Source: Rouxiella badensis
GTDB taxonomy: Bacteria; Pseudomonadota; Gammaproteobacteria; Enterobacterales; Enterobacteriaceae
NCBI RefSeq assembly: GCF_002093665.1
Contig: NZ_MRWE01000003.1
Span: 124,001 to 188,000 of the forward strand
Direction: 5' to 3'
DNA length: 64,000 bases
The notes under the pieces are model-generated. The model worked only from the letters and a program-made list of their open reading frames with translations, made no database searches and was not told the DNA's origin. Within the stretch, counting starts at the first letter, position 1; every line of letters starts with the position of its first letter. The position numbers and the translations under genes are program-made. Below, piece after piece: positions 1-64,000 of this stretch.

Positions 1-858
1 ATCACCGGACTCGACGTTGACGTGTGCCGCGCGATTGCCGCAGCCGTCTTCGGCGATGCAACCAAAGTAAAATACACCCCGCTGACGGCGAAAGAGCGTT
101 TCACGGCACTGCAATCGGGTGAAGTCGATATCCTGTCGCGCAACACGACCTGGACTTCATCCCGCGATGGCGGCATGGGGATGATCTTCGCTGGCGTCAA
201 CTATTACGACGGCATCGGCTTCCTGACCCACAAGAAAGCCGGTCTGAAAAGTGCTAAAGAGCTCGACGGCGCGACCGTCTGTCTGCAGGCCGGTACCGAC
301 ACCGAGCTAAACGTGGCCGACTATTTTAAAGCCAACAAAATGTCCTTCACGCCGGTCACCTTTGACCGTTCAAGCGACAGCGCCAAGGCGTTAGAGTCAG
401 GCCGCTGCGACACCCTTTCTTCCGACCAGTCTCAGCTTTACGCCCTGCGCCAGTCACTGGGCAAACCGGATGACTATGTCGTTCTGCCTGAAGTTATCTC
501 CAAAGAGCCGCTGGGCCCGGTAGTACGTCGCGGTGACGAAGACTGGCTGGAAATCGTGCGCTGGTCGCTTTTCGCCATGCTGAACGCCGAAGAGATGGGC
601 GTGACCTCTAAAAACGTTGATGCGATGGCTGCTAACCCGACCACGCCTGATATGAGCAATCTGTTGGGTAAAACTGGCAAGTACGGTGAAGATCTGAAAT
701 TGCCGAATGATTTCGTAGTGAAAATCGTTAAACAGGTCGGTAACTACGGCGAAAGCTTTGACCGCAATGTCGGTGAAGGCAGCCCGCTGAAAATCGCGCG
801 CGGCCAGAATGCACTGTGGAACAAAGGCGGCATCCAGTACGCACCACCCGTTCGTTAA
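1..858 (+). CDS. aapJ: Polar amino-acid ABC transporter, periplasmic binding protein (5' partial)
   Basis: Reading frame 1 is open from the first base (ITGLDVDVCR), so the gene begins before the window; about 285 residues are seen and the signal peptide is missing. The protein is a family 3 periplasmic solute-binding protein. It has the ligand-site pattern LTAKERFTALQSGEVDILSRNTTWT and, later, ESGRCDTLSSDQSQLYALR. The long C-terminal part ending in WNKGGIQYAPPVR is typical of AapJ/BztA/YhdW proteins, which bind general L-amino acids and deliver them to the AapQM permease. Two permeases and the ATPase follow in order on the same strand. E. coli carries the related yhdWXYZ set. The exact substrate cannot be read from sequence. 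Confidence 0.92.
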   Translation: MTGLDVDVCRAIAAAVFGDATKVKYTPLTAKERFTALQSGEVDILSRNTTWTSSRDGGMGMIFAGVNYYDGIGFLTHKKAGLKSAKELDGATVCLQAGTDTELNVADYFKANKMSFTPVTFDRSSDSAKALESGRCDTLSSDQSQLYALRQSLGKPDDYVVLPEVISKEPLGPVVRRGDEDWLEIVRWSLFAMLNAEEMGVTSKNVDAMAANPTTPDMSNLLGKTGKYGEDLKLPNDFVVKIVKQVGNYGESFDRNVGEGSPLKIARGQNALWNKGGIQYAPPVR

Positions 859-870
859 TTCCTGCCGCAT

Positions 871-899
871 GGCGACACGTCAGTCCAGGGCGTGTCGCC
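871..899 (+). other. Intercistronic hairpin after the binding-protein gene
   Basis: GGCGACACG at 871-879 pairs perfectly with CGTGTCGCC at 891-899 around an 11-nt loop. No T-run follows. Such stems after binding-protein genes often protect the upstream mRNA or reduce transcription into the permease genes, giving more binding protein than permease. That role here is inference. Confidence 0.6.
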
Positions 900-949
900 T
901 CAACCAAGACCTGTAACACTCGAATTACCGCATACTGAGGCTGTCTCTT

Positions 950-2128
950 ATGTCGCAACGCCCAACCGAAAAAGTCGCGTTCTCTCTGCGTAACCCTGCG
1001 GTTCGCGCCTGGCTGTATCAAATTTTCGCGGTGGTGTTGCTGGTTGCCTGTCTGGGCTACCTGTTACACAACACCATTACCAATCTAACGACGCGAGGGA
1101 TCACCTCGGGATTTGATTTCTTGAGCCGCGGTGCCGGATTTGGCATCGTCCAACACCTGATTAGTTACGATGAAGGCGACACCTACGCCCGCGTCTTCTT
1201 CATTGGGCTGCTAAATACCCTGCTGGTCTCGGCACTGTGCATCGTCTTTGCGTCGATTCTTGGCTTCGTGGTCGGATTAGGGAGACTCTCCGACAACTGG
1301 CTTATCCGCAAGCTGTGCACCGTCTACATCGAGACCTTCCGTAATATTCCGCCGTTGCTGCAAATCTTCTTCTGGTACTTTGCCGTTTTGCGCAACCTGC
1401 CGGGTCCAAGACAGAGCCTGAACGCCTTCGACACGGTCTTTGCCAGCAACCGCGGTCTCTACCTGCCGTCTCCAGAGATGTCGTCAGGATTCTGGGCCGC
1501 GCTGGTTGCCCTGCTGTTGGCGGTCGGTGGCATTCTGTTTTTGAAACGCTATAACCATTTTCGTCAGATTCATACCGGTCTGGTGTGGCGCATCTGGCCG
1601 TGGTGCGTCGCGATGCTCATTCTGTTCCCGGCTTTGGCGCAGCTGATTTTCGGCCCGGCATTGCATTGGGACATTCCAAAGCTGAAAGGATTTAACTTCG
1701 GCGGCGGCGTGGTGCTTATCCCCGAGCTAGGGGCGCTGACGCTGGCGCTGTCGGTCTATACCTCAACCTTTATTGCCGAAGTCATTCGCTCCGGCATTCA
1801 GTCAGTATCTTATGGACAGCACGAAGCGGCGCGATCGCTTGGACTGCCGAATCCGGTCACGCTGCGTCAGGTTATTTTGCCGCAGGCGATGCGCGTCATT
1901 ATTCCGCCGCTGACCAGCCAGTATCTCAACATCGTCAAAAACTCCTCCCTGGCAGCGGCCATCGGGTATCCAGACATGGTGTCTCTGTTTGCCGGCACGG
2001 TACTCAATCAGACCGGACAGGCGATTGAGACGATTGCCATGACGATGTCAGTTTATCTGGTTATCAGCCTGGTAATTTCGTTCTTGATGAACATTTATAA
2101 CCGCCGCATCGCGCTGGTTGAGCGTTAA
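950..2128 (+). CDS. aapQ: Amino-acid ABC transporter permease, AapQ/YhdX type
   Basis: Inner-membrane permease of 392 residues, the usual length for YhdX/AapQ (about 390-400). The N-terminus is cytoplasmic, then a hydrophobic segment lies near residues 23-45. The His/Glu/Gln/Arg/opine permease domain follows, and near its C-terminus is the EAA-type coupling loop (HEAARSLGLPNPVTLRQVILPQAMRVIIPP) that contacts the ATPase. A GAGG lies about 10 bases before the ATG at 950. The gene is 91 bp after the binding protein and 9 bp before the second permease, so it belongs to the four-gene operon. It should pair with the next gene as a heterodimeric channel. Confidence 0.92.
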   Translation: MSQRPTEKVAFSLRNPAVRAWLYQIFAVVLLVACLGYLLHNTITNLTTRGITSGFDFLSRGAGFGIVQHLISYDEGDTYARVFFIGLLNTLLVSALCIVFASILGFVVGLGRLSDNWLIRKLCTVYIETFRNIPPLLQIFFWYFAVLRNLPGPRQSLNAFDTVFASNRGLYLPSPEMSSGFWAALVALLLAVGGILFLKRYNHFRQIHTGLVWRIWPWCVAMLILFPALAQLIFGPALHWDIPKLKGFNFGGGVVLIPELGALTLALSVYTSTFIAEVIRSGIQSVSYGQHEAARSLGLPNPVTLRQVILPQAMRVIIPPLTSQYLNIVKNSSLAAAIGYPDMVSLFAGTVLNQTGQAIETIAMTMSVYLVISLVISFLMNIYNRRIALVER

Positions 2129-2137
2129 GGGAAGCGA

Positions 2138-3247
2138 ATGACGATGACAACACTCCCGCACTCTGTAAGGGGCGCCAAGCCCGGCACCCCCTTCGGCAAC
2201 GCCGTACTTTGGGCGCGTAAAAATCTGTTCTCCAGCGGGTTCAACAGCCTGCTGACCCTGCTGTTCCTCTGGCTGCTGTGGGAACTGGTCCCGCCGCTGC
2301 TGAACTGGGTTATTTTTCAGGCCAACTGGGTCGGCACCACCCGAGCAGACTGTACAAAACAGGGAGCCTGCTGGGTGTTTATCCACGCCCGCTTCGGCCA
2401 GTTTATGTATGGGCTTTATCCAACCGACCAGCGCTGGCGCATCAATACCACGCTGATTGTCTGTCTGCTTTCGCTGGTGCCGATGTTTACCGCGAAGATG
2501 CCGCGCCGTGGGCTGTACGTCGCATGCTGGGCCGTGGCCTTCCCGGTCTTTACCTGGTTCATGCTCTACGGGGGATTCTTCGGCCTGAGTCGCGTCGAGA
2601 CCTATCAGTGGGGCGGGCTGACCTTGACGCTAGTCATTGCCGCCGTCGGTATCGCGGGTGCGCTGCCGCTGGGCATTCTGCTGGCGCTGGCTCGACGATC
2701 TTCTCTACCGATCGTGCGCGTGCTGTCGGTGATTTTCATCGAATTCTGGCGCGGCGTGCCGCTCATTACCGTGCTGTTCATGTCCTCGGTCATGCTGCCG
2801 CTGTTTATGAGCGAAGGCACCAGCATTGACAAGCTGGTCCGCGCGTTGGTCGGCGTGGTGCTGTTCCAGTCGGCCTATGTCGCGGAAGTGGTGCGCGGCG
2901 GCCTGCAGGCGCTGCCGAAAGGGCAGACCGAGGCGGCACAATCGCTGGCGCTTGGCTACTGGAGAACGCAGATGCTGGTCATTCTGCCGCAGGCGCTGAA
3001 GATGGTGATACCGGGTCTGGTCAACACCATCATTGCGCTGTTCAAAGACACCAGCCTGGTGATCATCATCGGTTTGATGGACTTTTTCAGCAGCGTGCAG
3101 CAGGCGACCGTCGCTCCCGAATGGCTAGGCATGTCGACCGAAGGCTATGTCTTCGCCGCCGCCGTTTATTGGATTTTCTGTTTTAGCATGTCGCGTTATA
3201 GCCAGCATTTGGAAAAACGCTTCCACACCGGGCATTCAGGACACTGA
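2138..3247 (+). CDS. aapM: Amino-acid ABC transporter permease, AapM/YhdY type
   Basis: Second permease subunit, 369 residues (YhdY of E. coli is about 367). The N-terminal third holds extra transmembrane segments, a hallmark of AapM-type subunits. The conserved permease domain carries an EAA loop (TEAAQSLALGYWRTQMLVILPQALKMVIPG) and a C-terminal membrane span. The ATG at 2138 follows AAGGGAAGCG, a good ribosome site, 9 bp after the stop of aapQ. With AapQ it forms the membrane channel for polar and general L-amino acids. Nothing looks disrupted. Confidence 0.92.
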   Translation: MTMTTLPHSVRGAKPGTPFGNAVLWARKNLFSSGFNSLLTLLFLWLLWELVPPLLNWVIFQANWVGTTRADCTKQGACWVFIHARFGQFMYGLYPTDQRWRINTTLIVCLLSLVPMFTAKMPRRGLYVACWAVAFPVFTWFMLYGGFFGLSRVETYQWGGLTLTLVIAAVGIAGALPLGILLALARRSSLPIVRVLSVIFIEFWRGVPLITVLFMSSVMLPLFMSEGTSIDKLVRALVGVVLFQSAYVAEVVRGGLQALPKGQTEAAQSLALGYWRTQMLVILPQALKMVIPGLVNTIIALFKDTSLVIIIGLMDFFSSVQQATVAPEWLGMSTEGYVFAAAVYWIFCFSMSRYSQHLEKRFHTGHSGH

Positions 3248-3255
3248 GGTAAACA

Positions 3256-4017
3256 ATGAGCGACTATAACGTCACCGAAACTAAAAAAATGATGATTACG
3301 CTGGAAGACGTTAACAAGTGGTACGGGCAGTTCCACGTGTTGAAAGGCATCAATCTGAACGTAACGTCAGGCGAACGAATCGTTTTATGCGGGCCATCCG
3401 GCTCGGGTAAATCGACCACCATTCGCTGCATCAACCATCTTGAAGAGCACCAGCAGGGACGTATCGTCGTGGACGGCACCGAACTGAACGACGATTTGCG
3501 CAACATTGAGCGCATTCGTACCGAGGTCGGCATGGTGTTCCAGCACTTCAACTTGTTCCCGCATCTGACGGTGCTTCAGAACTGCACGCTGGCACCTTGC
3601 TGGGTGCGCAAGATGCCGAAGAAGGACGCGGAAGAGCTGGCGATGAAATACCTCAAGCGCGTGCGCATCGCCGAGCATGCCCACAAGTTCCCGGGACAGC
3701 TTTCAGGCGGTCAGCAGCAGCGCGTTGCCATCGCCCGTTCGCTGTGTATGAAACCGAAAATCATGCTGTTTGACGAGCCTACCTCGGCCCTTGACCCAGA
3801 GATGGTCAAAGAGGTGCTGGATACCATGATTGGTCTCGCCGAAGAAGGGATGACGATGCTTTGCGTGACCCACGAGATGGGCTTTGCACGCACCGTGGCG
3901 GACAGGGTTATCTTTATGGACAGGGGGGAGATTGTAGAGCAGGCACCGCCGGAAGAGTTCTTCGCGAATCCTAAGTCAGCCAGGACGCGCGAGTTCCTGG
4001 CGCAAATTATTCACTAA
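3256..4017 (+). CDS. aapP: Amino-acid ABC transporter ATPase, AapP/YhdZ type
   Basis: Cytoplasmic ATPase of 253 residues that powers the AapQM channel. The Walker A motif GPSGSGKS is at residues 46-53. The [15 protein letters not shown] signature lies near residue 154, followed by the Walker B stretch [13 protein letters not shown] and an H-loop (VTHEMGFAR). These are the marks of the polar amino-acid ATPase subfamily (GlnQ/HisP/YhdZ). GAGGTAAACA precedes the ATG, 8 bp after aapM. It is the last gene of the operon; a strong inverted repeat follows. Confidence 0.95.
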
Positions 4018-4022
4018 CTTAC

Positions 4023-4062
4023 CGGCCAACCGGCGCACCTCACGGGTTGCGCCGGTTGGCCG
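4023..4062. terminator. 15-bp perfect hairpin between convergent genes
   Basis: CGGCCAACCGGCGCA at 4023-4037 pairs perfectly with 4048-4062, loop 10 nt. It lies 6 bp after the aapP stop and 6 bp from the end of the oppositely oriented lrgB-like gene. There is no clear T-run on either side. A transcription block or mRNA-protecting stem serving both operons is the likely role. Confidence 0.65.
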
Positions 4063-4067
4063 CAGTA

Positions 4068-4757
4068 TCACCACATATAGCGGCCAATCAAGGGCGCGAT
4101 CAGTACCGTCATCACCCCCGCTAGCATCATCACCAGACTCGAGACCACGCCCTCTTCGGCGCCCATTTGGTAGGCCTTGGCCGTCCCCGCACCGTGTGAT
4201 GCCGCACCCAGCCCGGCCCCTTTCGCCAGCGCGCTGCGCACCGCGAGACGCAGGAACAGCAGGTCGCCAACCGCCATGCCGAATACACCGGTTATCACCA
4301 CAAACAGCGCCACCAGATCAGGCTGACCGCCCTCCTGTTTCGCCGCCGCCAACGCAAACGGTGTGGTGATCGAACGCACGGCAAGACTGCGCTGTATTTC
4401 TTCCGGCAGCATCAGCACCCGCGCCAACCACACCGAGCTAAACACCGCGACGGTAATTGCCGTCACCACGCCCGCGCTCAGGGAAATCCAGTGACGACGA
4501 ATAATAGCCATGTTCTCATACACCGGCACCGCGAAAGCGATAGTCGACGGTCCCAGCAACCACAGCAGCCAGTGGGTTTCGCCGATATAGTCTTTATAGG
4601 AGACGCGCGTCACCACCAGCAGCACCACCAGTACCACCGGGGTAAACACCAACGGCATAAACAGCAAGCTTCGACGCCAGCGATAGAGCCTTTTGTTGGC
4701 GTAATACAGCACCAGCGTGATGGCGAAACAGAGAATACTGATCGATAAATCAATCAT
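4068..4757 (-). CDS. LrgB/CidB family membrane protein (YohK-like)
   Basis: Membrane protein of 229 residues, close to E. coli YohK (231). Six or more hydrophobic segments span the protein. The family signature SVTTPFALAAA-like (here VRSITTPFALAAAKQEGG) and the C-terminal GAASHGAGTAKAYQMGAEEGVVSSLVMMLAGVM block are characteristic of LrgB/CidB/YohK. In Staphylococcus these act with the holin-like LrgA/CidA partner in murein hydrolase control and metabolite export. In Gram-negatives, roles in pyruvate or glycolate export have been suggested for relatives. The start overlaps the end of the LrgA-like gene by 8 bp, so the pair is co-translated. Confidence 0.88.
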   Translation of the reverse strand: MIDLSISILCFAITLVLYYANKRLYRWRRSLLFMPLVFTPVVLVVLLVVTRVSYKDYIGETHWLLWLLGPSTIAFAVPVYENMAIIRRHWISLSAGVVTAITVAVFSSVWLARVLMLPEEIQRSLAVRSITTPFALAAAKQEGGQPDLVALFVVITGVFGMAVGDLLFLRLAVRSALAKGAGLGAASHGAGTAKAYQMGAEEGVVSSLVMMLAGVMTVLIAPLIGRYMW

Positions 4758-5193
4758 GTTCGGCCTTCTGCAACGCTTGTGCGTTTTTTCTCTCCGCCAT
4801 CCTCAGTTCCAGCTTATAGACTTTATCGACCACCACCGCCGTCGCCCCCAGTGTCAAAATAGTGCTAATACCAATCACCAGAAAAATCTTCCATCCCTCG
4901 ACCATCAACAGCTGGGCGTAGTTGACTACCGCGACCACAGCAGGCACGAAAAACAGCAGCATTTCGGCCAGCAGCCAGCGAGAACCGGCCTTTACCCAAC
5001 TCAGTGGCAGTACGCGAAAGGCGATAAGCAGCAACATCATCAGCATACCGACAATATTGGCGGGCAGCGGCAGATGCAGCGCACCGACCAAGCGGTCTGC
5101 GACCATAAAAAGTAACGCGTACAGCACAACCTGAATCGGTACCTGAAAGCGCGTGAGCAACGACGGCGCTTTCAGGCGCAACGCCAACATCAT
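4750..5193 (-). CDS. LrgA/CidA family holin-like protein (YohJ-like)
   Basis: Small membrane protein of 147 residues with about four hydrophobic segments. The family core LPANIVGMLMMLLLIAFRVLP, followed by AEMLLFFVPAVVAVV, is that of LrgA/CidA/YohJ. It is the first gene of a two-gene minus-strand operon and overlaps the LrgB-like gene. Two adjacent ATG codons occur at the start (5191-5193 and 5188-5190) and I cannot decide between them. The charged tail (KLELRMAERKNAQALQKAEHD) is somewhat longer than in YohJ (132 residues). A divergent LysR regulator lies 123 bp upstream and probably controls it. Confidence 0.87.
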   Translation of the reverse strand: MMLALRLKAPSLLTRFQVPIQVVLYALLFMVADRLVGALHLPLPANIVGMLMMLLLIAFRVLPLSWVKAGSRWLLAEMLLFFVPAVVAVVNYAQLLMVEGWKIFLVIGISTILTLGATAVVVDKVYKLELRMAERKNAQALQKAEHD

Positions 5194-5282
5194 GGGGTCT
5201 GACCTCGGGGGACGAATAATTAGAGATTTCAGTATACGGCGAGGAGAAACCCGTTAAGAAATGAATTAAAATTATCCAAATG

Positions 5283-5297
5283 ATTCCAAATTGGAAT
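5283..5297. promoter_or_regulatory. Candidate LysR-type operator between lrgA-like and lysR genes
   Basis: ATTCCAAATTGGAAT is an interrupted palindrome (arms ATTCCAA and TTGGAAT) and fits the T-N11-A core of LysR-type boxes. It lies 20 bp before the ATG of the LysR regulator and within the divergent promoter region, where autoregulation and lrgAB activation would be expected. Assignment rests on position and symmetry only. Confidence 0.55.
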
Positions 5298-5316
5298 GTT
5301 AGGTCACTGGAGCCTT

Positions 5317-6222
5317 ATGGACGTTCGCACCCTGCGCTATTTCGTTGAAGTCGTTCGCCAGCAGAGTTTTACCCGCGCGGCGGAAAAACTGTTTGTCACT
5401 CAGCCGACCATCAGCAAGATGCTACGCAATCTGGAGGAGGAGCTGGAGTGTACGCTGCTCATCCGCGAAGGGCGTCGCCTGCGGTTGACCGACAGCGGAC
5501 AAGCGCTTTACCAGCGCGGCCTGAATATCCTGGAGGAGTTTCGTCAGCTTGAGGCCGAGTTGGAAGACATTAATGACGTCAAACGTGGCCTGCTGCGGCT
5601 CGGCGTACCGCCGATGGTGGGCACGCAGATGGCTCCCCTGATTGGTGAGTTTCGTCAGCATTATCCTGGTATCGAACTGATTATTTCAGAGTTTGGCGGC
5701 CTGACCGTGCAACAGGCAGTGCTTTCAGGCGAGCTGGATCTGGCGCTCACTGCCCTACCCATCGACCCCGCGCTGCCGATTACCTCACAGCTGCTGTTTA
5801 GCCATCCTTTATGCGTGGTGGTGCCGAAAACCGCCTGTTGGCTCAACCGCAGCAGCGTGACGCTCAGCGAACTGAGCGATGAAAGCATATTGATTTATAA
5901 CGAAGATTTTGCGCTTTATCGACAGTTGCTGGACGCCTTTAGCGCCCACGGTTTCACGCCGAAGATAGCCGCACGCAGCGGCCAATGGGATTTTCTTGCC
6001 GCGATGGTACAGGCCGGAATGGGTATTGCCATCCTGCCCGAGCCAGTGTGCCAGCGTCTGGACGGCGAGAAGCTACTTTGGCTGCCGCTGACCCCAACCC
6101 TGCTGTGGCAGTTAGGTCTCATCTGGCGGCAGGGCAGCTATCTGTCGCAGAGCGCACAGGCGTGGATAGCACGCAGCCGAGAGTTTTGGCCAGAGAGCCT
6201 TATTCCTGAGCCAAGACCATAA
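5317..6222 (+). CDS. LysR-family regulator divergent from lrgAB-like operon (CidR-like)
   Basis: Transcription regulator of 301 residues from the ATG at 5317; an upstream in-frame start at 5296 is less likely because GGAGCC sits just before 5317 and the winged-helix domain begins at once (MDVRTLRYFVEVVRQQSFTRAAEKLFVTQPTISKML). The helix-turn-helix covers about residues 1-60 and the effector-binding periplasmic-protein-like fold about 90-295. Regulators of this type beside lrgAB/cidAB are called CidR or AlsR-like and respond to small acids in Gram-positives. The effector here is unknown. A terminator follows. Confidence 0.88.
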   Translation: MDVRTLRYFVEVVRQQSFTRAAEKLFVTQPTISKMLRNLEEELECTLLIREGRRLRLTDSGQALYQRGLNILEEFRQLEAELEDINDVKRGLLRLGVPPMVGTQMAPLIGEFRQHYPGIELIISEFGGLTVQQAVLSGELDLALTALPIDPALPITSQLLFSHPLCVVVPKTACWLNRSSVTLSELSDESILIYNEDFALYRQLLDAFSAHGFTPKIAARSGQWDFLAAMVQAGMGIAILPEPVCQRLDGEKLLWLPLTPTLLWQLGLIWRQGSYLSQSAQAWIARSREFWPESLIPEPRP

Positions 6223-6223
6223 A

Positions 6224-6255
6224 AAAGGCCCACGGGCGTTAACCGGCGGGCCTTT
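6224..6255. terminator. Bidirectional terminator between lysR and antiporter genes
   Basis: AAAAAGGCCCACGGG at 6222-6236 pairs imperfectly with CCGGCGGGCCTTT at 6243-6255. There are A residues on the left and Ts on the right, so it can stop transcription in both directions between the convergent genes. Confidence 0.75.
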
Positions 6256-6276
6256 CAAGCGGTTCAAAGGCAGGGA

Positions 6277-7923
6277 TTACACCTCTTTTTCGACCAGCAG
6301 CGCCTCCAGTAAATCGAGGTCATGAAGCAGTTTTTGCAGCGTCTCGTTGCTAATACGCTGGGTGGCACGCAGGTGATAAAGCTCGCCCCGCTCCGCACGC
6401 AGCGCCGTCAGGCGGAAACGTCGCTCAAGGTTTTCCAGCATCAGCGCGTGTTCGATGTCGTCTTTACCGACCGTGCGTCGGCGCAGATTTCCCACCACCC
6501 GCGAACTGATTTCCTTCAGCGTTTGCTCGTCAATATTCTCTTCCGAATCGGCGGCAAGACGCTCTTCCATCTTGTGCAGGCTCTCAATCGCGACCTCAGC
6601 AGCCACGGCGCGAGCCATACGTTCTTCTTCGCGGTAGGAGGACTTGTCCACAACCACGCCGCGCAGCAGGAAAGGCAACGCCACCACACCGGCAATCAGC
6701 GAGAACAAGATCACCCCAGCGGCCAAAAAGACCAGCTGATAGCGCGACGGGAAGGCCGAACCATCGGCCAGGAACAGGGGAATCGACAGCACACCGGCCA
6801 GCGTAATCGCGCCACGAACGCCCGCAAACGAGGCAACCCACAGCTCACGCGTCGAGAAACTGCCAAAGGTCAGCGGACGCTTCTTCAGCAGGCGGTTGCT
6901 GAAGTTCTTCATCAGCCACAGCCAGGCGAAACGCAGCAGCAACAGGGCGAAGTAGATGACGGCAACGTCGGCGAACAGGTGCCAGGTGACGATGCTCGGG
7001 TCATGCGTTGCCTGGTCCAGCGAGCTCTCGAGAATGCCCGGCAGCTGCAGGCCCAACATGATAAACACCATGCCGTTAAACACAAATTCGAGCATCGCCC
7101 AGACGCTGTTTGCGCGCAGGCGCATCGCCAGCGGTGCATTGCGAATAATGCCCGACTGACTGATGGTCATACCGGCGGCCACGGCGGCCAGAATGCCTGA
7201 AACGCCAATGTGTTCGGCAATCAGATAGGAGGCAAACGGCAGCAGGAGCAGCAGAACGATTTGCGTCGCCGGGTCGTCGCCGCTCCAGCGGCTCATGATG
7301 CGCAGCGACTTACTGTACAGCCAGGTCACGGCGACGCCGGCCAACAGACCGCCGATGGCCACTTTGAGGAACTCGACCGTCGCACCCGGCACAGTGAAGA
7401 CCATAGTCCCCATCGCCACCGCGATGGCGAACTTCAACGATACCAGGCCCGACGCGTCATTCATCAGCGCCTCGCCTTCGAGGATACCCATGATCGATTT
7501 CGGAATACGCCCCTTACCGACGATACCCGACAGGGCCACGGCGTCCGTCGGTGACAGTACGGCGGCCAGCGCGAAGGCGGCGACCAAGGGAATATTCGGC
7601 ACCATCATGTAAATCAGATACCCCACCCCAACTACGGTGACCAGCACCAATGCGAGCGCCAGCCCAAGGATCTCTCGCCCTTTGTGCAGGAATTCGCGCA
7701 TCGGCGTCTTCCAGCCATCGGCGAACAGCAACGGCGGAATGAACAGCACGAGGAACAAGTCAGGATCGAAATCGACGTGTAAACCAAAGTTGGGCCACGC
7801 GAGCAATGCCCCCACGGCGATTTGCATAAGAGGAAGTGGAACCTGGAACGGCAACATCCTGGTAACGACACCGGAGAGCGACACCACCAGAATCAAAATA
7901 AGGATGGTAAAAAATATTTCCAT
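6277..7923 (-). CDS. yjcE: Na+/H+ antiporter, CPA1 family (YjcE-like)
   Basis: Inner-membrane monovalent cation/proton antiporter of 548 residues, matching E. coli YjcE (549). About twelve hydrophobic segments occupy residues 1-410. The conserved CPA1 ion-binding region is visible: LSPTDAVALSGIVGKG then EGEALMNDASGLVSLKFAIA, which carries the ND pair. A hydrophilic C-terminal domain from about residue 420 is rich in charged helices, as usual for NhaP-type proteins. Next to it lies the ghxP-like gene, as in E. coli (yjcD-yjcE). About 225 bp separate the two genes, so it probably has its own promoter. Confidence 0.92.
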   Translation of the reverse strand: MEIFFTILILILVVSLSGVVTRMLPFQVPLPLMQIAVGALLAWPNFGLHVDFDPDLFLVLFIPPLLFADGWKTPMREFLHKGREILGLALALVLVTVVGVGYLIYMMVPNIPLVAAFALAAVLSPTDAVALSGIVGKGRIPKSIMGILEGEALMNDASGLVSLKFAIAVAMGTMVFTVPGATVEFLKVAIGGLLAGVAVTWLYSKSLRIMSRWSGDDPATQIVLLLLLPFASYLIAEHIGVSGILAAVAAGMTISQSGIIRNAPLAMRLRANSVWAMLEFVFNGMVFIMLGLQLPGILESSLDQATHDPSIVTWHLFADVAVIYFALLLLRFAWLWLMKNFSNRLLKKRPLTFGSFSTRELWVASFAGVRGAITLAGVLSIPLFLADGSAFPSRYQLVFLAAGVILFSLIAGVVALPFLLRGVVVDKSSYREEERMARAVAAEVAIESLHKMEERLAADSEENIDEQTLKEISSRVVGNLRRRTVGKDDIEHALMLENLERRFRLTALRAERGELYHLRATQRISNETLQKLLHDLDLLEALLVEKEV

Positions 7924-8108
7924 GCTTTCCTTAGACTCTTGTTATTAGGTTAATGCTTAAAGCTGGACGCAGGCCGGGCCTGCACGACAATTTGATAGTA
8001 AAACATTTTAACAATGGATAAAAATTGCAGACGTCTGAAAGTGAAGTGTAAATGTTGTTAACAAACTTTGTTGGTTTATGAATGCGGGGGAAGAAGAAAC
8101 AAGCGACT

Positions 8109-8133
8109 TTCCCCCGCGACAGGCGCGGGGGAA
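8109..8133 (-). terminator. Hairpin downstream of ghxP
   Basis: TTCCCCCGCG at 8109-8118 pairs perfectly with CGCGGGGGAA at 8124-8133, loop 5 nt, 15 bp after the ghxP stop. On the minus strand a T-rich but interrupted stretch follows. Confidence 0.6.
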
Positions 8134-8148
8134 GCGTGAGAGAGGACG

Positions 8149-9516
8149 TTAAAGCGCCCAGCCGCCGGCGTAGAACACCACCAGCGCAACGGCGATAACT
8201 ACCGTGCCAAGGTTCAGCTTGCGCCACTCGCCTGAGCAAATACGACCCACGACCAGCGAGCTAAAGCCCAGCATAATGCCGGTCACGATGTTACAGGTCA
8301 GCACGATAAATACCGCACACAGCAGCCCCGACATGGCGTCAACAAAGTCGGTGAAGTCCAGCTTGGTCACGTTGCTGAGCATCAGCAGGCCAACGTACAT
8401 CAGCGCAGGCGCGGTCGCATAGGACGGCACCAGATAGGACAGAGGAGAAAGGAACAGCATCAGCAGGAACAGCACCCCGACCACCGTGGCGGTTAGACCG
8501 GTTTTGCCGCCCGCTGCCGTACCTGCCGCAGACTCAATGTACACCGCAGCGGGTGCCGCACCGACCAGACCGGCGAAAATGCTGCTGACCGAGTCCGCCG
8601 TCAGTGCCCTGCCAGCGTTGATAATCTGGCCGTCTTTATCCAACAGGTTAGCCTGCCCCGCTACTGCGCGAATGGTGCCCGTGGCGTCGAACACCGCGGT
8701 CATCACCAGCGCCAGCACGCTCGGTAACACGGCGGCTTTCAGCGCGTCTTTAATATCAAGATTAAAGAACAACGAATGACCGCTCGCGTCAGACAGTGAA
8801 GGCATCGCAAACAGGCCGTGATATTTCACCGCCGGATCGAAAATCAGGCCAATCACGGAAATGGCGATAATCACCAGCAAAATGCCACCCGGCACACGCA
8901 GTTTCTCCAGACCAAAAATCACCGCCAGCCCGAGCAGCGTCATCACCACCGGGAAGGAGGTAAAAGCGCCGAGCGCGACAGGCAGGCCGTCGAGCGGATT
9001 CTTGATAACCAGCCCCACGCCGTTAGCCGCCACCAGCAGTAGGAACAGGCCGATGCCTATCCCCGTACCGTGCGCAACACCGGTCGGCAGATTGCGCAAA
9101 ATCCAGGAGCGAATGCCGGTCACCGAGATAACGGTAAACAGCACGCCCATCAGGAATACCGCCCCGAGCGCCACCGGCACGGGGATGTGCTGACCAATAA
9201 CCAGGCTAAACGCGGTAAACGCCGTCAGGGAGATAGCACAACCAATCGCCAGCGGCAGGTTTGCCCACAGCCCCATCAGCAGAGAGCCAAATCCGGCCAC
9301 CAGGCAGGTTGCAACGAACACCGCCGCCGCAGAAAAACCGGCTTTGCCGAGCATCGAAGGCACGACTATCACGGAATAGACCATGGCTAAAAAGGTGGTG
9401 AGACCGGCGATCACTTCCTGGCGAACGTTACTGCCACGCGCAGAAATAGAAAAGAAAGCATCAAGCGATCCTTTAGGCGTCACGCTGCCGCCCGCTTGAG
9501 ACTGTGGTTGAGACAT
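8149..9516 (-). CDS. ghxP: Guanine/hypoxanthine permease (GhxP-like, NCS2/AzgA family)
   Basis: Proton-coupled purine-base permease of 455 residues (E. coli GhxP/YjcD 449). Opening residues [30 protein letters not shown] match the AzgA-like NCS2 branch. The loop [24 protein letters not shown] and the [28 protein letters not shown] block hold the family motifs 1 and 2. Ten to fourteen hydrophobic segments span the protein. Neighbour yjcE supports the assignment to ghxP rather than its paralogue ghxQ. GhxP imports guanine and hypoxanthine for salvage. Weak PurR-like palindromes lie upstream. Confidence 0.88.
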
Positions 9517-9658
9517 GGTGGATCCTCTGAGTGTGCTACTGAAATGCCTGCGTGGTCATTATGAAATCGTTTCGTGTTGTTCGCTTCCCTACCCGGCTAA
9601 AGGATGTGCGCCGACGTTCAACGATGATAAACACCGTTGAATTATCGGCAAAAAGCCA

Positions 9659-9674
9659 GGGCAAACGTTTAACT
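9659..9674. promoter_or_regulatory. ghxP: Possible PurR box upstream of ghxP
   Basis: GGGCAAACGTTTAACT matches 11 of 16 positions of the PurR consensus ACGCAAACGTTTGCGT, including the central CAAACGTTT core. It lies about 140 bp before the ghxP start. The purine-uptake genes of E. coli are under PurR control, which makes the match plausible. A poorer match (AAGCAAACGATTATCC) lies at 9715-9730. The rest of the 317-bp gap from 9517 to 9833 shows nothing else I recognise. Confidence 0.42.
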
Positions 9675-9833
9675 CACATCGCGTACGGCGGTTCTAAAAG
9701 TCGTAGGTACGGCTAAGCAAACGATTATCCAGCTATTAATACTCTGGTTTCAACTCCGTTTAGCGATGTTTTTGTCATTTTTGTACATTTTAAAGACATT
9801 TAATCTAAAAAAAGCGAGTCGATCAATTTTTAC

Positions 9834-10502
9834 TCAGGATCCTATTTGATAAGGCCCACCCTGTTTTAACGCCTGTTGATAGGCCGGTCTTGCCTGAATC
9901 TTAGCCAGCCACTGTTTCAGGTGCGGGGTTTTATCGGTGGGAAAACGCGAGGCCAGCGCCTCGATTGGAAAGCTCATCTGAATATCTGCGGCGCTGAAGG
10001 TTTCACCGGCAAACCAGGCATTTTTAGTCAAGTGATCTTCAATGTAGGCGGCATGCGTCGCCAGCTGTTTGTCGATGTAATTCTGCTGCACGCCTTTACC
10101 TATCGCCCCGGCTATCGGGCGGATCAACCACGGCATGGGCGGTTTGCCAAGACGCCCGAAGATAAGTTTCATTACCAGCAGCGGCATCAGCGATCCTTCG
10201 GCATAGTGCATCCAGTAACGATACTGCAAACGCGACGAAGGATCCGCTGGCTTGAGAAGACCCTGAAGATCGTAGGTTTCCTGTAAATATTCGAGGATAG
10301 CACCCGATTCAGCGATGATAAGATCGCCATCCTGCAACACCGGCGACTTGCCCAGCGGATGGATCTTCTTAAGCGATGCCGGGGCCAGCATCGTTTTTTC
10401 GTCACGCTGATAGCGTTCGATGGTGTACGGCAGTTGCAGTTCTTCAAGCATCCACAAAATGCGTTGGGAACGCGAGTTATTGAGGTGGTGAAGGATTATC
10501 AT
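9834..10502 (-). CDS. Glutathione S-transferase family protein
   Basis: Cytoplasmic protein of 222 residues with an N-terminal thioredoxin-like GST domain (residues 1-80: MIILHHLNNSRSQRILWMLEELQLPY, cis-Pro in KSPVLQDGDLIIAESGAILEYL) and an all-helical C-terminal domain (about 90-215). The serine in NNSRSQR is at the usual catalytic position of beta/theta-like bacterial GSTs. Such proteins conjugate or reduce electrophiles with glutathione; the substrate is unknown. It stands alone, divergent from the NTF2-like gene. Two further GST genes in this window are distinct in sequence. Confidence 0.85.
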   Translation of the reverse strand: MIILHHLNNSRSQRILWMLEELQLPYTIERYQRDEKTMLAPASLKKIHPLGKSPVLQDGDLIIAESGAILEYLQETYDLQGLLKPADPSSRLQYRYWMHYAEGSLMPLLVMKLIFGRLGKPPMPWLIRPIAGAIGKGVQQNYIDKQLATHAAYIEDHLTKNAWFAGETFSAADIQMSFPIEALASRFPTDKTPHLKQWLAKIQARPAYQQALKQGGPYQIGS

Positions 10503-10621
10503 GCATACACTCCAGAGTAGTCATACTAATTGATTGTTAACTATAGACTACTGAAGAGACGCTAACCTGCGGTAATAAAAGATTACATCAACGATTGACA
10601 AGTTTCGGACAATGCCTCATG

Positions 10622-10660
10622 TTTGAATTTAAATTCATTAAATGTGAATTTAAATTCAAA
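10622..10660. promoter_or_regulatory. Duplicated palindrome, candidate operator
   Basis: TTTGAATTTAAATTCA (10622-10637) is repeated as its exact reverse complement TGAATTTAAATTCAAA (10645-10660). Each half contains the 12-bp palindrome GAATTTAAATTC, centred 21 bp apart, about two DNA turns. The pair lies between the divergent GST and NTF2-like genes, 45 bp before the latter's ATG. This looks like a double site for a dimeric repressor, for example MarR type. The regulator is not identified. Confidence 0.6.
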
Positions 10661-10704
10661 TTATAAACACGCGTTTTATTCGCAATCTAAAAGGGATTAA
10701 CACC

Positions 10705-11043
10705 ATGTCCGACGTTTTAGCCGCAGTAGAACAACAATTTTACGCTTACAATCAGCACGACCTGGAAAAATTCGTTTCCTGTTTTAGCGAAACCTTTATT
10801 GCGTATCGTATGCCTGCCACCGCGCCTTCCATGCAGGGCAAACAGCAGCTGCGCGAGTTTTACGCCCAAAACCGATTTAACAACCCCGCACTGAAAGCCG
10901 AACTCATATCGCGTAGCGTATTGGGTAACAAGGTCTTTGATCTGGAAAGGATCCACGGTCTGAACGAACAACCTATCGAAAGCATGGCGGTATTCGAGGT
11001 GAAAGACGGTCTCATTGAGACCGCCTGGTTTTACTTCGCTTAA
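10705..11043 (+). CDS. NTF2-like / SnoaL-type small protein
   Basis: Protein of 112 residues with the cone-shaped NTF2-like fold pattern: an opening helix (VLAAVEQQFYAYNQHDLEKFVSCFSETFIAYRM), a middle strand and helix (MQGKQQLREFYAQNRF), and closing strands (ESMAVFEVKDGLIETAWFYFA). Relatives include SnoaL cyclases, ketosteroid isomerases and many small proteins of unknown role. AAGGGATTAACACC precedes the ATG. The gene converges tail-to-tail with the inositol-phosphatase gene, sharing stop-codon bases at 11041-11042. No catalytic residue set is clear, so no reaction is assigned. Confidence 0.75.
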   Translation: MSDVLAAVEQQFYAYNQHDLEKFVSCFSETFIAYRMPATAPSMQGKQQLREFYAQNRFNNPALKAELISRSVLGNKVFDLERIHGLNEQPIESMAVFEVKDGLIETAWFYFA

Positions 11044-11825
11044 CGAGGTGACAGGTCGGGCCAAAGTGGCCTGACCGCGTCCATGAGCGCGGGTGTCCCC
11101 GTCGCCACCGACAGGTGACGAATCCCTTCCCCACCGAAATTTACCACCGTTTCCAGCCCGGCTTCCTGACACAGCACCGCGCCACCAGCGATGTCCCACA
11201 GCGTGGTGCGGCGTTGCAGGTGGCCGTCGAGAATACCTTTCGCCGCAAACACCATACCCACGGTGGTACAGCGATAGCAGTGTACCGACCAGTCTGCCTC
11301 ACGCAGACCCCGATAAAATGCCGACGCCTCACCAAGCTGATCGTCTGCGCTATCGCCCAGAGAAACGACCTGAACGTCAGAGAAACGGTTATCGCGCGTA
11401 AAAGGTTTGCCGTTAAGGAAGATGCCCTTGCCGGTCTCTGCGGCAAAAAGTTCGTTAAGCACCGGCAGCGCGACTATCCCAATCACCGGACGATGCCGCT
11501 CGACCAGTCCTAATGAAACGCCCCAAAGCGGCGAACCGCGTAAAAAGTTAGACGTGCCGTCGATCGGGTCAATCACCCAGCACGCGCCTTCGCTCAGCTG
11601 GCCGCCCATCTCTTCACCAATAATCGGGTCGTTGGGGAAATGCTGTTGCAGCTGCTGGCGGATAAAGTTTTCAACCGCGACATCGGCTTCTGAAACAAAG
11701 TCCTGGGTGCGTTTGCTGCTGACATCAATCTCGCTGCGTCGCGCAAAGAAGCTCAGCGCCAGTTCGGCGGCCTGTGCAGCAATTTGGCTGGCGATGCGCA
11801 GCCTGTCGGAAATCTCGTTTTTCAT
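11040..11825 (-). CDS. Inositol monophosphatase family phosphatase
   Basis: Metal-dependent sugar-phosphatase of 261 residues from the ATG at 11825, preceded by AAAGGACGC; a longer frame to 11852 would overlap the upstream gene. Motifs of the inositol monophosphatase family are present: SEADVAVENFIRQQL, IIGEEMGG (metal Glu), WVIDPIDGTSNFLRG (metal Asp residues) and LWDIAGGAVLCQEAG. The family hydrolyses phosphomonoesters such as myo-inositol phosphate, histidinol phosphate or PAP. The start lies 2 bp after the stop of the glycerophosphodiester phosphodiesterase gene, so the two form an operon. This suggests sequential action on a glycerophospho-compound. Confidence 0.88.
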   Translation of the reverse strand: MKNEISDRLRIASQIAAQAAELALSFFARRSEIDVSSKRTQDFVSEADVAVENFIRQQLQQHFPNDPIIGEEMGGQLSEGACWVIDPIDGTSNFLRGSPLWGVSLGLVERHRPVIGIVALPVLNELFAAETGKGIFLNGKPFTRDNRFSDVQVVSLGDSADDQLGEASAFYRGLREADWSVHCYRCTTVGMVFAAKGILDGHLQRRTTLWDIAGGAVLCQEAGLETVVNFGGEGIRHLSVATGTPALMDAVRPLWPDLSPR

Positions 11826-11827
11826 TG

Positions 11828-12664
11828 TTAGCGTCCTTTGTCCTTTAACCAACGGCGCAGTTGACTGACGTTATCAGTCTGAATTGCGCCAAATCCAGCG
11901 TCAACCAACGTGCCCCAGACCTGCGTCGGATGCTGATGGGCGTGGCTATCACAGTAGTCCAGCGAGTGAGAGACATCCAGCGTGTTCACCCATAGGCGAA
12001 TGCCCAACCGTTGCAGCTCCTCTCGCGCCTCGATGACGTCGTGCAAATCGCTAAAATAAAGCGCCATCATCTGCGCGCCAAAGTCTTCTATCTTGCGCAA
12101 ATCTTCGGCAAACTTTCCGGGTCTGGCGTGCACAATCGGCATGTAGGGAATACGTCGCCGGGCGTCAGTCATGTCCAGCGGGAAGGACTGTGCATTGAGC
12201 TCAATCTTGCTTTTAAGCAGCACGCCGTCGGCCATGTTCATGTTGAGCACCAGGTCTATCACGCGCTGGCGATCGCGGGCAAATTTGATATCAATATTCA
12301 CCACGATCCGGCCACGTGCCTCCTCGAGAAAAGCTTCCAGAGAAGGCACACGATCTTCAGTCACCACCATGCCGGGGCGTCCGTCGCTGCCCTTGAGTCG
12401 CGCACGGCGCACTTCAGAGAAGGGCATACGCTGAATTTCGCCCTGATGGTCAGAGGTTCGGTCCAGCCTTGCGTCGTGCACGACCACCAGCTGAGAGTCC
12501 GCAGTACTCTGGGTATCAATTTCGATGATGTCAGCGCCTGCGGCAATCGCGTCTTCGAGCGCAGACAGCGAGTTTTCCGGTGCGCGGGTCCATACGCCCC
12601 GGTGGGCCACAATCAGCACTGACGGGTTTTGCAGTGAAATCAGTTTTCGGGTATCGACGTACAT
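11828..12664 (-). CDS. Glycerophosphodiester phosphodiesterase family protein
   Basis: Protein of 278 residues with the GDPD TIM-barrel motifs: VAHRGVWTRAPENSLSALEDAIAAGADIIEIDTQ near residues 19-52 (catalytic HRG, metal Glu and ENS), VVVHDARLDRTSDHQG (second catalytic His) and VNIDIKFARDRQ. No signal peptide is evident, so it probably acts in the cytoplasm like UgpQ. The family splits glycerophosphodiesters into glycerol-3-phosphate and an alcohol. It heads an operon with the inositol-phosphatase-like gene 2 bp downstream. A LysE-type exporter is divergent from it. Confidence 0.88.
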   Translation of the reverse strand: MYVDTRKLISLQNPSVLIVAHRGVWTRAPENSLSALEDAIAAGADIIEIDTQSTADSQLVVVHDARLDRTSDHQGEIQRMPFSEVRRARLKGSDGRPGMVVTEDRVPSLEAFLEEARGRIVVNIDIKFARDRQRVIDLVLNMNMADGVLLKSKIELNAQSFPLDMTDARRRIPYMPIVHARPGKFAEDLRKIEDFGAQMMALYFSDLHDVIEAREELQRLGIRLWVNTLDVSHSLDYCDSHAHQHPTQVWGTLVDAGFGAIQTDNVSQLRRWLKDKGR

Positions 12665-12830
12665 GTCCTCTCCGGTAAAGGTTTAACTCACACGGAAAGT
12701 AACATTGCACGGGTTTATGACTGTTTGACCCAAAAGCCGTGAACAAAATATGACAACCCCTTGCTTAATAACCCTTAAAAGCTCTATATCTTGTAGGAGA
12801 TTTTTTCGTCAATCATACTCGGAGAATGTC

Positions 12831-13463
12831 ATGCCTGATGCCGCTCATTTGCTGCCTTTTATGTTAATCGCCCTCGGAATGGTGCTCACCCCCGGGCCGA
12901 ACATGATTTACCTGATTTCGCGCTCTCTCTGTCAAGGCCCAAGGGCCGGACTTATCTCACTCGGCGGCGTCGTGGTCGGCTTCCTGTTTTATATGGTTTT
13001 CTCCGCACTCGGTATCACTGCCCTGTTAATGGCCGTGCCGTTTGCCTATGACACCCTGCGATTCTGCGGCGCACTTTATCTGCTGTATATGGCGTGGCAG
13101 GCTATCCGCCCCGGCGGTCGTTCGCCGTTTCAGGTGCGTGAACTCGCCAAAGACAGCCCGCGTAAACTCTTCACCATGGGGCTTTTTACTAACCTACTTA
13201 ACCCCAAGGCCGCCGTGCTGTATCTCTCTCTTTTACCGCAGTTTATCGTGCCTGCGCAGGGTCACGTTCTGATGCAGTCGATGGTGCTGGGCAGCACGCA
13301 GATTGCCGTGAGTTTCTGCGTCAATGCGCTGATTGCACTCTCGGCCGGTTATATCGCGGCATTCCTGGCAGGGCGTCCGTTTTGGACCCTGGTGCAACGC
13401 TGGCTGATGGCGACCGTACTCAGCGGCCTTGCGGTGCGCATGCTGATTGAAGGGCGTAAATAA
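12831..13463 (+). CDS. LysE/RhtB family amino-acid exporter
   Basis: Inner-membrane protein of 210 residues from the ATG at 12831, preceded by GGAGAATGTC; the longer frame from 12750 adds a hydrophilic extension not seen in the family. The hallmark GMVLTPGPNMIYLISRSLCQGPRAGLISLGGVVVGF follows the first membrane span, and GLFTNLLNPKAAVLYLSLLPQFI is the second family motif. About six membrane spans are present. Members export lysine, homoserine, threonine or other amino acids; the substrate is unknown here. Confidence 0.9.
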   Translation: MPDAAHLLPFMLIALGMVLTPGPNMIYLISRSLCQGPRAGLISLGGVVVGFLFYMVFSALGITALLMAVPFAYDTLRFCGALYLLYMAWQAIRPGGRSPFQVRELAKDSPRKLFTMGLFTNLLNPKAAVLYLSLLPQFIVPAQGHVLMQSMVLGSTQIAVSFCVNALIALSAGYIAAFLAGRPFWTLVQRWLMATVLSGLAVRMLIEGRK

Positions 13464-13490
13464 TCGTCGAGATGTTCAGTTAAGGCACAC

Positions 13491-13514
13491 CGCTATATAC
13501 TGGGAAATACAACG
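13491..13514. promoter_or_regulatory. Candidate ModE box (molybdate-responsive operator)
   Basis: CGCTATATA at 13491-13499, six bases, then AATACAACG at 13506-13514. This follows the 9-6-9 layout of E. coli ModE sites (CGTTATATT-N6-TACATAACG at modA). The left arm matches 7 of 9 and the right arm 6 of 9 positions of the modA site. It ends 18 bp before the GTG start of the binding-protein gene, so it may overlap the promoter and repress when molybdate is plentiful. Match found by eye. Confidence 0.6.
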
Positions 13515-13532
13515 TATAACGAGGTTTTCCCT

Positions 13533-14639
13533 GTGCACACTTTTCTAAAATTTTCGCTATCCAGGTCGAATACTTTCAACATCCTGATGCTCGGCGCGGT
13601 GCTGAGCATGTCATCCTTTGGCGCGATCGCCTCACGACAAATCACCGACCAGCTTGGCCGTCAGATAACGATTCCCGATCAGGTCGACAGAGTTGTCGTA
13701 CTTCAGCATCAGACGCTTAATCTTCTCGTGCAGCTCGACGCCAGCAGCAAGATTGTTGGCGTGCTGGCAAACTGGAAACAACAGTTGGGCGACAGCTATG
13801 TGCGCCTCGCACCGCAGCTGCTAACAACACCTGCGCTGGGCGATTTGACGCACGTCGATGTGGAGAGTCTGGTTGCGCTGCATCCGCAGGTCGTCTTCGT
13901 CACAAACTATGCGCCAAAGGAGATGATTGACCAGATTAGCAACGCAGGCATCGCGGTAGTGGCTATTTCGCTGCGCGACGACAGGCCTGGAGAAGCGGGC
14001 AAAATGAATCCGCAGATTAACGACGAGGAGCAGGCCTACAACGACGGGCTAAAAACCGGTATCAGGCTGATTGGTGAGGTGGTGAATCGCCAGAAGCAGG
14101 CTGACGCGCTTATCGATTACACCTTTGCCCAGCGAACTCTGGTGAGCAGCCGCCTGAAGGACGTTGCACCCGACCAACGCGTCCGCGTTTATATGGCAAA
14201 CCCTGACCTCACGACCTATGGCTCCGGCAAATACACTGGCATGATGATGAATCACGCGGGCGCACTTAACGTGGCTGAATCCACGGTGAAAGGCTTTAAA
14301 CAGGTGAGTATGGAGCAGGTCATCGCCTGGAACCCGCAGGTGATTTTTGTACAGGACCGCTATCCGCAGGTGGTGGGTGATATCGAACGCGACCCTAACT
14401 GGCAGGTCATTGACGCCGTAAAGCATCACCGCGTTTATCTGATGCCGGAATATGCCAAGGCCTGGGGTTATCCAATGCCCGAAGCGCTGGCCATCGGTGA
14501 GCTGTGGATGGCGAAAAAACTCTATCCGCAAAAATTCAGCGATATCGATATGCAGAAACAGGCCAATGCCTACTATCAGCGTTTCTATCGCACTGACTAT
14601 GTCGCGCCTAAACCCGCGCCAGCCGAGCCTAAAGCCTGA
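13533..14639 (+). CDS. Class III periplasmic metal/oxyanion-binding protein (FecB/BtuF/MolA fold)
   Basis: Secreted binding protein of 368 residues starting at GTG 13533 (AACGAGG upstream). A hydrophobic signal lies at about residues 14-34 (FNILMLGAVLSMSSFGAIAS). The mature part has two lobes joined by a long helix, as in the Peripla_BP_2 family: RQITDQLGRQITIPDQVDRVVVLQHQ, VDVESLVALHPQVVFVTNY, and EQVIAWNPQVIFVQDRYP. Relatives bind siderophores, haem, vitamin B12 or, in Haemophilus MolA, molybdate and tungstate. The stop overlaps the ATG of a ModA-like gene (TGATG), and a ModE-like box lies upstream. Molybdate or tungstate is therefore my preferred substrate. No permease or ATPase gene adjoins it. 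Confidence 0.82.
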   Translation: MHTFLKFSLSRSNTFNILMLGAVLSMSSFGAIASRQITDQLGRQITIPDQVDRVVVLQHQTLNLLVQLDASSKIVGVLANWKQQLGDSYVRLAPQLLTTPALGDLTHVDVESLVALHPQVVFVTNYAPKEMIDQISNAGIAVVAISLRDDRPGEAGKMNPQINDEEQAYNDGLKTGIRLIGEVVNRQKQADALIDYTFAQRTLVSSRLKDVAPDQRVRVYMANPDLTTYGSGKYTGMMMNHAGALNVAESTVKGFKQVSMEQVIAWNPQVIFVQDRYPQVVGDIERDPNWQVIDAVKHHRVYLMPEYAKAWGYPMPEALAIGELWMAKKLYPQKFSDIDMQKQANAYYQRFYRTDYVAPKPAPAEPKA

Positions 14640-15364
14640 TGACCCGGCAGCTCAACGTTCTGGCTGCGGGCAGCCTGAGAGCCGTTTGGCCGCCTTTAAT
14701 GGCACATTTTACCCGACAGAGCGGGATAGGGGTCTCGACGCAGTTTGGCCCCGCCGGGCTGCTGCGCCAGCGCATTGAAGCGGGAGAACAGCCTGATCTG
14801 TTCGCCTCAGCCAACGTATCACATCCGCAGCGCCTGCTGGCGCTCGGCCGTGCTCAGCGCGTTGAGACCTTTACCGGCAACAGGCTTTGTCTGACGGTGC
14901 ATGAAAATCGGGTAACCGAACACCCCTCATGGTTAGCGTTGCTGAATGACCCCGGGCTGCGGCTCGGCACCTCGACGCCGCTTGCCGACCCTTCGGGTGA
15001 CTACACCTGGCAGCTGTTTGAAAAGATAGAGAGGCGTCACCCCGGCATGGGCGAAAGGCTGCGTCAGTCGGCTTTGCCACTGGTCGGCGGCGCCGAGAGC
15101 CAGCCCGTACCAGCGGGCGAGCTGGCCGCGGCGTGGCTTATCCGCACCGGACAGTGCGAGCTTTTCATCGGCTATGTGAGTTACGCGCGTCGGCTCGCAG
15201 AGTGTGACGGTCTGCGGGTGATTGAAATACCTGAGGATTATAATATTCGAGCGGATTATGCCTTTGCGCAATGCCACGCACGAGCAGAACCGCTGTCAGA
15301 TTTTTTGCTCTCGACAGCGGCGCAGGGGTACTTAACGCGGGAAGGATTTACCGAGAGGGATTAG
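14639..15364 (+). CDS. ModA-like molybdate/oxyanion-binding protein without signal peptide
   Basis: Protein of 241 residues with the ModA-type type II binding-protein fold. LNVLAAGSLRAVWPPLMAHFTRQSG resembles the ModA opening (LxVFAAASLxxAL...F), FGPAGLLRQRIEAGEQPDLFASAN is the second oxyanion-site region, and NRLCLTVHENRV opens the middle. The N-terminus MTRQLNV starts directly in the first strand, so no signal peptide exists and the product would remain cytosolic. Its start overlaps the upstream stop by one base, implying coupled translation. A cytosolic ModA domain could sense or buffer oxyanion rather than feed a transporter. It converges with the RIO kinase gene, overlapping stop codons. 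Confidence 0.78.
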   Translation: MTRQLNVLAAGSLRAVWPPLMAHFTRQSGIGVSTQFGPAGLLRQRIEAGEQPDLFASANVSHPQRLLALGRAQRVETFTGNRLCLTVHENRVTEHPSWLALLNDPGLRLGTSTPLADPSGDYTWQLFEKIERRHPGMGERLRQSALPLVGGAESQPVPAGELAAAWLIRTGQCELFIGYVSYARRLAECDGLRVIEIPEDYNIRADYAFAQCHARAEPLSDFLLSTAAQGYLTREGFTERD

Positions 15365-16209
15365 TCCCTCTCTTTCAGCGCACGCTGACGGTCATAGTAC
15401 TCGTCTTCTGCGGCAGTAATTTCATCGAGCAGAGAGTCCACGTCAGCCTTGTGCGTGTCTTCGGCAAATTGGCCGGTCAGCACGCTTTCCGGGGTCAATT
15501 TACCCTCTTCATACAGCGCCCAGATCTCTTTCGCATAGCGCGTTTCCAGCAGCGCTGGCGCGAATTGCCCGTAGAAATCGGTCATGTTGTTCACGTCACG
15601 CTCGAACATAGATTCGGCATGGTTATTGGCTGAGGCATCAACGGCCTGCGGCAAGTCAATGATAACCGGCCCCTGTGCGTCAAGCAGCACGTTGAACTCC
15701 GAGAGGTCACCATGCACGATACCAGCGCAAAGCATGCGGACGATGTTGCGGATCATGATGTCATGCCCCTCAATCGCCTCCTGCTCGGTAAATATAACGT
15801 CGCTCAAACGCGGTGCTACCAGCCCTTCACCGTCGGTAATAAGCTCCATCAGCAGCACACCGTCGAGGCAGATATAAGGTTGCGGGACCCGCACGCCGGC
15901 GTTTGCCAAACGAAACAGCGCGTCAACTTCGGCCGTCTGCCAAGTCTCTTCCTGCTGCTTGCGCCCAAACTTGGAGCCTTTTTGCATCGCACGTGCGCTG
16001 CGGCTGTTACGAACCTTGCGCCCTTCCTGATACTGAACGGCCTGCTTAAAGCTACGCTGCGTTGCTTCCTTATAAACCTTGGCGCAACGAATTTCCTCAC
16101 CGCATAAAACGGTGTACACGTCGGCTTCTTTGCCACTTTTCAGTCGACGGACCACGTCATCGATTAGGCCGTCATCCACCAGAGGTTGGATTCTATTTGG
16201 GATTTTCAT
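15361..16209 (-). CDS. RIO-type serine protein kinase
   Basis: Atypical protein kinase of 282 residues from the ATG at 16209 (MKIPNRIQPLVDDGLIDDVV); the longer frame to 16254 lacks a ribosome site. Kinase landmarks are clear: glycine-poor loop then SGKEADVYTVLCGEEIRCAKVYKE with the ATP-binding lysine near residue 44, the catalytic loop IVHGDLSEFNVLLD, and the metal-binding VIIDLPQAVD. This is the RIO1-like bacterial branch (PA4780-like in Pseudomonas, also in several enterobacteria). Archaeal and eukaryotic RIO kinases act in ribosome maturation; the bacterial target is unknown. Confidence 0.9.
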   Translation of the reverse strand: MKIPNRIQPLVDDGLIDDVVRRLKSGKEADVYTVLCGEEIRCAKVYKEATQRSFKQAVQYQEGRKVRNSRSARAMQKGSKFGRKQQEETWQTAEVDALFRLANAGVRVPQPYICLDGVLLMELITDGEGLVAPRLSDVIFTEQEAIEGHDIMIRNIVRMLCAGIVHGDLSEFNVLLDAQGPVIIDLPQAVDASANNHAESMFERDVNNMTDFYGQFAPALLETRYAKEIWALYEEGKLTPESVLTGQFAEDTHKADVDSLLDEITAAEDEYYDRQRALKERD

Positions 16210-16292
16210 GCAGCCTTGTACCTTATTTATGCGCGCGAGGGAATCACCCCGCACAAAATTCCTTTAACCGTGCTCTGTCGCCATCCTGTTAG

Positions 16293-16634
16293 GTGGCCTA
16301 TGCCTCAGTTTATCTTAGTCATACCTCACTGCATACTTTCCAGACAGAGATCTTTGAGGGTAGCGCGGAACCCTACGCTAGTTTATCCATTTATCTCAGC
16401 GCAAAGGACGCAGGATCAAGAATGAAAAGTGGGATGCCTGTGGCAAAAAATGGGATGGGTCTTTTAAAAATAGTTAGCGGAGGTATTATTAATAGCGATG
16501 AATTGCTTCCTTTTTTAAACGAAATTAAAACGAAAACTAATGACAAATTAAGATTCAAAGGACTGTTTAAAAAAGCCCCTAAGCCGTTTAGCTTCCGTTT
16601 ATGTTACCCAGAATTTAGTATAAGAATGGTTTAA
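16293..16634 (+). CDS. Uncertain small gene or decayed gene in an AT-rich patch
   Basis: An open frame of 113 codons starts at GTG 16293; a shorter 70-residue version starts at ATG 16422 after AGGATCAAG. The C-terminal half (GLLKIVSGGIINSDELLPFLNEIKTKTNDKLRFKG) has a natural protein composition, ends 49 bp before the next gene and is A/T-rich, unlike flanking genes. I do not recognise a family. In another frame, ATG 16300 gives MPQFILVIPHCI, faintly like a tautomerase start, so a frameshifted remnant is possible. The remainder of the gap from 16210 to 16682 holds only an imperfect inverted repeat (AGCAGGT at 16637, ACCTGCT at 16664). Confidence 0.35.
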   Translation: MAYASVYLSHTSLHTFQTEIFEGSAEPYASLSIYLSAKDAGSRMKSGMPVAKNGMGLLKIVSGGIINSDELLPFLNEIKTKTNDKLRFKGLFKKAPKPFSFRLCYPEFSIRMV

Positions 16635-16682
16635 GAAGCAGGTGGTACTGTGCAGCCACTGTAACCTGCTGAGATTCTATTT

Positions 16683-17798
16683 ATGCCAAGCATTCTAATT
16701 ACAGGCGCCTCCGGCTTCGTGGGTGGTGCCGTTGTCGAACATTTTTTACGTCAGTATCCAAAAAACGAAATCAACCTTCTGTTATTAGTCCGCGCTGAAA
16801 CAACGGCTGCCGGTTTATTGAGAATAAGAACCAATTTAGAAAAATTTGGTTTAAATTCGCAGCAGCTTGCTTCTATTAATGAAGAAAATATTTTAATCGG
16901 TGACCTGTCCGAGCCTGAAGCATTTACTCAGGACCCACGTATCGATAATGTCACGCACGTTATTAACTGTGCTGCAATTGCCTCCTTCGGAAATAACCCG
17001 GCGCTGTGGCGCGTTAACGTCGACGGCTCTTTAGCTTTTGCTCAGCGGATGGCAAAAGTAAAAAGCCTACAGCGCTTTGTTCACGTTGGCACCGCCATGG
17101 CGTCAATGCCGGACAAAGACAGCGTTTTCTATGAAGATATGCCCGATAATGCGCACAATGAGGACCTGGTGCAGTACACCGCCTCCAAACGCGCTATCGA
17201 AAATCTGATCCGCGAACACTGCCCGGACCTGCCTTTTGTGGTGGCACGTCCCTCCATTATCGTCGGTCATACTCAGTACGGATGCCGTCCATCGAGCAGC
17301 ATTTTCTGGGTATTCCTGATGGCGCTCAAGCTGAAGAAATTTACCTGTCAGCTTGACGATAAAATTGACGTTATTCCAGTAGACTATTGTGCCATGGTGC
17401 TGGCGAATCTTTGCCTGAGCGAAGAAGTTAAACATAACTTCTACCATATTTCTTCGGGTGAAGAGATGTGTACGCCTTTTTCTGCTATCGATGAATCTGT
17501 CGCCAAAGCAAATAACACCTCAGCAATTGTTAACGATTATCAGCAAATTAGTTATCAAGAGTTCACAGGAATTCGGAAACAATTTAAAGATATTCTTGGC
17601 CCCTGCAATGACAAGATTATTCTGCGCGCAATTAAATTATACGGCGGCTTTGCAGAATTAAACGTTAAGTTCGATAATCAGCGTTTATTGGACATGGGCA
17701 TTCCGCGCCCTATGGCATTTACGCGTTATATCGATAAATGCGTCAGCACCACGCAGGGTCTTTCAATTCCTGAATTGATGATGGTCGACTTTAAGTAA
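16683..17798 (+). CDS. NAD(P)-dependent SDR, thioester/fatty-acyl reductase-like
   Basis: Extended short-chain dehydrogenase of 371 residues. The Rossmann motif GASGFVG is at residues 8-14, and the catalytic YTASK puts Tyr165 and Lys169 in place. The layout (long region after LLLLVRAE, LIGDLSEPEAF, THVINCAAIASFG, ARPSIIVGH) matches the NAD_binding_4 'male sterility' family, which reduces acyl thioesters to aldehydes or alcohols. The carrier or CoA partner is not nearby: no NRPS, PKS or acyl-carrier gene adjoins it. Both ends of the gene are unusually AT-rich compared with neighbours, a sign of acquisition. Start chosen at ATG 16683; the ribosome site is weak. Confidence 0.72.
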   Translation: MPSILITGASGFVGGAVVEHFLRQYPKNEINLLLLVRAETTAAGLLRIRTNLEKFGLNSQQLASINEENILIGDLSEPEAFTQDPRIDNVTHVINCAAIASFGNNPALWRVNVDGSLAFAQRMAKVKSLQRFVHVGTAMASMPDKDSVFYEDMPDNAHNEDLVQYTASKRAIENLIREHCPDLPFVVARPSIIVGHTQYGCRPSSSIFWVFLMALKLKKFTCQLDDKIDVIPVDYCAMVLANLCLSEEVKHNFYHISSGEEMCTPFSAIDESVAKANNTSAIVNDYQQISYQEFTGIRKQFKDILGPCNDKIILRAIKLYGGFAELNVKFDNQRLLDMGIPRPMAFTRYIDKCVSTTQGLSIPELMMVDFK

Positions 17799-17820
17799 TA
17801 ATATTCGTCCTGATACGACT

Positions 17821-17851
17821 GCCCCCTCGCTTAATAAAAGGGGGCATTTTT
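17821..17851 (+). terminator. Rho-independent terminator after the SDR gene
   Basis: GCCCCCT at 17821-17827 pairs with AGGGGGC at 17839-17845, followed by ATTTTTG. It lies 22 bp after the SDR stop. Confidence 0.85.
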
Positions 17852-17854
17852 GCG

Positions 17855-18478
17855 CTATACGCTGCCGTTACGACCAAATAATTGATAACCTTCGCGTTGA
17901 TTCAAGCGCTCATAGTACGAAAAAACGGCAGAAAGCGTAGGGCGAGTGATTGGCGTCATCACCCAGCGATTTACCGACATGCCAATCACTATGTCGGCCA
18001 GCGTAAAGCGGTCACCCAATATATAGTCTCCCGCCTGCTGTAATTGACCGTCAACAATCTCCATTAATCTATTCCATTCTGCGATGCTGATTGCGAGCAA
18101 TGCCGGGTCCTGATGCTGCGGGCTTTGACGCGCAAGAGACATAAAGGCATAGCGCCAGGCATTATTCAGATCGCCGAGCTGCCAGTCCATCCACTGCTCT
18201 ACCTTCGCTCTTTCACGCGGCGTTGGCGGTAAGAGATCGTCTCGCCCCTCTTTAGCCACCAAATAGCGGCAGATAGTGTTGGATTCCCACAGGACATATT
18301 CATCATCAATAATGACCGGCACCAAAGAATTCGGGTTCAACGCCTTAAACTCTGCCGTTTGCGTCGATTTGAAATCGCCGCCGTACTCTTCATGGCGGTA
18401 ATCCAACCCCAGCTCATGGCAGGTCCAGAGCACTTTACGCACATTAATTGACGTCGATTTGCCTAATATTTTCAACAT
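17855..18478 (-). CDS. Glutathione S-transferase (GstB-like)
   Basis: Cytoplasmic GST of 207 residues. The N-terminal thioredoxin-like half runs MLKILGKSTSINVRKVLWTCHELGLDYRHEEYGG with a serine at the active-site position; cis-Pro is in NSLVPVIIDDEYVLWESNTICRYL. Order and length are like E. coli GstB (208 residues, STNVKKVLLTLEELELPY), which acts on haloacetates and other electrophiles. The C-terminal helical domain includes DRFTLADIVIGMSVNRW. GGAG precedes the ATG. The gene lies 32 bp downstream of the GNAT gene on the same strand, so they may be co-transcribed. Confidence 0.85.
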   Translation of the reverse strand: MLKILGKSTSINVRKVLWTCHELGLDYRHEEYGGDFKSTQTAEFKALNPNSLVPVIIDDEYVLWESNTICRYLVAKEGRDDLLPPTPRERAKVEQWMDWQLGDLNNAWRYAFMSLARQSPQHQDPALLAISIAEWNRLMEIVDGQLQQAGDYILGDRFTLADIVIGMSVNRWVMTPITRPTLSAVFSYYERLNQREGYQLFGRNGSV

Positions 18479-18510
18479 AGTCTGTCTTCTCCACCAGCAT
18501 ACTGCGCTGC

Positions 18511-19044
18511 CTATTTTTCGGTGCCGGGACGGCTATACAAGCGAACGGGACTGTCTTGATAAGTCGTATCAATCTGATGAATAAATCCATGCTTCTCGGC
18601 CAGCCGGATTGACGGCGTATTTTCCGGAGCAATGATGCAGCAAACGGGACGCTCGAGGTGCGCGGCGGCCCAATCGAGTACGGCTTTTGCCGCCTCGCTG
18701 GCGTAGCCTTTGCCGTGAAATTCTGGGCTTAATACCCAACCCATCTCCGCCTTATTCTCCAGAGAAGGCTGCATATTTCGCTGAAAGTCGGCAAGCCCGA
18801 TCTCGCCGATGAAGCGGCCAGACTCTTTTTCTTTCACCACCCAATAGCCAAAACCCAGCAGTTGCCAATGGCCGACATAGCGTAAAAGCCGGGTCCAGCT
18901 CGCCTCGCGCGTGGAGGGCGTGCCACCGATAAAGCGGACCATTTCAGGATCGGCCCACAGCGCCGCGATGACGTTGAAATCATCAACGGTGTGGCCGCGC
19001 AGAATCAATCTTGGCGTTTCTATTTGTGGTGCAGCGTTGAGCAT
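18511..19044 (-). CDS. GNAT-family N-acetyltransferase (RimJ/RimL type)
   Basis: Acetyltransferase of 177 residues. TPRLILRGHTVDDF at the N-terminus and the acetyl-CoA binding region (GRFIGEIGLADFQ, AEMGWVLSPEFHGKGYASEAAKAVLDWA) match the Acetyltransf_3 group that includes RimJ, RimL and SpeG relatives. The C-terminal NTPSIRLAEKHGFIHQIDTTY is typical too. These enzymes acetylate protein N-termini, polyamines or small molecules; the target is unknown. GAGGG lies before the ATG. It precedes the GstB-like gene. Confidence 0.88.
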   Translation of the reverse strand: MLNAAPQIETPRLILRGHTVDDFNVIAALWADPEMVRFIGGTPSTREASWTRLLRYVGHWQLLGFGYWVVKEKESGRFIGEIGLADFQRNMQPSLENKAEMGWVLSPEFHGKGYASEAAKAVLDWAAAHLERPVCCIIAPENTPSIRLAEKHGFIHQIDTTYQDSPVRLYSRPGTEK

Positions 19045-19146
19045 AGTAGTGATAACCCTCAGTAATCCGACAGGAATAACCTAGCACCGAATGTCGGCTA
19101 ATGGGATGGTGGGAAAGTTATTTTGAGAAATAGCGCGAGGAATACG

Positions 19147-20025
19147 TTAGCGCAAAAGGTTCTGGCGAACGGCAGAAGGCGCGACGCCGCGCAGCGACTT
19201 AAAGCGGTTGCTGAAATGGCTGGTTGAACTGAACCCACAGTCCAACGCGATAGTAGTGATATCCAGACGGGTATTACGCAATAAATTCTCGGCGCGGATA
19301 ATACGCGCGTTCATGACGTACTGGTGTGGCGCAACGCCCATCGACTGCTTAAACATCCGCGCAAAATGATACTCACTTAGCCCAGCAATCTCGGCCAACT
19401 GCTGCAACTGTAGCGGCGTCGACAGATGGCCGTGAATATATTCCTTCACGCGGTTCAGCACCGTCGGCGACAGACCGCCACGCACGGTCGGCAGCGCCCA
19501 CTGCAAATGGGTATAGTGGCGCACCAGATGCGTCACCAGTAGATTGGTGGCCGTACTAAGCATCAGCTGATTGCTGCTTTCCTGCCACTGGCAACTGAGC
19601 AGAAAGTGACGATAAAGCTGAGTAATATGCTGATCTTCTTCGAACGTGAGTTCATCGACCAGAATACTCGCCGGGCTACGGTCCCAGGTCTGTTCTATGA
19701 CCTGGCGCAGATGTTCGTCGGTGCAATACATATGTACAAACGACAAGTCGCCCCGCACGTCCCAGCTCGAGACGTTGTGTTTCGGCATCAGACAGAAGCG
19801 ATCCGGCCCGCCACCGTTTTGCCAGCCTGAACGCGTTTTGTGGTAGCACTCGTAGCCGTCGGCGATATACAGGCTGAGCGTATGGTGATCCGGGTCTTCC
19901 TGCGTCACGCAGTCGTTTTTATTCGACCACGCGGCCAGCTGCATACCCGACCCCAGATGCACGGTATCGTGCAACACGGCATGGTGCTTCTGGAGCGTTT
20001 CGAAGGCCTGATAACGATTTGGCAT
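19147..20025 (-). CDS. AraC-family transcription regulator
   Basis: Regulator of 292 residues. The N-terminal part (about 1-180) is a cupin-like sensor; the C-terminal part carries two helix-turn-helix units: VKEYIHGHLSTPLQLQQLAEIAGLSEYHFARMFKQSMGVAPHQYVMNARI and LDITTIALDCGFSSTSHFSNRFKSLRGVAPSAVR. GGGAAG precedes the ATG. The EamA transporter gene is divergent with 189 bp between them, so this regulator probably controls that exporter. The effector is unknown. Confidence 0.88.
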   Translation of the reverse strand: MPNRYQAFETLQKHHAVLHDTVHLGSGMQLAAWSNKNDCVTQEDPDHHTLSLYIADGYECYHKTRSGWQNGGGPDRFCLMPKHNVSSWDVRGDLSFVHMYCTDEHLRQVIEQTWDRSPASILVDELTFEEDQHITQLYRHFLLSCQWQESSNQLMLSTATNLLVTHLVRHYTHLQWALPTVRGGLSPTVLNRVKEYIHGHLSTPLQLQQLAEIAGLSEYHFARMFKQSMGVAPHQYVMNARIIRAENLLRNTRLDITTIALDCGFSSTSHFSNRFKSLRGVAPSAVRQNLLR

Positions 20026-20214
20026 GGCGCGGCTTCCCGGTGAATGAATAGCGCTATTGTAGTGTTTTCCCCGCGTTGAGGGCGAGTATTGACTGCACTA
20101 TCACTTTAAAAAAACCGCAAGAATATACAACTGACCGCAAGCCCATGAATGCCCAAATCTTATTGAGGGTCGATAATCCACGCAGAATTCTCTTTTTTAG
20201 CGCTGGATACCATT

Positions 20215-21123
20215 ATGAACGCATTGCTGTATATCTCCGTGATCCTGATTTGGGGCACTACCTGGTTTGCCATCTACCTGCAACAGGGTGTAGTGGCCGT
20301 AACAGTCTCCATTTTCTACCGCTTTTTGCTCGCCTCGCTGCTGATGATGGTAGTGCTATTGATTGCTCGCCGTTTGCGCAAGCTGGCGTTGAAAGACCAC
20401 ATTTATTGCGTGGCACAAGGCTGCTGCGTTTTTGCCTTCAACTTCTATTGTTTCTACCACGCGGCGGCCTATATCAGCAGCGGGCTGGAATCGGTGATTT
20501 TCTCGATGTCAGTGCTGTTTAACGCCTTCAACGGCATGCTTTTCTTCCGTCAGAAAATGTCACCGGCGTTGATTCCGGCATCGATTCTGGGTCTGGTAGG
20601 CATTGTTACCCTGTTTTGGCACGACCTTAGCGCGAATCACGTTGCGCCTGAGTTGTTGAAAGGCATAGGTCTTAGCATGCTGGGCACCTACGGTTTCTCG
20701 TTGGGCAATATGATCAGTACGCGCCACAAAAAGCACGGACTGGACGTGGTTAGCACCAATACCTACGCGATGGGATACGGTGCTGCTGTGATGGCGTTGC
20801 TGAGCCTGGCACAGGGAGCGTCCTTTGCCATCGAATGGACATCCGCCTACGTCGGCTCGCTGGTCTATCTGGCGGTATTTGGCTCGGTGCTCGGATTCGG
20901 GATGTATTTCAGCCTGGTAGGACGTATCGGCGCAAGCCAGGCCGCCTACAGTACGCTACTGTTTCCACTCGTCGCGCTGACGGTATCGACCTTCTATGAA
21001 GGTTATCAATGGCATACCAACGCGGTGATTGGGTTGGGGCTTATCCTGCTCGGTAATCTGGTGATGTTCTATCGTCCGCGCTGGCTGTCGGAATGGAAAA
21101 AAACGAAACCCGCGCTGAGCTAA
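20215..21123 (+). CDS. EamA/DMT-family transporter
   Basis: Inner-membrane protein of 302 residues with ten hydrophobic segments arranged as two EamA repeats (about residues 5-135 and 150-290). The start MNALLYISVILIWGTTWFAIYLQ is the usual EamA opening. Drug/metabolite transporters of this type export amino acids, purines or other metabolites. The AraC regulator gene diverges from it, and a LysR gene converges on its 3' end without overlap. A longer overlapping frame beginning at 20076 is in another frame and not a gene. Confidence 0.87.
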   Translation: MNALLYISVILIWGTTWFAIYLQQGVVAVTVSIFYRFLLASLLMMVVLLIARRLRKLALKDHIYCVAQGCCVFAFNFYCFYHAAAYISSGLESVIFSMSVLFNAFNGMLFFRQKMSPALIPASILGLVGIVTLFWHDLSANHVAPELLKGIGLSMLGTYGFSLGNMISTRHKKHGLDVVSTNTYAMGYGAAVMALLSLAQGASFAIEWTSAYVGSLVYLAVFGSVLGFGMYFSLVGRIGASQAAYSTLLFPLVALTVSTFYEGYQWHTNAVIGLGLILLGNLVMFYRPRWLSEWKKTKPALS

Positions 21124-22092
21124 TCAGGCATCGTCAAATGATTCACTCTGCCAGTCGAAAGACGAGAGCGTATCGCTGACGATCTCTTTCAATTTCATCA
21201 CCGCCGGGTCGCGCAGCGCATCACGCCGCCAGCCAAGATTAATTGAATAGGCCGGCATGGCGACCGGCGGCAGCAATAATCGCAAGGGATGAAACGCCGC
21301 CAGTTGACGGGCGGCGTGCAAAGGAATGGTCGCCAACGCCGGGCTGCCCAGCAGCAGATAAGGCAAGGCCGAGAAATGGGTTGTTGATGCCATCACCGTC
21401 CGCTTAAGCCCCTGCGGGATAAGTACCTCATCCACCATGCCTATAAACCCGCCCGATGAGACCAGCAGATGCCGACGGCTTAAGAAAGCCGCCAGCGTCA
21501 GGTGATGTTGATGCTCGACTTCATGCTCTGCCAGCGGCTGAGTCACATCAATCAGACAGGCATAGCGCCCTTCTCCCAATGTTTCACTGCCGATAGCCGC
21601 CGAGGTGAATCCTCCTGAGGCAATCGCGACATCGATTTCGCGATTCATCAGCATCTCTTCCACGATGCGGCTGTGAGTCTGACGGAAGACCACCCGCAGC
21701 CCCGGCATGTCGCGTTCAAGCCGGTCAATCAGACGCTTGCCCAACGCGAGCTCAAAGTCATCCGAGAGTCCGATGCTCAACGACCGACCCGCATAGCCGG
21801 CCCGCGCGCCAGAAACCAGCAGCAAACTCTGCCGACATTTATCCAGCGCCTCGCTGACCAGCGGTTTCAGCTCATTGGCGCGCAGCGTCGGCGCAAGCCC
21901 GCGTCCGGTGCGCACAAACAGGTGATCGTCATACAGGCGGCGAAGACGGCCAAGCGCGGCGCTCACCGCCGACTGCGTCAGCCCAAGCCGCACGGCGGCG
22001 CGGCTCGCACTGCCCTCTTCATATAAGGCCTCGAGGACTTTAAGCAGGTTGAGATCGACCGTCTCGATATTAATTCTATCAATATCACTCAT
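21124..22092 (-). CDS. LysR-family regulator divergent from the nitrilase gene
   Basis: Regulator of 322 residues from ATG 22092 (MSDIDRINIETVDLNLLKVLEALYEEGSASRAAVRLGLTQSAVSAALGRLRRLYDDHLFVRTGRGLAPT). The N-terminal winged helix has the NodD/LinR-like 'DLNLLKVLEAL' opening. An alternative ATG at 22143 adds 17 residues and has GGGG close upstream, so the start is uncertain. The C-terminal effector domain covers about residues 100-310. Its gene overlaps the promoter region of the nitrilase gene, its likely target. Confidence 0.86.
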   Translation of the reverse strand: MSDIDRINIETVDLNLLKVLEALYEEGSASRAAVRLGLTQSAVSAALGRLRRLYDDHLFVRTGRGLAPTLRANELKPLVSEALDKCRQSLLLVSGARAGYAGRSLSIGLSDDFELALGKRLIDRLERDMPGLRVVFRQTHSRIVEEMLMNREIDVAIASGGFTSAAIGSETLGEGRYACLIDVTQPLAEHEVEHQHHLTLAAFLSRRHLLVSSGGFIGMVDEVLIPQGLKRTVMASTTHFSALPYLLLGSPALATIPLHAARQLAAFHPLRLLLPPVAMPAYSINLGWRRDALRDPAVMKLKEIVSDTLSSFDWQSESFDDA

Positions 22093-22166
22093 AAATGGAT
22101 GGGCATGGATTAATGTCAGGATTCGAGCAGAATAGAAATTCATCCCCGCTGAGTCGAGAGAAATTT

Positions 22167-23093
22167 ATGCCTGCTTCAATCGTTGCTGCCCTGCAAATAG
22201 GCTCTTCCCCACAGGGAAAAGCCGCTACGCTGGAAAATATTTTGTCCTGGGAGACGGAGATTACTGCCTCTGGTGCCCGCCTGGTCGTCATGCCGGAAGC
22301 GCTATTGGGGGGCTATCCGAAAGGCGAGATCTTTGGCACCCGTCTGGGCTATCGCCTGCCCGAAGGCCGTGAAGATTTTACCCGTTACTACAATAACGCC
22401 ATTGAGGTCCCCGGTGAGGAAACGCAGGCGCTGGCAGACCTCGCAACCCGCACCCAGGCTAGCATCGTAATCGGCGTGATTGAACGCAGCGGTTCAACGC
22501 TCTACTGTACTTCGCTGTTTATCGAACCGGCTCAGGGGGTGGTTGCCAGGCACCGCAAGCTGATGCCAACCGGCACCGAACGGTTGATCTGGGGACAGGG
22601 TGATGGTTCGACGCTGCCCGTGGTGAACGCCGCCGCAGGCCGTCTCGGCAGCGCAATTTGCTGGGAAAATCACATGCCTCTGCTGCGCGTGGCAATGTAT
22701 GGTAAGGGCGTTGAGGTCTGGTGCGCTCCGACGGTAGACGAGCGAGAAATCTGGCAATGCTCGATGCGCCACATCGCTCACGAAGGCCGAATGTTCGTGG
22801 TAAGCGCCTGCCAATATCAGCCCTCACCTGCACAGCAGGGAATCGAGGTGGCGCACTGGGAAACTAACCGGCCGGTGATTAACGGGGGTTCGGTGATTGT
22901 GGGTCCGTTGGGCGACGTGCTGGCCGGACCGCTGAAGGGAGAAACCGGCCTGTTGACCGCGGAAATCAATACCGACGACCTGGTGGGCGCCCGCTATGAT
23001 TTCGACCCGGTCGGGCACTATTCAAGGCCGGATATTTTTAGCCTTGAGGTCGATCAGCGCGCAAAAAAGAATCTGCGATTTATTGAGGACTAG
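22167..23093 (+). CDS. Nitrilase
   Basis: Carbon-nitrogen hydrolase of 308 residues from ATG 22167 (GAGAGAAA upstream); the longer frame from 22095 runs into the divergent regulator start. The catalytic triad is complete: Glu44 in [14 protein letters not shown], Lys131 in [15 protein letters not shown] and Cys165 in [14 protein letters not shown]. The CWEN context places it with true nitrilases, which turn nitriles into carboxylic acids and ammonia, rather than amidases. It probably forms multimers. Substrate unknown; aliphatic or arylaceto-nitriles are typical. Divergent LysR regulation is likely. Confidence 0.9.
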
Positions 23094-23180
23094 GCAGGAT
23101 TGCGTCAGGCGGCGAATCGGGGGTAAGTTAAGGCATCACTCATCGTTTTAACGAGTTATCCTTTTCGAGGCGAAAACAGT

Positions 23181-23672
23181 ATGACGCAGTCTCCTTCAGC
23201 GGTTCTTTTGCATATTGGCAGTGAAGAAACACAGGTCACGATCGACGGCAAGACGCATCGGTTAACGCTGGGCTCACAGCTCACCTCGTTAGGCTATTTC
23301 AGACACCAGCCCCCGACGCCCGCCGAGATGGAAAACGCCATCATGGTCGTTGAAGACGAGGTGACAGGCCTGCGCCACGACATCACGCCGGGGGCGAGTC
23401 TTCATAGCCAAGATAACGATATTCGCGCGATCGCTCGCCTCGCTGGCGTCGCAGAAAACGAGCAGATGTCGCTCTCACTGGACGCCGTCGAGCGGACCTT
23501 CGACCGCCTCGCGCTGGTGATCAATGGCCGCCCCGCGCACTTTGAAGGCATTCCTGAAGGTAACGATTTCGCCGCAACGCTGCTTATATTGAGAGAGTTT
23601 ATGCATCATCTGCAGTTCGATGAAATCGTCGTCAAAGGGGCACGATTCGAGATGCTCAATAGCCAGCCATAG
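23181..23672 (+). CDS. Uncharacterised 163-residue protein, possible Ppx/GppA-like fragment
   Basis: I do not recognise this family with certainty. The frame is intact, with ATG 23181 following CGAGGCGAAAACAGT. There is no signal peptide or membrane segment. The C-terminal third (NGRPAHFEGIPEGNDFAATLLILREFMHHLQFDEIVVKGARFEML) looks like the closing helix-strand unit of Ppx/GppA exopolyphosphatases (GLPxxRAxxxxGGxxIL...LxLxxxxVSxxALREG), but the nucleotide-binding loops are absent. It follows the nitrilase by 87 bp on the same strand. It may be a reduced, non-catalytic member of that fold. Confidence 0.6.
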   Translation: MTQSPSAVLLHIGSEETQVTIDGKTHRLTLGSQLTSLGYFRHQPPTPAEMENAIMVVEDEVTGLRHDITPGASLHSQDNDIRAIARLAGVAENEQMSLSLDAVERTFDRLALVINGRPAHFEGIPEGNDFAATLLILREFMHHLQFDEIVVKGARFEMLNSQP

Positions 23673-23682
23673 TCCGGCTCTC

Positions 23683-24429
23683 TCAGCTTAAATAGCGCAA
23701 GATAAGCATGCTGCCCGAGGCGAGCAGGATAAGGTTGATAAGCTTGAGAAACTGCTCACGCGACATTCTGAGCGTGAGATGGCGGCCGAGTGTTATCCCC
23801 AGCAGCATACCCGGCAGGAGAATCAGCGCCAACAGCCACAGGTTGGCATCAAGATAAACTCCCGCCAGCGCAAAAATAACGACCCGCGTTAACGTGCTCA
23901 AGCCAATAAGCGTGGTTTGTGTGATACGAAATGCGTCTTTTTTCTCAATACGGCCGCCGAGATAAATGGCGTAAATAAATCCGCCGCTGCCAAAAAGTGC
24001 ACTAAATACGCCGCCGACCAACCCAAAAGGCACCGCCGCCTTCGGTGAAAAGGTGCGCTGCGGCTTGAGTCCGCTAAGCGAATACAGGGCGTAGAACACC
24101 ACAAATAGGCCCAACGCCAGCAGAAGGATATCGGGCCGCGCCCTGAGCAAAATCGCCGCCCCAATCAGACTGCCCATGACCATCAGCGGAATCAGCCGTT
24201 TTAACTCGGGCCACTGCGCATTGCGTCCGTCACGGCTGACATTGACCACTGCGGCACAAAGGTCGAGCAGCGCCAGCAAGGGAACAATGTCCGCCAGCGG
24301 GATATAGAGCGCCATCACCGGGCTAGCGACCAAGGCTGACCCGAAACCCGCAATCCCAAAAATAACGTAGGCCACCAGCAGCGTGACACCCAGTACCAGA
24401 TAATGCGTTAACGTGAGTGTTTCGAGCAT
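23683..24429 (-). CDS. TSUP-family (TauE/SafE) membrane permease
   Basis: Inner-membrane protein of 248 residues with seven to eight hydrophobic segments. The repeats GIAGFGSALVASPVMALYIPLADIVPLLALLDL and VGGVFSALFGSGGFIYAIYLGGR hold the G-x-G-x-G/S motifs of the TauE/SafE family, which moves sulfite, sulfoacetate or other anions. AAAGG lies before the ATG. It converges on the preceding small gene, 10 bp apart. Substrate cannot be read from context. Confidence 0.87.
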   Translation of the reverse strand: MLETLTLTHYLVLGVTLLVAYVIFGIAGFGSALVASPVMALYIPLADIVPLLALLDLCAAVVNVSRDGRNAQWPELKRLIPLMVMGSLIGAAILLRARPDILLLALGLFVVFYALYSLSGLKPQRTFSPKAAVPFGLVGGVFSALFGSGGFIYAIYLGGRIEKKDAFRITQTTLIGLSTLTRVVIFALAGVYLDANLWLLALILLPGMLLGITLGRHLTLRMSREQFLKLINLILLASGSMLILRYLS

Positions 24430-24619
24430 TTTTTGCGCCTTTCCTTAGCGGATGTTGATGCAATCGCGTTCAAAAAACATACAAAAATGAGATCTGGAAC
24501 ACAGTTCTAACTAAAAGGCCGTCAGGTTCCCCCGTTGGATGGATAAAACGTCATCTTTGATTACATTCAATATACACATTTGTGCAAATGTGTTTAATCA
24601 TATTTAAAAGGGTGAATAA

Positions 24620-24898
24620 ATGAAAAAAATTCTCGTCACTGCTGCTGTCGCTCTTTCGCTGTTTTCTTTAACCGCGTCTGCTGCTGAGCTGATCTCTAAA
24701 GATGAAGCTCATCACTTTAAATATCACTATGTGGGCAAAATTAGCGTAGGTGCAACTTCTGGGGAAGTCTCATCCCCCTCTGATTTGCATAAAAAACTTT
24801 CTGACGAAGCCGATAAAAAAGGCGGTAAATACTACGTCATCATCGCGGCCAGAGAGCATGGACCTAACTTCGAAGCGAATGCGGAAGTCTTCAAATAA
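24620..24898 (+). CDS. BhsA/McbA/YdgH-type small periplasmic protein (DUF1471)
   Basis: Secreted protein of 92 residues. A clean signal peptide occupies residues 1-21 (MKKILVTAAVALSLFSLTASA, cut after ASA). The mature 71 residues match the DUF1471 pattern: KDEAHHFKYHYVGKISVG, then the serine-rich SGEVSSPSDLHKKLSDEADKKGGKYYVIIAAREHGPNFEANAEVFK. Relatives in E. coli (BhsA, McbA, YhcN, YdgH) respond to stress, acid or biofilm signals. It is monocistronic with a terminator after it. Confidence 0.9.
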   Translation: MKKILVTAAVALSLFSLTASAAELISKDEAHHFKYHYVGKISVGATSGEVSSPSDLHKKLSDEADKKGGKYYVIIAAREHGPNFEANAEVFK

Positions 24899-24923
24899 TA
24901 ATATTTTGACACCCGCAGTCGAG

Positions 24924-24959
24924 ACCACCTGGCCCCTTTCGGCAGGTGGTTTTTTTTTA
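24924..24959 (+). terminator. Rho-independent terminator of the DUF1471 gene
   Basis: ACCACCTG at 24924-24931 pairs with CAGGTGGT at 24943-24950, followed by a run of eight Ts. Confidence 0.93.
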
Positions 24960-25158
24960 TCCTATGAATTCGCCTTTTTTGTCTACTCTTTGTAAGGGCT
25001 TTGCTCTTATTTTGTTGATGATTCAATTGTGTTAAGGGAAGTGAGTTAAAAAAGATTCCGGATTGGCAGGCGCCATTTTTTCAGCCAGAGGGGAATATCG
25101 GGGGTTGTGTATCCGAGGGTTACACAGAACATTGGCCTAAATTTGAAGTGATTCAATA

Positions 25159-26061
25159 ATGAAATACATCATTCTTATTTTATTCATTTTATGCGTTATC
25201 TATGTGCACTACCGTGGAAAGGTTCGCTATAACTTCTGGCGACAGCTTTCCGATCATTCTACTTTTACCGCACCGATGAACGTCTTTATGTACCTGTTCT
25301 CCCGTGCCCCGACGACCCCCTATTTGCAGCCCGAACAATTCCCGGAACTCAGAGTGTTGAGAGAAAACTGGGAGGCCATTCGTGATGAAGGCCAACGGCT
25401 GATGGAAATTCAGCAGATTAAAGCGTCCGATAAGTTTAACGACGCCGGATTTAACTCGTTCTTTAAAACCGGTTGGAAACGTTTTTATCTGAAATGGTAT
25501 GACGACAGCCATCCTTCCGCGATGGATTTATGCCCGCATACGACGGCACTCCTGCGCAGTCTGCCTTCGGTGAAAGCGGCTATGTTCGCCGAACTTCCTC
25601 ACGGCAGTCGTTTACCCCGGCACCGTGACCCGTACGCGGGATCGTTGCGTTATCATCTGGGACTTATTACCCCCAATGACGATCGCTGCTTTATCGAGGT
25701 TGATGGCGAGCGCTACAGTTGGCGTGACGGCGAAGGTGTGATGTTTGATGAAACGTATCTGCACTATGCCGAAAACCAGAGCGGTGAAAATCGGTTGATT
25801 CTGTTTTGTGATATTGAGCGACCAATGCGTTATCGCTGGGCACAGAGCATCAATCACTGGCTGGGCAAGAACCTGATGAGCGCGGCGACCGCGCCAAACG
25901 ACGAGAACGATCGCACCGGCGGCGTAAACAAAGTCTTCAAGCACATTTATTCGATTCGTAAGGTCGGTAAGCGCCTCAAGGCGTGGAATCGCACCGGCTA
26001 TTACATCATTAAATGGATTGTCTTTGCTGGCATCGCCGCCGCTATCTTCTTCTCTATCTAA
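25159..26061 (+). CDS. lpxO: LpxO-like lipid A 2-hydroxylase
   Basis: Protein of 300 residues, near Salmonella LpxO (about 302). An N-terminal membrane segment (residues 1-20) and a C-terminal one (about 283-300) flank the Asp/Asn beta-hydroxylase domain. The iron ligands lie in LPHGSRLPRHRDPYAGSLRYHLGLITP and later in DETYLHYAENQSGENRLILFCDIERP (second His and the 2-oxoglutarate Arg). LpxO adds a 2-hydroxyl to the secondary myristate of lipid A on the cytoplasmic face, using O2, Fe(II) and 2-oxoglutarate. This lowers envelope permeability and immune recognition. The gene overlaps the convergent ZapE-like gene by 4 bp. Confidence 0.88.
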   Translation: MKYIILILFILCVIYVHYRGKVRYNFWRQLSDHSTFTAPMNVFMYLFSRAPTTPYLQPEQFPELRVLRENWEAIRDEGQRLMEIQQIKASDKFNDAGFNSFFKTGWKRFYLKWYDDSHPSAMDLCPHTTALLRSLPSVKAAMFAELPHGSRLPRHRDPYAGSLRYHLGLITPNDDRCFIEVDGERYSWRDGEGVMFDETYLHYAENQSGENRLILFCDIERPMRYRWAQSINHWLGKNLMSAATAPNDENDRTGGVNKVFKHIYSIRKVGKRLKAWNRTGYYIIKWIVFAGIAAAIFFSI

Positions 26062-27122
26062 ACGTAATTTTTAAGCTGGCTGAGGCGGCTGCGGGTTCGT
26101 TGAATATCCTCTTGTTCAACGTCCCGGGTCATCTCATCCAGCCCGTATTCACTGAATAAATACAATCGACATTGCCGCTCGTAAAGCACGTCAATAACGT
26201 TGATAAAGCGTTGCTGCGTAGCACCCGACTGGCCGGCGAGCTTCGGCACCCCTTCTATTATCCAGCAATCACAGCGATCGCAAAGCGCCAGATAATCCAT
26301 CACTGCGGTGGGCGCAACGCACAGCGCCTCAAAGGAAAAATGCAGAAAGTCGCCCGGCGCAGAGAGTAGCTCGAGAGTACGCGACCCCATATTTAAGGAT
26401 TGCCTCCCGATGCCCGGCTGCGGAAGCCCACATTCGCGGCGCTGAAGGTCATTACCAGGACACAGAAAAACCCCTTCACAGAACGGCGTGAGATCATTGC
26501 TGCCCAGTTGGCGATAGTCCTGAGTTCCCCCGAGCGCCACCACCTCGAGATGCTTTTCGATGAGTTTTATCGAAGGCACGAAACGCGCGTGATAAAGCGG
26601 ATGCGAGAGAAGCTGCTCTGGCGGATAGTTCGAGGTCGCCACGAGGACAGTGCCACTGCTGATGACCCAGGCAAGCAGCCCTTTTACTAGCATCGCATCG
26701 CCAACGTCGTGAAGGTGTAGCTCATCGAAGCACAGCAAGCGGCAGTCACCGAGCAGCGTACCAAGGGCGGTTTCCAGCGTATTATCAGCGGCCTGAGGGG
26801 CATTCATTTGCCGATGCAGGTCTCGCAAAAAATCATGGAAGTGCACACGCATCTTGCTGCTAACGGGTGCGGCAGCAAAAAAGCTGTCGACGATGAAACT
26901 CTTGCCGCGCCCCACTTTCCCCCAGATATAAACGCCGCCGGTTTTCTTGCCGCCGAGACCAAAAATCCCTTTTGCGGCTTTTTTGGGGGCGTTGAGCGTC
27001 TTACCCAACGCATGCAGGCTTTGAATTACCTGACGCTGTTGCTCATCCAGAACGAACTGATTCAGTTGGGCTTTATCGTCCATAATGCGACGAAAATCAA
27101 AACCTCTGACCGCCTGTTTCAT
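26058..27122 (-). CDS. ZapE/AFG1-type ATPase
   Basis: AAA-like P-loop ATPase of 354 residues. Walker A GKVGRGKS is at residues 68-75 and Walker B LLCFDELHLHD near 130-140; a sensor region VLVATSNYPPEQL follows, and RFINVIDVLYERQCRLYLFSEY lies near the C-terminus. This is the AFG1/ZapE family: E. coli ZapE (YhcM, 375 residues) joins the Z-ring and helps division under stress. E. coli zapE sits beside the rplM-rpsI and degQ region, not beside ssb. This copy is therefore likely a second paralogue or a moved gene. Function beyond ATPase is inferred. Confidence 0.82.
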   Translation of the reverse strand: MKQAVRGFDFRRIMDDKAQLNQFVLDEQQRQVIQSLHALGKTLNAPKKAAKGIFGLGGKKTGGVYIWGKVGRGKSFIVDSFFAAAPVSSKMRVHFHDFLRDLHRQMNAPQAADNTLETALGTLLGDCRLLCFDELHLHDVGDAMLVKGLLAWVISSGTVLVATSNYPPEQLLSHPLYHARFVPSIKLIEKHLEVVALGGTQDYRQLGSNDLTPFCEGVFLCPGNDLQRRECGLPQPGIGRQSLNMGSRTLELLSAPGDFLHFSFEALCVAPTAVMDYLALCDRCDCWIIEGVPKLAGQSGATQQRFINVIDVLYERQCRLYLFSEYGLDEMTRDVEQEDIQRTRSRLSQLKNYV

Positions 27123-27198
27123 ATTTTATTCCCGCTGGGTGGAAAGTCCCTTTTACGGCCATTATCCGCGCGAAAAAGGAGATGATGCAACGCCGACG

Positions 27199-27224
27199 CA
27201 AAAAAAACCCCGCCTAGGCGGGGT
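27199..27224 (-). terminator. Terminator downstream of ssb
   Basis: ACCCCGCCTAGGCGGGGT at 27207-27224 is a perfect palindrome; on the minus strand it is followed by a run of eight Ts. It ends ssb transcription 79 bp after the stop. Confidence 0.92.
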
Positions 27225-27302
27225 CAGTGTTCTTGATGTTTGCCAGACTCAGGGTATCCGTCGCGGCTACTTTCAGAACGTGCGTTCGTGGAAGAATAAT
27301 TC

Positions 27303-27842
27303 TTAGAACGGGATATCGTCGTCGAAATCCATTGGGGGTTCGTTGCTTTGCGCAGGCGCATTGTTCTGTGCCGCAGGACGAGACTGCTGACCGCCGCTGA
27401 ACTGGTTGCCGCCCTGTGGCTGCTGAGGTTGACCCCATCCGCCCTGCTGGCCGCCTGAAGCCTGACCGCCGCCTGCTGGAGCACCGCCGCCAGCACGACC
27501 ACCCAGCATCTGCATGGTGCCACCAACGTTTACCACGATTTCGGTGGTGTATTTTTCAACACCGGCCTGATCGGTCCACTTACGGGTTTGCAGTGCGCCT
27601 TCAATATAAACCTGAGAGCCTTTACGCAGGTATTCGCCCGCGACTTCTGCGAGTTTGCCGAACAACACAACGCGGTGCCATTCAGTTTTCTCTTTCTGCT
27701 CGCCGGTCGCCTTGTCGCGCCAGCTTTCAGAAGTTGCCAGGGTGATATTGGCAACAGCACCGCCGTTAGGCATATAGCGGACTTCGGGATCCTGACCCAG
27801 ATTCCCAACCAGAATCACTTTGTTTACGCCTCTGCTGGCCAT
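27303..27842 (-). CDS. ssb: Single-stranded DNA-binding protein
   Basis: SSB of 179 residues (E. coli 178). The OB-fold is at residues 1-115 ([73 protein letters not shown]). A flexible Gly/Gln/Pro-rich linker follows, and the acidic tip MDFDDDIPF binds partner proteins such as exonuclease I, PriA and RecQ. The tetramer coats single-stranded DNA in replication, repair and recombination. AGGAGAGTCGAC precedes the ATG. uvrA diverges from it across a LexA box. Confidence 0.97.
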
Positions 27843-27970
27843 GTCGACTCTCCTGATGAGTTAATTTTATACAGTATAAACCATGAATTTTAGCATGGGC
27901 GGATTCCAGATAACACCTACAATACCGATTCCAGAAATGTTTACAGAGCCAACAATTTTGCAGCCAGGCA

Positions 27971-27986
27971 CTGGATATCCATTCAG
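27971..27986. promoter_or_regulatory. LexA box between ssb and uvrA
   Basis: CTGGATATCCATTCAG has the CTG-N10-CAG form and matches 14 of 16 positions of the E. coli uvrA/ssb operator CTGTATATTCATTCAG. It lies in the 319-bp divergent gap (27843-28161), placing both genes under SOS control. I saw nothing else definite in that gap. Confidence 0.88.
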
Positions 27987-28161
27987 GTTTTTTTGTGTCA
28001 TACTTGTTCGTTTCGTACTTTCTGTGCCCAATTTTCTGATTCAGATGCAGTGACTGGGGCGGATATACCCGAATCAATCGCAGAACGGGTATGCACATCC
28101 TCACGCGCATCACGGACAGTCACCGGCACGGTGAGCTTTCAAGTTATTCCGGGAATGATGA

Positions 28162-31017
28162 ATGGATAAGATAGAAGTTCGGGGCGCACGCACCCATAAT
28201 CTCAAGAATATCAACCTGATTATTCCGCGCGACAAACTGATCGTTGTCACCGGATTATCCGGATCTGGCAAGTCCTCACTGGCTTTTGACACCCTGTATG
28301 CCGAAGGTCAGCGTCGCTATGTCGAGTCGCTTTCAGCCTATGCACGCCAATTTTTGTCTCTGATGGAAAAACCGGACGTCGACCACATTGAAGGGTTGTC
28401 ACCGGCGATTTCAATCGAGCAAAAATCAACTTCGCACAACCCGCGTTCTACGGTCGGTACCATTACCGAGATCCACGACTACCTTCGTCTGCTGTTTGCC
28501 CGCGTCGGTGAGCCGCGCTGTCCCGATCACGGGGTTCCGCTAGCGGCACAGACCGTGAGCCAGATGGTCGATAACGTGCTGGCACAGCCGGAAGGTCAGC
28601 GTCTGATGCTGCTCGCGCCGATCGTCAAAGATCGCAAAGGGGAACACACCAAGACGCTGGAAAACCTGGCGGCGCAGGGTTATATCCGCGCCCGTATCGA
28701 CGGTGAAGTTTGCGATCTTTCCGATCCACCCAAGCTTGAGCTCCAGAAAAAACACAGCATCGAGGTGGTGGTCGATCGCTTTAAAGTGCGCGACGATCTC
28801 GCCCAGCGTCTGGCCGAATCCTTTGAAACGGCACTGGAACTCTCCGGCGGTACCGCCGTGGTTGCCGACATGGACGACCCTAACGCCGATGAAATGCTGT
28901 TCTCGGCCAACTTTGCCTGCCCGGTCTGTGGATACAGCATGCGTGAGCTTGAACCGCGGATGTTCTCGTTCAACAACCCGGCGGGTGCCTGTCCAACCTG
29001 TGACGGGCTGGGGGTACAGCAGTTCTTCGATCCGGAACGCGTTATTCAGAACCCCGAGCTTTCACTGGCCGGTGGTGCGATTCGCGGCTGGGACCGTCGT
29101 AACTTTTACTATTTCCAGATGCTGCGCTCACTCGGCGAGCACTACAAATTTGACGTGGAATCTTCCTTTAACGCGCTGAGCGAGGACGTGGTTCACGCCA
29201 TCATGCACGGCTCAGGCAAGCAGACCATCGAATTCAAATATATTAATGACCGTGGGGATACCTCGGTCCGCCGCCATCCGTTTGAAGGCGTGCTGCACAA
29301 TATGGAACGTCGCTATAAAGAGACGGAGTCCAGCGCGGTGCGTGAAGAGCTGGCGAAATACATCAGCAATCGCCCCTGTGCGTCCTGTAAGGGCACGCGC
29401 CTGCGCGAAGAAGCACGTAACGTGTTCGTTGAAGAGACTACGCTGCCTGAAATCTCCGACTTCAGCATCGGTCACGCAATGGAGTTCTTCCTGAGCATGA
29501 ATCTCAGCGGTCAGCGTAAGCAGATTGCCGAGAAGATCCTCAAGGAAATCGGCGATCGCCTGAAGTTTCTGGTCAACGTCGGACTCAACTACCTCTCTCT
29601 GTCACGTTCAGCGGAAACGCTATCTGGCGGTGAGGCGCAGCGTATCCGTCTGGCGAGTCAGATTGGTGCCGGTCTGGTCGGGGTCATGTACGTGCTGGAC
29701 GAACCTTCCATCGGCCTGCATCAGCGTGATAACGAGCGCCTGCTCGAGACGCTGATTCACCTGCGCGACCTCGGTAACACGGTTATCGTGGTCGAACACG
29801 ACGAAGACGCCATCCGCGCCGCCGACCATATCATCGATATCGGTCCCGGTGCGGGCGTGCACGGCGGTCAGGTAGTGGCAGAAGGTACCGCAGAAGATAT
29901 TATGGCTAAAGAGGACTCCCTGACCGGGCAATACCTCAGCGGCAAACGTGAAATCTCCGTGCCAGAACAGCGCGTTCCCGCTGATGCGGCGAAGGTGCTG
30001 AAACTGATTGGCGCAACGGGCAACAACCTGAAAGACGTCACCCTAACGCTGCCGGTTGGCCTGTTTACCTGCATTACCGGTGTGTCCGGTTCGGGTAAAT
30101 CGACGTTGATTAACGACACGCTGTTCCCACTGGCGCAGCGTCAGTTAAACGGCGCAACCATCGCCGAAGCCGCGCCTTATCGCGACATTCAGGGACTTGA
30201 GCATTTCGATAAGGTTATCGATATCGACCAAAGCCCTATCGGTCGCACGCCGCGTTCTAACCCTGCGACCTACACCGGCATCTTTACTCCGGTGCGCGAG
30301 CTGTTCGCCGGTGTTCCCGAGTCGCGTTCGCGCGGCTACACGCCGGGGCGGTTCAGCTTTAACGTCAAGGGTGGGCGCTGCGAAGCCTGTCAGGGCGATG
30401 GCGTGATTAAGGTCGAGATGCACTTCCTGCCGGACATCTACGTGCCTTGCGATCAGTGCAAAGGAAAACGCTATAACCGTGAAACGCTTGAGATTAAGTA
30501 CAAAGGCAAGAGTATTCACGAGACGCTGGACATGACCATCGAAGAAGCGCGTGATTTCTTCGATGCCGTTCCGGCGCTGGCGCGCAAGCTGCAAACGCTG
30601 ATGGACGTGGGTCTTTCGTACATCCGTCTGGGTCAGTCGGCAACCACGCTGTCCGGCGGTGAAGCGCAGAGGGTCAAACTGGCGCGTGAGCTGTCTAAAC
30701 GCGGAACCGGCCAGACGCTGTATATTCTCGACGAACCGACTACCGGTCTGCATTTCGCCGATATCCAGCAACTGCTCGAGGTGCTGCATCAGCTACGCGA
30801 TCAGGGCAACACCATCGTGGTGATTGAGCACAATCTTGATGTGATTAAAACCGCAGACTGGATTGTCGATCTCGGCCCTGAAGGTGGCCACGGCGGCGGA
30901 CAGATTCTGGTCTCCGGCACACCAGAAACGGTCGCGGAGTGCAAAGAATCGCACACCGCCCGTTTCCTGAAACCGCTGCTTGAGCGTCATACGCACAAAG
31001 CCAAAAAATCAGCCTGA
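28162..31017 (+). CDS. uvrA: Excinuclease ABC subunit A
   Basis: Damage-recognition ATPase of 951 residues (E. coli 940). Two ABC modules are present: first Walker A GLSGSGKS at residues 31-38 and second GVSGSGKST near 640; both signatures read LSGGEAQR. Zinc-finger cysteines are visible in [30 protein letters not shown] and in [31 protein letters not shown]. UvrA dimers load UvrB at lesions for nucleotide excision repair. The tail after about residue 940 ([13 protein letters not shown]) is a little longer than in E. coli. Divergent from ssb with a shared LexA box. Confidence 0.98.
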
Positions 31018-31041
31018 TCGATAGGTTGACGTCAATGAAAA

Positions 31042-31067
31042 AGCGAGCCTTTAGGCTCGCTTTTTTT
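31042..31067 (+). terminator. Terminator after uvrA
   Basis: AGCGAGCCT at 31042-31050 pairs with AGGCTCGCT at 31053-31061, then seven Ts in all. A-rich sequence on its left could let it work for the convergent lysR gene too. Confidence 0.93.
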
Positions 31068-31106
31068 ATGATCTCATGAAGAGAGTTTGACGTGTCTACC
31101 GCCGGG

Positions 31107-32012
31107 TCATTCACTCCTTGAGGAATGAATCTGTGGCAGTTGGCTCAATTTTTCTCGCGAAAAGTCCCAAAAAGCTCTGACTTTTATCGGCATACGCTGG
31201 ATATTCTGCACCACCAGTTGAACCGGCAGCGGCAGCGGTTCAAATTCCGGCAGCAGTCGCACCAGCGTGCCGTTAGCCAGCTCATCGGCGACCTGATACG
31301 ACAGGAGTCTGGCAATTCCCTTTCCGGCTATCACCGCCAGCCTTCGGGTTTCAACGTCATTGAACAGCAAATGCGGCGAAAGCCTGACACGGGGTCCCTC
31401 TTCGTGCGGCCCAAAGCGCCATTCATTAAAGGCATCATTGCTGCTGAGAATGATTTGATGCGCCGCCAAATCAGCCGGATGGCAGACCGGCGTTTGGTAC
31501 TCCAGGTATTCAGGGCTGGCGACCACCACCACGCTGACTTCCCCGAGACGCCTCGCGACCTTGGACGAATCAGCCAGGTTGCCAATGCGAACGGCGACGT
31601 CGATCCCCTGGTCAATCATCTCGAGGTTACGATCGTTGAGGATCAGCTCGATCTGGATCTCGGGATGCAGCGCCTGAAACTCCATGACCAGCGGCGCGAC
31701 ATGGCGGCGTCCGAACAGCACCGGCGCGGTGATACGCAGCAACCCTTTAAGCTGCGCCGATACGGTATCCTGCACCGCATCATTATAGGCGCTCAAGACC
31801 ACCGCCGCGCGCTCGGCAAGCCGTAAACCTGCCTCCGTCGGTGCCAGACGTCGCGTCGTGCGCTCCACCAGCCGTGCGCCGAATCGCTGTTCCAGCGAGG
31901 CAATCGCGCGCGTAACCGCGGGAGCCGAACGACGCAGCTTTCTTGCCGCCGCCGCCAGGCTACCGTGCTGCAACACCTCGAGAAAAATAGCCAGCTCGTC
32001 GAGACGATCCAT
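31107..32012 (-). CDS. LysR-family regulator divergent from a GST gene
   Basis: Regulator of 301 residues from ATG 32012 (MDRLDELAIFLEVLQHGSLAAAARKLRRSAPAVTRAIASLEQRFGARLVERTTRRLAPT). A GTG at 32024 is an alternative that would add four residues. The pattern (RLDELAIFLEVLQHGSLAAAARKL, then LLRITAPVLFGRRHVAPLVMEFQALHPEI) is that of the LysR subgroup often found beside GST or reductase genes. It probably controls the divergent GST and PNPOx-like genes. The effector is unknown. Confidence 0.87.
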   Translation of the reverse strand: MDRLDELAIFLEVLQHGSLAAAARKLRRSAPAVTRAIASLEQRFGARLVERTTRRLAPTEAGLRLAERAAVVLSAYNDAVQDTVSAQLKGLLRITAPVLFGRRHVAPLVMEFQALHPEIQIELILNDRNLEMIDQGIDVAVRIGNLADSSKVARRLGEVSVVVVASPEYLEYQTPVCHPADLAAHQIILSSNDAFNEWRFGPHEEGPRVRLSPHLLFNDVETRRLAVIAGKGIARLLSYQVADELANGTLVRLLPEFEPLPLPVQLVVQNIQRMPIKVRAFWDFSREKLSQLPQIHSSRSE

Positions 32013-32120
32013 TGATTGTTCCACTTTTCGAAATTATCAATTTCAATATAACCGGATTTCATTCATCGATTGCAAGAGTAATCTGGCTACAGCAAATCTG
32101 AATCAACACCGGAGAAATCA

Positions 32121-32747
32121 ATGAACAGAATAACGCTTTATGGCACCCCGCTCTCAGGCCACACACACCGCGTTGCGCTACTGCTAAAAATGTTGAACCT
32201 GCCGCATGACTCTATAGAAGCGGGTGCCGACGTGCGCGCCAGCGAAGCGTTTCAGGCCATGAATCCATGGGGACAGATCCCGGTCCTGGTGGACGGCGAG
32301 ACGGTGATTAGCGACAGTAACGCTATCCTGATTTATTTAGCGAAAACTTACGCGCCTGACAGCCACTGGCTGCCGCAGGACGCACTTGGCGCGGCGCACA
32401 CCCAACAGTGGCTGTGCAAGGCTGCCGGTGAGGTGCGCTATGGTCCGGCGTCGGCGCGGCTTATCGCCCAGTTTGGCACCAAAGAGGATTATCAGTCCGC
32501 GCTTAAGGTGGCGGAAAAATTCTTGCCGCAGCTTGAGCAACATCTGTCACCGCGTCAGTTCCTTGCCTCAGAGCAAGCGCCTACGATTGCCGATCTGGCC
32601 TGTTACAGCTATATCGCGCTCGCGCCGGAGGGCGGTATTTCGCTAGAAGCCTATCCTTCCATCAAACAATGGCTGAAGCGCATCGAGCAGTTACCGGGCT
32701 TCTTCTCTACGCCTCCACTGCCCTTACCCGAACCGGCAAAAGCCTAA
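32121..32747 (+). CDS. Glutathione S-transferase family protein
   Basis: GST of 208 residues: thioredoxin-like N-terminus (MNRITLYGTPLSGHTHRVALLLKMLNLPHDSIEAG, cis-Pro in WGQIPVLVDGETVISDSNAILIYLAKTY) and helical C-terminal domain (ASEQAPTIADLACYSYIALAPEGGISLEAYPSIKQWLKRIEQLPGF). The GTPLSGHTHRV stretch has the serine at the active-site position. GGAGAAATCA precedes the ATG. The PNPOx-like gene begins 6 bp after the stop, so they form an operon controlled by the divergent LysR regulator, likely for detoxifying an electrophile. Confidence 0.87.
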   Translation: MNRITLYGTPLSGHTHRVALLLKMLNLPHDSIEAGADVRASEAFQAMNPWGQIPVLVDGETVISDSNAILIYLAKTYAPDSHWLPQDALGAAHTQQWLCKAAGEVRYGPASARLIAQFGTKEDYQSALKVAEKFLPQLEQHLSPRQFLASEQAPTIADLACYSYIALAPEGGISLEAYPSIKQWLKRIEQLPGFFSTPPLPLPEPAKA

Positions 32748-32753
32748 GGTGCC

Positions 32754-33662
32754 ATGATGGATATCTTCCATGCTGATGAAAAACGGGCACAAATGCTGGC
32801 CGGATTTAATGTTGGCGCGGCCGGTATTTATCCCACCATGCCACAGCAGCACCGCGATTTTTTTGCCGGATTGCGGTCGTTTTATATCGCCACTCTGGAC
32901 GAGCGCGGGTGGCCGGTCGCAACCGTGCTCAATGGTCCGCCTGGGTTTATCAGCTCGGTGGATAATTCGCATCTGCGCATTAATGCACCGCGCCGCGAGG
33001 ACTGCCCCGCACTCTCGTCAATCGCCTGCGGACAGGTTCTAGGTGCGCTGGGGCTGGATTTCACCAACCGGCGAAGAAATCGGGTGAATGGCGTCATAAG
33101 CCGGATGGACAAGAATCGGTTAGAGATTGCGGTGCAACAGAGCTTCGGCAATTGCCCGAAATACATTCAGCGCAGGCAGATTTCTCCGGTCGAGCGCCAC
33201 GCCGGGCCGATTGTGCGCCTGAGCTTGCTGGACGCCGCGGCCCGAGAGCTTATCCACAGCGCCGACACCTTTTTCGTTGCCACTCACGCACACAGTGATG
33301 TGGCAAACGGCGGTGCAGATATGTCCCATCGCGGCGGGAACCCCGGCTTCGTAAAATTGGTGGGCGATACGCTATGGGTGCCGGATTTTAGCGGCAATCG
33401 CTATATGAACACGCTGGGGAATATGCTGGCAGAACCTCGAGCCGCACTGCTGTTTCTGGATTTTAACAGTGGCGACGTATTACATCTTCAGGGCAATACC
33501 GAGATAAGCTGGCAGGACAATGCTCAGCACGGACTGCAAGGTGCCGAGCGCTATTGGTGCCTGCATATTTCCACGGCGTGGCGCTTTCCGGCGCTGCTGC
33601 CCTGGCGGGGAACCGACATTGAATACTCACCGGCGACGTTAAGCACCGGCGTTTGGGCGTAA
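32754..33662 (+). CDS. Pyridoxamine-5'-phosphate-oxidase-like flavoprotein
   Basis: Protein of 302 residues with two split-barrel regions of the PNPOx-like type: residues about 35-125 (FFAGLRSFYIATLDERGWPVATVLNGPPGFISSVDNSHLRI) and about 180-280 (SADTFFVATHAHSDVANGGADMSHRGGNPGFVKLVGDTLWVPDFSGNRYMNTLGNMLAEPRAALLFLDF). The second region is the canonical FMN-binding one. Such proteins occur alone or fused to ferredoxin reductases and act in reducing electrophiles. AAGGTGCC precedes the ATG. It lies 6 bp behind the GST gene. The exact reaction is unknown. Confidence 0.82.
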   Translation: MMDIFHADEKRAQMLAGFNVGAAGIYPTMPQQHRDFFAGLRSFYIATLDERGWPVATVLNGPPGFISSVDNSHLRINAPRREDCPALSSIACGQVLGALGLDFTNRRRNRVNGVISRMDKNRLEIAVQQSFGNCPKYIQRRQISPVERHAGPIVRLSLLDAAARELIHSADTFFVATHAHSDVANGGADMSHRGGNPGFVKLVGDTLWVPDFSGNRYMNTLGNMLAEPRAALLFLDFNSGDVLHLQGNTEISWQDNAQHGLQGAERYWCLHISTAWRFPALLPWRGTDIEYSPATLSTGVWA

Positions 33663-33675
33663 CCCAAGGTTAACG

Positions 33676-34029
33676 TCAATCGCCTATTTCCTGCCGTTTT
33701 TCCTCGGGGAGGCCTTCGAGAACCAGCTGATAGGAGCTGTCGATCAGATTATAAAATTGGGAATCCGGCAAATTTCCGTCCAGCAGGACGCAGTTCCAGT
33801 GTGCTTTGTTGAGGCAATCGCTTGGCAAAATTTCGGGATGTTGATGGCGCAGACTGGCGGCGGTTTGATGACTAGTTTTTAACGAAATGGCTGGATGTCC
33901 TTCTTTATCACGCAGCATGGCAAACATCACACCCGCCACTTTTATCTGATTGGCCTGCCAAAGATTTTCGTTACTTTGATGAGCGCCGGGCTTTGAAAGA
34001 CAATAATCGAGCAGTTGATCATTATTCAT
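33676..34029 (-). CDS. yjbR: MmcQ/YjbR family protein
   Basis: Small protein of 117 residues from ATG 34029 (GGAAGGATTATCAAT before it); a longer frame to 34125 adds a non-conserved extension. E. coli YjbR has 118. The MNNDQLLDYCLSKPGAHQS start and the HWNCVLLDGNLPDSQFYNLIDSSYQLVLEGLPEEKR end match the MmcQ/YjbR (CyaY-like fold, double-wing DNA-binding) family of unknown role. In E. coli it sits with yjbQ near uvrA, as here. Confidence 0.92.
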   Translation of the reverse strand: MNNDQLLDYCLSKPGAHQSNENLWQANQIKVAGVMFAMLRDKEGHPAISLKTSHQTAASLRHQHPEILPSDCLNKAHWNCVLLDGNLPDSQFYNLIDSSYQLVLEGLPEEKRQEIGD

Positions 34030-34131
34030 ATTGATAATCCTTCCACAGGGAGTGAGCATAGAGGAAGAAGTATATCTGGGCAAAAAACAACCAACTGCAA
34101 TCAAGTTAACAGTTTTAAAAGCCATTCAGAA

Positions 34132-34551
34132 TTAATGACCATTCAGGGTAATGACCAGCCTTCTTGAACCGCCGTGATTGCGATGCTCGCAAAGATAGAT
34201 GCCCTGCCAGGTGCCAAGATTCAGCCTGCCATTAGTGACAGGAATACTCAGGCTGCACCCTAAAATACTGCTCTTGAGATGCGCAGGCATGTCGTCACTG
34301 CCTTCGTAATCGTGCTGATACCAAGGCTCGTCCTCTTTCACCGCACGATTGAAATAGCCTTCGAAATCCTGCCGCACGGTCGGATCGGCGTTTTCATTAA
34401 TGGTTAATCCCGCCGAGGTATGCTGAATAAAGACGTGGCAAATCCCAACGGAAAGCTGTCTGATTTCAGGAACCTGCCGCAGGATTTCCTCGGTGACCAA
34501 ATGAAAGCCGCGCGGCCGCTGCTTAAGACTAAGCTCTTTTTGAAACCACAT
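34132..34551 (-). CDS. yjbQ: YjbQ family protein (UPF0047)
   Basis: Protein of 139 residues (E. coli YjbQ 138). The core MWFQKELSLKQRPRGFHLVTEEI, ICHVFIQHTSAGLTINENADPTVRQDFEGYFNRAVKED, and ILGCSLSIPVTNGRLNLGTWQGIYLCEHRNHGG belong to UPF0047. E. coli YjbQ has weak thiamin-phosphate synthase activity in vitro, and its physiological role is unresolved. It lies upstream of yjbR on the same strand with about 100 bp between. Confidence 0.93.
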   Translation of the reverse strand: MWFQKELSLKQRPRGFHLVTEEILRQVPEIRQLSVGICHVFIQHTSAGLTINENADPTVRQDFEGYFNRAVKEDEPWYQHDYEGSDDMPAHLKSSILGCSLSIPVTNGRLNLGTWQGIYLCEHRNHGGSRRLVITLNGH

Positions 34552-34618
34552 AATCCCCCCTTTTTTTGATTAAAGTCATTAAAAGTATAACTTCATTTAA
34601 GCGGCTTTTGATTTAACA

Positions 34619-34631
34619 AGACGCTCGGTCT
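34619..34631. promoter_or_regulatory. Possible TetR-type operator before acuR-like gene
   Basis: AGAC-N5-GTCT (AGACGCTCGGTCT) lies 11 bp before the ATG of the TetR regulator. Position suits autorepression. The regulator ATG has no clear Shine-Dalgarno sequence, so its mRNA could be leaderless or poorly translated. Short motif, weak evidence. Confidence 0.35.
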
Positions 34632-34642
34632 ATATTTGTTTA

Positions 34643-35314
34643 ATGACGACTGACACCTTAAAACCACGCCGTGGTCGTCCGCCAAAGGCCGGACGTGAAA
34701 ACGCAGACACCCGCGAAACGCTGATCCGCAGCGGTACCGCTGTCCTCACAGAACAAGGCTTTGCCGCCGCCGGCATCGACGGCATCCTCCGTCAGGTCGG
34801 CGTTCCTAAAGGCTCTTTCTACTACTATTTCGACAGTAAAGAGTCCTTCGGTCAGGCAATTATCGAAAACTACGCGCAGTTTTTTGCTCATCGGCTGGAC
34901 AAAAGCCTGCTTGACGAAAGCCTCACTCCGCTGCAACGCCTTCAGGCGTTCGTCAATCACGCCGCAGAGGGCATGGCGAAATACGCCTTCACGCGCGGCT
35001 GCCTGGTAGGAAATCTGGGGCAGGAAATCGCCAATCTTCCAGTGAACTACCGTGAACAGCTGATAACTATCCTGCAAAGTTGGGAACGGCGCGTGAGTCA
35101 GTGTCTGGCCCAGGCGCAACAACGCGGCGAGCTCTCGACTGAGGCCGACTGCGACACGCTGGCCGCCTATTTCTGGGCCGGTTGGGAGGGCGCGGTAATG
35201 CGCGCCAAGCTCAACGGCAATGCGATGCCGTTGCATAACTTTATCCGCTATTTCCTTGCCGGGCTGCCCAAGCCGCCTGCCGATACCTTTCCTTCTGGAG
35301 CCGACAATGTTTAA
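34643..35314 (+). CDS. acuR: TetR-family repressor (AcuR-like)
   Basis: Repressor of 223 residues. The basic N-terminus PRRGRPPKAGRENADTRETLIRSGTAVLTEQGFAAAGIDGILRQVGVPKGSFYYYFDSKESFGQAII is the TetR helix-turn-helix. The ligand domain includes FTRGCLVGNLGQEIANLPVNYREQL, in which the CLxGNLGQE stretch is shared with AcuR and NemR relatives that sense acrylate or reactive aldehydes through cysteine or thioesters. Its stop lies 8 bp inside the next gene (acuI-like). The two are thus co-translated, as in acuR-acuI arrangements. Confidence 0.8.
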   Translation: MTTDTLKPRRGRPPKAGRENADTRETLIRSGTAVLTEQGFAAAGIDGILRQVGVPKGSFYYYFDSKESFGQAIIENYAQFFAHRLDKSLLDESLTPLQRLQAFVNHAAEGMAKYAFTRGCLVGNLGQEIANLPVNYREQLITILQSWERRVSQCLAQAQQRGELSTEADCDTLAAYFWAGWEGAVMRAKLNGNAMPLHNFIRYFLAGLPKPPADTFPSGADNV

Positions 35315-36296
35315 AGCCATTCTGATTGAGAAAAATGACGATCGCTATCAGGCCACGCTGAAAGCGCTGGATGACAGCAGCCTGCCCGAGGGCGAGGTGC
35401 TGGTTGATGTGCACTATTCCACGCTGAACTACAAGGATGGGCTGGCGATTACCGGCAGTGGCCCGATTGTACGCAGCTTCCCGATGGTGCCCGGTATCGA
35501 CTTCTCGGGTGTGGTAGCGAGAAGCCGCAACCCGCAGTTTTCGACGGGTGACCGAGTGTTGCTCAACGGCTGGGGATTCGGCGAAAAAGCCTGGGGTGGG
35601 CTGGCGCAAAAAGTCAGTATCGACGCCCAATACCTGACGCCGGTTCCTGCGGCACTCAGCCTAAAAGACAGCATGATTATCGGCACCGCGGGTTATACCG
35701 CCATGCTGGCCATCATCGCGCTTGAGAAAAATGGCCTTACGCCCGAGCAAGGACCGGTGCTGGTTACCGGAGCCAACGGCGGCGTCGGCAGCTTTGCCAT
35801 CGCGCTGCTCTCGCGGCTAGGCTATCAGGTCACGGCCTCGACCGGACGCCCCGATGAGGCCGCCTACCTGACCGAAAAACTGGGCGCCAGCGAAATCATC
35901 GATCGCCACACGCTGAGTGAGCCAGGCAAGCCGCTGCAAAAAGAACGTTGGGCTGCCGCCATTGATTCCGTGGGCAGCCACACGCTGGCCAATGTCTGCG
36001 CCAGCATCAAAGAAAATGGCACCGTCGCGGCCTGCGGCATGGCACAGGGGCTGGATTTCCCGGCCAGCGTCGCGCCGTTTATTCTGCGCAACGTGACGCT
36101 GGCGGGTATCAACAGCGTCACCCGCCCGGCAGAAGAACGCAGGATGGCATGGTCGCGACTGGCCGAACTGGTTGACTCGACCCTGCTTGAGACCGTGAGT
36201 CAGGAGATAACGCTTGAAGAGACTCTCGCTGCTGCCGAAAAGCTGATGAAAGGCGAGATTCGCGGACGCGTGGTGGTGCGGGTCAAAGAGGCCTAA
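35307..36296 (+). CDS. acuI: Acrylyl-CoA reductase (AcuI/YhdH-like MDR)
   Basis: Zinc-free medium-chain reductase of 329 residues from ATG 35307 (CTGGAG upstream); E. coli AcuI/YhdH has 324. MFKAILIEKNDDRYQATLKAL, DVHYSTLNYKDGLAITG, and the NADPH loop VLVTGANGGVGSFAIALLSRLGYQVTASTGRPDEAAYL are typical. It reduces acryloyl-CoA to propionyl-CoA and protects against acrylate. The start is 8 bp inside the end of the TetR gene. Its own repressor and enzyme therefore form an acrylate-defence unit. Confidence 0.92.
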   Translation: MFKAILIEKNDDRYQATLKALDDSSLPEGEVLVDVHYSTLNYKDGLAITGSGPIVRSFPMVPGIDFSGVVARSRNPQFSTGDRVLLNGWGFGEKAWGGLAQKVSIDAQYLTPVPAALSLKDSMIIGTAGYTAMLAIIALEKNGLTPEQGPVLVTGANGGVGSFAIALLSRLGYQVTASTGRPDEAAYLTEKLGASEIIDRHTLSEPGKPLQKERWAAAIDSVGSHTLANVCASIKENGTVAACGMAQGLDFPASVAPFILRNVTLAGINSVTRPAEERRMAWSRLAELVDSTLLETVSQEITLEETLAAAEKLMKGEIRGRVVVRVKEA

Positions 36297-36301
36297 AAAG
36301 G

Positions 36302-36334
36302 CAAAAAAAAACGGCGTGATAAACTATCACGCCG
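36302..36334 (-). terminator. Terminator of tyrB
   Basis: CGGCGTGATA at 36312-36321 and TATCACGCCG at 36325-36334 form a perfect stem with a 3-nt loop; on the minus strand a run of nine Ts follows. It also could stop acuI transcription only weakly. Confidence 0.93.
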
Positions 36335-36358
36335 AGATATTATCTTGACTGATAGCGA

Positions 36359-37552
36359 TTACTGTACGGCAGCAAACGCCGCGGCAACCTGTTCCACGTT
36401 GTGGTGATTCAGGCCGGCCATGCAAACACGGCCGCTGGCAATCAGGTACACGCCAAACTCTTCACGCAGTCTGTCAACCTGAGCGGCGCTGAAACCGGTG
36501 TAGCCGAACATCCCACGCTGTTGCAGCAGATAGTCGAAATCGCGACCCGGCAGGGCTTTCTTCAGGCTGTTTACCAGCACCTGACGCATTTCGATAATAC
36601 GTGTGCGCATGGTTTCAACTTCTGCCAGCCACTGTGCCTTCAGCGCAGCGTCATTCAGCACGGTCTCAACCACTTTTGCGCCAAAGTTTGGCGGGCTTGA
36701 GTAGTTGCGACGTACGGTCGCTTTCAGCTGACCCAGCACGCGGCCCGACGCTTCGCTGTTTTCACAGACCACGGACAGTCCACCCACGCGCTCGCCGTAC
36801 AGCGAGAAGATTTTAGAGAACGAGTTGCTGACCAGCATGTTCACGCCCGCAGCAGCCATCGCGCGAATCGCGTAGGCGTCTTCATTCATGCCATCGCCAA
36901 AGCCCTGATAGGCAATGTCGAGGAACGGAATGAGTTCACGCTGCTTCACCAGCTCAATCACCTGGTCCCACTGGGACTGCGTCAAATCAGAACCGGTCGG
37001 GTTATGGCAGCAAGGGTGCAACAGCACGATGCTTTGCGCGGGCAGGGTCTGCAGGGTATCGATCATACCGGCAAAGTTAACGCCCAGCTTTTCGGCATCA
37101 AAGTAAGGATAGGTGTGCACCTTGAAACCTGCGCCAGCGAAAATCGCGACGTGGTTGTCCCAGGTCGGATTACTGACCCAAACTTCTGAATTTGGGAAGT
37201 AGTGCTTCAGGAAGTCAGCACCCACTTTCAACGCACCCGAGCCACCCACGGTCTGAATAGTGGCGATACGCTGCTGCTGCAGTGCGGTATGTTCAGCACC
37301 AAACAACAGTTTCTGGATGCTGCTGCGATAGCCTGCAAGGCCTTCCATCGGCAGATAAACCGAGGCGGTCTGAGGCTGCGCATTCAGTTGGTTTTCAGCG
37401 GCTTCGACAGCACCAAGCTGTGGGATAATCCCTTTATCGTCGTAATACAGACCGATACTCAGGTTGACCTTTTTCTCTCTCGGATCGTTCTTGAAGCTTT
37501 CCATCAGCGACAGAATTGGGTCACCGGCATAAGCATCAACATGTTGGAACAC
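36359..37552 (-). CDS. tyrB: Aromatic-amino-acid aminotransferase
   Basis: PLP enzyme of 397 residues, the length of E. coli TyrB. N-terminal [65 protein letters not shown], and the PLP-lysine motif [21 protein letters not shown] (Lys near residue 247) are characteristic. It makes tyrosine, phenylalanine and leucine from their keto acids with glutamate. AAGGAGAAAT precedes the ATG. Next to it lies alr in E. coli; here three extra genes (YitT, Lrp type, PheC-like) separate them. I did not find a clear TyrR box. Confidence 0.96.
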
Positions 37553-37680
37553 GGTATATTTCTCCTTGGAATTGTATCTTGGACAAGCGTCAGAGCCCGG
37601 TTCAAGGGGATCTGTTATGTCGAAGCACCGACTTTTACTGCTGTTTTTATTATCACGTAGACTAACAAATATCGCTCAAC

Positions 37681-37705
37681 AAGATCACATTAATGTTGTG
37701 ATCTT
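37681..37705. other. Hairpin between YitT gene and tyrB
   Basis: AAGATCACA at 37681-37689 pairs perfectly with TGTGATCTT at 37697-37705, loop 7 nt. Ts follow on the plus strand but no plus-strand gene enters here. On the minus strand it lies directly after the YitT stop. It may end the YitT transcript or stabilise it. Confidence 0.5.
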
Positions 37706-37706
37706 T

Positions 37707-38327
37707 TTAAACCCTATAGCGGCCCGGACGGTGGTTCATCGCGATGATCAGATTCAGCACGAACGCGCCAAGAATCGAGGCGATCAGCATCGGAATACTC
37801 ACCACAAACAGCGACGCAAGCACTATCACGAAATCCACGCCCATCTGCAGTTTACCGGCGCGAATGCCGTATTTGTCCTGCAAATACAGCGAGAGGATAT
37901 TCATGCCGCCCAGGCTCGCCTTGTGGCGGAACAGCACGATAAATCCCATTCCCATGATAACGTTACCGAAAAGCACCGCATAAAAAGGCTCGAGATGGTC
38001 GAAATGGATGAAGAGCGGATGCAGACTGGTGAATAAGGAAACCAGTGCCACGGCGCAAAACGTCTTGATAGTGAATGGCCAGCCCATGCGACGGATCGAG
38101 AGCCAGTAAAACGGCAGATTAATGGTGAAAAACACTGCGCCAAAGGAGTAATGCGTCAGATAGTGAATCAGAAATGCCATGCCCGCGGTGCTCCCGGTCA
38201 ATGCGCCCGACTGGCGTAACATCATCACGCCAAAAGAGACCATCAGGGTGCCCATAAGAATGGCCAGCACGTCTTCGAGCCAGGTATGCTCAACGCGAGG
38301 CTGTGTGATGCTGTCGATGTTATCCAT
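37707..38327 (-). CDS. YitT-family membrane protein
   Basis: Membrane protein of 206 residues from ATG 38327 (AGGCATTCT before it); the longer frame to 38444 adds an unlikely N-terminus. Five hydrophobic segments: VLAILMGTLMVSFGVMML, TGSTAGMAFLIHYLTHY (a substrate-site-like GSTAGMA motif), GAVFFTINLPFYWLSI, FCAVALVSLFTSL, and NVIMGMGFIVLFRHKASLGGMNILSLYLQDKYG. This is the DUF161/YitT_membrane family of unknown transport function. It lies 154 bp upstream of tyrB on the same strand. Confidence 0.82.
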   Translation of the reverse strand: MDNIDSITQPRVEHTWLEDVLAILMGTLMVSFGVMMLRQSGALTGSTAGMAFLIHYLTHYSFGAVFFTINLPFYWLSIRRMGWPFTIKTFCAVALVSLFTSLHPLFIHFDHLEPFYAVLFGNVIMGMGFIVLFRHKASLGGMNILSLYLQDKYGIRAGKLQMGVDFVIVLASLFVVSIPMLIASILGAFVLNLIIAMNHRPGRYRV

Positions 38328-38604
38328 AGAATGCCTGTCGCCTATAAAAATAAAAATGCCGTGCGGGCTATGCATGCCCGCTGGGATCGCTGAATTTTTA
38401 TAGATAATTAACGACAGCACGCAAGAAGGCAATCGTTTTCGCACAAATCAACCACAATAAATCGTAATTTTACTCAACTCACGCAAATTTTGGTTTTAAG
38501 TGGATATTTTCGTGCATAAAACGCGTTAATAATGCACCAGGTTAGTGAAATTGCACCAATCTGGTTCATCTTCAGGCTACCGGTAGTCGGCTTAATATTC
38601 TCTG

Positions 38605-39072
38605 CTAAGCCGGGGTCGTCAGCAGGCCATTCTCTTTTATACGATTCAGCACCACGGAGGTTTTAATATGGGCAACGCTTTTGTGGACTGAGAGAATATG
38701 GCTTATCAAAGTGCTTAAACCCGCTAAGTCTGCCACCGCAACCTTCAACAAATAGTCGGCATCACCGGTCGTTTTATAAGCATCGATGACCGCATCCACC
38801 TGCTCCAGCATTTTATGAAAATCTTCAACATTTTCAGGCAAATGATTGATTAACCTAATTTCTATCAGGCCAATCATGCCCAACCCCAGCGCCTCGGGCG
38901 CAAGACGGGCGTGATAGCCCATGATCATCTGTTGCTGTTCGAGGCCTATTCTTCTGCGCGAACACTGGGACGCAGACAGCCCCACAATTTCGCTGAGTTC
39001 CTGGTTGGTTAACCTGCCGTTAGCCTGTAATAAGGTCAAGATTTTCAAGTCGTAATCATCAATGCTGTACAT
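38605..39072 (-). CDS. Lrp/AsnC-family regulator
   Basis: Regulator of 155 residues. N-terminal helix-turn-helix: MYSIDDYDLKILTLLQANGRLTNQELSEIVGLSASQCSRRRIGLEQQQMI. A RAM ligand domain follows (IGLIEIRLINHLPENVEDFHKMLEQVDAVIDAYKTTGDADYLLKVAVADLAGLSTLISHILSVHKSVAHIKTSVVL). The divergent gene encodes a PheC-like periplasmic protein; an Lrp-type regulator beside it suggests response to an aromatic or other amino acid. The gap on its other side (38328-38604) is AT-rich and shows nothing definite. Confidence 0.9.
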   Translation of the reverse strand: MYSIDDYDLKILTLLQANGRLTNQELSEIVGLSASQCSRRRIGLEQQQMIMGYHARLAPEALGLGMIGLIEIRLINHLPENVEDFHKMLEQVDAVIDAYKTTGDADYLLKVAVADLAGLSTLISHILSVHKSVAHIKTSVVLNRIKENGLLTTPA

Positions 39073-39247
39073 GGCTGCTCACCTGCTTATCGATTTTATT
39101 CATAAACACACTACCAGTTTTTTTAGGGCCGAACTTTCCCTTTATGACGTGACGGGCGTTTTTTCCATTCAAACCTCTGTTTACTTTGCATTAACCCTGC
39201 CATTTTGGCGAATATGGATGCGCAGTTTTATCAAACAAGGAAAAATA

Positions 39248-40036
39248 ATGAAAAAGATGCTTCTGACCCTTAGCCTGCTGATAGCAGGAACCGCTGCGGC
39301 GCAGGCTGAAGGCACCTCTTCCCATCTCGACAGAGTGCTGCAGAAAGGCTCCCTCAACGTTTGCACCACCGGTGACTACAAGCCTTATACCTATTTACGC
39401 CCGGACGGACAGTATGAGGGGATAGACGTCGCCATGGCGCAGTCACTGGCCGCAAGCCTCGGGGTGAAGGTCAACTGGGTAAAAACCACCTGGAAAACAA
39501 TGATGGACGATATGACCTCAAACCGGTGCGATATCGCCATGGGGGGCATTTCCGTCACACTGCCACGCCAGCAGAAAGCCTGGTTTGCCAACGTGCTCGA
39601 TCAGGATGGCAAAATCCCTTTGGTACGCTGCGAAGATGCGCATAAATATCAGACCATTACCCAATTAAACCGACCTGAAGTACGCCTTCTCGAACCGGCC
39701 GGCGGCACCAATGAAGCCTTTGTACACGCCTATCTGCCGCAGGCCCATCTCGAGCTCTCGCATGACAATCTGGCTATCTTCCAGCGGTTAGTCGACAAAA
39801 AAGCTGACGTGATGGTCACCGACGCCTCGGAGGCGCTGTTCCAGCAGAAACACTATCCGAAACTGTGCGCAGTCAACCCTAAAAAGCCGTTACAGTATGG
39901 CGAGAAGGCCTACCTGCTGCCGAAGGATGATATTAGCTGGAAGATGTACGTCGATCAGTGGCTGCATCTGAGCAAGGCTAACGGCGATTATCAAAAGATC
40001 ATTGGCCAATGGCTGGCGTCAGGCAAGAAGTCCTGA
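39248..40036 (+). CDS. Periplasmic cyclohexadienyl dehydratase-like protein (PheC family)
   Basis: Secreted protein of 262 residues from ATG 39248 (AAGGAAAAATA before it); the frame from 39062 would bury the signal peptide. Signal peptide residues 1-21 (MKKMLLTLSLLIAGTAAAQA). The rest aligns by eye with Pseudomonas PheC: SSHLDRVLQKGSLNVCTTGDYKPYTY, EGIDVAMAQSLAASLGVKV, CDIAMGGISVTLPRQQKAWF, the PAGGTNEAF block at 150-158, and EALFQQKHYPKLCAVNPKKPLQYGEKAYLLPKDD. PheC converts prephenate or arogenate to phenylpyruvate or phenylalanine in the periplasm. PheC evolved from amino-acid-binding proteins, so a pure binding role is the alternative. tyrB lies nearby; the Lrp regulator is divergent. Confidence 0.78.
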   Translation: MKKMLLTLSLLIAGTAAAQAEGTSSHLDRVLQKGSLNVCTTGDYKPYTYLRPDGQYEGIDVAMAQSLAASLGVKVNWVKTTWKTMMDDMTSNRCDIAMGGISVTLPRQQKAWFANVLDQDGKIPLVRCEDAHKYQTITQLNRPEVRLLEPAGGTNEAFVHAYLPQAHLELSHDNLAIFQRLVDKKADVMVTDASEALFQQKHYPKLCAVNPKKPLQYGEKAYLLPKDDISWKMYVDQWLHLSKANGDYQKIIGQWLASGKKS

Positions 40037-40042
40037 AACAGA

Positions 40043-40070
40043 AAGGGCCGCTGAGAATGGGGCGGCCCTT
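40043..40070. terminator. Hairpin between convergent pheC-like and alr genes
   Basis: AAGGGCCGC at 40043-40051 pairs with GCGGCCCTT at 40062-40070, loop 10 nt. The minus-strand side continues TCTGTTTC, a weak T-rich tail, so it mainly serves alr. Confidence 0.65.
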
Positions 40071-40076
40071 GAAGCG

Positions 40077-41156
40077 TTAGTCGCCCGTGTAGGTACGAAC
40101 GACCCTTGAGGTAAGCGTGGTGATGAGCTCGTAGGCGCTAATACCGGTGGCAGCCGCGATGCGTTCAACCGGCAACGCGGGCCCCCATAGAATTGCCTCG
40201 TCACCAACCTGGTCCTGCGCGTTGGGTCCTAAATCAACCGAGAGCATGTCCATCGAGACACGACCGACTATCGGCACACTACGGCCGTTGACCAAAACGG
40301 GTGTACCGCTTGGCGCACTGCGCGGATATCCGTCGCCATACCCGATAGCGACCACGCCTAAACGCGTGTCGCGTGGGCTTACCCAGGTGGCGCCGTAACC
40401 CACCGGCTCTCCTGCACGATGTTCACGTACCGCTATCAGGCTCGAGGTCAGCGTCATCGCTGGACGACAACCGTATTCTCTCGCTTCGGTACTGGCCATC
40501 GGCGATACGCCATAAAGGATAATGCCTGGACGCACCAGATCCAGATGGCTCGCAGGCCACAGCAGCGTACCGCCCGAGGCCGCAATCGACTTTATGCCCG
40601 GTTTAGCCTGGGCAAACGCCTGAAAGCACTGAAGCTGCTTCAGGGTGTAATCATTTTCAGGCTCGTCTGCACAGCTGAAGTGACTCATCATATTCACCGG
40701 CTGAATCACATTGGCGCACTGGCTGAGACGCTGATAGAACGCTTCGGCGTTCTCCGGCAACACGCCCAAACGGTGCATGCCGGTGTCGAGTTTCATCCAT
40801 ACCTTAAGCGGCGCACTCAGCTGCGCGCGCTCGAGCGCCTCAAGCTGCTCAACGCTGTGCACCGCCGTATCCAGACCATTTGCTACCAGCAGAGGTAAAT
40901 CCTCGGCGGAGAAAAAACCTTCCAGCAATAAAATCGGCTTGAGAATACCGCCAGCACGCAGCGCCAGCGCCTCGCTCAAACGGGCCACGCCATAACAATC
41001 GGCATCCTGCAAACTGCGCGCCGCCTCAAGCAGCCCGTGCCCATAGGCGTTTGCTTTTACTACTGCCACCACCCGACTCTGCGGCGCAATATGCCTAATG
41101 CGCTGTAAATTATGACGCAGGGCGCTGCTATCAATCACAGCCGTAGCCGCCTTCAT
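40077..41156 (-). CDS. alr: Alanine racemase
   Basis: PLP enzyme of 359 residues, equal to E. coli Alr. The lysine that binds PLP is Lys34 in [13 protein letters not shown]. The opposite-face Tyr lies in the GYGATW stretch near residue 255. [10 protein letters not shown] is the C-terminal family motif. Alr makes D-alanine for peptidoglycan. It lies downstream of dnaB on the same strand with 89 bp between, as in E. coli. Confidence 0.96.
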
Positions 41157-41245
41157 TGCGTGTCCTTATGAAGAAATTGATGAAAAGGTTTTAGCTTGTT
41201 CTTTTAACTCGAAATCAGGGGCAAGCACGCTAGCCAGCCTAAGCA

Positions 41246-42655
41246 TTAGTCTTCGTCGTATTGCGGGCCGCCGTAGTTATCGAATCGCGACCACTGACCG
41301 TTAAATGTGAGGCGAACCGTGCCTATCGGACCGTTACGCTGTTTGCCGAGAATGATTTGCGCGATCCCCTTTTCTTCGCTGTTGTCGTGATAGACCTCGT
41401 CGCGATAGATAAACATGATCAAGTCGGCGTCCTGCTCGATGGAACCAGATTCACGGAGGTCGGAGTTGACCGGGCGCTTATCGGCACGCTGCTCCAGGCT
41501 TCGGTTCAGCTGAGAAAGCGCCACCACCGGCACCTGCAGCTCTTTCGCCAACGCCTTGAGCGAGCGTGAAATCTCGGCGATTTCCAGGGTACGGTTGTCA
41601 GACAGAGAAGGCACGCGCATCAGTTGAAGGTAGTCAATCATGATGAGGCTCAGGCCGCCGTGCTCACGGAAGATACGGCGCGCACGTGAACGTACCTCGG
41701 TTGGCGTCAGGCCGGAGGAGTCATCGATATACATGTTACGTTTTTCGAGCAGGATCCCCATGGTGCTGGAAATACGCGCCCAGTCTTCATCGTCAAGCTG
41801 ACCGGTACGGATACGGGTCTGGTCAACGCGGGACAGCGAGGCCAGCATACGCATCATCAGTTGATCGCCGGGCATCTCGAGGCTGAAGATAAGCACCGGT
41901 TTTTCCTGCATCATCGCGGCGTTTTCGCACAGGTTCATGGCGAAGGTGGTTTTACCCATCGACGGACGAGCTGCGACGATGATTAAGTCGGACTTCTGCA
42001 AGCCAGCCGTTTTCTTGTCGAGATCGCTATAGCCGGTCGACACGCCGGTTACGCCGTCGTGTGGGCGTTGGAACAGCTCTTCGATACGCGCAACGGTGCT
42101 TTCCAGAATGCGGTCGACGCTTTTCGGGCCTTCATCTTTATTGGCGCGGCTTTCTGCAATCTGAAAGACGCGGGACTCGGCCAGGTCCAGCAGGTCTTCG
42201 CTGCTGCGGCCCTGCGGATCGTAACCCGCATCGGCAATTTCGTTAGCAACAGAAATCATCTCGCGCACAACTGCACGTTCACGCACGATGTCGGCATATG
42301 CGCCGATGTTTGCCGCACTTGGCGTATTTTTTGACAGCTCTGCCAGATAGGCAAAACCGCCCACCGAGTCCAGATCCCCTTTCTGCTCGAGAGACTCTGA
42401 CAGCGTGATAAGGTCGATAGGCTTACTCATCTCGAGCAATCGCTGCATCTCGGTGAAAATCAGGCGATGCGGACGGCTGAAGAAGTCATTGCTGACCACG
42501 CGTTCGGCGACGTTGTCCCAGCGTTCGTTGTCCAGCATCAGGCCACCCAGCACAGACTGCTCGGCCTCCAAAGAGTGTGGCGGAAGCTTTAGCCCTTCCA
42601 TCTGACGATCGCGTGGTTCGTTCGGTTTGTTGGTTGGTTTGTTGTTTCCGGCCAT
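41246..42655 (-). CDS. dnaB: Replicative DNA helicase
   Basis: Hexameric 5'-3' helicase of 469 residues from ATG 42655 (AGGAAAGC before it); E. coli DnaB has 471. The in-frame extension to 42787 is not conserved. The N-terminal primase-interacting domain (LPPHSLEAEQSVLGGLMLDNERWDNVAERV) is followed by the RecA-like core with Walker A ARPSMGKTTFAMNLC, Walker B LIMIDYLQLMR, and VVALSQLNRSLEQRADKRPVNSDLRESGSIEQDADLIMFIYRDE. It is loaded by DnaC/DnaA at oriC and drives the replication fork. Confidence 0.97.
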   Translation of the reverse strand: MAGNNKPTNKPNEPRDRQMEGLKLPPHSLEAEQSVLGGLMLDNERWDNVAERVVSNDFFSRPHRLIFTEMQRLLEMSKPIDLITLSESLEQKGDLDSVGGFAYLAELSKNTPSAANIGAYADIVRERAVVREMISVANEIADAGYDPQGRSSEDLLDLAESRVFQIAESRANKDEGPKSVDRILESTVARIEELFQRPHDGVTGVSTGYSDLDKKTAGLQKSDLIIVAARPSMGKTTFAMNLCENAAMMQEKPVLIFSLEMPGDQLMMRMLASLSRVDQTRIRTGQLDDEDWARISSTMGILLEKRNMYIDDSSGLTPTEVRSRARRIFREHGGLSLIMIDYLQLMRVPSLSDNRTLEIAEISRSLKALAKELQVPVVALSQLNRSLEQRADKRPVNSDLRESGSIEQDADLIMFIYRDEVYHDNSEEKGIAQIILGKQRNGPIGTVRLTFNGQWSRFDNYGGPQYDED

Positions 42656-42860
42656 GGGTAAATGCTTTCCTACTATGAATAACTGGCTTGGCAGAGCTTG
42701 CGTGAGGTTCGAGGTGAACCCTGATAACGCGTCAGTATACCGAATTATAATTCCTTGTGATGCCTCATTTCCAAACGGTCTTAGCACAGCACGTCCGTCA
42801 CTAGGAAAGGCAAATTAATTAGCGTAGGGTGAAATCCATCACTTAAAACGAGGAAAGAAA

Positions 42861-43847
42861 ATGGCTAAGCGTATCCAGTTCAGCGCAACAGGCGGTCCGG
42901 AAGTTTTAGAGTATGTTGATTTTGAACCTAAAGATCCCGCTGCGGGCGAAGTCCAGGTCGAGAACAAGGCGATTGGTATCAACTATATCGATACCTATGT
43001 GCGCAGCGGCCTCTATCCCGCGCCGCTGCCTTCCGGGCTAGGCAGCGAGGCGGCTGGTGTCGTGACCAAAGTGGGCACTGGAGTCAGCCATATCAAGGTC
43101 GGCGATCGCGTAGTTTATGCGCAGTCTTCACTGGGTGCCTACAGCGAGTATCACAACGTGCCTGCGCAGAAGGTTGCTGTCCTGCCTGAGGGCATCAGCT
43201 TTGAACAGGCCGCGGCCTCCTTCCTTAAAGGCCTGACCGTACAGTATTTATTCCGCCAGACCCATAAAATCAAAGCCGGTGATATCTTCCTGTTCCATGC
43301 CGCCGCCGGTGGCGTTGGGCTTATTGCCAGCCAGTGGGCCAAAGCGCTGGGGGCAAAACTGATTGGAACCGTCGGCTCTGACGAGAAAGCCGCACTGGCG
43401 AAAGAAGCCGGTGCATGGGCCACGATTAACTACCAGACTGAGGATATTGCTGCGCGCGTCGCTGAGCTGACACAGGGCGAAAAAGTCTCAGTGGTCTACG
43501 ATTCGGTTGGCAAGAGCACCTGGCTGGCTTCGCTCGACAGCCTCAAACGCCACGGTTTGCTGGTGAGTTTTGGTAATGCATCGGGTCCGGTGAAGGACGT
43601 CGATTTGGGCATTCTGAACCAGAAAGGCTCACTGTTTGTCACCCGCCCTTCTCTGAATGGCTATATCACAACGCAGGAAGAGCTGGCTGCGGCAAGCGAA
43701 GAGCTGTTCTCGCTAATTGCCAGCGATGCCATCAAGGTCGATGTCAAAGACGCACAGAAATTCCCGCTGTCACAGGCACGCAGAGCCCATGAGACGCTGG
43801 AAAGCCGCGCCACTACCGGCTCAAGCCTGCTCATTCCGGGTTCATAA
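42861..43847 (+). CDS. qor: Quinone oxidoreductase
   Basis: NADPH-dependent quinone reductase of 328 residues (E. coli Qor 327). MAKRIQFSATGGPEVLEYVDFEP, NYIDTYVRSGLYPAPLPSGLGSEAAGVV, and the NADPH-binding FLFHAAAGGVGLIASQWAKALGAKLIGTVGSDEK are typical; the zinc-binding residues of alcohol dehydrogenases are absent, as in Qor. CGAGGAAAGAAA precedes the ATG. dnaB is divergent. It reduces quinones by one-electron transfer. Confidence 0.95.
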   Translation: MAKRIQFSATGGPEVLEYVDFEPKDPAAGEVQVENKAIGINYIDTYVRSGLYPAPLPSGLGSEAAGVVTKVGTGVSHIKVGDRVVYAQSSLGAYSEYHNVPAQKVAVLPEGISFEQAAASFLKGLTVQYLFRQTHKIKAGDIFLFHAAAGGVGLIASQWAKALGAKLIGTVGSDEKAALAKEAGAWATINYQTEDIAARVAELTQGEKVSVVYDSVGKSTWLASLDSLKRHGLLVSFGNASGPVKDVDLGILNQKGSLFVTRPSLNGYITTQEELAAASEELFSLIASDAIKVDVKDAQKFPLSQARRAHETLESRATTGSSLLIPGS

Positions 43848-43860
43848 GTCTGTAAATGCA

Positions 43861-43888
43861 AAGAGGGCTCCGGTTAAGGAGCCCTCTT
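43861..43888 (+). terminator. Hairpin after qor
   Basis: AAGAGGGCTCC at 43861-43871 pairs perfectly with GGAGCCCTCTT at 43878-43888, loop 6 nt; the tail is weakly T-rich. It lies 13 bp after the qor stop. Confidence 0.8.
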
Positions 43889-44219
43889 ATGCTGTTCTTT
43901 CGTCAATCACGTTGAGTTCAGAACGGTACTGCCTGTAGGTTACTGCAAGGTAAATCTGGGGACGATGTCGCTTGAGCAACTATTTTTGGCCGCACCAGAT
44001 CGGATGAAATTTTTTCGTAAATACGATGCATTCATCCTAACAGCGTGCCATGTTAAAAAATATGATTAATTCGCATGGAAAGCATTTTATCGCTCAACCT
44101 GTGATCGAGCCCACATAAGTAAAAGTTATGCCTGCACAATTACATTTACAATGTTGAGGCGTTTCACCTATATCCATGAAAATAATGACGTTTATATTTT
44201 AATCATCCATTTGACTGGC
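43889..44219. other. AT-rich gap without a gene between qor and pspG
   Basis: No supportable open frame is present in 331 bp. A nested inverted repeat lies at 44002-44037 (GGATGAA ... TTCATCC outside, TCGTA/TACGA inside) without a T-run. The rest is AT-rich and I see nothing else I can name. Confidence 0.6.
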
Positions 44220-44468
44220 TTAAGGTAATCTTCTGTTTCTATATCGTGACTTATAAACAGGTTTTTCTGGCTGTTTTACGGCGCGATAAATCCACACCGC
44301 GACCACCGCCAAAATCAGCCAAGGCAACATTTTAATAACAAACGTCAACAATCCGCCCAGCATCATCAGCGCAAACGCAACCACCAGCGCCGCAACCATC
44401 CCCAGTAAAGAGATGCCGGTCAGCAACAGCATAAAGAAAAAACCCAGCACGAATAATACTGCCAACAT
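44220..44468 (-). CDS. pspG: Phage-shock protein G
   Basis: Membrane protein of 82 residues from ATG 44468 (E. coli PspG 80); the frame to 44531 has no counterpart. Two to three hydrophobic segments: LAVLFVLGFFFMLLLTGISLLGMVAALVVAFALMMLGGLL and MLPWLILAVVAVWIYRAVKQPEKP. It is an effector of the phage-shock response to loss of proton-motive force. A sigma-54 promoter and an IHF site precede it, in agreement with PspF control. Confidence 0.93.
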   Translation of the reverse strand: MLAVLFVLGFFFMLLLTGISLLGMVAALVVAFALMMLGGLLTFVIKMLPWLILAVVAVWIYRAVKQPEKPVYKSRYRNRRLP

Positions 44469-44558
44469 GATATGACTCCTCGGGCAAGAATGGCGGGCCG
44501 CAATCTGCCCGTTAACAGGCAAAATCGGCACCAGGAAGTGCTTTCAACACAGGGATAT

Positions 44559-44574
44559 ATCAAGAAACGTGCCA
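44559..44574 (-). promoter_or_regulatory. pspG: Sigma-54 promoter of pspG
   Basis: On the minus strand TGGCACG-TTTC-TTGAT gives the -24 (TGGCAC) and -12 (TTGA) elements of RpoN promoters with correct spacing. The -12 TTGA in place of TTGC is a common variant. It lies about 91 bp upstream of the pspG ATG. Confidence 0.88.
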
Positions 44575-44589
44575 GAGAAGAGGGTTTTT

Positions 44590-44602
44590 TAATACGTTGA
44601 TA
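44590..44602 (-). promoter_or_regulatory. pspG: IHF-binding site upstream of pspG
   Basis: TATCAACGTATTA on the minus strand is a full match to the IHF consensus WATCAA-N4-TTR. It begins 15 bp beyond the -24 element, as expected for IHF bending that brings PspF to sigma-54 RNA polymerase. Confidence 0.75.
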
Positions 44603-44611
44603 TTCAATGGG

Positions 44612-44644
44612 TTATTTCACCCACCGCCACGGCGGGTGAAATAA
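44612..44644 (-). terminator. Hairpin between dusA and pspG control region
   Basis: TTATTTCACCC at 44612-44622 pairs with GGGTGAAATAA at 44634-44644. It lies 41 bp after the dusA stop and just upstream of the IHF site. No T-run follows on the minus strand, so termination is uncertain. Confidence 0.55.
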
Positions 44645-44685
44645 TGTGGTCAGAAAGACTAACTATTGGTTAATTCTCGCTACCC

Positions 44686-45744
44686 TTAAGCTTCGCTGGC
44701 TGCCATCTGCGGACGTGTCACCAACGACAGTGCCTGCTCGACTACCTCAACGCCTGCACCCGGCTTGTGCGCGTTCTCGCTTAAATGTCTGCGCCATTGG
44801 CGTGCCCCCGGTATCCCCTGGAAAATGCCGAGGATATGGCGAGTAATATGGCCAAGATAGGTCCCTTTCGAGAGCTCGGCTTCAATATACGGATACAGCG
44901 CGCGGATCACGTCAGGCCCGGTCAACCCTGACGCCTCGCGACCAAACAGACGTTGGTCAACGTCGAGCAGAATAGACGGATTTTGATAGACTTCACGTCC
45001 GATCATCACGCCATCCATGTGCTGCAGATGCGCTTGTGCTTCGTCGAGACTTTTAATCCCCCCGTTAATCGCCATCGTCAGATGCGGAAAATCACGCTTG
45101 AGTTGATAGACCCGAGGGTAATCCAGCGGCGGCACTTCACGGTTTTCTTTTGGGCTAAGCCCCGACAGCCATGCCTTGCGCGCGTGAATGATAAAGGTGT
45201 CGCATTCGCCACGTTCGGAGACCTGCTGCACGAAATCACACAGGAATGCGTAGCTGTCCAGCGTGTCGATGCCAATGCGCGTCTTGACGGTGACAGGAAT
45301 GGACACCACGTCACGCATTGCCTTGATGCAGTCCGCAACCAGAGAGGCCTGAGCCATCAGGCAGGCACCGAACATGCCGTTCTGCACTCGATCCGACGGG
45401 CAGCCAACGTTGAGATTGATTTCATCATAGCCACGCTGCTCGGCCAGTTTGGCGCAGGTTGCCAGGTCTTGCGGATTGCTGCCGCCCAGCTGAAGCGAAA
45501 CCGGATGTTCCTGCTCACCAAAAGCCAGATAATCCCCTTTACCATGGATAATCGCTCCAGTTGTCACCATCTCGGTATACAGCAGCGTATCGCGGCTCAT
45601 CAGGCGATGGAAATGACGACAGTGGCGGTCGGTCCAGTCCAGCATTGGCGCGATAGAAAAGCGCTGAGCGGAAAAACGTGAAGGACTCGCATCAGCATTC
45701 GCTGATTCTGGGGAAGGCTTTCCTGGATGATTAATCTCTGACAT
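44686..45744 (-). CDS. dusA: tRNA-dihydrouridine(20/20a) synthase
   Basis: Flavin enzyme of 352 residues (E. coli DusA 330-345). [23 protein letters not shown] opens the TIM barrel, and the catalytic cysteine lies in [49 protein letters not shown] and the C-terminal [15 protein letters not shown] are DusA signatures. It reduces U20 and U20a in the D-loop of tRNA with FMN and NADPH. The N-terminus up to about residue 25 ([13 protein letters not shown]) is a low-complexity extension. zur is divergent. Confidence 0.95.
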
Positions 45745-45967
45745 CGACCTGAAATTCGCTGAAAATGGGCTTATGGCGTACCAACGCTTTATAGGATAAC
45801 GCGGCTAAAAGCACCGAAATCGTGATAAAGGCTGGAATATGATGGGTGATTATATCACAGAACAAAGATTCGGCATCTCATAGACCCAACGGCAACTGCG
45901 GCATAGCTCTCGGCGATTGTCCAGAAGCGTGATAAAATCAGCATTCTATTTATGCAGAGACGTCGCG

Positions 45968-46477
45968 ATGAACTCAACCACTACGGAAAATATCCTCACT
46001 CAAGCTGAGCATTTGTGCCAGCAACGTAGCGTTCGGCTTACCCCGCAGCGGCTTGAAGTGTTGCGTCTGATGACGGAACAACCTGGCGCCATCAGCGCCT
46101 ACGACCTGCTCGATCTTCTGCGAAAAACTGAGCCTCAGGCCAAACCGCCTACGGTTTACCGCGCACTGGATTTCCTGCTCGAGCAAGGCTTTATTCACCG
46201 CGTTGAATCAGCAAACAGCTATGTGGTCTGCCACCATTTCGAAGAGCCTAGCCACACTTCCGCGCTGTTTATCTGTGACCGCTGTGGACTGGTTACAGAG
46301 ATAACCACTGACGGGATTGAAGAGCGACTCGGCAAGTTGGCGAAAGACTCCGGTTTTGCGCTGCGCCATTCTGTCGTGGAAGCACATGGTCTCTGCGCCG
46401 AGTGCGCCATCGTTGAATCATGCGAAAGTCATGACCACTGCGAACACGATCATACTATTGCAGTAAAAAAGCGTTAA
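45968..46477 (+). CDS. zur: Zinc uptake regulator
   Basis: Fur-family repressor of 169 residues from ATG 45968 (E. coli Zur 171); the frame to 45917 is not conserved. The winged helix QRSVRLTPQRLEVLRLMTEQPGAISAYDLLDLLRKTEPQAKPPTVYRALDFLLEQGFIHRV is followed by zinc ligands: HHFEEPSHTSALFICDRCG, and C-terminal CAECAIVESCESHDHCEHDH. With zinc it represses znuABC and ribosomal paralogue genes. It is divergent from dusA, in E. coli order. A short palindrome (GTGAT-TAT-ATCAC) lies at 45846-45858 upstream. Confidence 0.95.
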   Translation: MNSTTTENILTQAEHLCQQRSVRLTPQRLEVLRLMTEQPGAISAYDLLDLLRKTEPQAKPPTVYRALDFLLEQGFIHRVESANSYVVCHHFEEPSHTSALFICDRCGLVTEITTDGIEERLGKLAKDSGFALRHSVVEAHGLCAECAIVESCESHDHCEHDHTIAVKKR

Positions 46478-46558
46478 AAGAACGGTTATTCCAATCATCC
46501 ATTGAGGTCTTTGGGATCTCATCAGAGGTCTTGCAGAGGGTTTACTGAGGGAGTTCTT

Positions 46559-46978
46559 ATGAAAGACGTTTTCAATGCGAGCTGTCACTGCGGTGCGGTT
46601 AAATTCACCGTGAAACTGACAGACGGGTTTAACACCATCCGCCGCTGCGATTGCTCGCTTTGCCGCATGCGCGGTGCCGTGGTGGTATCGGCCGATCTGC
46701 AGGATATCACCATTACTGAAGGTCAGGAAAAACTGACCGAATATCGCTTCAATACCCAAACCGCGAAACACTTTTTCTGCTCCGTTTGCGGGATCTACAC
46801 CCACCATCAACGGCGCTCAAATCCGACCCAGTATGGCGTGAATACTGCCTGCCTCGAGGGTGTCTCTCCGTTTGATTTCCCGGAAGTGGTCGTGATGAAC
46901 GGCAAGACGCATCCTAAAGATACGCAGACCGCGGCGAAGATAGCAGGTTACTTGCGGTTCAGTCCGACGCAGGAATAA
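46559..46978 (+). CDS. GFA-family (glutathione-dependent formaldehyde-activating) zinc protein
   Basis: Protein of 139 residues from ATG 46559 (GAGGGAG before it); the frame from 46502 is non-conserved. The CENP-V/GFA zinc pattern is plain: ASCHCGAVKFTVKL, IRRCDCSLCRMRGAVVVS, HFFCSVCGIYTHHQRRSNP. Gfa promotes S-hydroxymethylglutathione formation in Paracoccus, though that has been questioned; other members are uncharacterised. It lies 81 bp after zur on the same strand and separates zur from yjbJ, unlike E. coli. Confidence 0.85.
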   Translation: MKDVFNASCHCGAVKFTVKLTDGFNTIRRCDCSLCRMRGAVVVSADLQDITITEGQEKLTEYRFNTQTAKHFFCSVCGIYTHHQRRSNPTQYGVNTACLEGVSPFDFPEVVVMNGKTHPKDTQTAAKIAGYLRFSPTQE

Positions 46979-47061
46979 CGTTTCATCAAACGCTGACCCG
47001 TTTTTCTAAGGGGATTGGGTGAGATAGGTTTGAACAACGGAGTGGGTACTTCCTTGTACCC

Positions 47062-47112
47062 TGCATCCTGAAAAGCGTCTTGGGTAGGAGCAGCTTTAAT
47101 TCTCAGGATGCA
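47062..47112. other. Nested inverted repeat downstream of the GFA gene
   Basis: TGCATCCTGA at 47062-47071 pairs perfectly with TCAGGATGCA at 47103-47112. Inside, AAAGC (47072-47076) can pair with GCTTT (47093-47097) around a 16-nt loop. No T-run follows. It might be an RNA structure, a mobile-repeat remnant or an unusual terminator between convergent genes. Confidence 0.55.
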
Positions 47113-47132
47113 CATTCGGGGGGAGTCACCGA

Positions 47133-47342
47133 TTACCAGTGGTATTTATGGTCAGATTCCCAGGACTTAACCTCTTTTTCAGCCTGCTCTTTCTGATATC
47201 CGTATCTTTCCTGAATCTTGCCGACCAGCTGATCGCGCTTACCTTCAACAACAGTCAGGTCGTCGTCGGTTAGCTTACCCCATTTTTCTTTCACTTTGCC
47301 TTTGAACTGCTTCCAGTTACCGTCTGCTTGGTCCTTATTCAT
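47133..47342 (-). CDS. yjbJ: CsbD-family stress protein (YjbJ)
   Basis: Hydrophilic protein of 69 residues from ATG 47342 (AGGAGAGTTGATT before it), the exact length of E. coli YjbJ. MNKDQADGNWKQFKGKVKEKWGKLTDDDLTVVEGKRDQLVGKIQERYGYQKEQAEKEV differs from E. coli at few places. CsbD proteins are abundant stationary-phase and stress proteins of unknown function, in E. coli RpoS-dependent. It lies between dinF and zur in the conserved order. Confidence 0.96.
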   Translation of the reverse strand: MNKDQADGNWKQFKGKVKEKWGKLTDDDLTVVEGKRDQLVGKIQERYGYQKEQAEKEVKSWESDHKYHW

Positions 47343-47477
47343 AATCAACTCTCCTGTTTAGCTTAGGTGTTACTGCATTTGATAAATGCTTATCAACAGT
47401 TCTAATTGTAGTCGCTAATTTCAGCATTTCAGGCTTAAACAGGAATTAAGAGCATAACTAGGATTAATCCAAAGCAT

Positions 47478-48827
47478 TTAAATCCAGGTGCCTTTTTGCC
47501 AGTGGCGTCGCCAAATCCAGCCTAACGCCACGCCCCGCAGCGACAGAAAGACCGCCACGGCGAGCCAGAGAGCGTGGTTACCCAGCGTGGGTAACGCCAG
47601 TAATGTCAACGCGTAACCTGCGGCGGCGACCGCCATGCTGTTGCGCATTTCTTTTCCACGCGTTGCGCCAATAAACATGCCATCGAGCAGATAACACCAT
47701 ACGCCCACCAGCGGTAAGATAATCTGCCAGCCAAGATAGCGGTCGGCCAGCGTTCTTAGGTCGGCAATTGAGGTGAGCAGATTGACAATTTGCTCACCGG
47801 CCAGCGCATACACCACAGCGAAGCCAAGCGCGACCAGTCCGGCCTGTCGACAGGCCGCGTGCCACACGTGCAGCAGCTTACTCTCGTCTTTCGCGCCAAA
47901 CGCCTCCCCGGAATGTGCCTCGACCGCGTAGGCAAAGCCGTCGAGCGCAAAGGCGGTGAAGGTGAGCAGGTTCATCAGCACGGCGTTGACGGCAACGATC
48001 TCCGTCCCGAGTCGCGCACCGATGATAGTAAGGGAAGAGAAGCACAGCTGCACCAGCAGGGAACGCAGCATAATGTCCCGATTAAGCGCGATCAGCTGGC
48101 GCAGATTGCCGCGCCATGCGTCTTTCAGCAGCTCAATACTTATTCCGTGTCTTCTCATCACAATGGAAACTAGCCACAGTCCCAAAGCCAGCGTGGCATA
48201 TTCGGAGCAGGCGGTAGCAACGGCCGCACCCTTGACGTTCCATCCCAACCCGACCACCAGCCACAGGTCAAGAATAACGTTAAGCAGATTGCCTACTATC
48301 AGCATGATGACCGGCGCACGCACATACTGGGCCCCCAGCAACCAGCCGAGAATCACTAGGTTCGCCAGCGACGCAGGGGCGCTATACCAGCGAATCGAGA
48401 TGAATATTTGCGCCTGCTGGAGCACCGCCTGACTGCCGCCCACGATGTGCAATGCGGCGGAAATCAACGGCTGGCGAAACAGGAAAATGAGCGTACCGGC
48501 AATCAGTGCCAACAAAAACGGCTGCACGAACGCGCGGGCCAGCAGAAGGTTATTACGCGCCCCCAGCGCCTGCGCGGTCATTCCGGTGGTGCTCATACGC
48601 AGGAAGAGCAATAGCATAAATAGGAAGCTGGTGACCATTGCCCCGACGGCGACACCGCCAAGATAATCAGGGCTATCAAGATGACCAATCACTGCTGTAT
48701 CAACCAAACCCAGCAAGGGCACGGTAATGTTGGAGAAGATCATCGGGAGGGCGAGAAGCCAGAGCGCCTTGTCGGCAGGGCTTAGAAAGGTTTTTCTTAA
48801 AGCAGGCAAAGAGAAAAGCGATCGCAT
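47478..48827 (-). CDS. dinF: MATE-family efflux protein (DinF)
   Basis: Inner-membrane protein of 449 residues with twelve hydrophobic segments (E. coli DinF 459). The opening SPADKALWLLALPMIFSNITVPLLGLVDTAVIGHLDSPDYLGGVAVGAM matches E. coli closely. MATE proteins export drugs with Na+ or H+; DinF protects against oxidative and bile-salt stress. The gene follows lexA on the same strand; part of its transcription should come from the LexA-controlled promoter. The ribosome site before ATG 48827 is weak. Confidence 0.93.
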   Translation of the reverse strand: MRSLFSLPALRKTFLSPADKALWLLALPMIFSNITVPLLGLVDTAVIGHLDSPDYLGGVAVGAMVTSFLFMLLLFLRMSTTGMTAQALGARNNLLLARAFVQPFLLALIAGTLIFLFRQPLISAALHIVGGSQAVLQQAQIFISIRWYSAPASLANLVILGWLLGAQYVRAPVIMLIVGNLLNVILDLWLVVGLGWNVKGAAVATACSEYATLALGLWLVSIVMRRHGISIELLKDAWRGNLRQLIALNRDIMLRSLLVQLCFSSLTIIGARLGTEIVAVNAVLMNLLTFTAFALDGFAYAVEAHSGEAFGAKDESKLLHVWHAACRQAGLVALGFAVVYALAGEQIVNLLTSIADLRTLADRYLGWQIILPLVGVWCYLLDGMFIGATRGKEMRNSMAVAAAGYALTLLALPTLGNHALWLAVAVFLSLRGVALGWIWRRHWQKGTWI

Positions 48828-48930
48828 AATGGTGTGAGAGCCCAGGCTGTGATGACGATTCGTGGTTTAACGGATTATATAAACAACAACGGCTTATGAA
48901 TAACAGGTCTTCGTGTGACAGAAACAATAT

Positions 48931-48948
48931 CGCCCCAATGAAGGGGCG
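48931..48948 (-). terminator. Weak hairpin between lexA and dinF
   Basis: CGCCCC at 48931-48936 pairs with GGGGCG at 48943-48948, loop 6 nt, followed on the minus strand by ATATTGTTTC. It may be a partial terminator limiting read-through from lexA into dinF. Confidence 0.5.
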
Positions 48949-48998
48949 ACAGGCAAAACGAGACTGTGTAAATGGCTAACGCCAAAAGCGGAGGCTGA

Positions 48999-49607
48999 TT
49001 AGATCCAGTCGCCGTTGCGGATAACGCCGACCGCCAGTCCTTCAATGCTAAAGTTTTGCTCGCGAAGATCGACCACAATAGGTTCGAACTCGCTGTTTTC
49101 AGGCAGCAGCTGCACGGTATTGCCCTGCTTTTTAAGACGCTTAACGGTCACTTCGTCGTCAATGCGTGCGACAACAACCTGCCCGTTACGGACGTCCTGC
49201 GTTTTGTGAACCGCCAGAAGGTCGCCGTCTAAAATACCAATATCACGCATCGACATGCCGCTGACACGCAGCAGGAAGTCGGCGCTCGGTTTGAACATAC
49301 CTGGGTCAACCTGATAGTGCCCTTCAATATGCTGAGTCGCCAGTAATGGCTCACCGGCGGCCACGCGGCCAATCAGCGGTAGCCCGGCTTCTTCTTCCAT
49401 CAGCAAACGAATGCCGCGAGAAGCGCCGGAAACAATCTCGATAACGCCTTTACGTGCCAGCGCTTTCAGGTGTTCTTCAGCGGCGTTAGGCGAGCGGAAT
49501 CCCAGACGGGTGGCAATTTCTGCACGTGTTGGCGGCATACCCGTGGTCGAAATATGATCGCGTATAAGGTCATAGACCTCTTGTTGTCTGGTCGTTAAAG
49601 CTTTCAT
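48999..49607 (-). CDS. lexA: LexA repressor
   Basis: SOS repressor and self-cleaving protein of 202 residues (E. coli 202). The winged helix [57 protein letters not shown] binds the operator. The cleavage site Ala-Gly is in RVAAGEP; catalytic Ser lies in [15 protein letters not shown] and Lys in [10 protein letters not shown]. RecA-bound single-stranded DNA triggers its cleavage. Two LexA boxes lie just upstream, so it represses itself. dgkA is upstream and dinF downstream. Confidence 0.98.
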
Positions 49608-49615
49608 TCCGCCCC

Positions 49616-49631
49616 CTGGTTGTTTATACAG
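49616..49631 (-). promoter_or_regulatory. lexA: LexA box 2 of lexA promoter
   Basis: On the plus strand CTGGTTGTTTATACAG, a CTG-N10-CAG site, 8 bp from the lexA ATG; it corresponds to the second, weaker lexA operator of E. coli. Its start is 21 bp from that of the other box, two helical turns. Confidence 0.87.
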
Positions 49632-49636
49632 TCCAG

Positions 49637-49652
49637 CTGTGAGTATATACAG
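49637..49652 (-). promoter_or_regulatory. lexA: LexA box 1 of lexA promoter
   Basis: The minus-strand reading CTGTATATACTCACAG is identical to the first E. coli lexA operator. With the second box it gives cooperative autorepression. Confidence 0.95.
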
Positions 49653-49712
49653 GTACTGGCGGAATTAAAACCTAAGAATCTGCAAAAACAGACATTAAGA
49701 AGTATGAAATAT

Positions 49713-50081
49713 TCAAAGCCAGTGCGGCACCAGGATGACTGCCCAGGTGAAAAGCGCAAAGCCAATGGTGATTGAAACAGCAGCGGAACCCATATCCTTC
49801 GCACGCCCAGAAAGTGGGTGTATTTCAGAGCCAATTCGGTCGATTGCCGCTTCTACCGCACTGTTCAGTAATTCAACAACCAGCACTAAAATGAGTGCGC
49901 CAACCATTAATATTCGTTCGATGCTGCTAACATCAAGGTAAAATGCCAGTAAGATGGCGGGGACAACGACGATAGCTTCCTGACGGAATGCGGCTTCATG
50001 CTTCCAGGCGGCGGTAATTCCCTTGATAGAATAGCCGGCTGCCTTATAAATTCGGGTAAACCCAGTGACCTGATTTGCCAT
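49713..50081 (-). CDS. dgkA: Diacylglycerol kinase
   Basis: Integral membrane kinase of 122 residues, equal to E. coli DgkA. Three membrane helices with the family core ELLNSAVEAAIDRIGSEIHPLSGRAKDMGSAAV (Glu and Asn active-site residues). It phosphorylates diacylglycerol produced by membrane-derived-oligosaccharide synthesis and recycles it into phosphatidic acid. Divergent from plsB, as in E. coli; lexA lies downstream. Confidence 0.97.
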   Translation of the reverse strand: MANQVTGFTRIYKAAGYSIKGITAAWKHEAAFRQEAIVVVPAILLAFYLDVSSIERILMVGALILVLVVELLNSAVEAAIDRIGSEIHPLSGRAKDMGSAAVSITIGFALFTWAVILVPHWL

Positions 50082-50207
50082 TATTTTTAAGTCTTAATGT
50101 GATTTTTAGGCATTTTAGCCTGAATTCGTTGTCCTATCACCACAGATCTCATACCTGCTTTCTGGTATCCTTGCGGCGAATTGCTAACAAGAGGCTTTAC
50201 GTTTTTT

Positions 50208-52688
50208 ATGTCAGGATGGCGTAGACTTTATTATACCTTACTGAATTTACCGCTAAATTTGCTGGTAAGAAGCAAGGTCATTCCTACAGATCCCGTGACG
50301 GAGTTGCGTTTAGATCCAACGCGTCCAATTCTGTATGTTTTGCCGTACAACTCCAAGGCCGATCTTCTGACACTGCGGGCACAATGCCTCGCGCAGAATC
50401 TGCCCGACCCGCTCATTCCTCTGGAAATAGACGGCGTTCAACTGCCAAGTCACGTTTTCATCGGTGAAGGGCCACGTGTTTTCTCCTATTATCAGCCTAA
50501 ACAGGAATCGGTGAAGCTGTTCCATGACTATCTGGACCTGCACCGAAATAATCCGAATCTTGATATTCAGATGCTGCCTGTTTCGGTGATGTTTGGCCGC
50601 GCGCCGGGCCGTGAAGGTCAGGAAACTCCGCATCTGCGCGTGTTGAACGGCATTCAGAAATTCTTTGCCGTGCTGTGGTTAGGCCGCGACAGCTTTGTTC
50701 GCTTCTCTAACACCGTGTCGCTGCGCGATATGGCTACCCAACACGGTACCGACAAAACCATCGCCCACAAGCTCGCCCGCGTTGCGCGTATGCATTTCTC
50801 GCGTCAGCGTCTGGCCGCAGTCGGCCCCCGTCTTCCGGTTCGTCAGGACTTGTTCAACAAGCTGCTGGCCTCCAAAGCGATTGAAAAAGCCGTTGAAGAT
50901 GAAGCACGTAGCAAAAAAATCTCCCACGACAAGGCCCAGCAAAACGCCATTGACCTAATGGAAGAGATTGCCGCCGACTTCAATTATGAAGCGGTTCGCC
51001 TTTCTGACCGCGTGCTGAGCTGGACCTGGAACCGTCTGTATAAAGGGATCAACGTTCATAACGCCGAGCGTGTGCGTCAGCTGGCTCTGGACGGTCAGGA
51101 GATTGTTTATGTGCCTTGCCACCGCAGCCACATGGACTACCTGCTGCTGTCTTACGTGCTCTATCATCAAGGCTTGGTGCCTCCGCACATCGCGGCAGGG
51201 ATCAACCTGAACTTCTGGCCGGCCGGACCTATCTTCCGCCGCCTGGGCGCGTTCTTTATTCGTCGTACCTTTAAAGGCAACAAACTCTATTCGACGGTGT
51301 TCCGGGAATATCTCGGCGAGCTGTTCAGCCGCGGTTATTCGGTCGAATACTTCGTGGAAGGTGGACGTTCGCGTACCGGTCGCCTGTTAGAGCCAAAGAC
51401 CGGCACGCTCTCCATGACGATTCAGGCGATGCTGCGCGGCGGCTCTCGTCCTATCACGCTGGTCCCTATCTACATCGGTTACGAGCACGTGATGGAAGTC
51501 GGTACCTACGCGAAAGAGCTGCGCGGGGCGACCAAGGAGAAAGAAAGCTTCCTACAGATGATCAACGGCTTGCGTAAACTGCGCAACCTGGGTCAGGGCT
51601 ATGTCAACTTCGGCGAGCCGCTGCACCTGACGCCTTATCTGAACCAGAACGTCCCGCAATGGCGTGATTCGATTGACCCTATCGAAGCGCATCGCCCAAG
51701 CTGGCTGACGCCGACGGTGCAGGATATCGCCGACAAGATCATGGTGCGTATCAACAACTCGGCGGCCGCCAATGCCATGAACCTGTGTTCAACGGCGCTG
51801 CTGGCTTCGCGTCAGCGATCGCTGACCCGCGAACAGCTGATTGAACAGCTCGACTGCTACCTGCAATTGCTCCGCAATGTGCCCTATACCGCAGATTCTA
51901 CGGTGCCGGACCTGACCGCTGACCAGCTGCTCGACCACGCCTTGAACATGAACAAGTTCGAAGTCGAGAAGGACAATATTGGCGATATCATCATTCTGCC
52001 TCGCGAGCAGGCCGTGCTGATGACCTACTATCGCAACAATATTCATCACCTGTTGGTCATGCCTTCTCTGATTGCCAGCATCGTGATGCACCATAGTCAG
52101 GTAAGCAAAGCCGAACTGCTGCGTCAGGTCGAGCTGATTTACCCGATGATGAAGGCCGAGCTCTTCATGCATTACGATAAAGCGCAGCTGTCTGAGGTAC
52201 TTGAAGCCCTCACGGCGGAACTGGCACGTCAAGAACTGATTCTGGTCGAAGATGACCAACTGCTGCTTAACCCGCTGCGCAGCCGACCGCTTCAGCTGTT
52301 GGCAGCAGGCGTTCGTGAAACGCTGCAACGCTATGCGATTACCCTGTCGCTGCTGAGCAATAATCCTAGCATCAGCCGTGGGGCGCTGGAGAAAGAGAGC
52401 CGTATCATGGCACAGCGTCTGTCGGTGCTGCACGGCATTAACGCACCGGAGTTCTTCGACAAAGCGGTATTTACTACGCTGGTCGGTACGCTGCGTGATG
52501 AAGGCTATATCAATGATATTGGCGACGCTATCCCTGAACATACCCGTGAGATTTACACCATTCTCAGCGACCTCATCACGCCGGATATTCGACTGACGAT
52601 TGAGAGCGCGGGCATGCCTTCAGAGTTACCGGCAGCCACCGAACCCCCGGCAGAGCCGAAAATCGACGTCAGAGACACGGACCACTAA
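50208..52688 (+). CDS. plsB: Glycerol-3-phosphate acyltransferase
   Basis: Inner-membrane acyltransferase of 826 residues from ATG 50208 ([20 protein letters not shown]), matching E. coli PlsB (807); an in-frame TTG at 50181 would add nine residues. The catalytic [10 protein letters not shown] (HX4D) is near residue 305, [46 protein letters not shown] follows, and the [21 protein letters not shown] block closes the domain. PlsB puts the first acyl chain on glycerol-3-phosphate. The C-terminal 15-20 residues ([21 protein letters not shown]) are longer and proline-rich. A terminator follows. Confidence 0.97.
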
Positions 52689-52704
52689 TCTCCGTATTAA
52701 GGCA

Positions 52705-52745
52705 TAAAAAAACCCCGGTCATCGTGAGAGGACCGGGGTTTTTCT
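52705..52745. terminator. Bidirectional terminator between plsB and ubiA
   Basis: AACCCCGGTC at 52711-52720 pairs perfectly with GACCGGGGTT at 52731-52740; A-rich sequence on the left and Ts on the right serve both convergent genes. Confidence 0.93.
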
Positions 52746-52764
52746 TTGGCTCATGCCATGGCGC

Positions 52765-53640
52765 TTAGACCGCGGTCATGGTGTAACTCAGCAGGATGCC
52801 GATAAACATCACCATCCCTACATAGTTATTATTGCGAAACGCCTGGAAACACGACTCACGCTGACGTTTTGCGGTGATTTTTTGCTGATGCACGAACAGG
52901 CATCCGGCCAGCAGTAGCGACCAATAGAAAGGCGCACCGAGATGATTAAGATGCCCTACCGCCGCCATCAGAGCCAGCGTGGCTAACTGTAACAGACCGA
53001 TAATCAGGTTGTCGTGGCGACCAAACAGAATGGCGGTCGACTTGACGCCAATCTTCAGGTCATCGTCACGGTCCACCATGGCATACTGGGTGTCGTACGC
53101 CACGGTCCAGCAAATATTGGCGAGGAACAGCAGCCAGCAACTCAACGGCACCGTCTCCCCCACCGCCATAAAGGCCATCGGGATTGCCCAACCGAACGCC
53201 GCGCCCAGAACGACCTGCGGCAGATGGCTGACCCGCTTCACGAACGGATAACTCCACGCCAACGCCAACGCCACCAGCGAGAGCAGAATGGTTTTATAAT
53301 TCAGCAACAGCGCCAGACAGAACGAGATAAACACCAGCCCGCCAAACAGCATTTTCGCCTGCTTGCTGGTGATAGAGCCGCTCGGTAATGGGCGACCGGC
53401 GGTGCGCTTCACGTGACCGTCTACTTTTCTGTCGGCATAGTCGTTGATGACACAGCCTGCCGCACGCATGAAGAATACGCCCAGAACGAAAATAATCAGA
53501 ATCTTGAGTGGTGGCGTGCCGTCGCTGGCCAGCCAAAGTGCCCATAGCGTCGGCCACATTAACAGCAGTGATCCGATCGGCTTGTCTATTCGCATCAGAC
53601 GACAATAATCGCGCCATTGTCCCTGCTTCATCGTCCCCAT
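52765..53640 (-). CDS. ubiA: 4-hydroxybenzoate octaprenyltransferase
   Basis: Membrane prenyltransferase of about 291 residues (E. coli UbiA 290). An Asp-rich substrate motif [15 protein letters not shown] and a second [16 protein letters not shown] bind prenyl diphosphate with Mg2+. [23 protein letters not shown] is the conserved opening. It joins octaprenyl diphosphate to 4-hydroxybenzoate in ubiquinone synthesis. Start taken at ATG 53640; TTG 53643 and ATG 53628 are alternatives. It follows ubiC by 25 bp, an operon as in E. coli. Confidence 0.96.
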
Positions 53641-53665
53641 CAACTTGGTATTCTCCCTTGAGGCA

Positions 53666-54208
53666 TTACTGCTCTGTTGTAGATTTTAGGTCTTTTGTGT
53701 TACTGGCGTCATACACCGGCGAGGCCGGCAGGAAAATCTCGGTCAGCAGCAGCGGTTTATCGGAAAGCCGCAGACGAGAGCGACGGACCCAGTGCTGCGC
53801 CTGCTGCCCCAGATGGATATAGTCGCGGCTAAGCGCGTTGCCACCAAACAGATAGCGCCCAAGCGGCAACGTGCCCAAGTCTACCAAGGCGTTTTCAGGA
53901 CCGGTAAGGGTTTCGAGCGGGATTATCGTTCTGCCGAGCAGCCAAGGCACGTCGTCTCCAAACAGGACAATTTCACGCAGCCAGTAACGCTCGCTCTCAG
54001 GCAGTTGTTCCGCCTCTTCAGGAGTCAGTTCGGCGCGAGAGACGAAGCATTCCCGCTGCGGGGTGACGCTGACCTTGGCGCAGTGCTGTTCAAACCGGCG
54101 GGTCATCGAACCCATCTCCAGCAGCCAGTCTACAACCTCGGGCGGCACATCAGACGCGTAGTCAAACCAGTGGATAGCATCGGGAAAAGGCACATAAGAC
54201 TCAGACAT
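53666..54208 (-). CDS. ubiC: Chorismate pyruvate-lyase
   Basis: Protein of 180 residues from ATG 54208 (CGGAGTCTGT before it); the longer frame to 54301 is not conserved. E. coli UbiC has 165. MSMTRRFEQ-like core (here [24 protein letters not shown]), the Arg-rich [28 protein letters not shown] and [28 protein letters not shown] match UbiC. It splits chorismate into 4-hydroxybenzoate and pyruvate, the first step of ubiquinone synthesis. The C-terminus is a little longer than in E. coli. Confidence 0.93.
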
Positions 54209-54304
54209 GACAGACTCCGAGTGGGCAGCGGTGGCTACCAAAAAGAATTCAGGGGGGCATTCTAACGCAGATTGCCCCGGCGGTAATCCCGCCGGGGACA
54301 AGAT

Positions 54305-54712
54305 TTACTCACGTTTCAGGCGTTCGCCGTTGGCAAGATAGAGGGTCACCACCAGCACCAGAATAGCGGCGGTGTAGAGCAGCGTATCGATCGGGCTCTT
54401 ATGGTCGACGATGATAAAACGAATAATCGCCGTGATGCCGATGTAGACGAAATAGCGCAGCGGGAAGTGATAGCCCGACGCAAAGTACTTAACAATCAGC
54501 GCGATAAATTCGAAATACAGGAAGTAAATAACAATCCCTTCAATCAGCATGTAGGAAGATGATTCGTCGTTGTTGACGAAGAGCACCAATGCCAGATGAT
54601 AGGTTTCCCGCCCCAGGAACAGCATCAGAATAGCCGCTAACCCCAAAAGAAAAATGTTTAAAATACGCTGCATGATGGTCGCGACCATCGTTGCCTTTTT
54701 AGATCCTGCCAT
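54305..54712 (-). CDS. psiE: Phosphate-starvation-inducible protein PsiE
   Basis: Membrane protein of 135 residues (E. coli PsiE 136) with about four hydrophobic segments. [64 protein letters not shown] is near-identical to E. coli. In E. coli it responds to PhoB and cAMP-CRP; function unknown. I could not recognise a Pho box by eye in the 202-bp gap before it. Confidence 0.95.
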
Positions 54713-54829
54713 GTGATGTACATCCCACTTTTATTGTTCAATGGCAGAAGAATACCACAGCGCCAAGGCCGCGAAAGGCGCTTGTTTCATGTGGAATAGA
54801 CATTTTTTGTTATGGCGTTTTTCATAATA

Positions 54830-54860
54830 AAAAAGGGCCAACCGACAAGCGGTTAGCCCC
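54830..54860 (-). terminator. pgi: Terminator of pgi
   Basis: GGGCCAACCG at 54835-54844 pairs with CGGTTAGCCC at 54850-54859 (one mismatch), and on the minus strand a T-run follows. Confidence 0.9.
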
Positions 54861-54914
54861 TATCACCGTCACAGTTAGCGCAGCAATTTAGAAAGAGCTG
54901 CGGCTAAACTATTC

Positions 54915-56564
54915 TCAGGCACGCCAGTTTTTGAAGCGGTTGATTAAACCGTTGGTTGAACTGTCGTGGCCGGTGACCTTCTCGCTGCCTTCAAGCTCAG
55001 GCAGGATACGGTTTGCCAGCTGTTTGCCCAATTCCACGCCCCATTGGTCGAAGGTGTAGATATTGAGGATAGCGCCCTGAGTAAAGATTTTGTGCTCATA
55101 CAGCGCAATCAGCGCACCCAGGCTGAACGGGGTGATTTCACGCAGCAGGATTGAGTTGGTCGGACGGTTGCCTTCGAAGACCTTGAACGGCGCAACGTGT
55201 TTAACGTCTTCAGGTTTTTTACCCTGAGCCGCGAACTCTTCTTCGACCACTTCCAGCGATTTACCAAATGCCAGCGCCTCGGTTTGCGCGAAGAAGTTAG
55301 ACAGCAGCTTGGCGTGGTGATCGCTTAACGCGTTGTGGCTCACCGCAGGCGCAATAAAGTCACAAGGAACGATTTTAGTGCCCTGGTGGATAAGCTGATA
55401 GAACGCGTGCTGGCCGTTGGTACCAGGCTCACCCCAGATGATTGGGCCAGTCTGGTAGTCAACCGGTGAACCATTGCGGTCAACGTATTTACCGTTGGAT
55501 TCCATATTTCCCTGCTGGAAATAGGCCGCGAAACGGTGCATATACTGGTCATATGGCAGGATAGCTTCGGTTTCGGTGCCGTAGAAATCATTATACCAGA
55601 TACCGATCAGCGCCAGAATGATGGGCAGGTTTTTCTCAGCCGGCGTGTTAGCGAAGTGGTTGTCCATCGCGTGCGCGCCGCTCAGCAGCTGCTCGAAGTT
55701 CTCGAAGCCCACAGACAAGGCAATCGACAGGCCAATCGCAGACCACAGAGAGTAACGACCGCCGACCCAGTCCCAGAACTCGAACATGTTGTCGGTATCG
55801 ATACCAAACTCGGCAACCGCTTTACCGTTGGTAGACAACGCGGCGAAGTGTTTTGCAACGTGCTGGTCATCGCCGGCCGTTTTCAGGAACCAGTCACGCG
55901 CGCTGTGGGCGTTGGTCATGGTTTCCTGGGTAGTGAAGGTTTTTGAGGCCACCAGGAACAGCGTGGTTTCCGGGTTCAGCGGTTTCAGCGTTTCGGCAAT
56001 ATGGGTGCCGTCAACGTTAGAAACGAAATGCATATTCAGATGATTTTTATACGGACGCAGCGCCTCGGTCACCATGAAAGGACCCAGGTCGGAACCACCG
56101 ATACCGATGTTGACCACGTCGGTGATGGGTTTGCCGGTATAGCCTTTCCAGCCGCCGCCGATAACGCGCTCGGTGAAGCCTTTGATTTTCGCCAGCACGG
56201 CGTTGACTTCAGGCATGACGTCTTTGCCATCAACCACGATAGGAGTGTTGCTGCGGTTACGCAGAGCAACGTGAAGCACGGCACGGTCTTCGGTGCGGTT
56301 AATCTTCTCACCTGAGAACATCGATTTAATGGCTTCTTGCAGCTCGGTTTCTTTGGCAAGCGCCTGCAGTTTTTCCAACGTTTCTGAGGTGATGCGGTTC
56401 TTGGAGAAGTCGACAAGAATCTGATCGTCAAAAGTGGCAGAGAATTTGGAGAAACGATCGCTATCTTCAGCAAACAGCTGGCTGATGGTCACATCTTTAA
56501 CTTTATCGAAATGCTGCTGCAGGGCTTGCCAGGCAGCGGTCTGAGTTGGATTGATATTTTTCAT
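54915..56564 (-). CDS. pgi: Glucose-6-phosphate isomerase
   Basis: Glycolytic enzyme of 549 residues from ATG 56564, equal to E. coli Pgi. An open frame continues 62 codons upstream to 56750, but [19 protein letters not shown] is the family start. Signature 1 [40 protein letters not shown], signature [16 protein letters not shown], and [31 protein letters not shown] are present, with the catalytic Glu near 355. It interconverts glucose-6- and fructose-6-phosphate. The region 56565-56805 upstream carries its promoter; no site is clear. Confidence 0.98.
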
Positions 56565-56809
56565 AGCAATGCTCTTAGGCTGAGAATGTAAGGTGACATC
56601 TTGACTATTATTTAGCGCAACTGCCTTGATTGTATCCGGTATTTTACAAGTTGAGATGCCTTTTCTTGCGTTTCTTGCAATAGGCAATAACTGTTGGCAA
56701 TGCGCCTGATAGACAAATACCGCACTGAATAATAGATGACATTCATTCAAAATGTGAGTCAGAGGCCGCGCGATCGTTGACAGATGGCACAGAACCGGTG
56801 ATCCTAGGC

Positions 56810-57075
56810 GCCTAACTTATACGCGTCCGCGCGGGTAAGCCAGAAGAGGCGCGTCGCCCAGGCAATGTATCGGAGGAACCGTATCCGACGAAGGTGCATT
56901 ATGGGGTGCGACGCCGAGGTCAGACACCCAACGGTTGGGAAAAGATCGACTACAGGGGCTGAATCCTCTGGGTTGTCACCGCTATAGCTCGATGAGCTAT
57001 TGGCATGGTGGGGCGCTTCTGGGTGTATCGTAGCATCTCTACGTCTGCTCCCGTTTCCCGCTCTACCCTTGTGCC
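56810..57075 (+). promoter_or_regulatory. lysC: Lysine riboswitch (L box) of lysC
   Basis: The leader reproduces conserved lysine-riboswitch blocks found in the E. coli lysC leader: GCCAGAAGAGGCGCGT (from 56840), CGGAGGA (56871), GGGTGC then CGCCGAGGT (near 56908-56922), GGGGCTGAATCC (56956), CTGGGTTGTCACCG (56970), GGTGGGGCGCTTCTGGGTG (57007) and CCCTTGTGCCATGG (57066). It forms the five-helix lysine-binding domain. Downstream an imperfect hairpin (57096-57116) and GACACGAGG can hide the ribosome site when lysine is bound. Confidence 0.96.
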
Positions 57076-57133
57076 ATGGAATATGCAATTAAAAAGGCCG
57101 TCTGAAAATGACGACCCTGACACGAGGTTTTAA

Positions 57134-58528
57134 ATGAATCAAGCAACATCCCGCATCGCTGACCAACCGCCTCTGAACAACACGGTCATTGCCAAATTTG
57201 GTGGCACCAGTGTGGCAGATTTCGACGCCATGAACCGAAGTGCCGATGTGGTACTCTCCAATCCTGACGTTCGCGTGGTGGTCCTTTCCGCCTCCGCTGG
57301 CGTGACCAATCTGCTGGTTGAACTGGCAGAAGGCCGCGAAACTGAGCGTCGTGATTTCCTGCTGAGCGAAATTCGCCGCATCCAGACCGCTATCATTGAC
57401 CGTCTCGAGCAACCGGACGTTATCCGCGAAGAAATCGAACGCATGCTGGAAAATATCAGCACGCTGTCAGAAGCGGCAAGCCTGGCTACCTCGACCGCGC
57501 TGACCGACGAGCTGGTCAGCCACGGTGAGATTATCTCGACGCTGCTGTTCGTCGAGATCCTGCGCCAGCGCCACGTGTCTGCAGAGTGGTTCGACGTCCG
57601 CAAAATCATGCGCACCAATGACCGCTTTGGCCGCGCTGAGCCAGACACCCAGATTCTACTGGAACTGGCCGAGCAGCAGCTATTACCTCGTCTACAGGAA
57701 GCACTCATTATCACTCAGGGCTTTATCGGCGCTGAGCCAAAAGGTCGCACCACCACACTGGGCCGCGGCGGCAGCGATTACACGGCTGCCCTGCTTGGTG
57801 AAGCGCTGCACGCCAGCCGCGTGGATATCTGGACCGACGTTCCGGGCATTTACACCACCGATCCGCGTCTGGTGCCGGGTGCTAAACGCATCGATCGCAT
57901 TGCCTTTGAAGAAGCGGCCGAGATGGCGACCTTCGGCGCGAAAGTTCTGCATCCAGCGACCCTGCTGCCTGCGGTGCGTCGCGGTATTCCGGTGTTCGTC
58001 GGCTCGAGTAAAGACCCGTCTGCGGGCGGCACGCTGGTTTGCGATACCACAGAAAACCCGCCGCTGTTTCGCGCGCTGGCGCTGCGTCGTAAGCAGACCC
58101 TGCTAACCCTGCATAGCCTCAGCATGCTGCATTCGCAAGGTTTCCTCGCTGAACTGTTCAATATTCTGGCGCGCCACAATATTTCGGTGGACCTGATTAC
58201 TACCTCCGAAGTGAGCGTGGCCCTGACGCTGGACACCACAGGTTCAACCTCTTCCGGTGACAGCCTGTTGACCACCTCGTTACTGACCGAGCTTTCTTCA
58301 CTGTGTCGCGTTGAGGTCGAGGAAAATCTGGCATTGATTGCCATCATCGGCAACAAGCTGTCCCAGGCCTGCGGCGTGGGCAAAGAAGTCTTCGGCGTGC
58401 TGGATCCGTTCAACATCCGCATGATTTGCTACGGTGCGAGCAGCTATAACCTGTGCTTCCTGGTGCCGGGCGACGATGCCAACCAGGTCGTGCAGAAGTT
58501 ACACCACAATCTATTCGAGCAGGATTAA
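57134..58528 (+). CDS. lysC: Lysine-sensitive aspartokinase III
   Basis: Kinase of 464 residues (E. coli LysC 449; the N-terminus is about 12 residues longer). The ATP/aspartate site begins KFGGTSVADFDAMNR (Lys21) and later TLGRGGSDYTAALLGEALHASRVDIWTDVPGIYTTDPRLVPGAKRID. Two ACT domains from about residue 305 bind lysine. It phosphorylates aspartate, the first step to lysine, threonine and methionine. The ribosome site ACGAGG lies in the riboswitch expression platform, so lysine represses translation and activity. Confidence 0.97.
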   Translation: MNQATSRIADQPPLNNTVIAKFGGTSVADFDAMNRSADVVLSNPDVRVVVLSASAGVTNLLVELAEGRETERRDFLLSEIRRIQTAIIDRLEQPDVIREEIERMLENISTLSEAASLATSTALTDELVSHGEIISTLLFVEILRQRHVSAEWFDVRKIMRTNDRFGRAEPDTQILLELAEQQLLPRLQEALIITQGFIGAEPKGRTTTLGRGGSDYTAALLGEALHASRVDIWTDVPGIYTTDPRLVPGAKRIDRIAFEEAAEMATFGAKVLHPATLLPAVRRGIPVFVGSSKDPSAGGTLVCDTTENPPLFRALALRRKQTLLTLHSLSMLHSQGFLAELFNILARHNISVDLITTSEVSVALTLDTTGSTSSGDSLLTTSLLTELSSLCRVEVEENLALIAIIGNKLSQACGVGKEVFGVLDPFNIRMICYGASSYNLCFLVPGDDANQVVQKLHHNLFEQD

Positions 58529-58558
58529 TCGATTTTCGATTCCAGCAGATAGATAAAT

Positions 58559-58587
58559 AAGCCGGGTCGATAGCCCGGCTTTTTTTA
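58559..58587 (+). terminator. lysC: Terminator of lysC
   Basis: AGCCGGG at 58560-58566 pairs with CCCGGCT at 58574-58580, loop 7 nt, followed by seven Ts. Confidence 0.95.
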
Positions 58588-58731
58588 TGCCTGCATGTTT
58601 ATTAATTCTCCGCAGAGGGTTGCCTGAAATACACAGAGAAGATAAAACTGTTTGGCTTTAAAAATTACTTAATAAAAAAATTAAATACACAACAACACAA
58701 TAAAATGACAAGACGCTGAGGATTTCCCTGC

Positions 58732-59667
58732 ATGTTAGCCAAGATCACACGCCTGTTCCCGCTGTGGGCCTTATTACTGGCGGTTGCCGCCTATTATACG
58801 CCGTCCACGTTTACCCCGATTGGCCCTCACGTCAGCGGCCTGCTGATGCTGATTATGTTTGCGATGGGCGTTACCCTGGAATTTGGCGATTTTAAACGCG
58901 TACTTTCACGCCCTGCGCCGGTTGCCGCCGCAACCTTCCTGCACTATCTGGTGATGCCTCTTGCTGCCTGGCTGTTGGCCAAACTTTTCCACATGCCTGA
59001 CGACCTCGCCGCCGGTATGATTCTGGTGGGAAGCGTTGCCAGCGGTACTGCATCTAACGTAATGATTTATTTAGCCAAAGGCGACGTGGCACTGTCAGTG
59101 ACCATCTCCTCCGTTTCCACGCTGGTCGGCGTTTTTGCAACCCCACTGCTCACCCGCCTGTATGTCGATACGCACATCAAGGTCGATGTCGAAGGCATGC
59201 TGTTGAGTATTCTGCAAATTGTCGTGTTCCCTATTCTCGCGGGACTGATTATTCATCATCTGTTTACTCATGCGGTCAAACGTATCGAGCCTTACCTGCC
59301 GGTATTCTCAATGGTCTGCATTCTCGCCATCATCAGTGCCGTTATCGCTGCAAGCCAGAGTCTGATTAGTTCGGTCGGTCTGGTGGTGGTGGCAGCGGTT
59401 ATTCTGCACAACGCCATCGGGCTGCTCAGCGGCTACTGGGGCGGCAAGCTGTTTGGTTTTGATGAGACGACCTGCCGCACCATCGCGCTCGAAGTTGGCA
59501 TGCAGAACTCAGGCCTTGCGGCCACGCTTGGCAAGCTTTACTTCACGCCGATTGCTGCCCTGCCGGGTGCGATTTTCTCAGTTTGGCATAACTTCTCCGG
59601 CTCGCTCCTGGCCGGTTACTGGTCGGGTCGTCCGGTGAAAAAAAGCGAAAAATTAGCGCAGAAGTAA
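58732..59667 (+). CDS. panS: Bile acid:Na+ symporter-family protein, PanS-like
   Basis: Membrane protein of 311 residues with nine to ten hydrophobic segments. The family motifs are [61 protein letters not shown], and [24 protein letters not shown], which carry the sodium-site residues (the E..MQNSGLA crossover). The YocS/PanS group moves organic acids; Salmonella PanS moves ketopantoate and pantothenate. GAGGATTTCCCTGC precedes the ATG. It is monocistronic. Confidence 0.85.
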
Positions 59668-59689
59668 TCTGTACCGATCGGGCAAAAAA

Positions 59690-59719
59690 GAAAGGCCGCG
59701 AGAATATCGCGGCCTTTTT
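59690..59719. terminator. Bidirectional terminator between panS and yjbB
   Basis: AGGCCGCGA at 59693-59701 pairs with TCGCGGCCT at 59707-59715, loop 5 nt; five Ts follow on the right and an A-rich stretch lies on the left. Confidence 0.93.
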
Positions 59720-59738
59720 GTTTGCGGCGGTCACGGCG

Positions 59739-61394
59739 TTATTTTGCTATTCCCGGCACATCATCGAGCTCTTCGCGCTCGTCTTCTTTCTCGTCCTTAT
59801 CCAGCACGTTGTACGCCACGGCACAGAACAGCGAGTTAAGGCGCTTCATGTCACCCAGTAAACCAAGGTGCAGCGAGCTGGTTTCAATACTTTGAACGTT
59901 GTGCTGATGCAGCCTGTCAACGTGGGCGTGGGCGTAGCGGCGGTCAAGCAGGCGGAAGCGATGCTTGGAACGACGCAGACGCTTGGCGCTGGTCAGATCG
60001 TTTGACAGGAATACCGACAGGCTAAGACGCAGGTTATCGACCAGTTTCTCATGCAGATTGTCCAGCTCAGACAGCCCCTCGGCCGAGAAGGCACGCCGCG
60101 TATCGTGCGACTTGGCGGTGATATCGCCGGTCATGCGCTCGATAATGTCGCCGGCCTGTTCAAGGTTGAGCGCCATCTCGATAATCTCCGCCCAACGACG
60201 CGAATCGTCCTCGCCCAAATCCTCTTTATGGATCTGCGCCAGATAAAGTTTGATGGCGGTGTAAAGCACATCGACGTCATCATCGAGGCGGCGTACTTCA
60301 CGATCCTGGGTAATTTTACCGTGCATGACCTCATGCTGAAGGATAAGCATGTGCTCAACCACATCGCCCATGCGCAGCGTCTCGCGTGCTGCATTGGCCA
60401 GCGCCAGCGTCGGCGTGTCGATAGCACTCACGTCGAGATGACGCGGACGCAGACGTGGGTCATCCTCAGGGACATCGGCAATCCACAGCTCACAAATACG
60501 CGCCATCATGCCCGCCGCAGGCACCAGTGCCAGACAGCGAATCAGGTTGTAGAACACGTGGAAATAGATCACCAGCTCTTCATCAGGAATGCCAATGCGC
60601 GCCAGCAGCCCCGTCAGCGGTCCGATAAACGGCAAGACAATCACACAGCCAATCAGCTTGAACAGCAGGCTACCCAAGGCAACCCGACGCCCCGCCGCAT
60701 TTTGTTTGCTGGCGTTGATCATCGCCAGAATACCGCTGCCGAGGTTGGCACCGATCACCAGACACAGCGAGACTTTGAGCGAGATAACGCCGGTCGCGGC
60801 AAGCGTGGCGGTCAGCAGCACTGCGGCCAGACTGGAGTAGCTGATGATGGCGAAAACGGCACCGGTCAGGGCATCAAGAATGGTATCGCCGGTCAGCGAC
60901 GAGAATAGTACCTTAACGCCCGACGCCTGCGTGATTGGCGTGGCCGCACTGACAATGAGCTCGAGGGCCAGCAGAATCAGCCCCAGACCAATCCCGACGC
61001 GCCCCATCTGCCCTGCCCGCGTCTGCTTGCGGCTCAGGAAGAAGGCCACGCCAACAAAAATCAGCAGCGGAGAAAGCCACGAGAGGTCGAAGGTCAGCAC
61101 GCGCGCCATCAGCGCGGTACCGACGTCGGCCCCCAGAATTATCACCAGCGCGGGAGAGAGCGCCACGAGTCCCTGGGCAACGAAAGAGGTGACCAGGAGC
61201 GCCGTTGCGTTGCTGCTTTGTACCAGCGCAGTCACGCCGATACCGGAAACAAACGCCAGAGGTTTCTTTTCAACACTGCTGCTGAGAACGCGGCGCAAAT
61301 TGGCACCAAACACACGCATGATGCCAGTACGCACAATGTGCGTACCCCATACGAGTAATGAAATAGCTGAAAGCAAATGAAGAAGAGTTAACAC
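59739..61394 (-). CDS. yjbB: Na+/phosphate cotransporter-family phosphate exporter (YjbB)
   Basis: Protein of 551 residues (E. coli YjbB 543), starting at GTG 61394 with AGGAGCT ten bases before it. Membrane part about 1-300: two Na/Pi repeats, GIGVTALVQSSNATALLVTSFVAQGLVAL and IISYSSLAAVLLTATLAATGVISLKVSLCLVIGANLGSGILAMINA. The C-terminal half has PhoU-like helices (EMALNLEQAGDIIERMTGDITAK; YAHAHVDRLHQHNVQSIETSSLHLGLLGDMKRLN). YjbB overproduction lowers cell phosphate in E. coli by export. The start lies 15 bp after the stop of the HAD phosphatase gene, its ribosome site near that stop. Confidence 0.94.
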   Translation of the reverse strand: MLTLLHLLSAISLLVWGTHIVRTGIMRVFGANLRRVLSSSVEKKPLAFVSGIGVTALVQSSNATALLVTSFVAQGLVALSPALVIILGADVGTALMARVLTFDLSWLSPLLIFVGVAFFLSRKQTRAGQMGRVGIGLGLILLALELIVSAATPITQASGVKVLFSSLTGDTILDALTGAVFAIISYSSLAAVLLTATLAATGVISLKVSLCLVIGANLGSGILAMINASKQNAAGRRVALGSLLFKLIGCVIVLPFIGPLTGLLARIGIPDEELVIYFHVFYNLIRCLALVPAAGMMARICELWIADVPEDDPRLRPRHLDVSAIDTPTLALANAARETLRMGDVVEHMLILQHEVMHGKITQDREVRRLDDDVDVLYTAIKLYLAQIHKEDLGEDDSRRWAEIIEMALNLEQAGDIIERMTGDITAKSHDTRRAFSAEGLSELDNLHEKLVDNLRLSLSVFLSNDLTSAKRLRRSKHRFRLLDRRYAHAHVDRLHQHNVQSIETSSLHLGLLGDMKRLNSLFCAVAYNVLDKDEKEDEREELDDVPGIAK

Positions 61395-61409
61395 TAAAAA
61401 AGAGCTCCT

Positions 61410-62066
61410 TTAGCGCCAGGCGCAAACAGGCCATCCTGCCTGCCTGGCGTGTTGGAGCAGGATAGCATCCGGATTCACTGCGACAGGGCTGGCGACTTTA
61501 ATAAGCAGCGGCAGATCGTTGTGCGAATCCGAATAAAAACAGGCGCGCTCGAGCTGACTGGCATCCTGATTTAACAGCGCCATCAGCCGCGTTACTTTTC
61601 CTTCACGGAAAGTCAGCACGCCTTCAGTAAAACCGGTATAGAGACCGTTAATTTTCTCGACGCCGATAGCCAGCGTCTCGTTTACGCCCAAAAACTTCGC
61701 AATCGGCGCGACCAGGTGCTCACCCGAGGCGGAAATTATAAGGGTGCGATCGCCTTTAGCCTGATGGTCACTCAGGCATTCTCGTGCTTTGGCGTAAACC
61801 CTGTCGGCAATGACTTCGTTAACGAAGCGCGCAACCATCGCGGCAACATCGGCCTCGGTGCGGCCTTTGAGCGGGCTCAGGGTCCAGTTCATATATTCGG
61901 TCATATCCATCTGACCTATGGCATACAGACGCATCATCTCGGCGTCCTGCTGCAAAAATACGTCGGGATCGGCGACCCAGCCTTGCTTGACCATAAAGGC
62001 CGACCACAGGCTGGAACAGTCACCGCCGATCAGCGTTTCATCCAAATCGAACAGCGCCAGATTCAT
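61410..62066 (-). CDS. HAD-IB family phosphatase (SerB-like)
   Basis: Hydrolase of 218 residues with all four HAD motifs: I, FDLDETLIGGDCS (nucleophile Asp8); II, LIISASGEH; III, a Lys near residue 158 (REGKVTRL); IV, YSDSHNDLPLL. This is the HAD-IB branch near SerB, with a helical cap at about residues 20-85. It hydrolyses a phosphomonoester; the substrate is unknown. Its ATG overlaps the stop of the ABC ATPase gene (ATGA at 62063-62066), so translation is coupled. yjbB follows 15 bp downstream. Confidence 0.9.
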   Translation of the reverse strand: MNLALFDLDETLIGGDCSSLWSAFMVKQGWVADPDVFLQQDAEMMRLYAIGQMDMTEYMNWTLSPLKGRTEADVAAMVARFVNEVIADRVYAKARECLSDHQAKGDRTLIISASGEHLVAPIAKFLGVNETLAIGVEKINGLYTGFTEGVLTFREGKVTRLMALLNQDASQLERACFYSDSHNDLPLLIKVASPVAVNPDAILLQHARQAGWPVCAWR

Positions 62067-63055
62067 GCAACTTCCCGTAAGGTATCAAGATCTAACTGTA
62101 GACCAATATCAGTGCCATCAATATATAGAGAGTCAACGGAGCGGTTTAAAACATCCACGGATAACTCGACATTGTGAGCCACGACACGATAACGAACAAC
62201 GTTACCTAACAGGCTGTGATTGATGATGCGGGCTGGAATTCCCTGCTCTGGCGCGCAAAGCGCGATGGACTCAGGCCTGACGGCCACCTGAGAAGGATAA
62301 CTCTGTCCGGTTAGTGCGTAGGCCTGCTCGGCGGTCAGCAGATTGTAGCTGCCGATAAATCCTGCCGCGAAGGCATTAACCGGGGCAGTATACAGCGTTT
62401 CAGCGTCGCCATTCTGTACGATTTGTCCTTTATTCATTAAAACAATGCGATCGGACATGGTCAGCGCCTCTTCCTGATCGTGAGTGACGAAGATAGCAGT
62501 CAGGTTCATTTCACGCTGAATACGGCGAATTTGCTCACGAAGATGTTTGCGAATACGGGCGTCTAGCGCCGAAAGTGGCTCATCGAGCAGCAGAAGACGC
62601 GGCTGGGTCACTAAAGAACGGGCCAACGCCACGCGCTGACACTGACCACCGGAAAGCTGATGCGGATAACGGCGCGAAAACTCGTCCAGCTCAACCAGCT
62701 TCAGCACCTCCGCGACTCTTCGTTTGGTCTCACTGGCCGAAATATTTTGCATCTTCAGGCCGAAGGCGACGTTACCCTCGACGGTCATGTTAGGAAACAG
62801 CGCATAGCTCTGAAACACCATGCCGATGCCGCGCTTTTGCGGCGTCAGGGGAACAATGTCCTGCCCCTGTAGCAGAATTTTTCCGCTATCGACCGAGGTC
62901 AGGCCCGCTAGACAGCGCAGCAGTGTCGATTTTCCGCAGCCGCTTGGCCCGAGCAGCGTCACGAACTCGCCCTCTTTAGCGCTGAAATCGATGTTATTGA
63001 AAATCTGCGTCTGGCCGTAATGCTTGTTGAGCTGAGTGACTTGCAGGTAGGACAT
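62063..63055 (-). CDS. ABC transporter ATPase of the PotA/FbpC/PhnT type
   Basis: ATPase of 330 residues. Walker A GPSGCGKS at 36-43, Q-loop Gln82, signature LSGGQ at 134-138, Walker B LLLLDEP at 154-160, and H-loop VTHDQEEA; a TOBE-like domain occupies about 235-330 (VAVRPESIALCAPEQGIPARIINHSLLGNVVRYRV). This form goes with importers of polyamines, iron, phosphonates or phosphorylated sugars. It follows the permease by 2 bp and overlaps the HAD gene by 4 bp, so the operon is tight. Confidence 0.92.
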   Translation of the reverse strand: MSYLQVTQLNKHYGQTQIFNNIDFSAKEGEFVTLLGPSGCGKSTLLRCLAGLTSVDSGKILLQGQDIVPLTPQKRGIGMVFQSYALFPNMTVEGNVAFGLKMQNISASETKRRVAEVLKLVELDEFSRRYPHQLSGGQCQRVALARSLVTQPRLLLLDEPLSALDARIRKHLREQIRRIQREMNLTAIFVTHDQEEALTMSDRIVLMNKGQIVQNGDAETLYTAPVNAFAAGFIGSYNLLTAEQAYALTGQSYPSQVAVRPESIALCAPEQGIPARIINHSLLGNVVRYRVVAHNVELSVDVLNRSVDSLYIDGTDIGLQLDLDTLREVA

Positions 63056-63057
63056 AA

Positions 63058-63843
63058 TCAGCGTTTCCCTTTATTCAACACGTTCGCCACCCAGGTGAAG
63101 ACCAGGACGACCACGAAATAGGAGATGACCAATGCGCTGGTAAAATGGCCGCTGCCATTACGCATATTGTAGAGATAGACCTGCAGGGTTTCATAGCGGC
63201 TGCCCACCAGCAGGTTAGCGAATACAAACTCACCAATCAGGAACGAGAAGGACAGCAGTACCGCAATGGTGGCCCCCTTGCGTAAATTCGGCAAAATCAC
63301 CAGCAACGCGGCTTTCCAGGTGCTCGCTCCGAGCAGATGCGCTGCATCCATCAGGTCACGCATATTTATCGCCTGAATGTTGTTGGAAATCGCGCGGTAG
63401 ATGAACGGCAGGGCGATAGTGAAATAACAGCCGATCAAAATCCACGGCGTACCGGTTAATTCGAACGGGGGTGAAGAATAGAGCTCCATCAGCCCAACGG
63501 ACGAGACGACTGGAGGAACGGCAAACGGCAACAAAATAAGGACGTTCATTAAGGCATCGAGCCTTGGAAAATAGTAAGCAATCACAAACATAAGCGGCAG
63601 GATGAGCACCATCGAGAAGAACAGTGTCCCAAGGCAGATTAGCAGTGAGTGCCCCAGCGCCACCAGAAAACGCGGGTCGCTCCACAGCGCTATCAGCCAC
63701 TTCATGGTGAATCCACTCGGCAGAATCGTCGCTCCCCAGTCTTCCACGAGCGCATATATCAGCGTTGCAGCCAGCGGCAGCACCAAAATGATGAATAATA
63801 CCCAGACAACCAGGCGATGATAGACGCTTTCAGCACGTGACAT
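63058..63843 (-). CDS. ABC transporter permease (PotC/PhnV-like)
   Basis: Inner-membrane permease of 261 residues with six hydrophobic segments. The family EAA-like loop is MRDLMDAAHLLGASTWKAALLVILPNLRKGATIAVLLSFSFLIGEFVFANLL near residues 160-210. It has the length and layout of PotC, FbpB-half or PhnV subunits. It lies 38 bp after another permease and 2 bp before the ATPase gene. Confidence 0.9.
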   Translation of the reverse strand: MSRAESVYHRLVVWVLFIILVLPLAATLIYALVEDWGATILPSGFTMKWLIALWSDPRFLVALGHSLLICLGTLFFSMVLILPLMFVIAYYFPRLDALMNVLILLPFAVPPVVSSVGLMELYSSPPFELTGTPWILIGCYFTIALPFIYRAISNNIQAINMRDLMDAAHLLGASTWKAALLVILPNLRKGATIAVLLSFSFLIGEFVFANLLVGSRYETLQVYLYNMRNGSGHFTSALVISYFVVVLVFTWVANVLNKGKR

Positions 63844-63881
63844 AGCTCGCCCCCCTTCTGCGGTTAATCAAAAAATAAGTC

Positions 63882-64000
63882 CTAGCGAACATTGAGATAG
63901 CTCCTGCGCAACAGCCACTGATGCACCAGCGTGATGACCGCCATTAACAGCACCAGCAGAATCGCCAGCGCACTGCCCATATTCGGGTCGAGAGAGATAT
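63882..64000 (-). CDS. ABC transporter permease, C-terminal fragment at window edge
   Basis: Only the last 39 codons are in the window, ending at the stop complementary to 63882-63884. The fragment reads as one hydrophobic segment ending in a basic tail (SALAILLVLLMAVITLVHQW then LLRRSYLNVR), typical of the last helix of PotB/PhnU-type permeases. It should pair with the permease downstream. The binding-protein gene is expected beyond the window. Confidence 0.75.
   Translation of the reverse strand, partial: ISLDPNMGSALAILLVLLMAVITLVHQWLLRRSYLNVR

Follow-up and report, generated by a model that had tools for sequence, protein, structure and literature searches.

Importers of the ModBC type work with class II binding proteins. 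The closest described relative of the locus presented here is a different importer, MolABC of Haemophilus influenzae, whose molB gene is repressed about 10-fold by molybdate, an effect that the accessible text of one study ascribes to an 'unknown factor' (Rice et al., PMC4031551). Adjoining molABC in that organism is HI1469, annotated modA in the accessible parts of two reports (PMC3928620, PMC3877243). HI1469 to HI1473 were deleted together in the published mutant, and as the gene was removed with the whole cluster, the study (PMC4031551, accessible text) gives HI1469 no phenotype of its own. Titles and abstract openings, which are no proof of absence, did not include any work that treats the leaderless ModA next to molABC as a distinct protein.

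We have analyzed a 64-kb stretch of the genome of Rouxiella badensis, referred to below as the window, in which a class III binding protein gene (molA, gene 1) is coupled to a gene for a leaderless ModA-like protein (gene B). The features of this molA-B locus are as follows.

13491..13514, + strand: ModE box, a 9-6-9 palindrome, 27.2 bits with the modA-promoter matrix, kept upstream of molA orthologues
13533..14639 (stop included), + strand: molA, secreted class III (FecB/BtuF-type) substrate-binding protein, GTG start, PF01497, phmmer match to HI_1472
14637..14641, + strand: TGATG stop/start overlap with one shared base, read from the sequence and consistent with translational coupling
14639..15364 (stop included), + strand: gene B, leaderless ModA-fold protein of the NCBIfam PRK03537 group, PF13531, NF002918 E value 1.2e-85

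The two proteins of the molA-B locus

Gene 1 encodes 368 amino acids with a hydrophobic N-terminal leader, as judged by eye, and a match to the Pfam family Peripla_BP_2 (E value 3.4e-28). Its best solved relative in phmmer searches is HI_1472/MolA of H. influenzae (3psa, 3psh), with an E value of 8.2e-140 over residues 35-356; this match scores 469 bits and the next PDB chain 107 bits. By the criterion of sequence, gene 1 is thus orthologous to Haemophilus MolA, and molybdate is the likely ligand of its product. Both the secreted FecB/MolA-type fold and the molybdate ligand had been proposed in the first-pass annotation, which had also looked to homologues consistently placed beside haem or siderophore permeases as a sign to the contrary. 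The outcome was different: the permease that was compared, which adjoins molA in a relative (L155), is orthologous to HI1471/MolB (2nq2; E value 4.4e-109). The window therefore shares with MolABC of H. influenzae an orthologous binding protein, but it differs in having a ModE box and in lacking MolB and MolC. Loss of a permease-docking residue in MolA was considered and dropped: the N-lobe glutamate presumed, by analogy with BtuF, to be the docking position is kept in 28 of 31 molA-B proteins versus 21 of 37 proteins encoded with molBC, and the residue is too variable to tell.

The product of gene B has 241 amino acids and matches the Pfam family SBP_bac_11 (E value 3.3e-40). Its best curated match, NF002918, belongs to the PRK03537 group (NF002915-NF002920), although the score of 286.7 bits is just below the cut-off of 288 and the family name implies a role in an ABC transporter, which is doubtful for a protein without a leader. 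The score against TIGR01256 (ModA) is 45.2 bits, below the cut-off of 62.5. An AlphaFold2 model built on 41 aligned sequences (mean pLDDT 95.7) has ModA-type proteins as its closest solved folds: 7tav (Z 26.3, rmsd 2.0, 217 aligned residues), 4rxl (Z 24.7) and E. coli ModA, 1wod (Z 23.2, rmsd 2.6, 218 aligned). This fold covers the 241 amino acids, and a DNA-binding or other extra domain is absent. The third codon before the ATG of B is an in-frame TAA, and therefore no signal peptide can precede it. The claims that the second gene overlaps the first by one base and encodes a ModA fold without a signal peptide thus hold. Fewer than 20 in-frame upstream codons are present in 51 of the best 80 of 576 named B homologues; the other 29 of these 80 have longer open stretches, which cross the end of molA in molA-B loci, and a few of them read hydrophobic. 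Some molA-B loci (L254, L256, L264) have a frame before B that overruns the end of molA and does read hydrophobic, and sequence alone does not exclude a leader on B there.

B resembles E. coli ModA (1amf/1wod) in its fold and in keeping the equivalents of Ser12 and Tyr170, but it has no leader, is only about 25% identical and carries Ala in place of Ser39; these three are ligand residues of ModA. The Ala is invariant in the leaderless sets, while three aligned secreted relatives have Ser, and the affinity or the ligand of B may therefore differ. Four residues invariant in B (D117, P118, G120, D121) align with the ligand-loop region of ModA. We infer that B is an intracellular binder of a molybdate-type oxyanion, located in the cytosol. 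More distant homologues from another family (f6) carry a leader-like extension in all eight cases examined. One of these, L339:5665-6612, lies behind a 21.9-bit ModE box with no permease beside it and is possibly of the ancestral type of the leaderless protein.

ModE boxes at molA and at other genes

The palindrome noticed earlier 18 bp before the start, and interpreted as ModE-like, is present as described: it reads CGCTATATA-CTGGGA-AATACAACG and ends 18 nt ahead of the GTG at 13533. For scoring, a symmetric ModE matrix was derived from 30 modA loci of family genomes, one of which was dropped for having fewer than 14 of 18 consensus matches; being built on 27 distinct modA-promoter sites, it avoids circularity. 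It replaced an earlier matrix taken from short upstream stretches, with which boxes were found at few modA genes. The site at 13491-13514 scores 27.2 bits, inside the 22.1-30.0 bits spanned by the training modA sites, and still reaches 27.1 bits when the modA box of the same genome is left out of the training. The runner-up within the window has only 8.1 bits with this matrix, and the control maxima were 13.9 bits in 60 Markov-1 sequences of 64 kb and 4.4 bits in the reversed window. When the entire genome was scanned with a less strict pattern, the box was among seven distinct places that match with zero mismatch; the matches with one mismatch (41 and 40, versus 30 and 31 for the backwards pattern) are mostly chance. 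A simple scan found no sigma-70 promoter at the box on the + strand.

ModE is encoded in the same genome (L069:6611-7471, HTH_1 and two TOBE stretches) adjoining modABC (assigned by sequence and context), and boxes are present at modABC and at a moaA-like gene. The putative ModE regulon of this genome shares with that of E. coli the type of box found at modA; compared with that regulon, it gains molA-B and a TonB receptor that is accompanied by another class III binding protein.

In 27 of 30 family loci a box of at least 14 bits lies ahead of molA. Exceptions to the pattern are L018, with a variant box of 5-nt spacer, L038, with 9.2 bits, and L026, with none. Among the best 80 of 576 named B loci, 78 hold molA, and in 74 of these a box scoring 12 bits or more lies close to the start of molA; the four that have none at this threshold, three from Lonsdalea and L271, are molA-B loci. 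The strength of the box and these two counts support the earlier proposal of ModE control, and ModE would bind at 13491-13514 and repress transcription in a molybdate-dependent manner. Judging from the boxes in these genomes, ModE would be the obvious candidate for the 'unknown factor' of Haemophilus. B itself can carry a box: of the 35 named loci with the convergent order, 8 have one just upstream of it (15.9-26.2 bits; best 80 of 576), and the B of L152 has its own box of 18.3 bits. The wide loci (653,557 bases), mostly chosen for holding such genes, contain 44 sites of at least 12 bits, and by reading of the maps all of these except L334:690 and L371:7312 precede a molA or its remnant, a B-type gene, a TonB receptor gene or a WtpA-like gene.

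Elsewhere in the genome of the window, on contig C13, the receptor gene and the second class III binding protein gene (L067:5955-9118) lie behind a ModE box of 24.1 bits. The receptor scores 259.4 bits against TIGR01783 (TonB-siderophore type; cut-off 223.5). All 15 matches to it (E value of 1e-80 or better, in 14 of 119 family genomes) have an upstream box, of 17.0-27.1 bits. MolA is present in 11 of the 14 genomes; since G064, G103 and G109 have the receptor and no MolA, the receptor does not need MolA. The two are nevertheless neighbours in some loci: receptor and molA-B diverge from a region with two boxes in L260, and in L301 receptor and binding protein are directly ahead of molABC. Receptor, binding protein and a permease/ATPase of the kind found on contig C72 (see below) are contiguous behind a 23.7-bit box in G009, and coordinates give the same order of receptor, binding protein and permease in G027, G042, G050 and G074. 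Receptor-type uptake is thus tied to molybdenum control, and the C72-type permease is linked to a ModE box in these genomes, though not in that of the window. No ModE-controlled TonB receptor appeared among titles and abstract openings, a source that cannot prove absence. A further box in the genome of the window (20.9 bits, from 5911 in L070:4147-5934, contig C48) adjoins genes for a WtpA-like binding protein and an ABC permease, and a similar-looking gene in L371 also has one (20.3 bits).

Distribution of the pair and absence of molBC

We counted MolA in the family at E values below 1e-100. In 119 family genomes MolA was found in 30, B in 31 and both in 29. The two genomes with B only, G028 and G094, have molA fragments near B; broken copies of molA occur in these two and in G117. 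MolA without B is seen in G019 and G275, both with molABC, the latter behind a 30.0-bit box. The arrangement of the pair takes three main forms. Six family genomes have molA-molB-molC-B on one strand (G014, G022, G027, G043, G057, G078), nine have B convergent to molC (G001, G009, G023, G034, G041, G050, G065, G074, G084) and thirteen have molA-B without molBC (G000, which is that of the window, G003, G011, G024, G031, G035, G070, G071, G075, G082, G086, G087, G115). In G042 molA and B are about 2.4 kb apart, without molBC and without a box. The rearranged molA/B loci of G042 (L161) and G094 (L169) adjoin what look by eye like hydrogenase-maturation genes, and genes for an ATPase and an ABC-3 (Zn/Mn-type) permease lie downstream of molA-B, with the same orientation, in G011 (L171:6700-8282).

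A scan of named genomes confirmed 576 relatives of B, of which the best 80 were analysed. These 80 comprise 45 loci with molA and B without molBC, 33 with B convergent to molCBA, and two with B and molCB at a contig end. The carriers among these best 80 of 576 include Rouxiella, Rahnella, Ewingella, Erwinia, Pantoea, Cedecea, Mangrovibacter, Lonsdalea, Klebsiella, Citrobacter, Buttiauxella and Hafnia, and Rouxiella silvae has the B nearest to that of the window (75%). A set of 345 genomes from across the order added five genomes of one further family (f27) that carry both genes, all with molA-molB-molC-B; four have boxes of 26.7-30.0 bits and one (L333) has none. The first-pass annotation had considered the combination to be absent from the literature. 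This is not borne out: the accessible parts of published reports place HI1469 beside molABC (PMC3928620, PMC3877243), and a similar gene accompanies molABC across Enterobacterales. HI1469 resembles B in its place next to molC and in its 'modA' kind of annotation, the likeness being one of position and annotation.

No permease or ATPase adjoins molA-B in the window, as had been stated before; the pair is flanked by genes for a LysE-type protein and a RIO kinase, and molB and molC are not part of the locus. None of the eight FecCD matches in the genome lies on the contig of the window. A partner of the MolBC type elsewhere, which the earlier annotation had suggested seeking, was looked for and not found: no MolB orthologue turned up in this 72-contig draft, and the best identity to any of four MolB queries among the eight matches is 41%, for a permease that is haem-type by context. 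The neighbours of the eight suggest permeases of the haem, siderophore, FhuB, vitamin B12 and zinc types, apart from one FecCD permease that is paired with an ATPase on contig C72 (L083:5653-7727) and has no adjacent binding protein.

This C72 permease is matched in 50 of the 119 family genomes. It is found in all 13 family genomes with molA-B and in 8 of 16 with molBC (p 0.003). Among named genomes, where the search covered 26 of the 45 loci without molBC and 24 of the other 35, making 50 of 80, and overlaps the family set, so that the counts are not additive, it is found in 26 of 26 with molA-B, one match (G454) having an internal stop, versus 8 of 24 with molBC (p 1.5e-7). Among genomes counted as Enterobacteriaceae by their names, the figures are 11 of 11 versus 7 of 22. 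Within Cedecea, C. davisae and C. neteri have molA-B and a C72-type permease, and C. sulfonylureivorans has molABC and no such permease. The association is confounded by ancestry because the molA-B form is a single clade. The orphan state of the permease was also considered as evidence that it serves MolA, and was dropped. The permease lacks an adjacent binding protein in 6 of 13 molA-B genomes and, within the named set, in 12 of the 24 molA-B loci and 0 of the 6 convergent ones that were examined; but it is equally orphan in 7 of 10 fetched genomes without molA, and the orphan state therefore says nothing about MolA. Other genomes have a C72-type permease with its own binding protein beside it and without a ModE box, and in L182 it is beside a binding protein and a Pfam-confirmed TonB receptor. 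Beside molA-B itself it was not found in the 80 named loci (best 80 of 576; flanks up to 6 kb). The C72 permease/ATPase is the best candidate for a partner of MolA acting in trans.

A quick maximum likelihood tree was made of 69 MolA proteins (30 family loci, five from f27, 33 of the 80 named loci, and G275). A branch with SH-aLRT 99 separates off all 32 rows that have no molBC, equivalent to one change; the tree has no bootstrap and its root was not inferred. Long branches lead to L358, L023, L248 and L033. By NCBI names the clade without molBC spans Yersiniaceae, Erwiniaceae, Enterobacteriaceae, Pectobacteriaceae and Budviciaceae, and Cedecea holds both forms. Plasmid records with a B homologue number 86, of which 52 are from Pantoea, and the locus on plasmid pSOD02 (L250) is molA-B. 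Transfer or differential retention of the locus is likely. Both genes are under purifying selection: for B, dN is 0.02-0.37 and dS 0.19-2.1 (11 pairs), and for molA, dN is 0.10-0.17 and dS 1.3-2.6 (5 pairs), several of the dS values being near saturation.

Possible roles of the pair

As a whole, the observations of the first-pass annotation are confirmed and its interpretation is partly supported. The pair represents an old and widely distributed version of a known molybdate importer, one that no longer has a membrane pump of its own; as read from the sequences, the locus would be a new, permease-less variant with a near-constant partner. What the sequences show is the box, a MolA orthologous to HI_1472, a ModA fold without a leader in B, the near-constant linkage of the two genes, the absence of molBC and the purifying selection. 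From these we put forward, with about as much confidence as doubt, a ModE-repressed, permease-less branch of MolABC in which MolA captures the substrate, a permease acts in trans and B binds the oxyanion inside the cell. When cytosolic molybdate is low, ModE would leave its box and molA-B would be transcribed. Exported MolA would capture molybdate (or tungstate) in the periplasm and, having no MolBC of its own, would have to deliver it to a permease of the FecCD type from another locus, the C72 pair being the best candidate. B, translated together with MolA, would stay in the cytosol and bind the incoming oxyanion as acceptor or buffer. In this scheme repression by ModE, the ligand and cytosolic role of B and the identity of the permease are inferred. 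An unlikely extension of the scheme is a second ModE-controlled molybdenum route into the cytosol, in which the TonB receptor and its class III protein are joined by MolA, the two binding proteins use the same siderophore-type FecCD permease in trans, and B serves as a dedicated cytosolic acceptor of the oxyanion.

Other roles can be imagined for either protein. B might be a sensor or brake that, once loaded with molybdate, acts on the importer or a regulator and stops uptake, with MolA using any compatible permease; the ModE box that B may carry when transcribed apart from molABC, and the invariant residues at the ligand-loop region, are in keeping with this, but a protein whose 241 amino acids are spanned by a ModA-type fold, with no DNA-binding or extra domain, makes it an unlikely role. 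It is slightly more doubtful that MolA feeds ModBC, or no transporter, as a periplasmic molybdate store with B as its cytosolic counterpart. The genome does contain modABC and no MolB orthologue, its best match (41%) being haem-type by context, but all 26 molA-B genomes tested keep one FecCD permease, and ModBC is a different type of importer that works with class II binding proteins. Export of leaderless B, for example by a type VI system, so that it collects extracellular molybdate and supplies a receptor of the outer membrane, has a reported precedent in ModA/IcmP of P. aeruginosa among those in the accessible part of a review (PMC8602904). A TonB receptor does lie behind a ModE box in the same genome, and the leader-like extension of the f6 homologues means that secretion is old in the family; but with the receptor in 14 of 119 genomes and B in 31, we consider this role quite improbable.

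That the pair is a decaying remnant of molABC-B, with molA and B no longer useful, might be argued from the loss of molBC, the broken molA copies of G028, G094 and G117 and the separated, boxless genes of G042. Both genes occur in a single clade, with 13 family genomes and 45 of the named loci (best 80 of 576), both are under purifying selection and the box is kept in most; this speaks so clearly against decay that we give it very little credence. Least credible is a siderophore-binding protein for iron or haem that is next to a ModE-like box by chance, a reading to which the FecB-type fold family would lend itself, but which conflicts with the orthology to MolA and the conservation of the box.

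Returning to the permease-less MolABC branch, its conserved ModE box would name the likely regulator of molA in Enterobacterales, and the ModA-like protein without a leader, its near-constant partner, can now be tested as a component of the MolABC system. The ModE boxes before the TonB receptor make it a concrete candidate for an outer-membrane molybdenum receptor; if the second route is true, the receptor and its binding protein would import molybdate or a chelate of molybdenum. That MolA without MolBC forms a stable clade raises the question of whether a binding protein can get by with a permease borrowed from another system.
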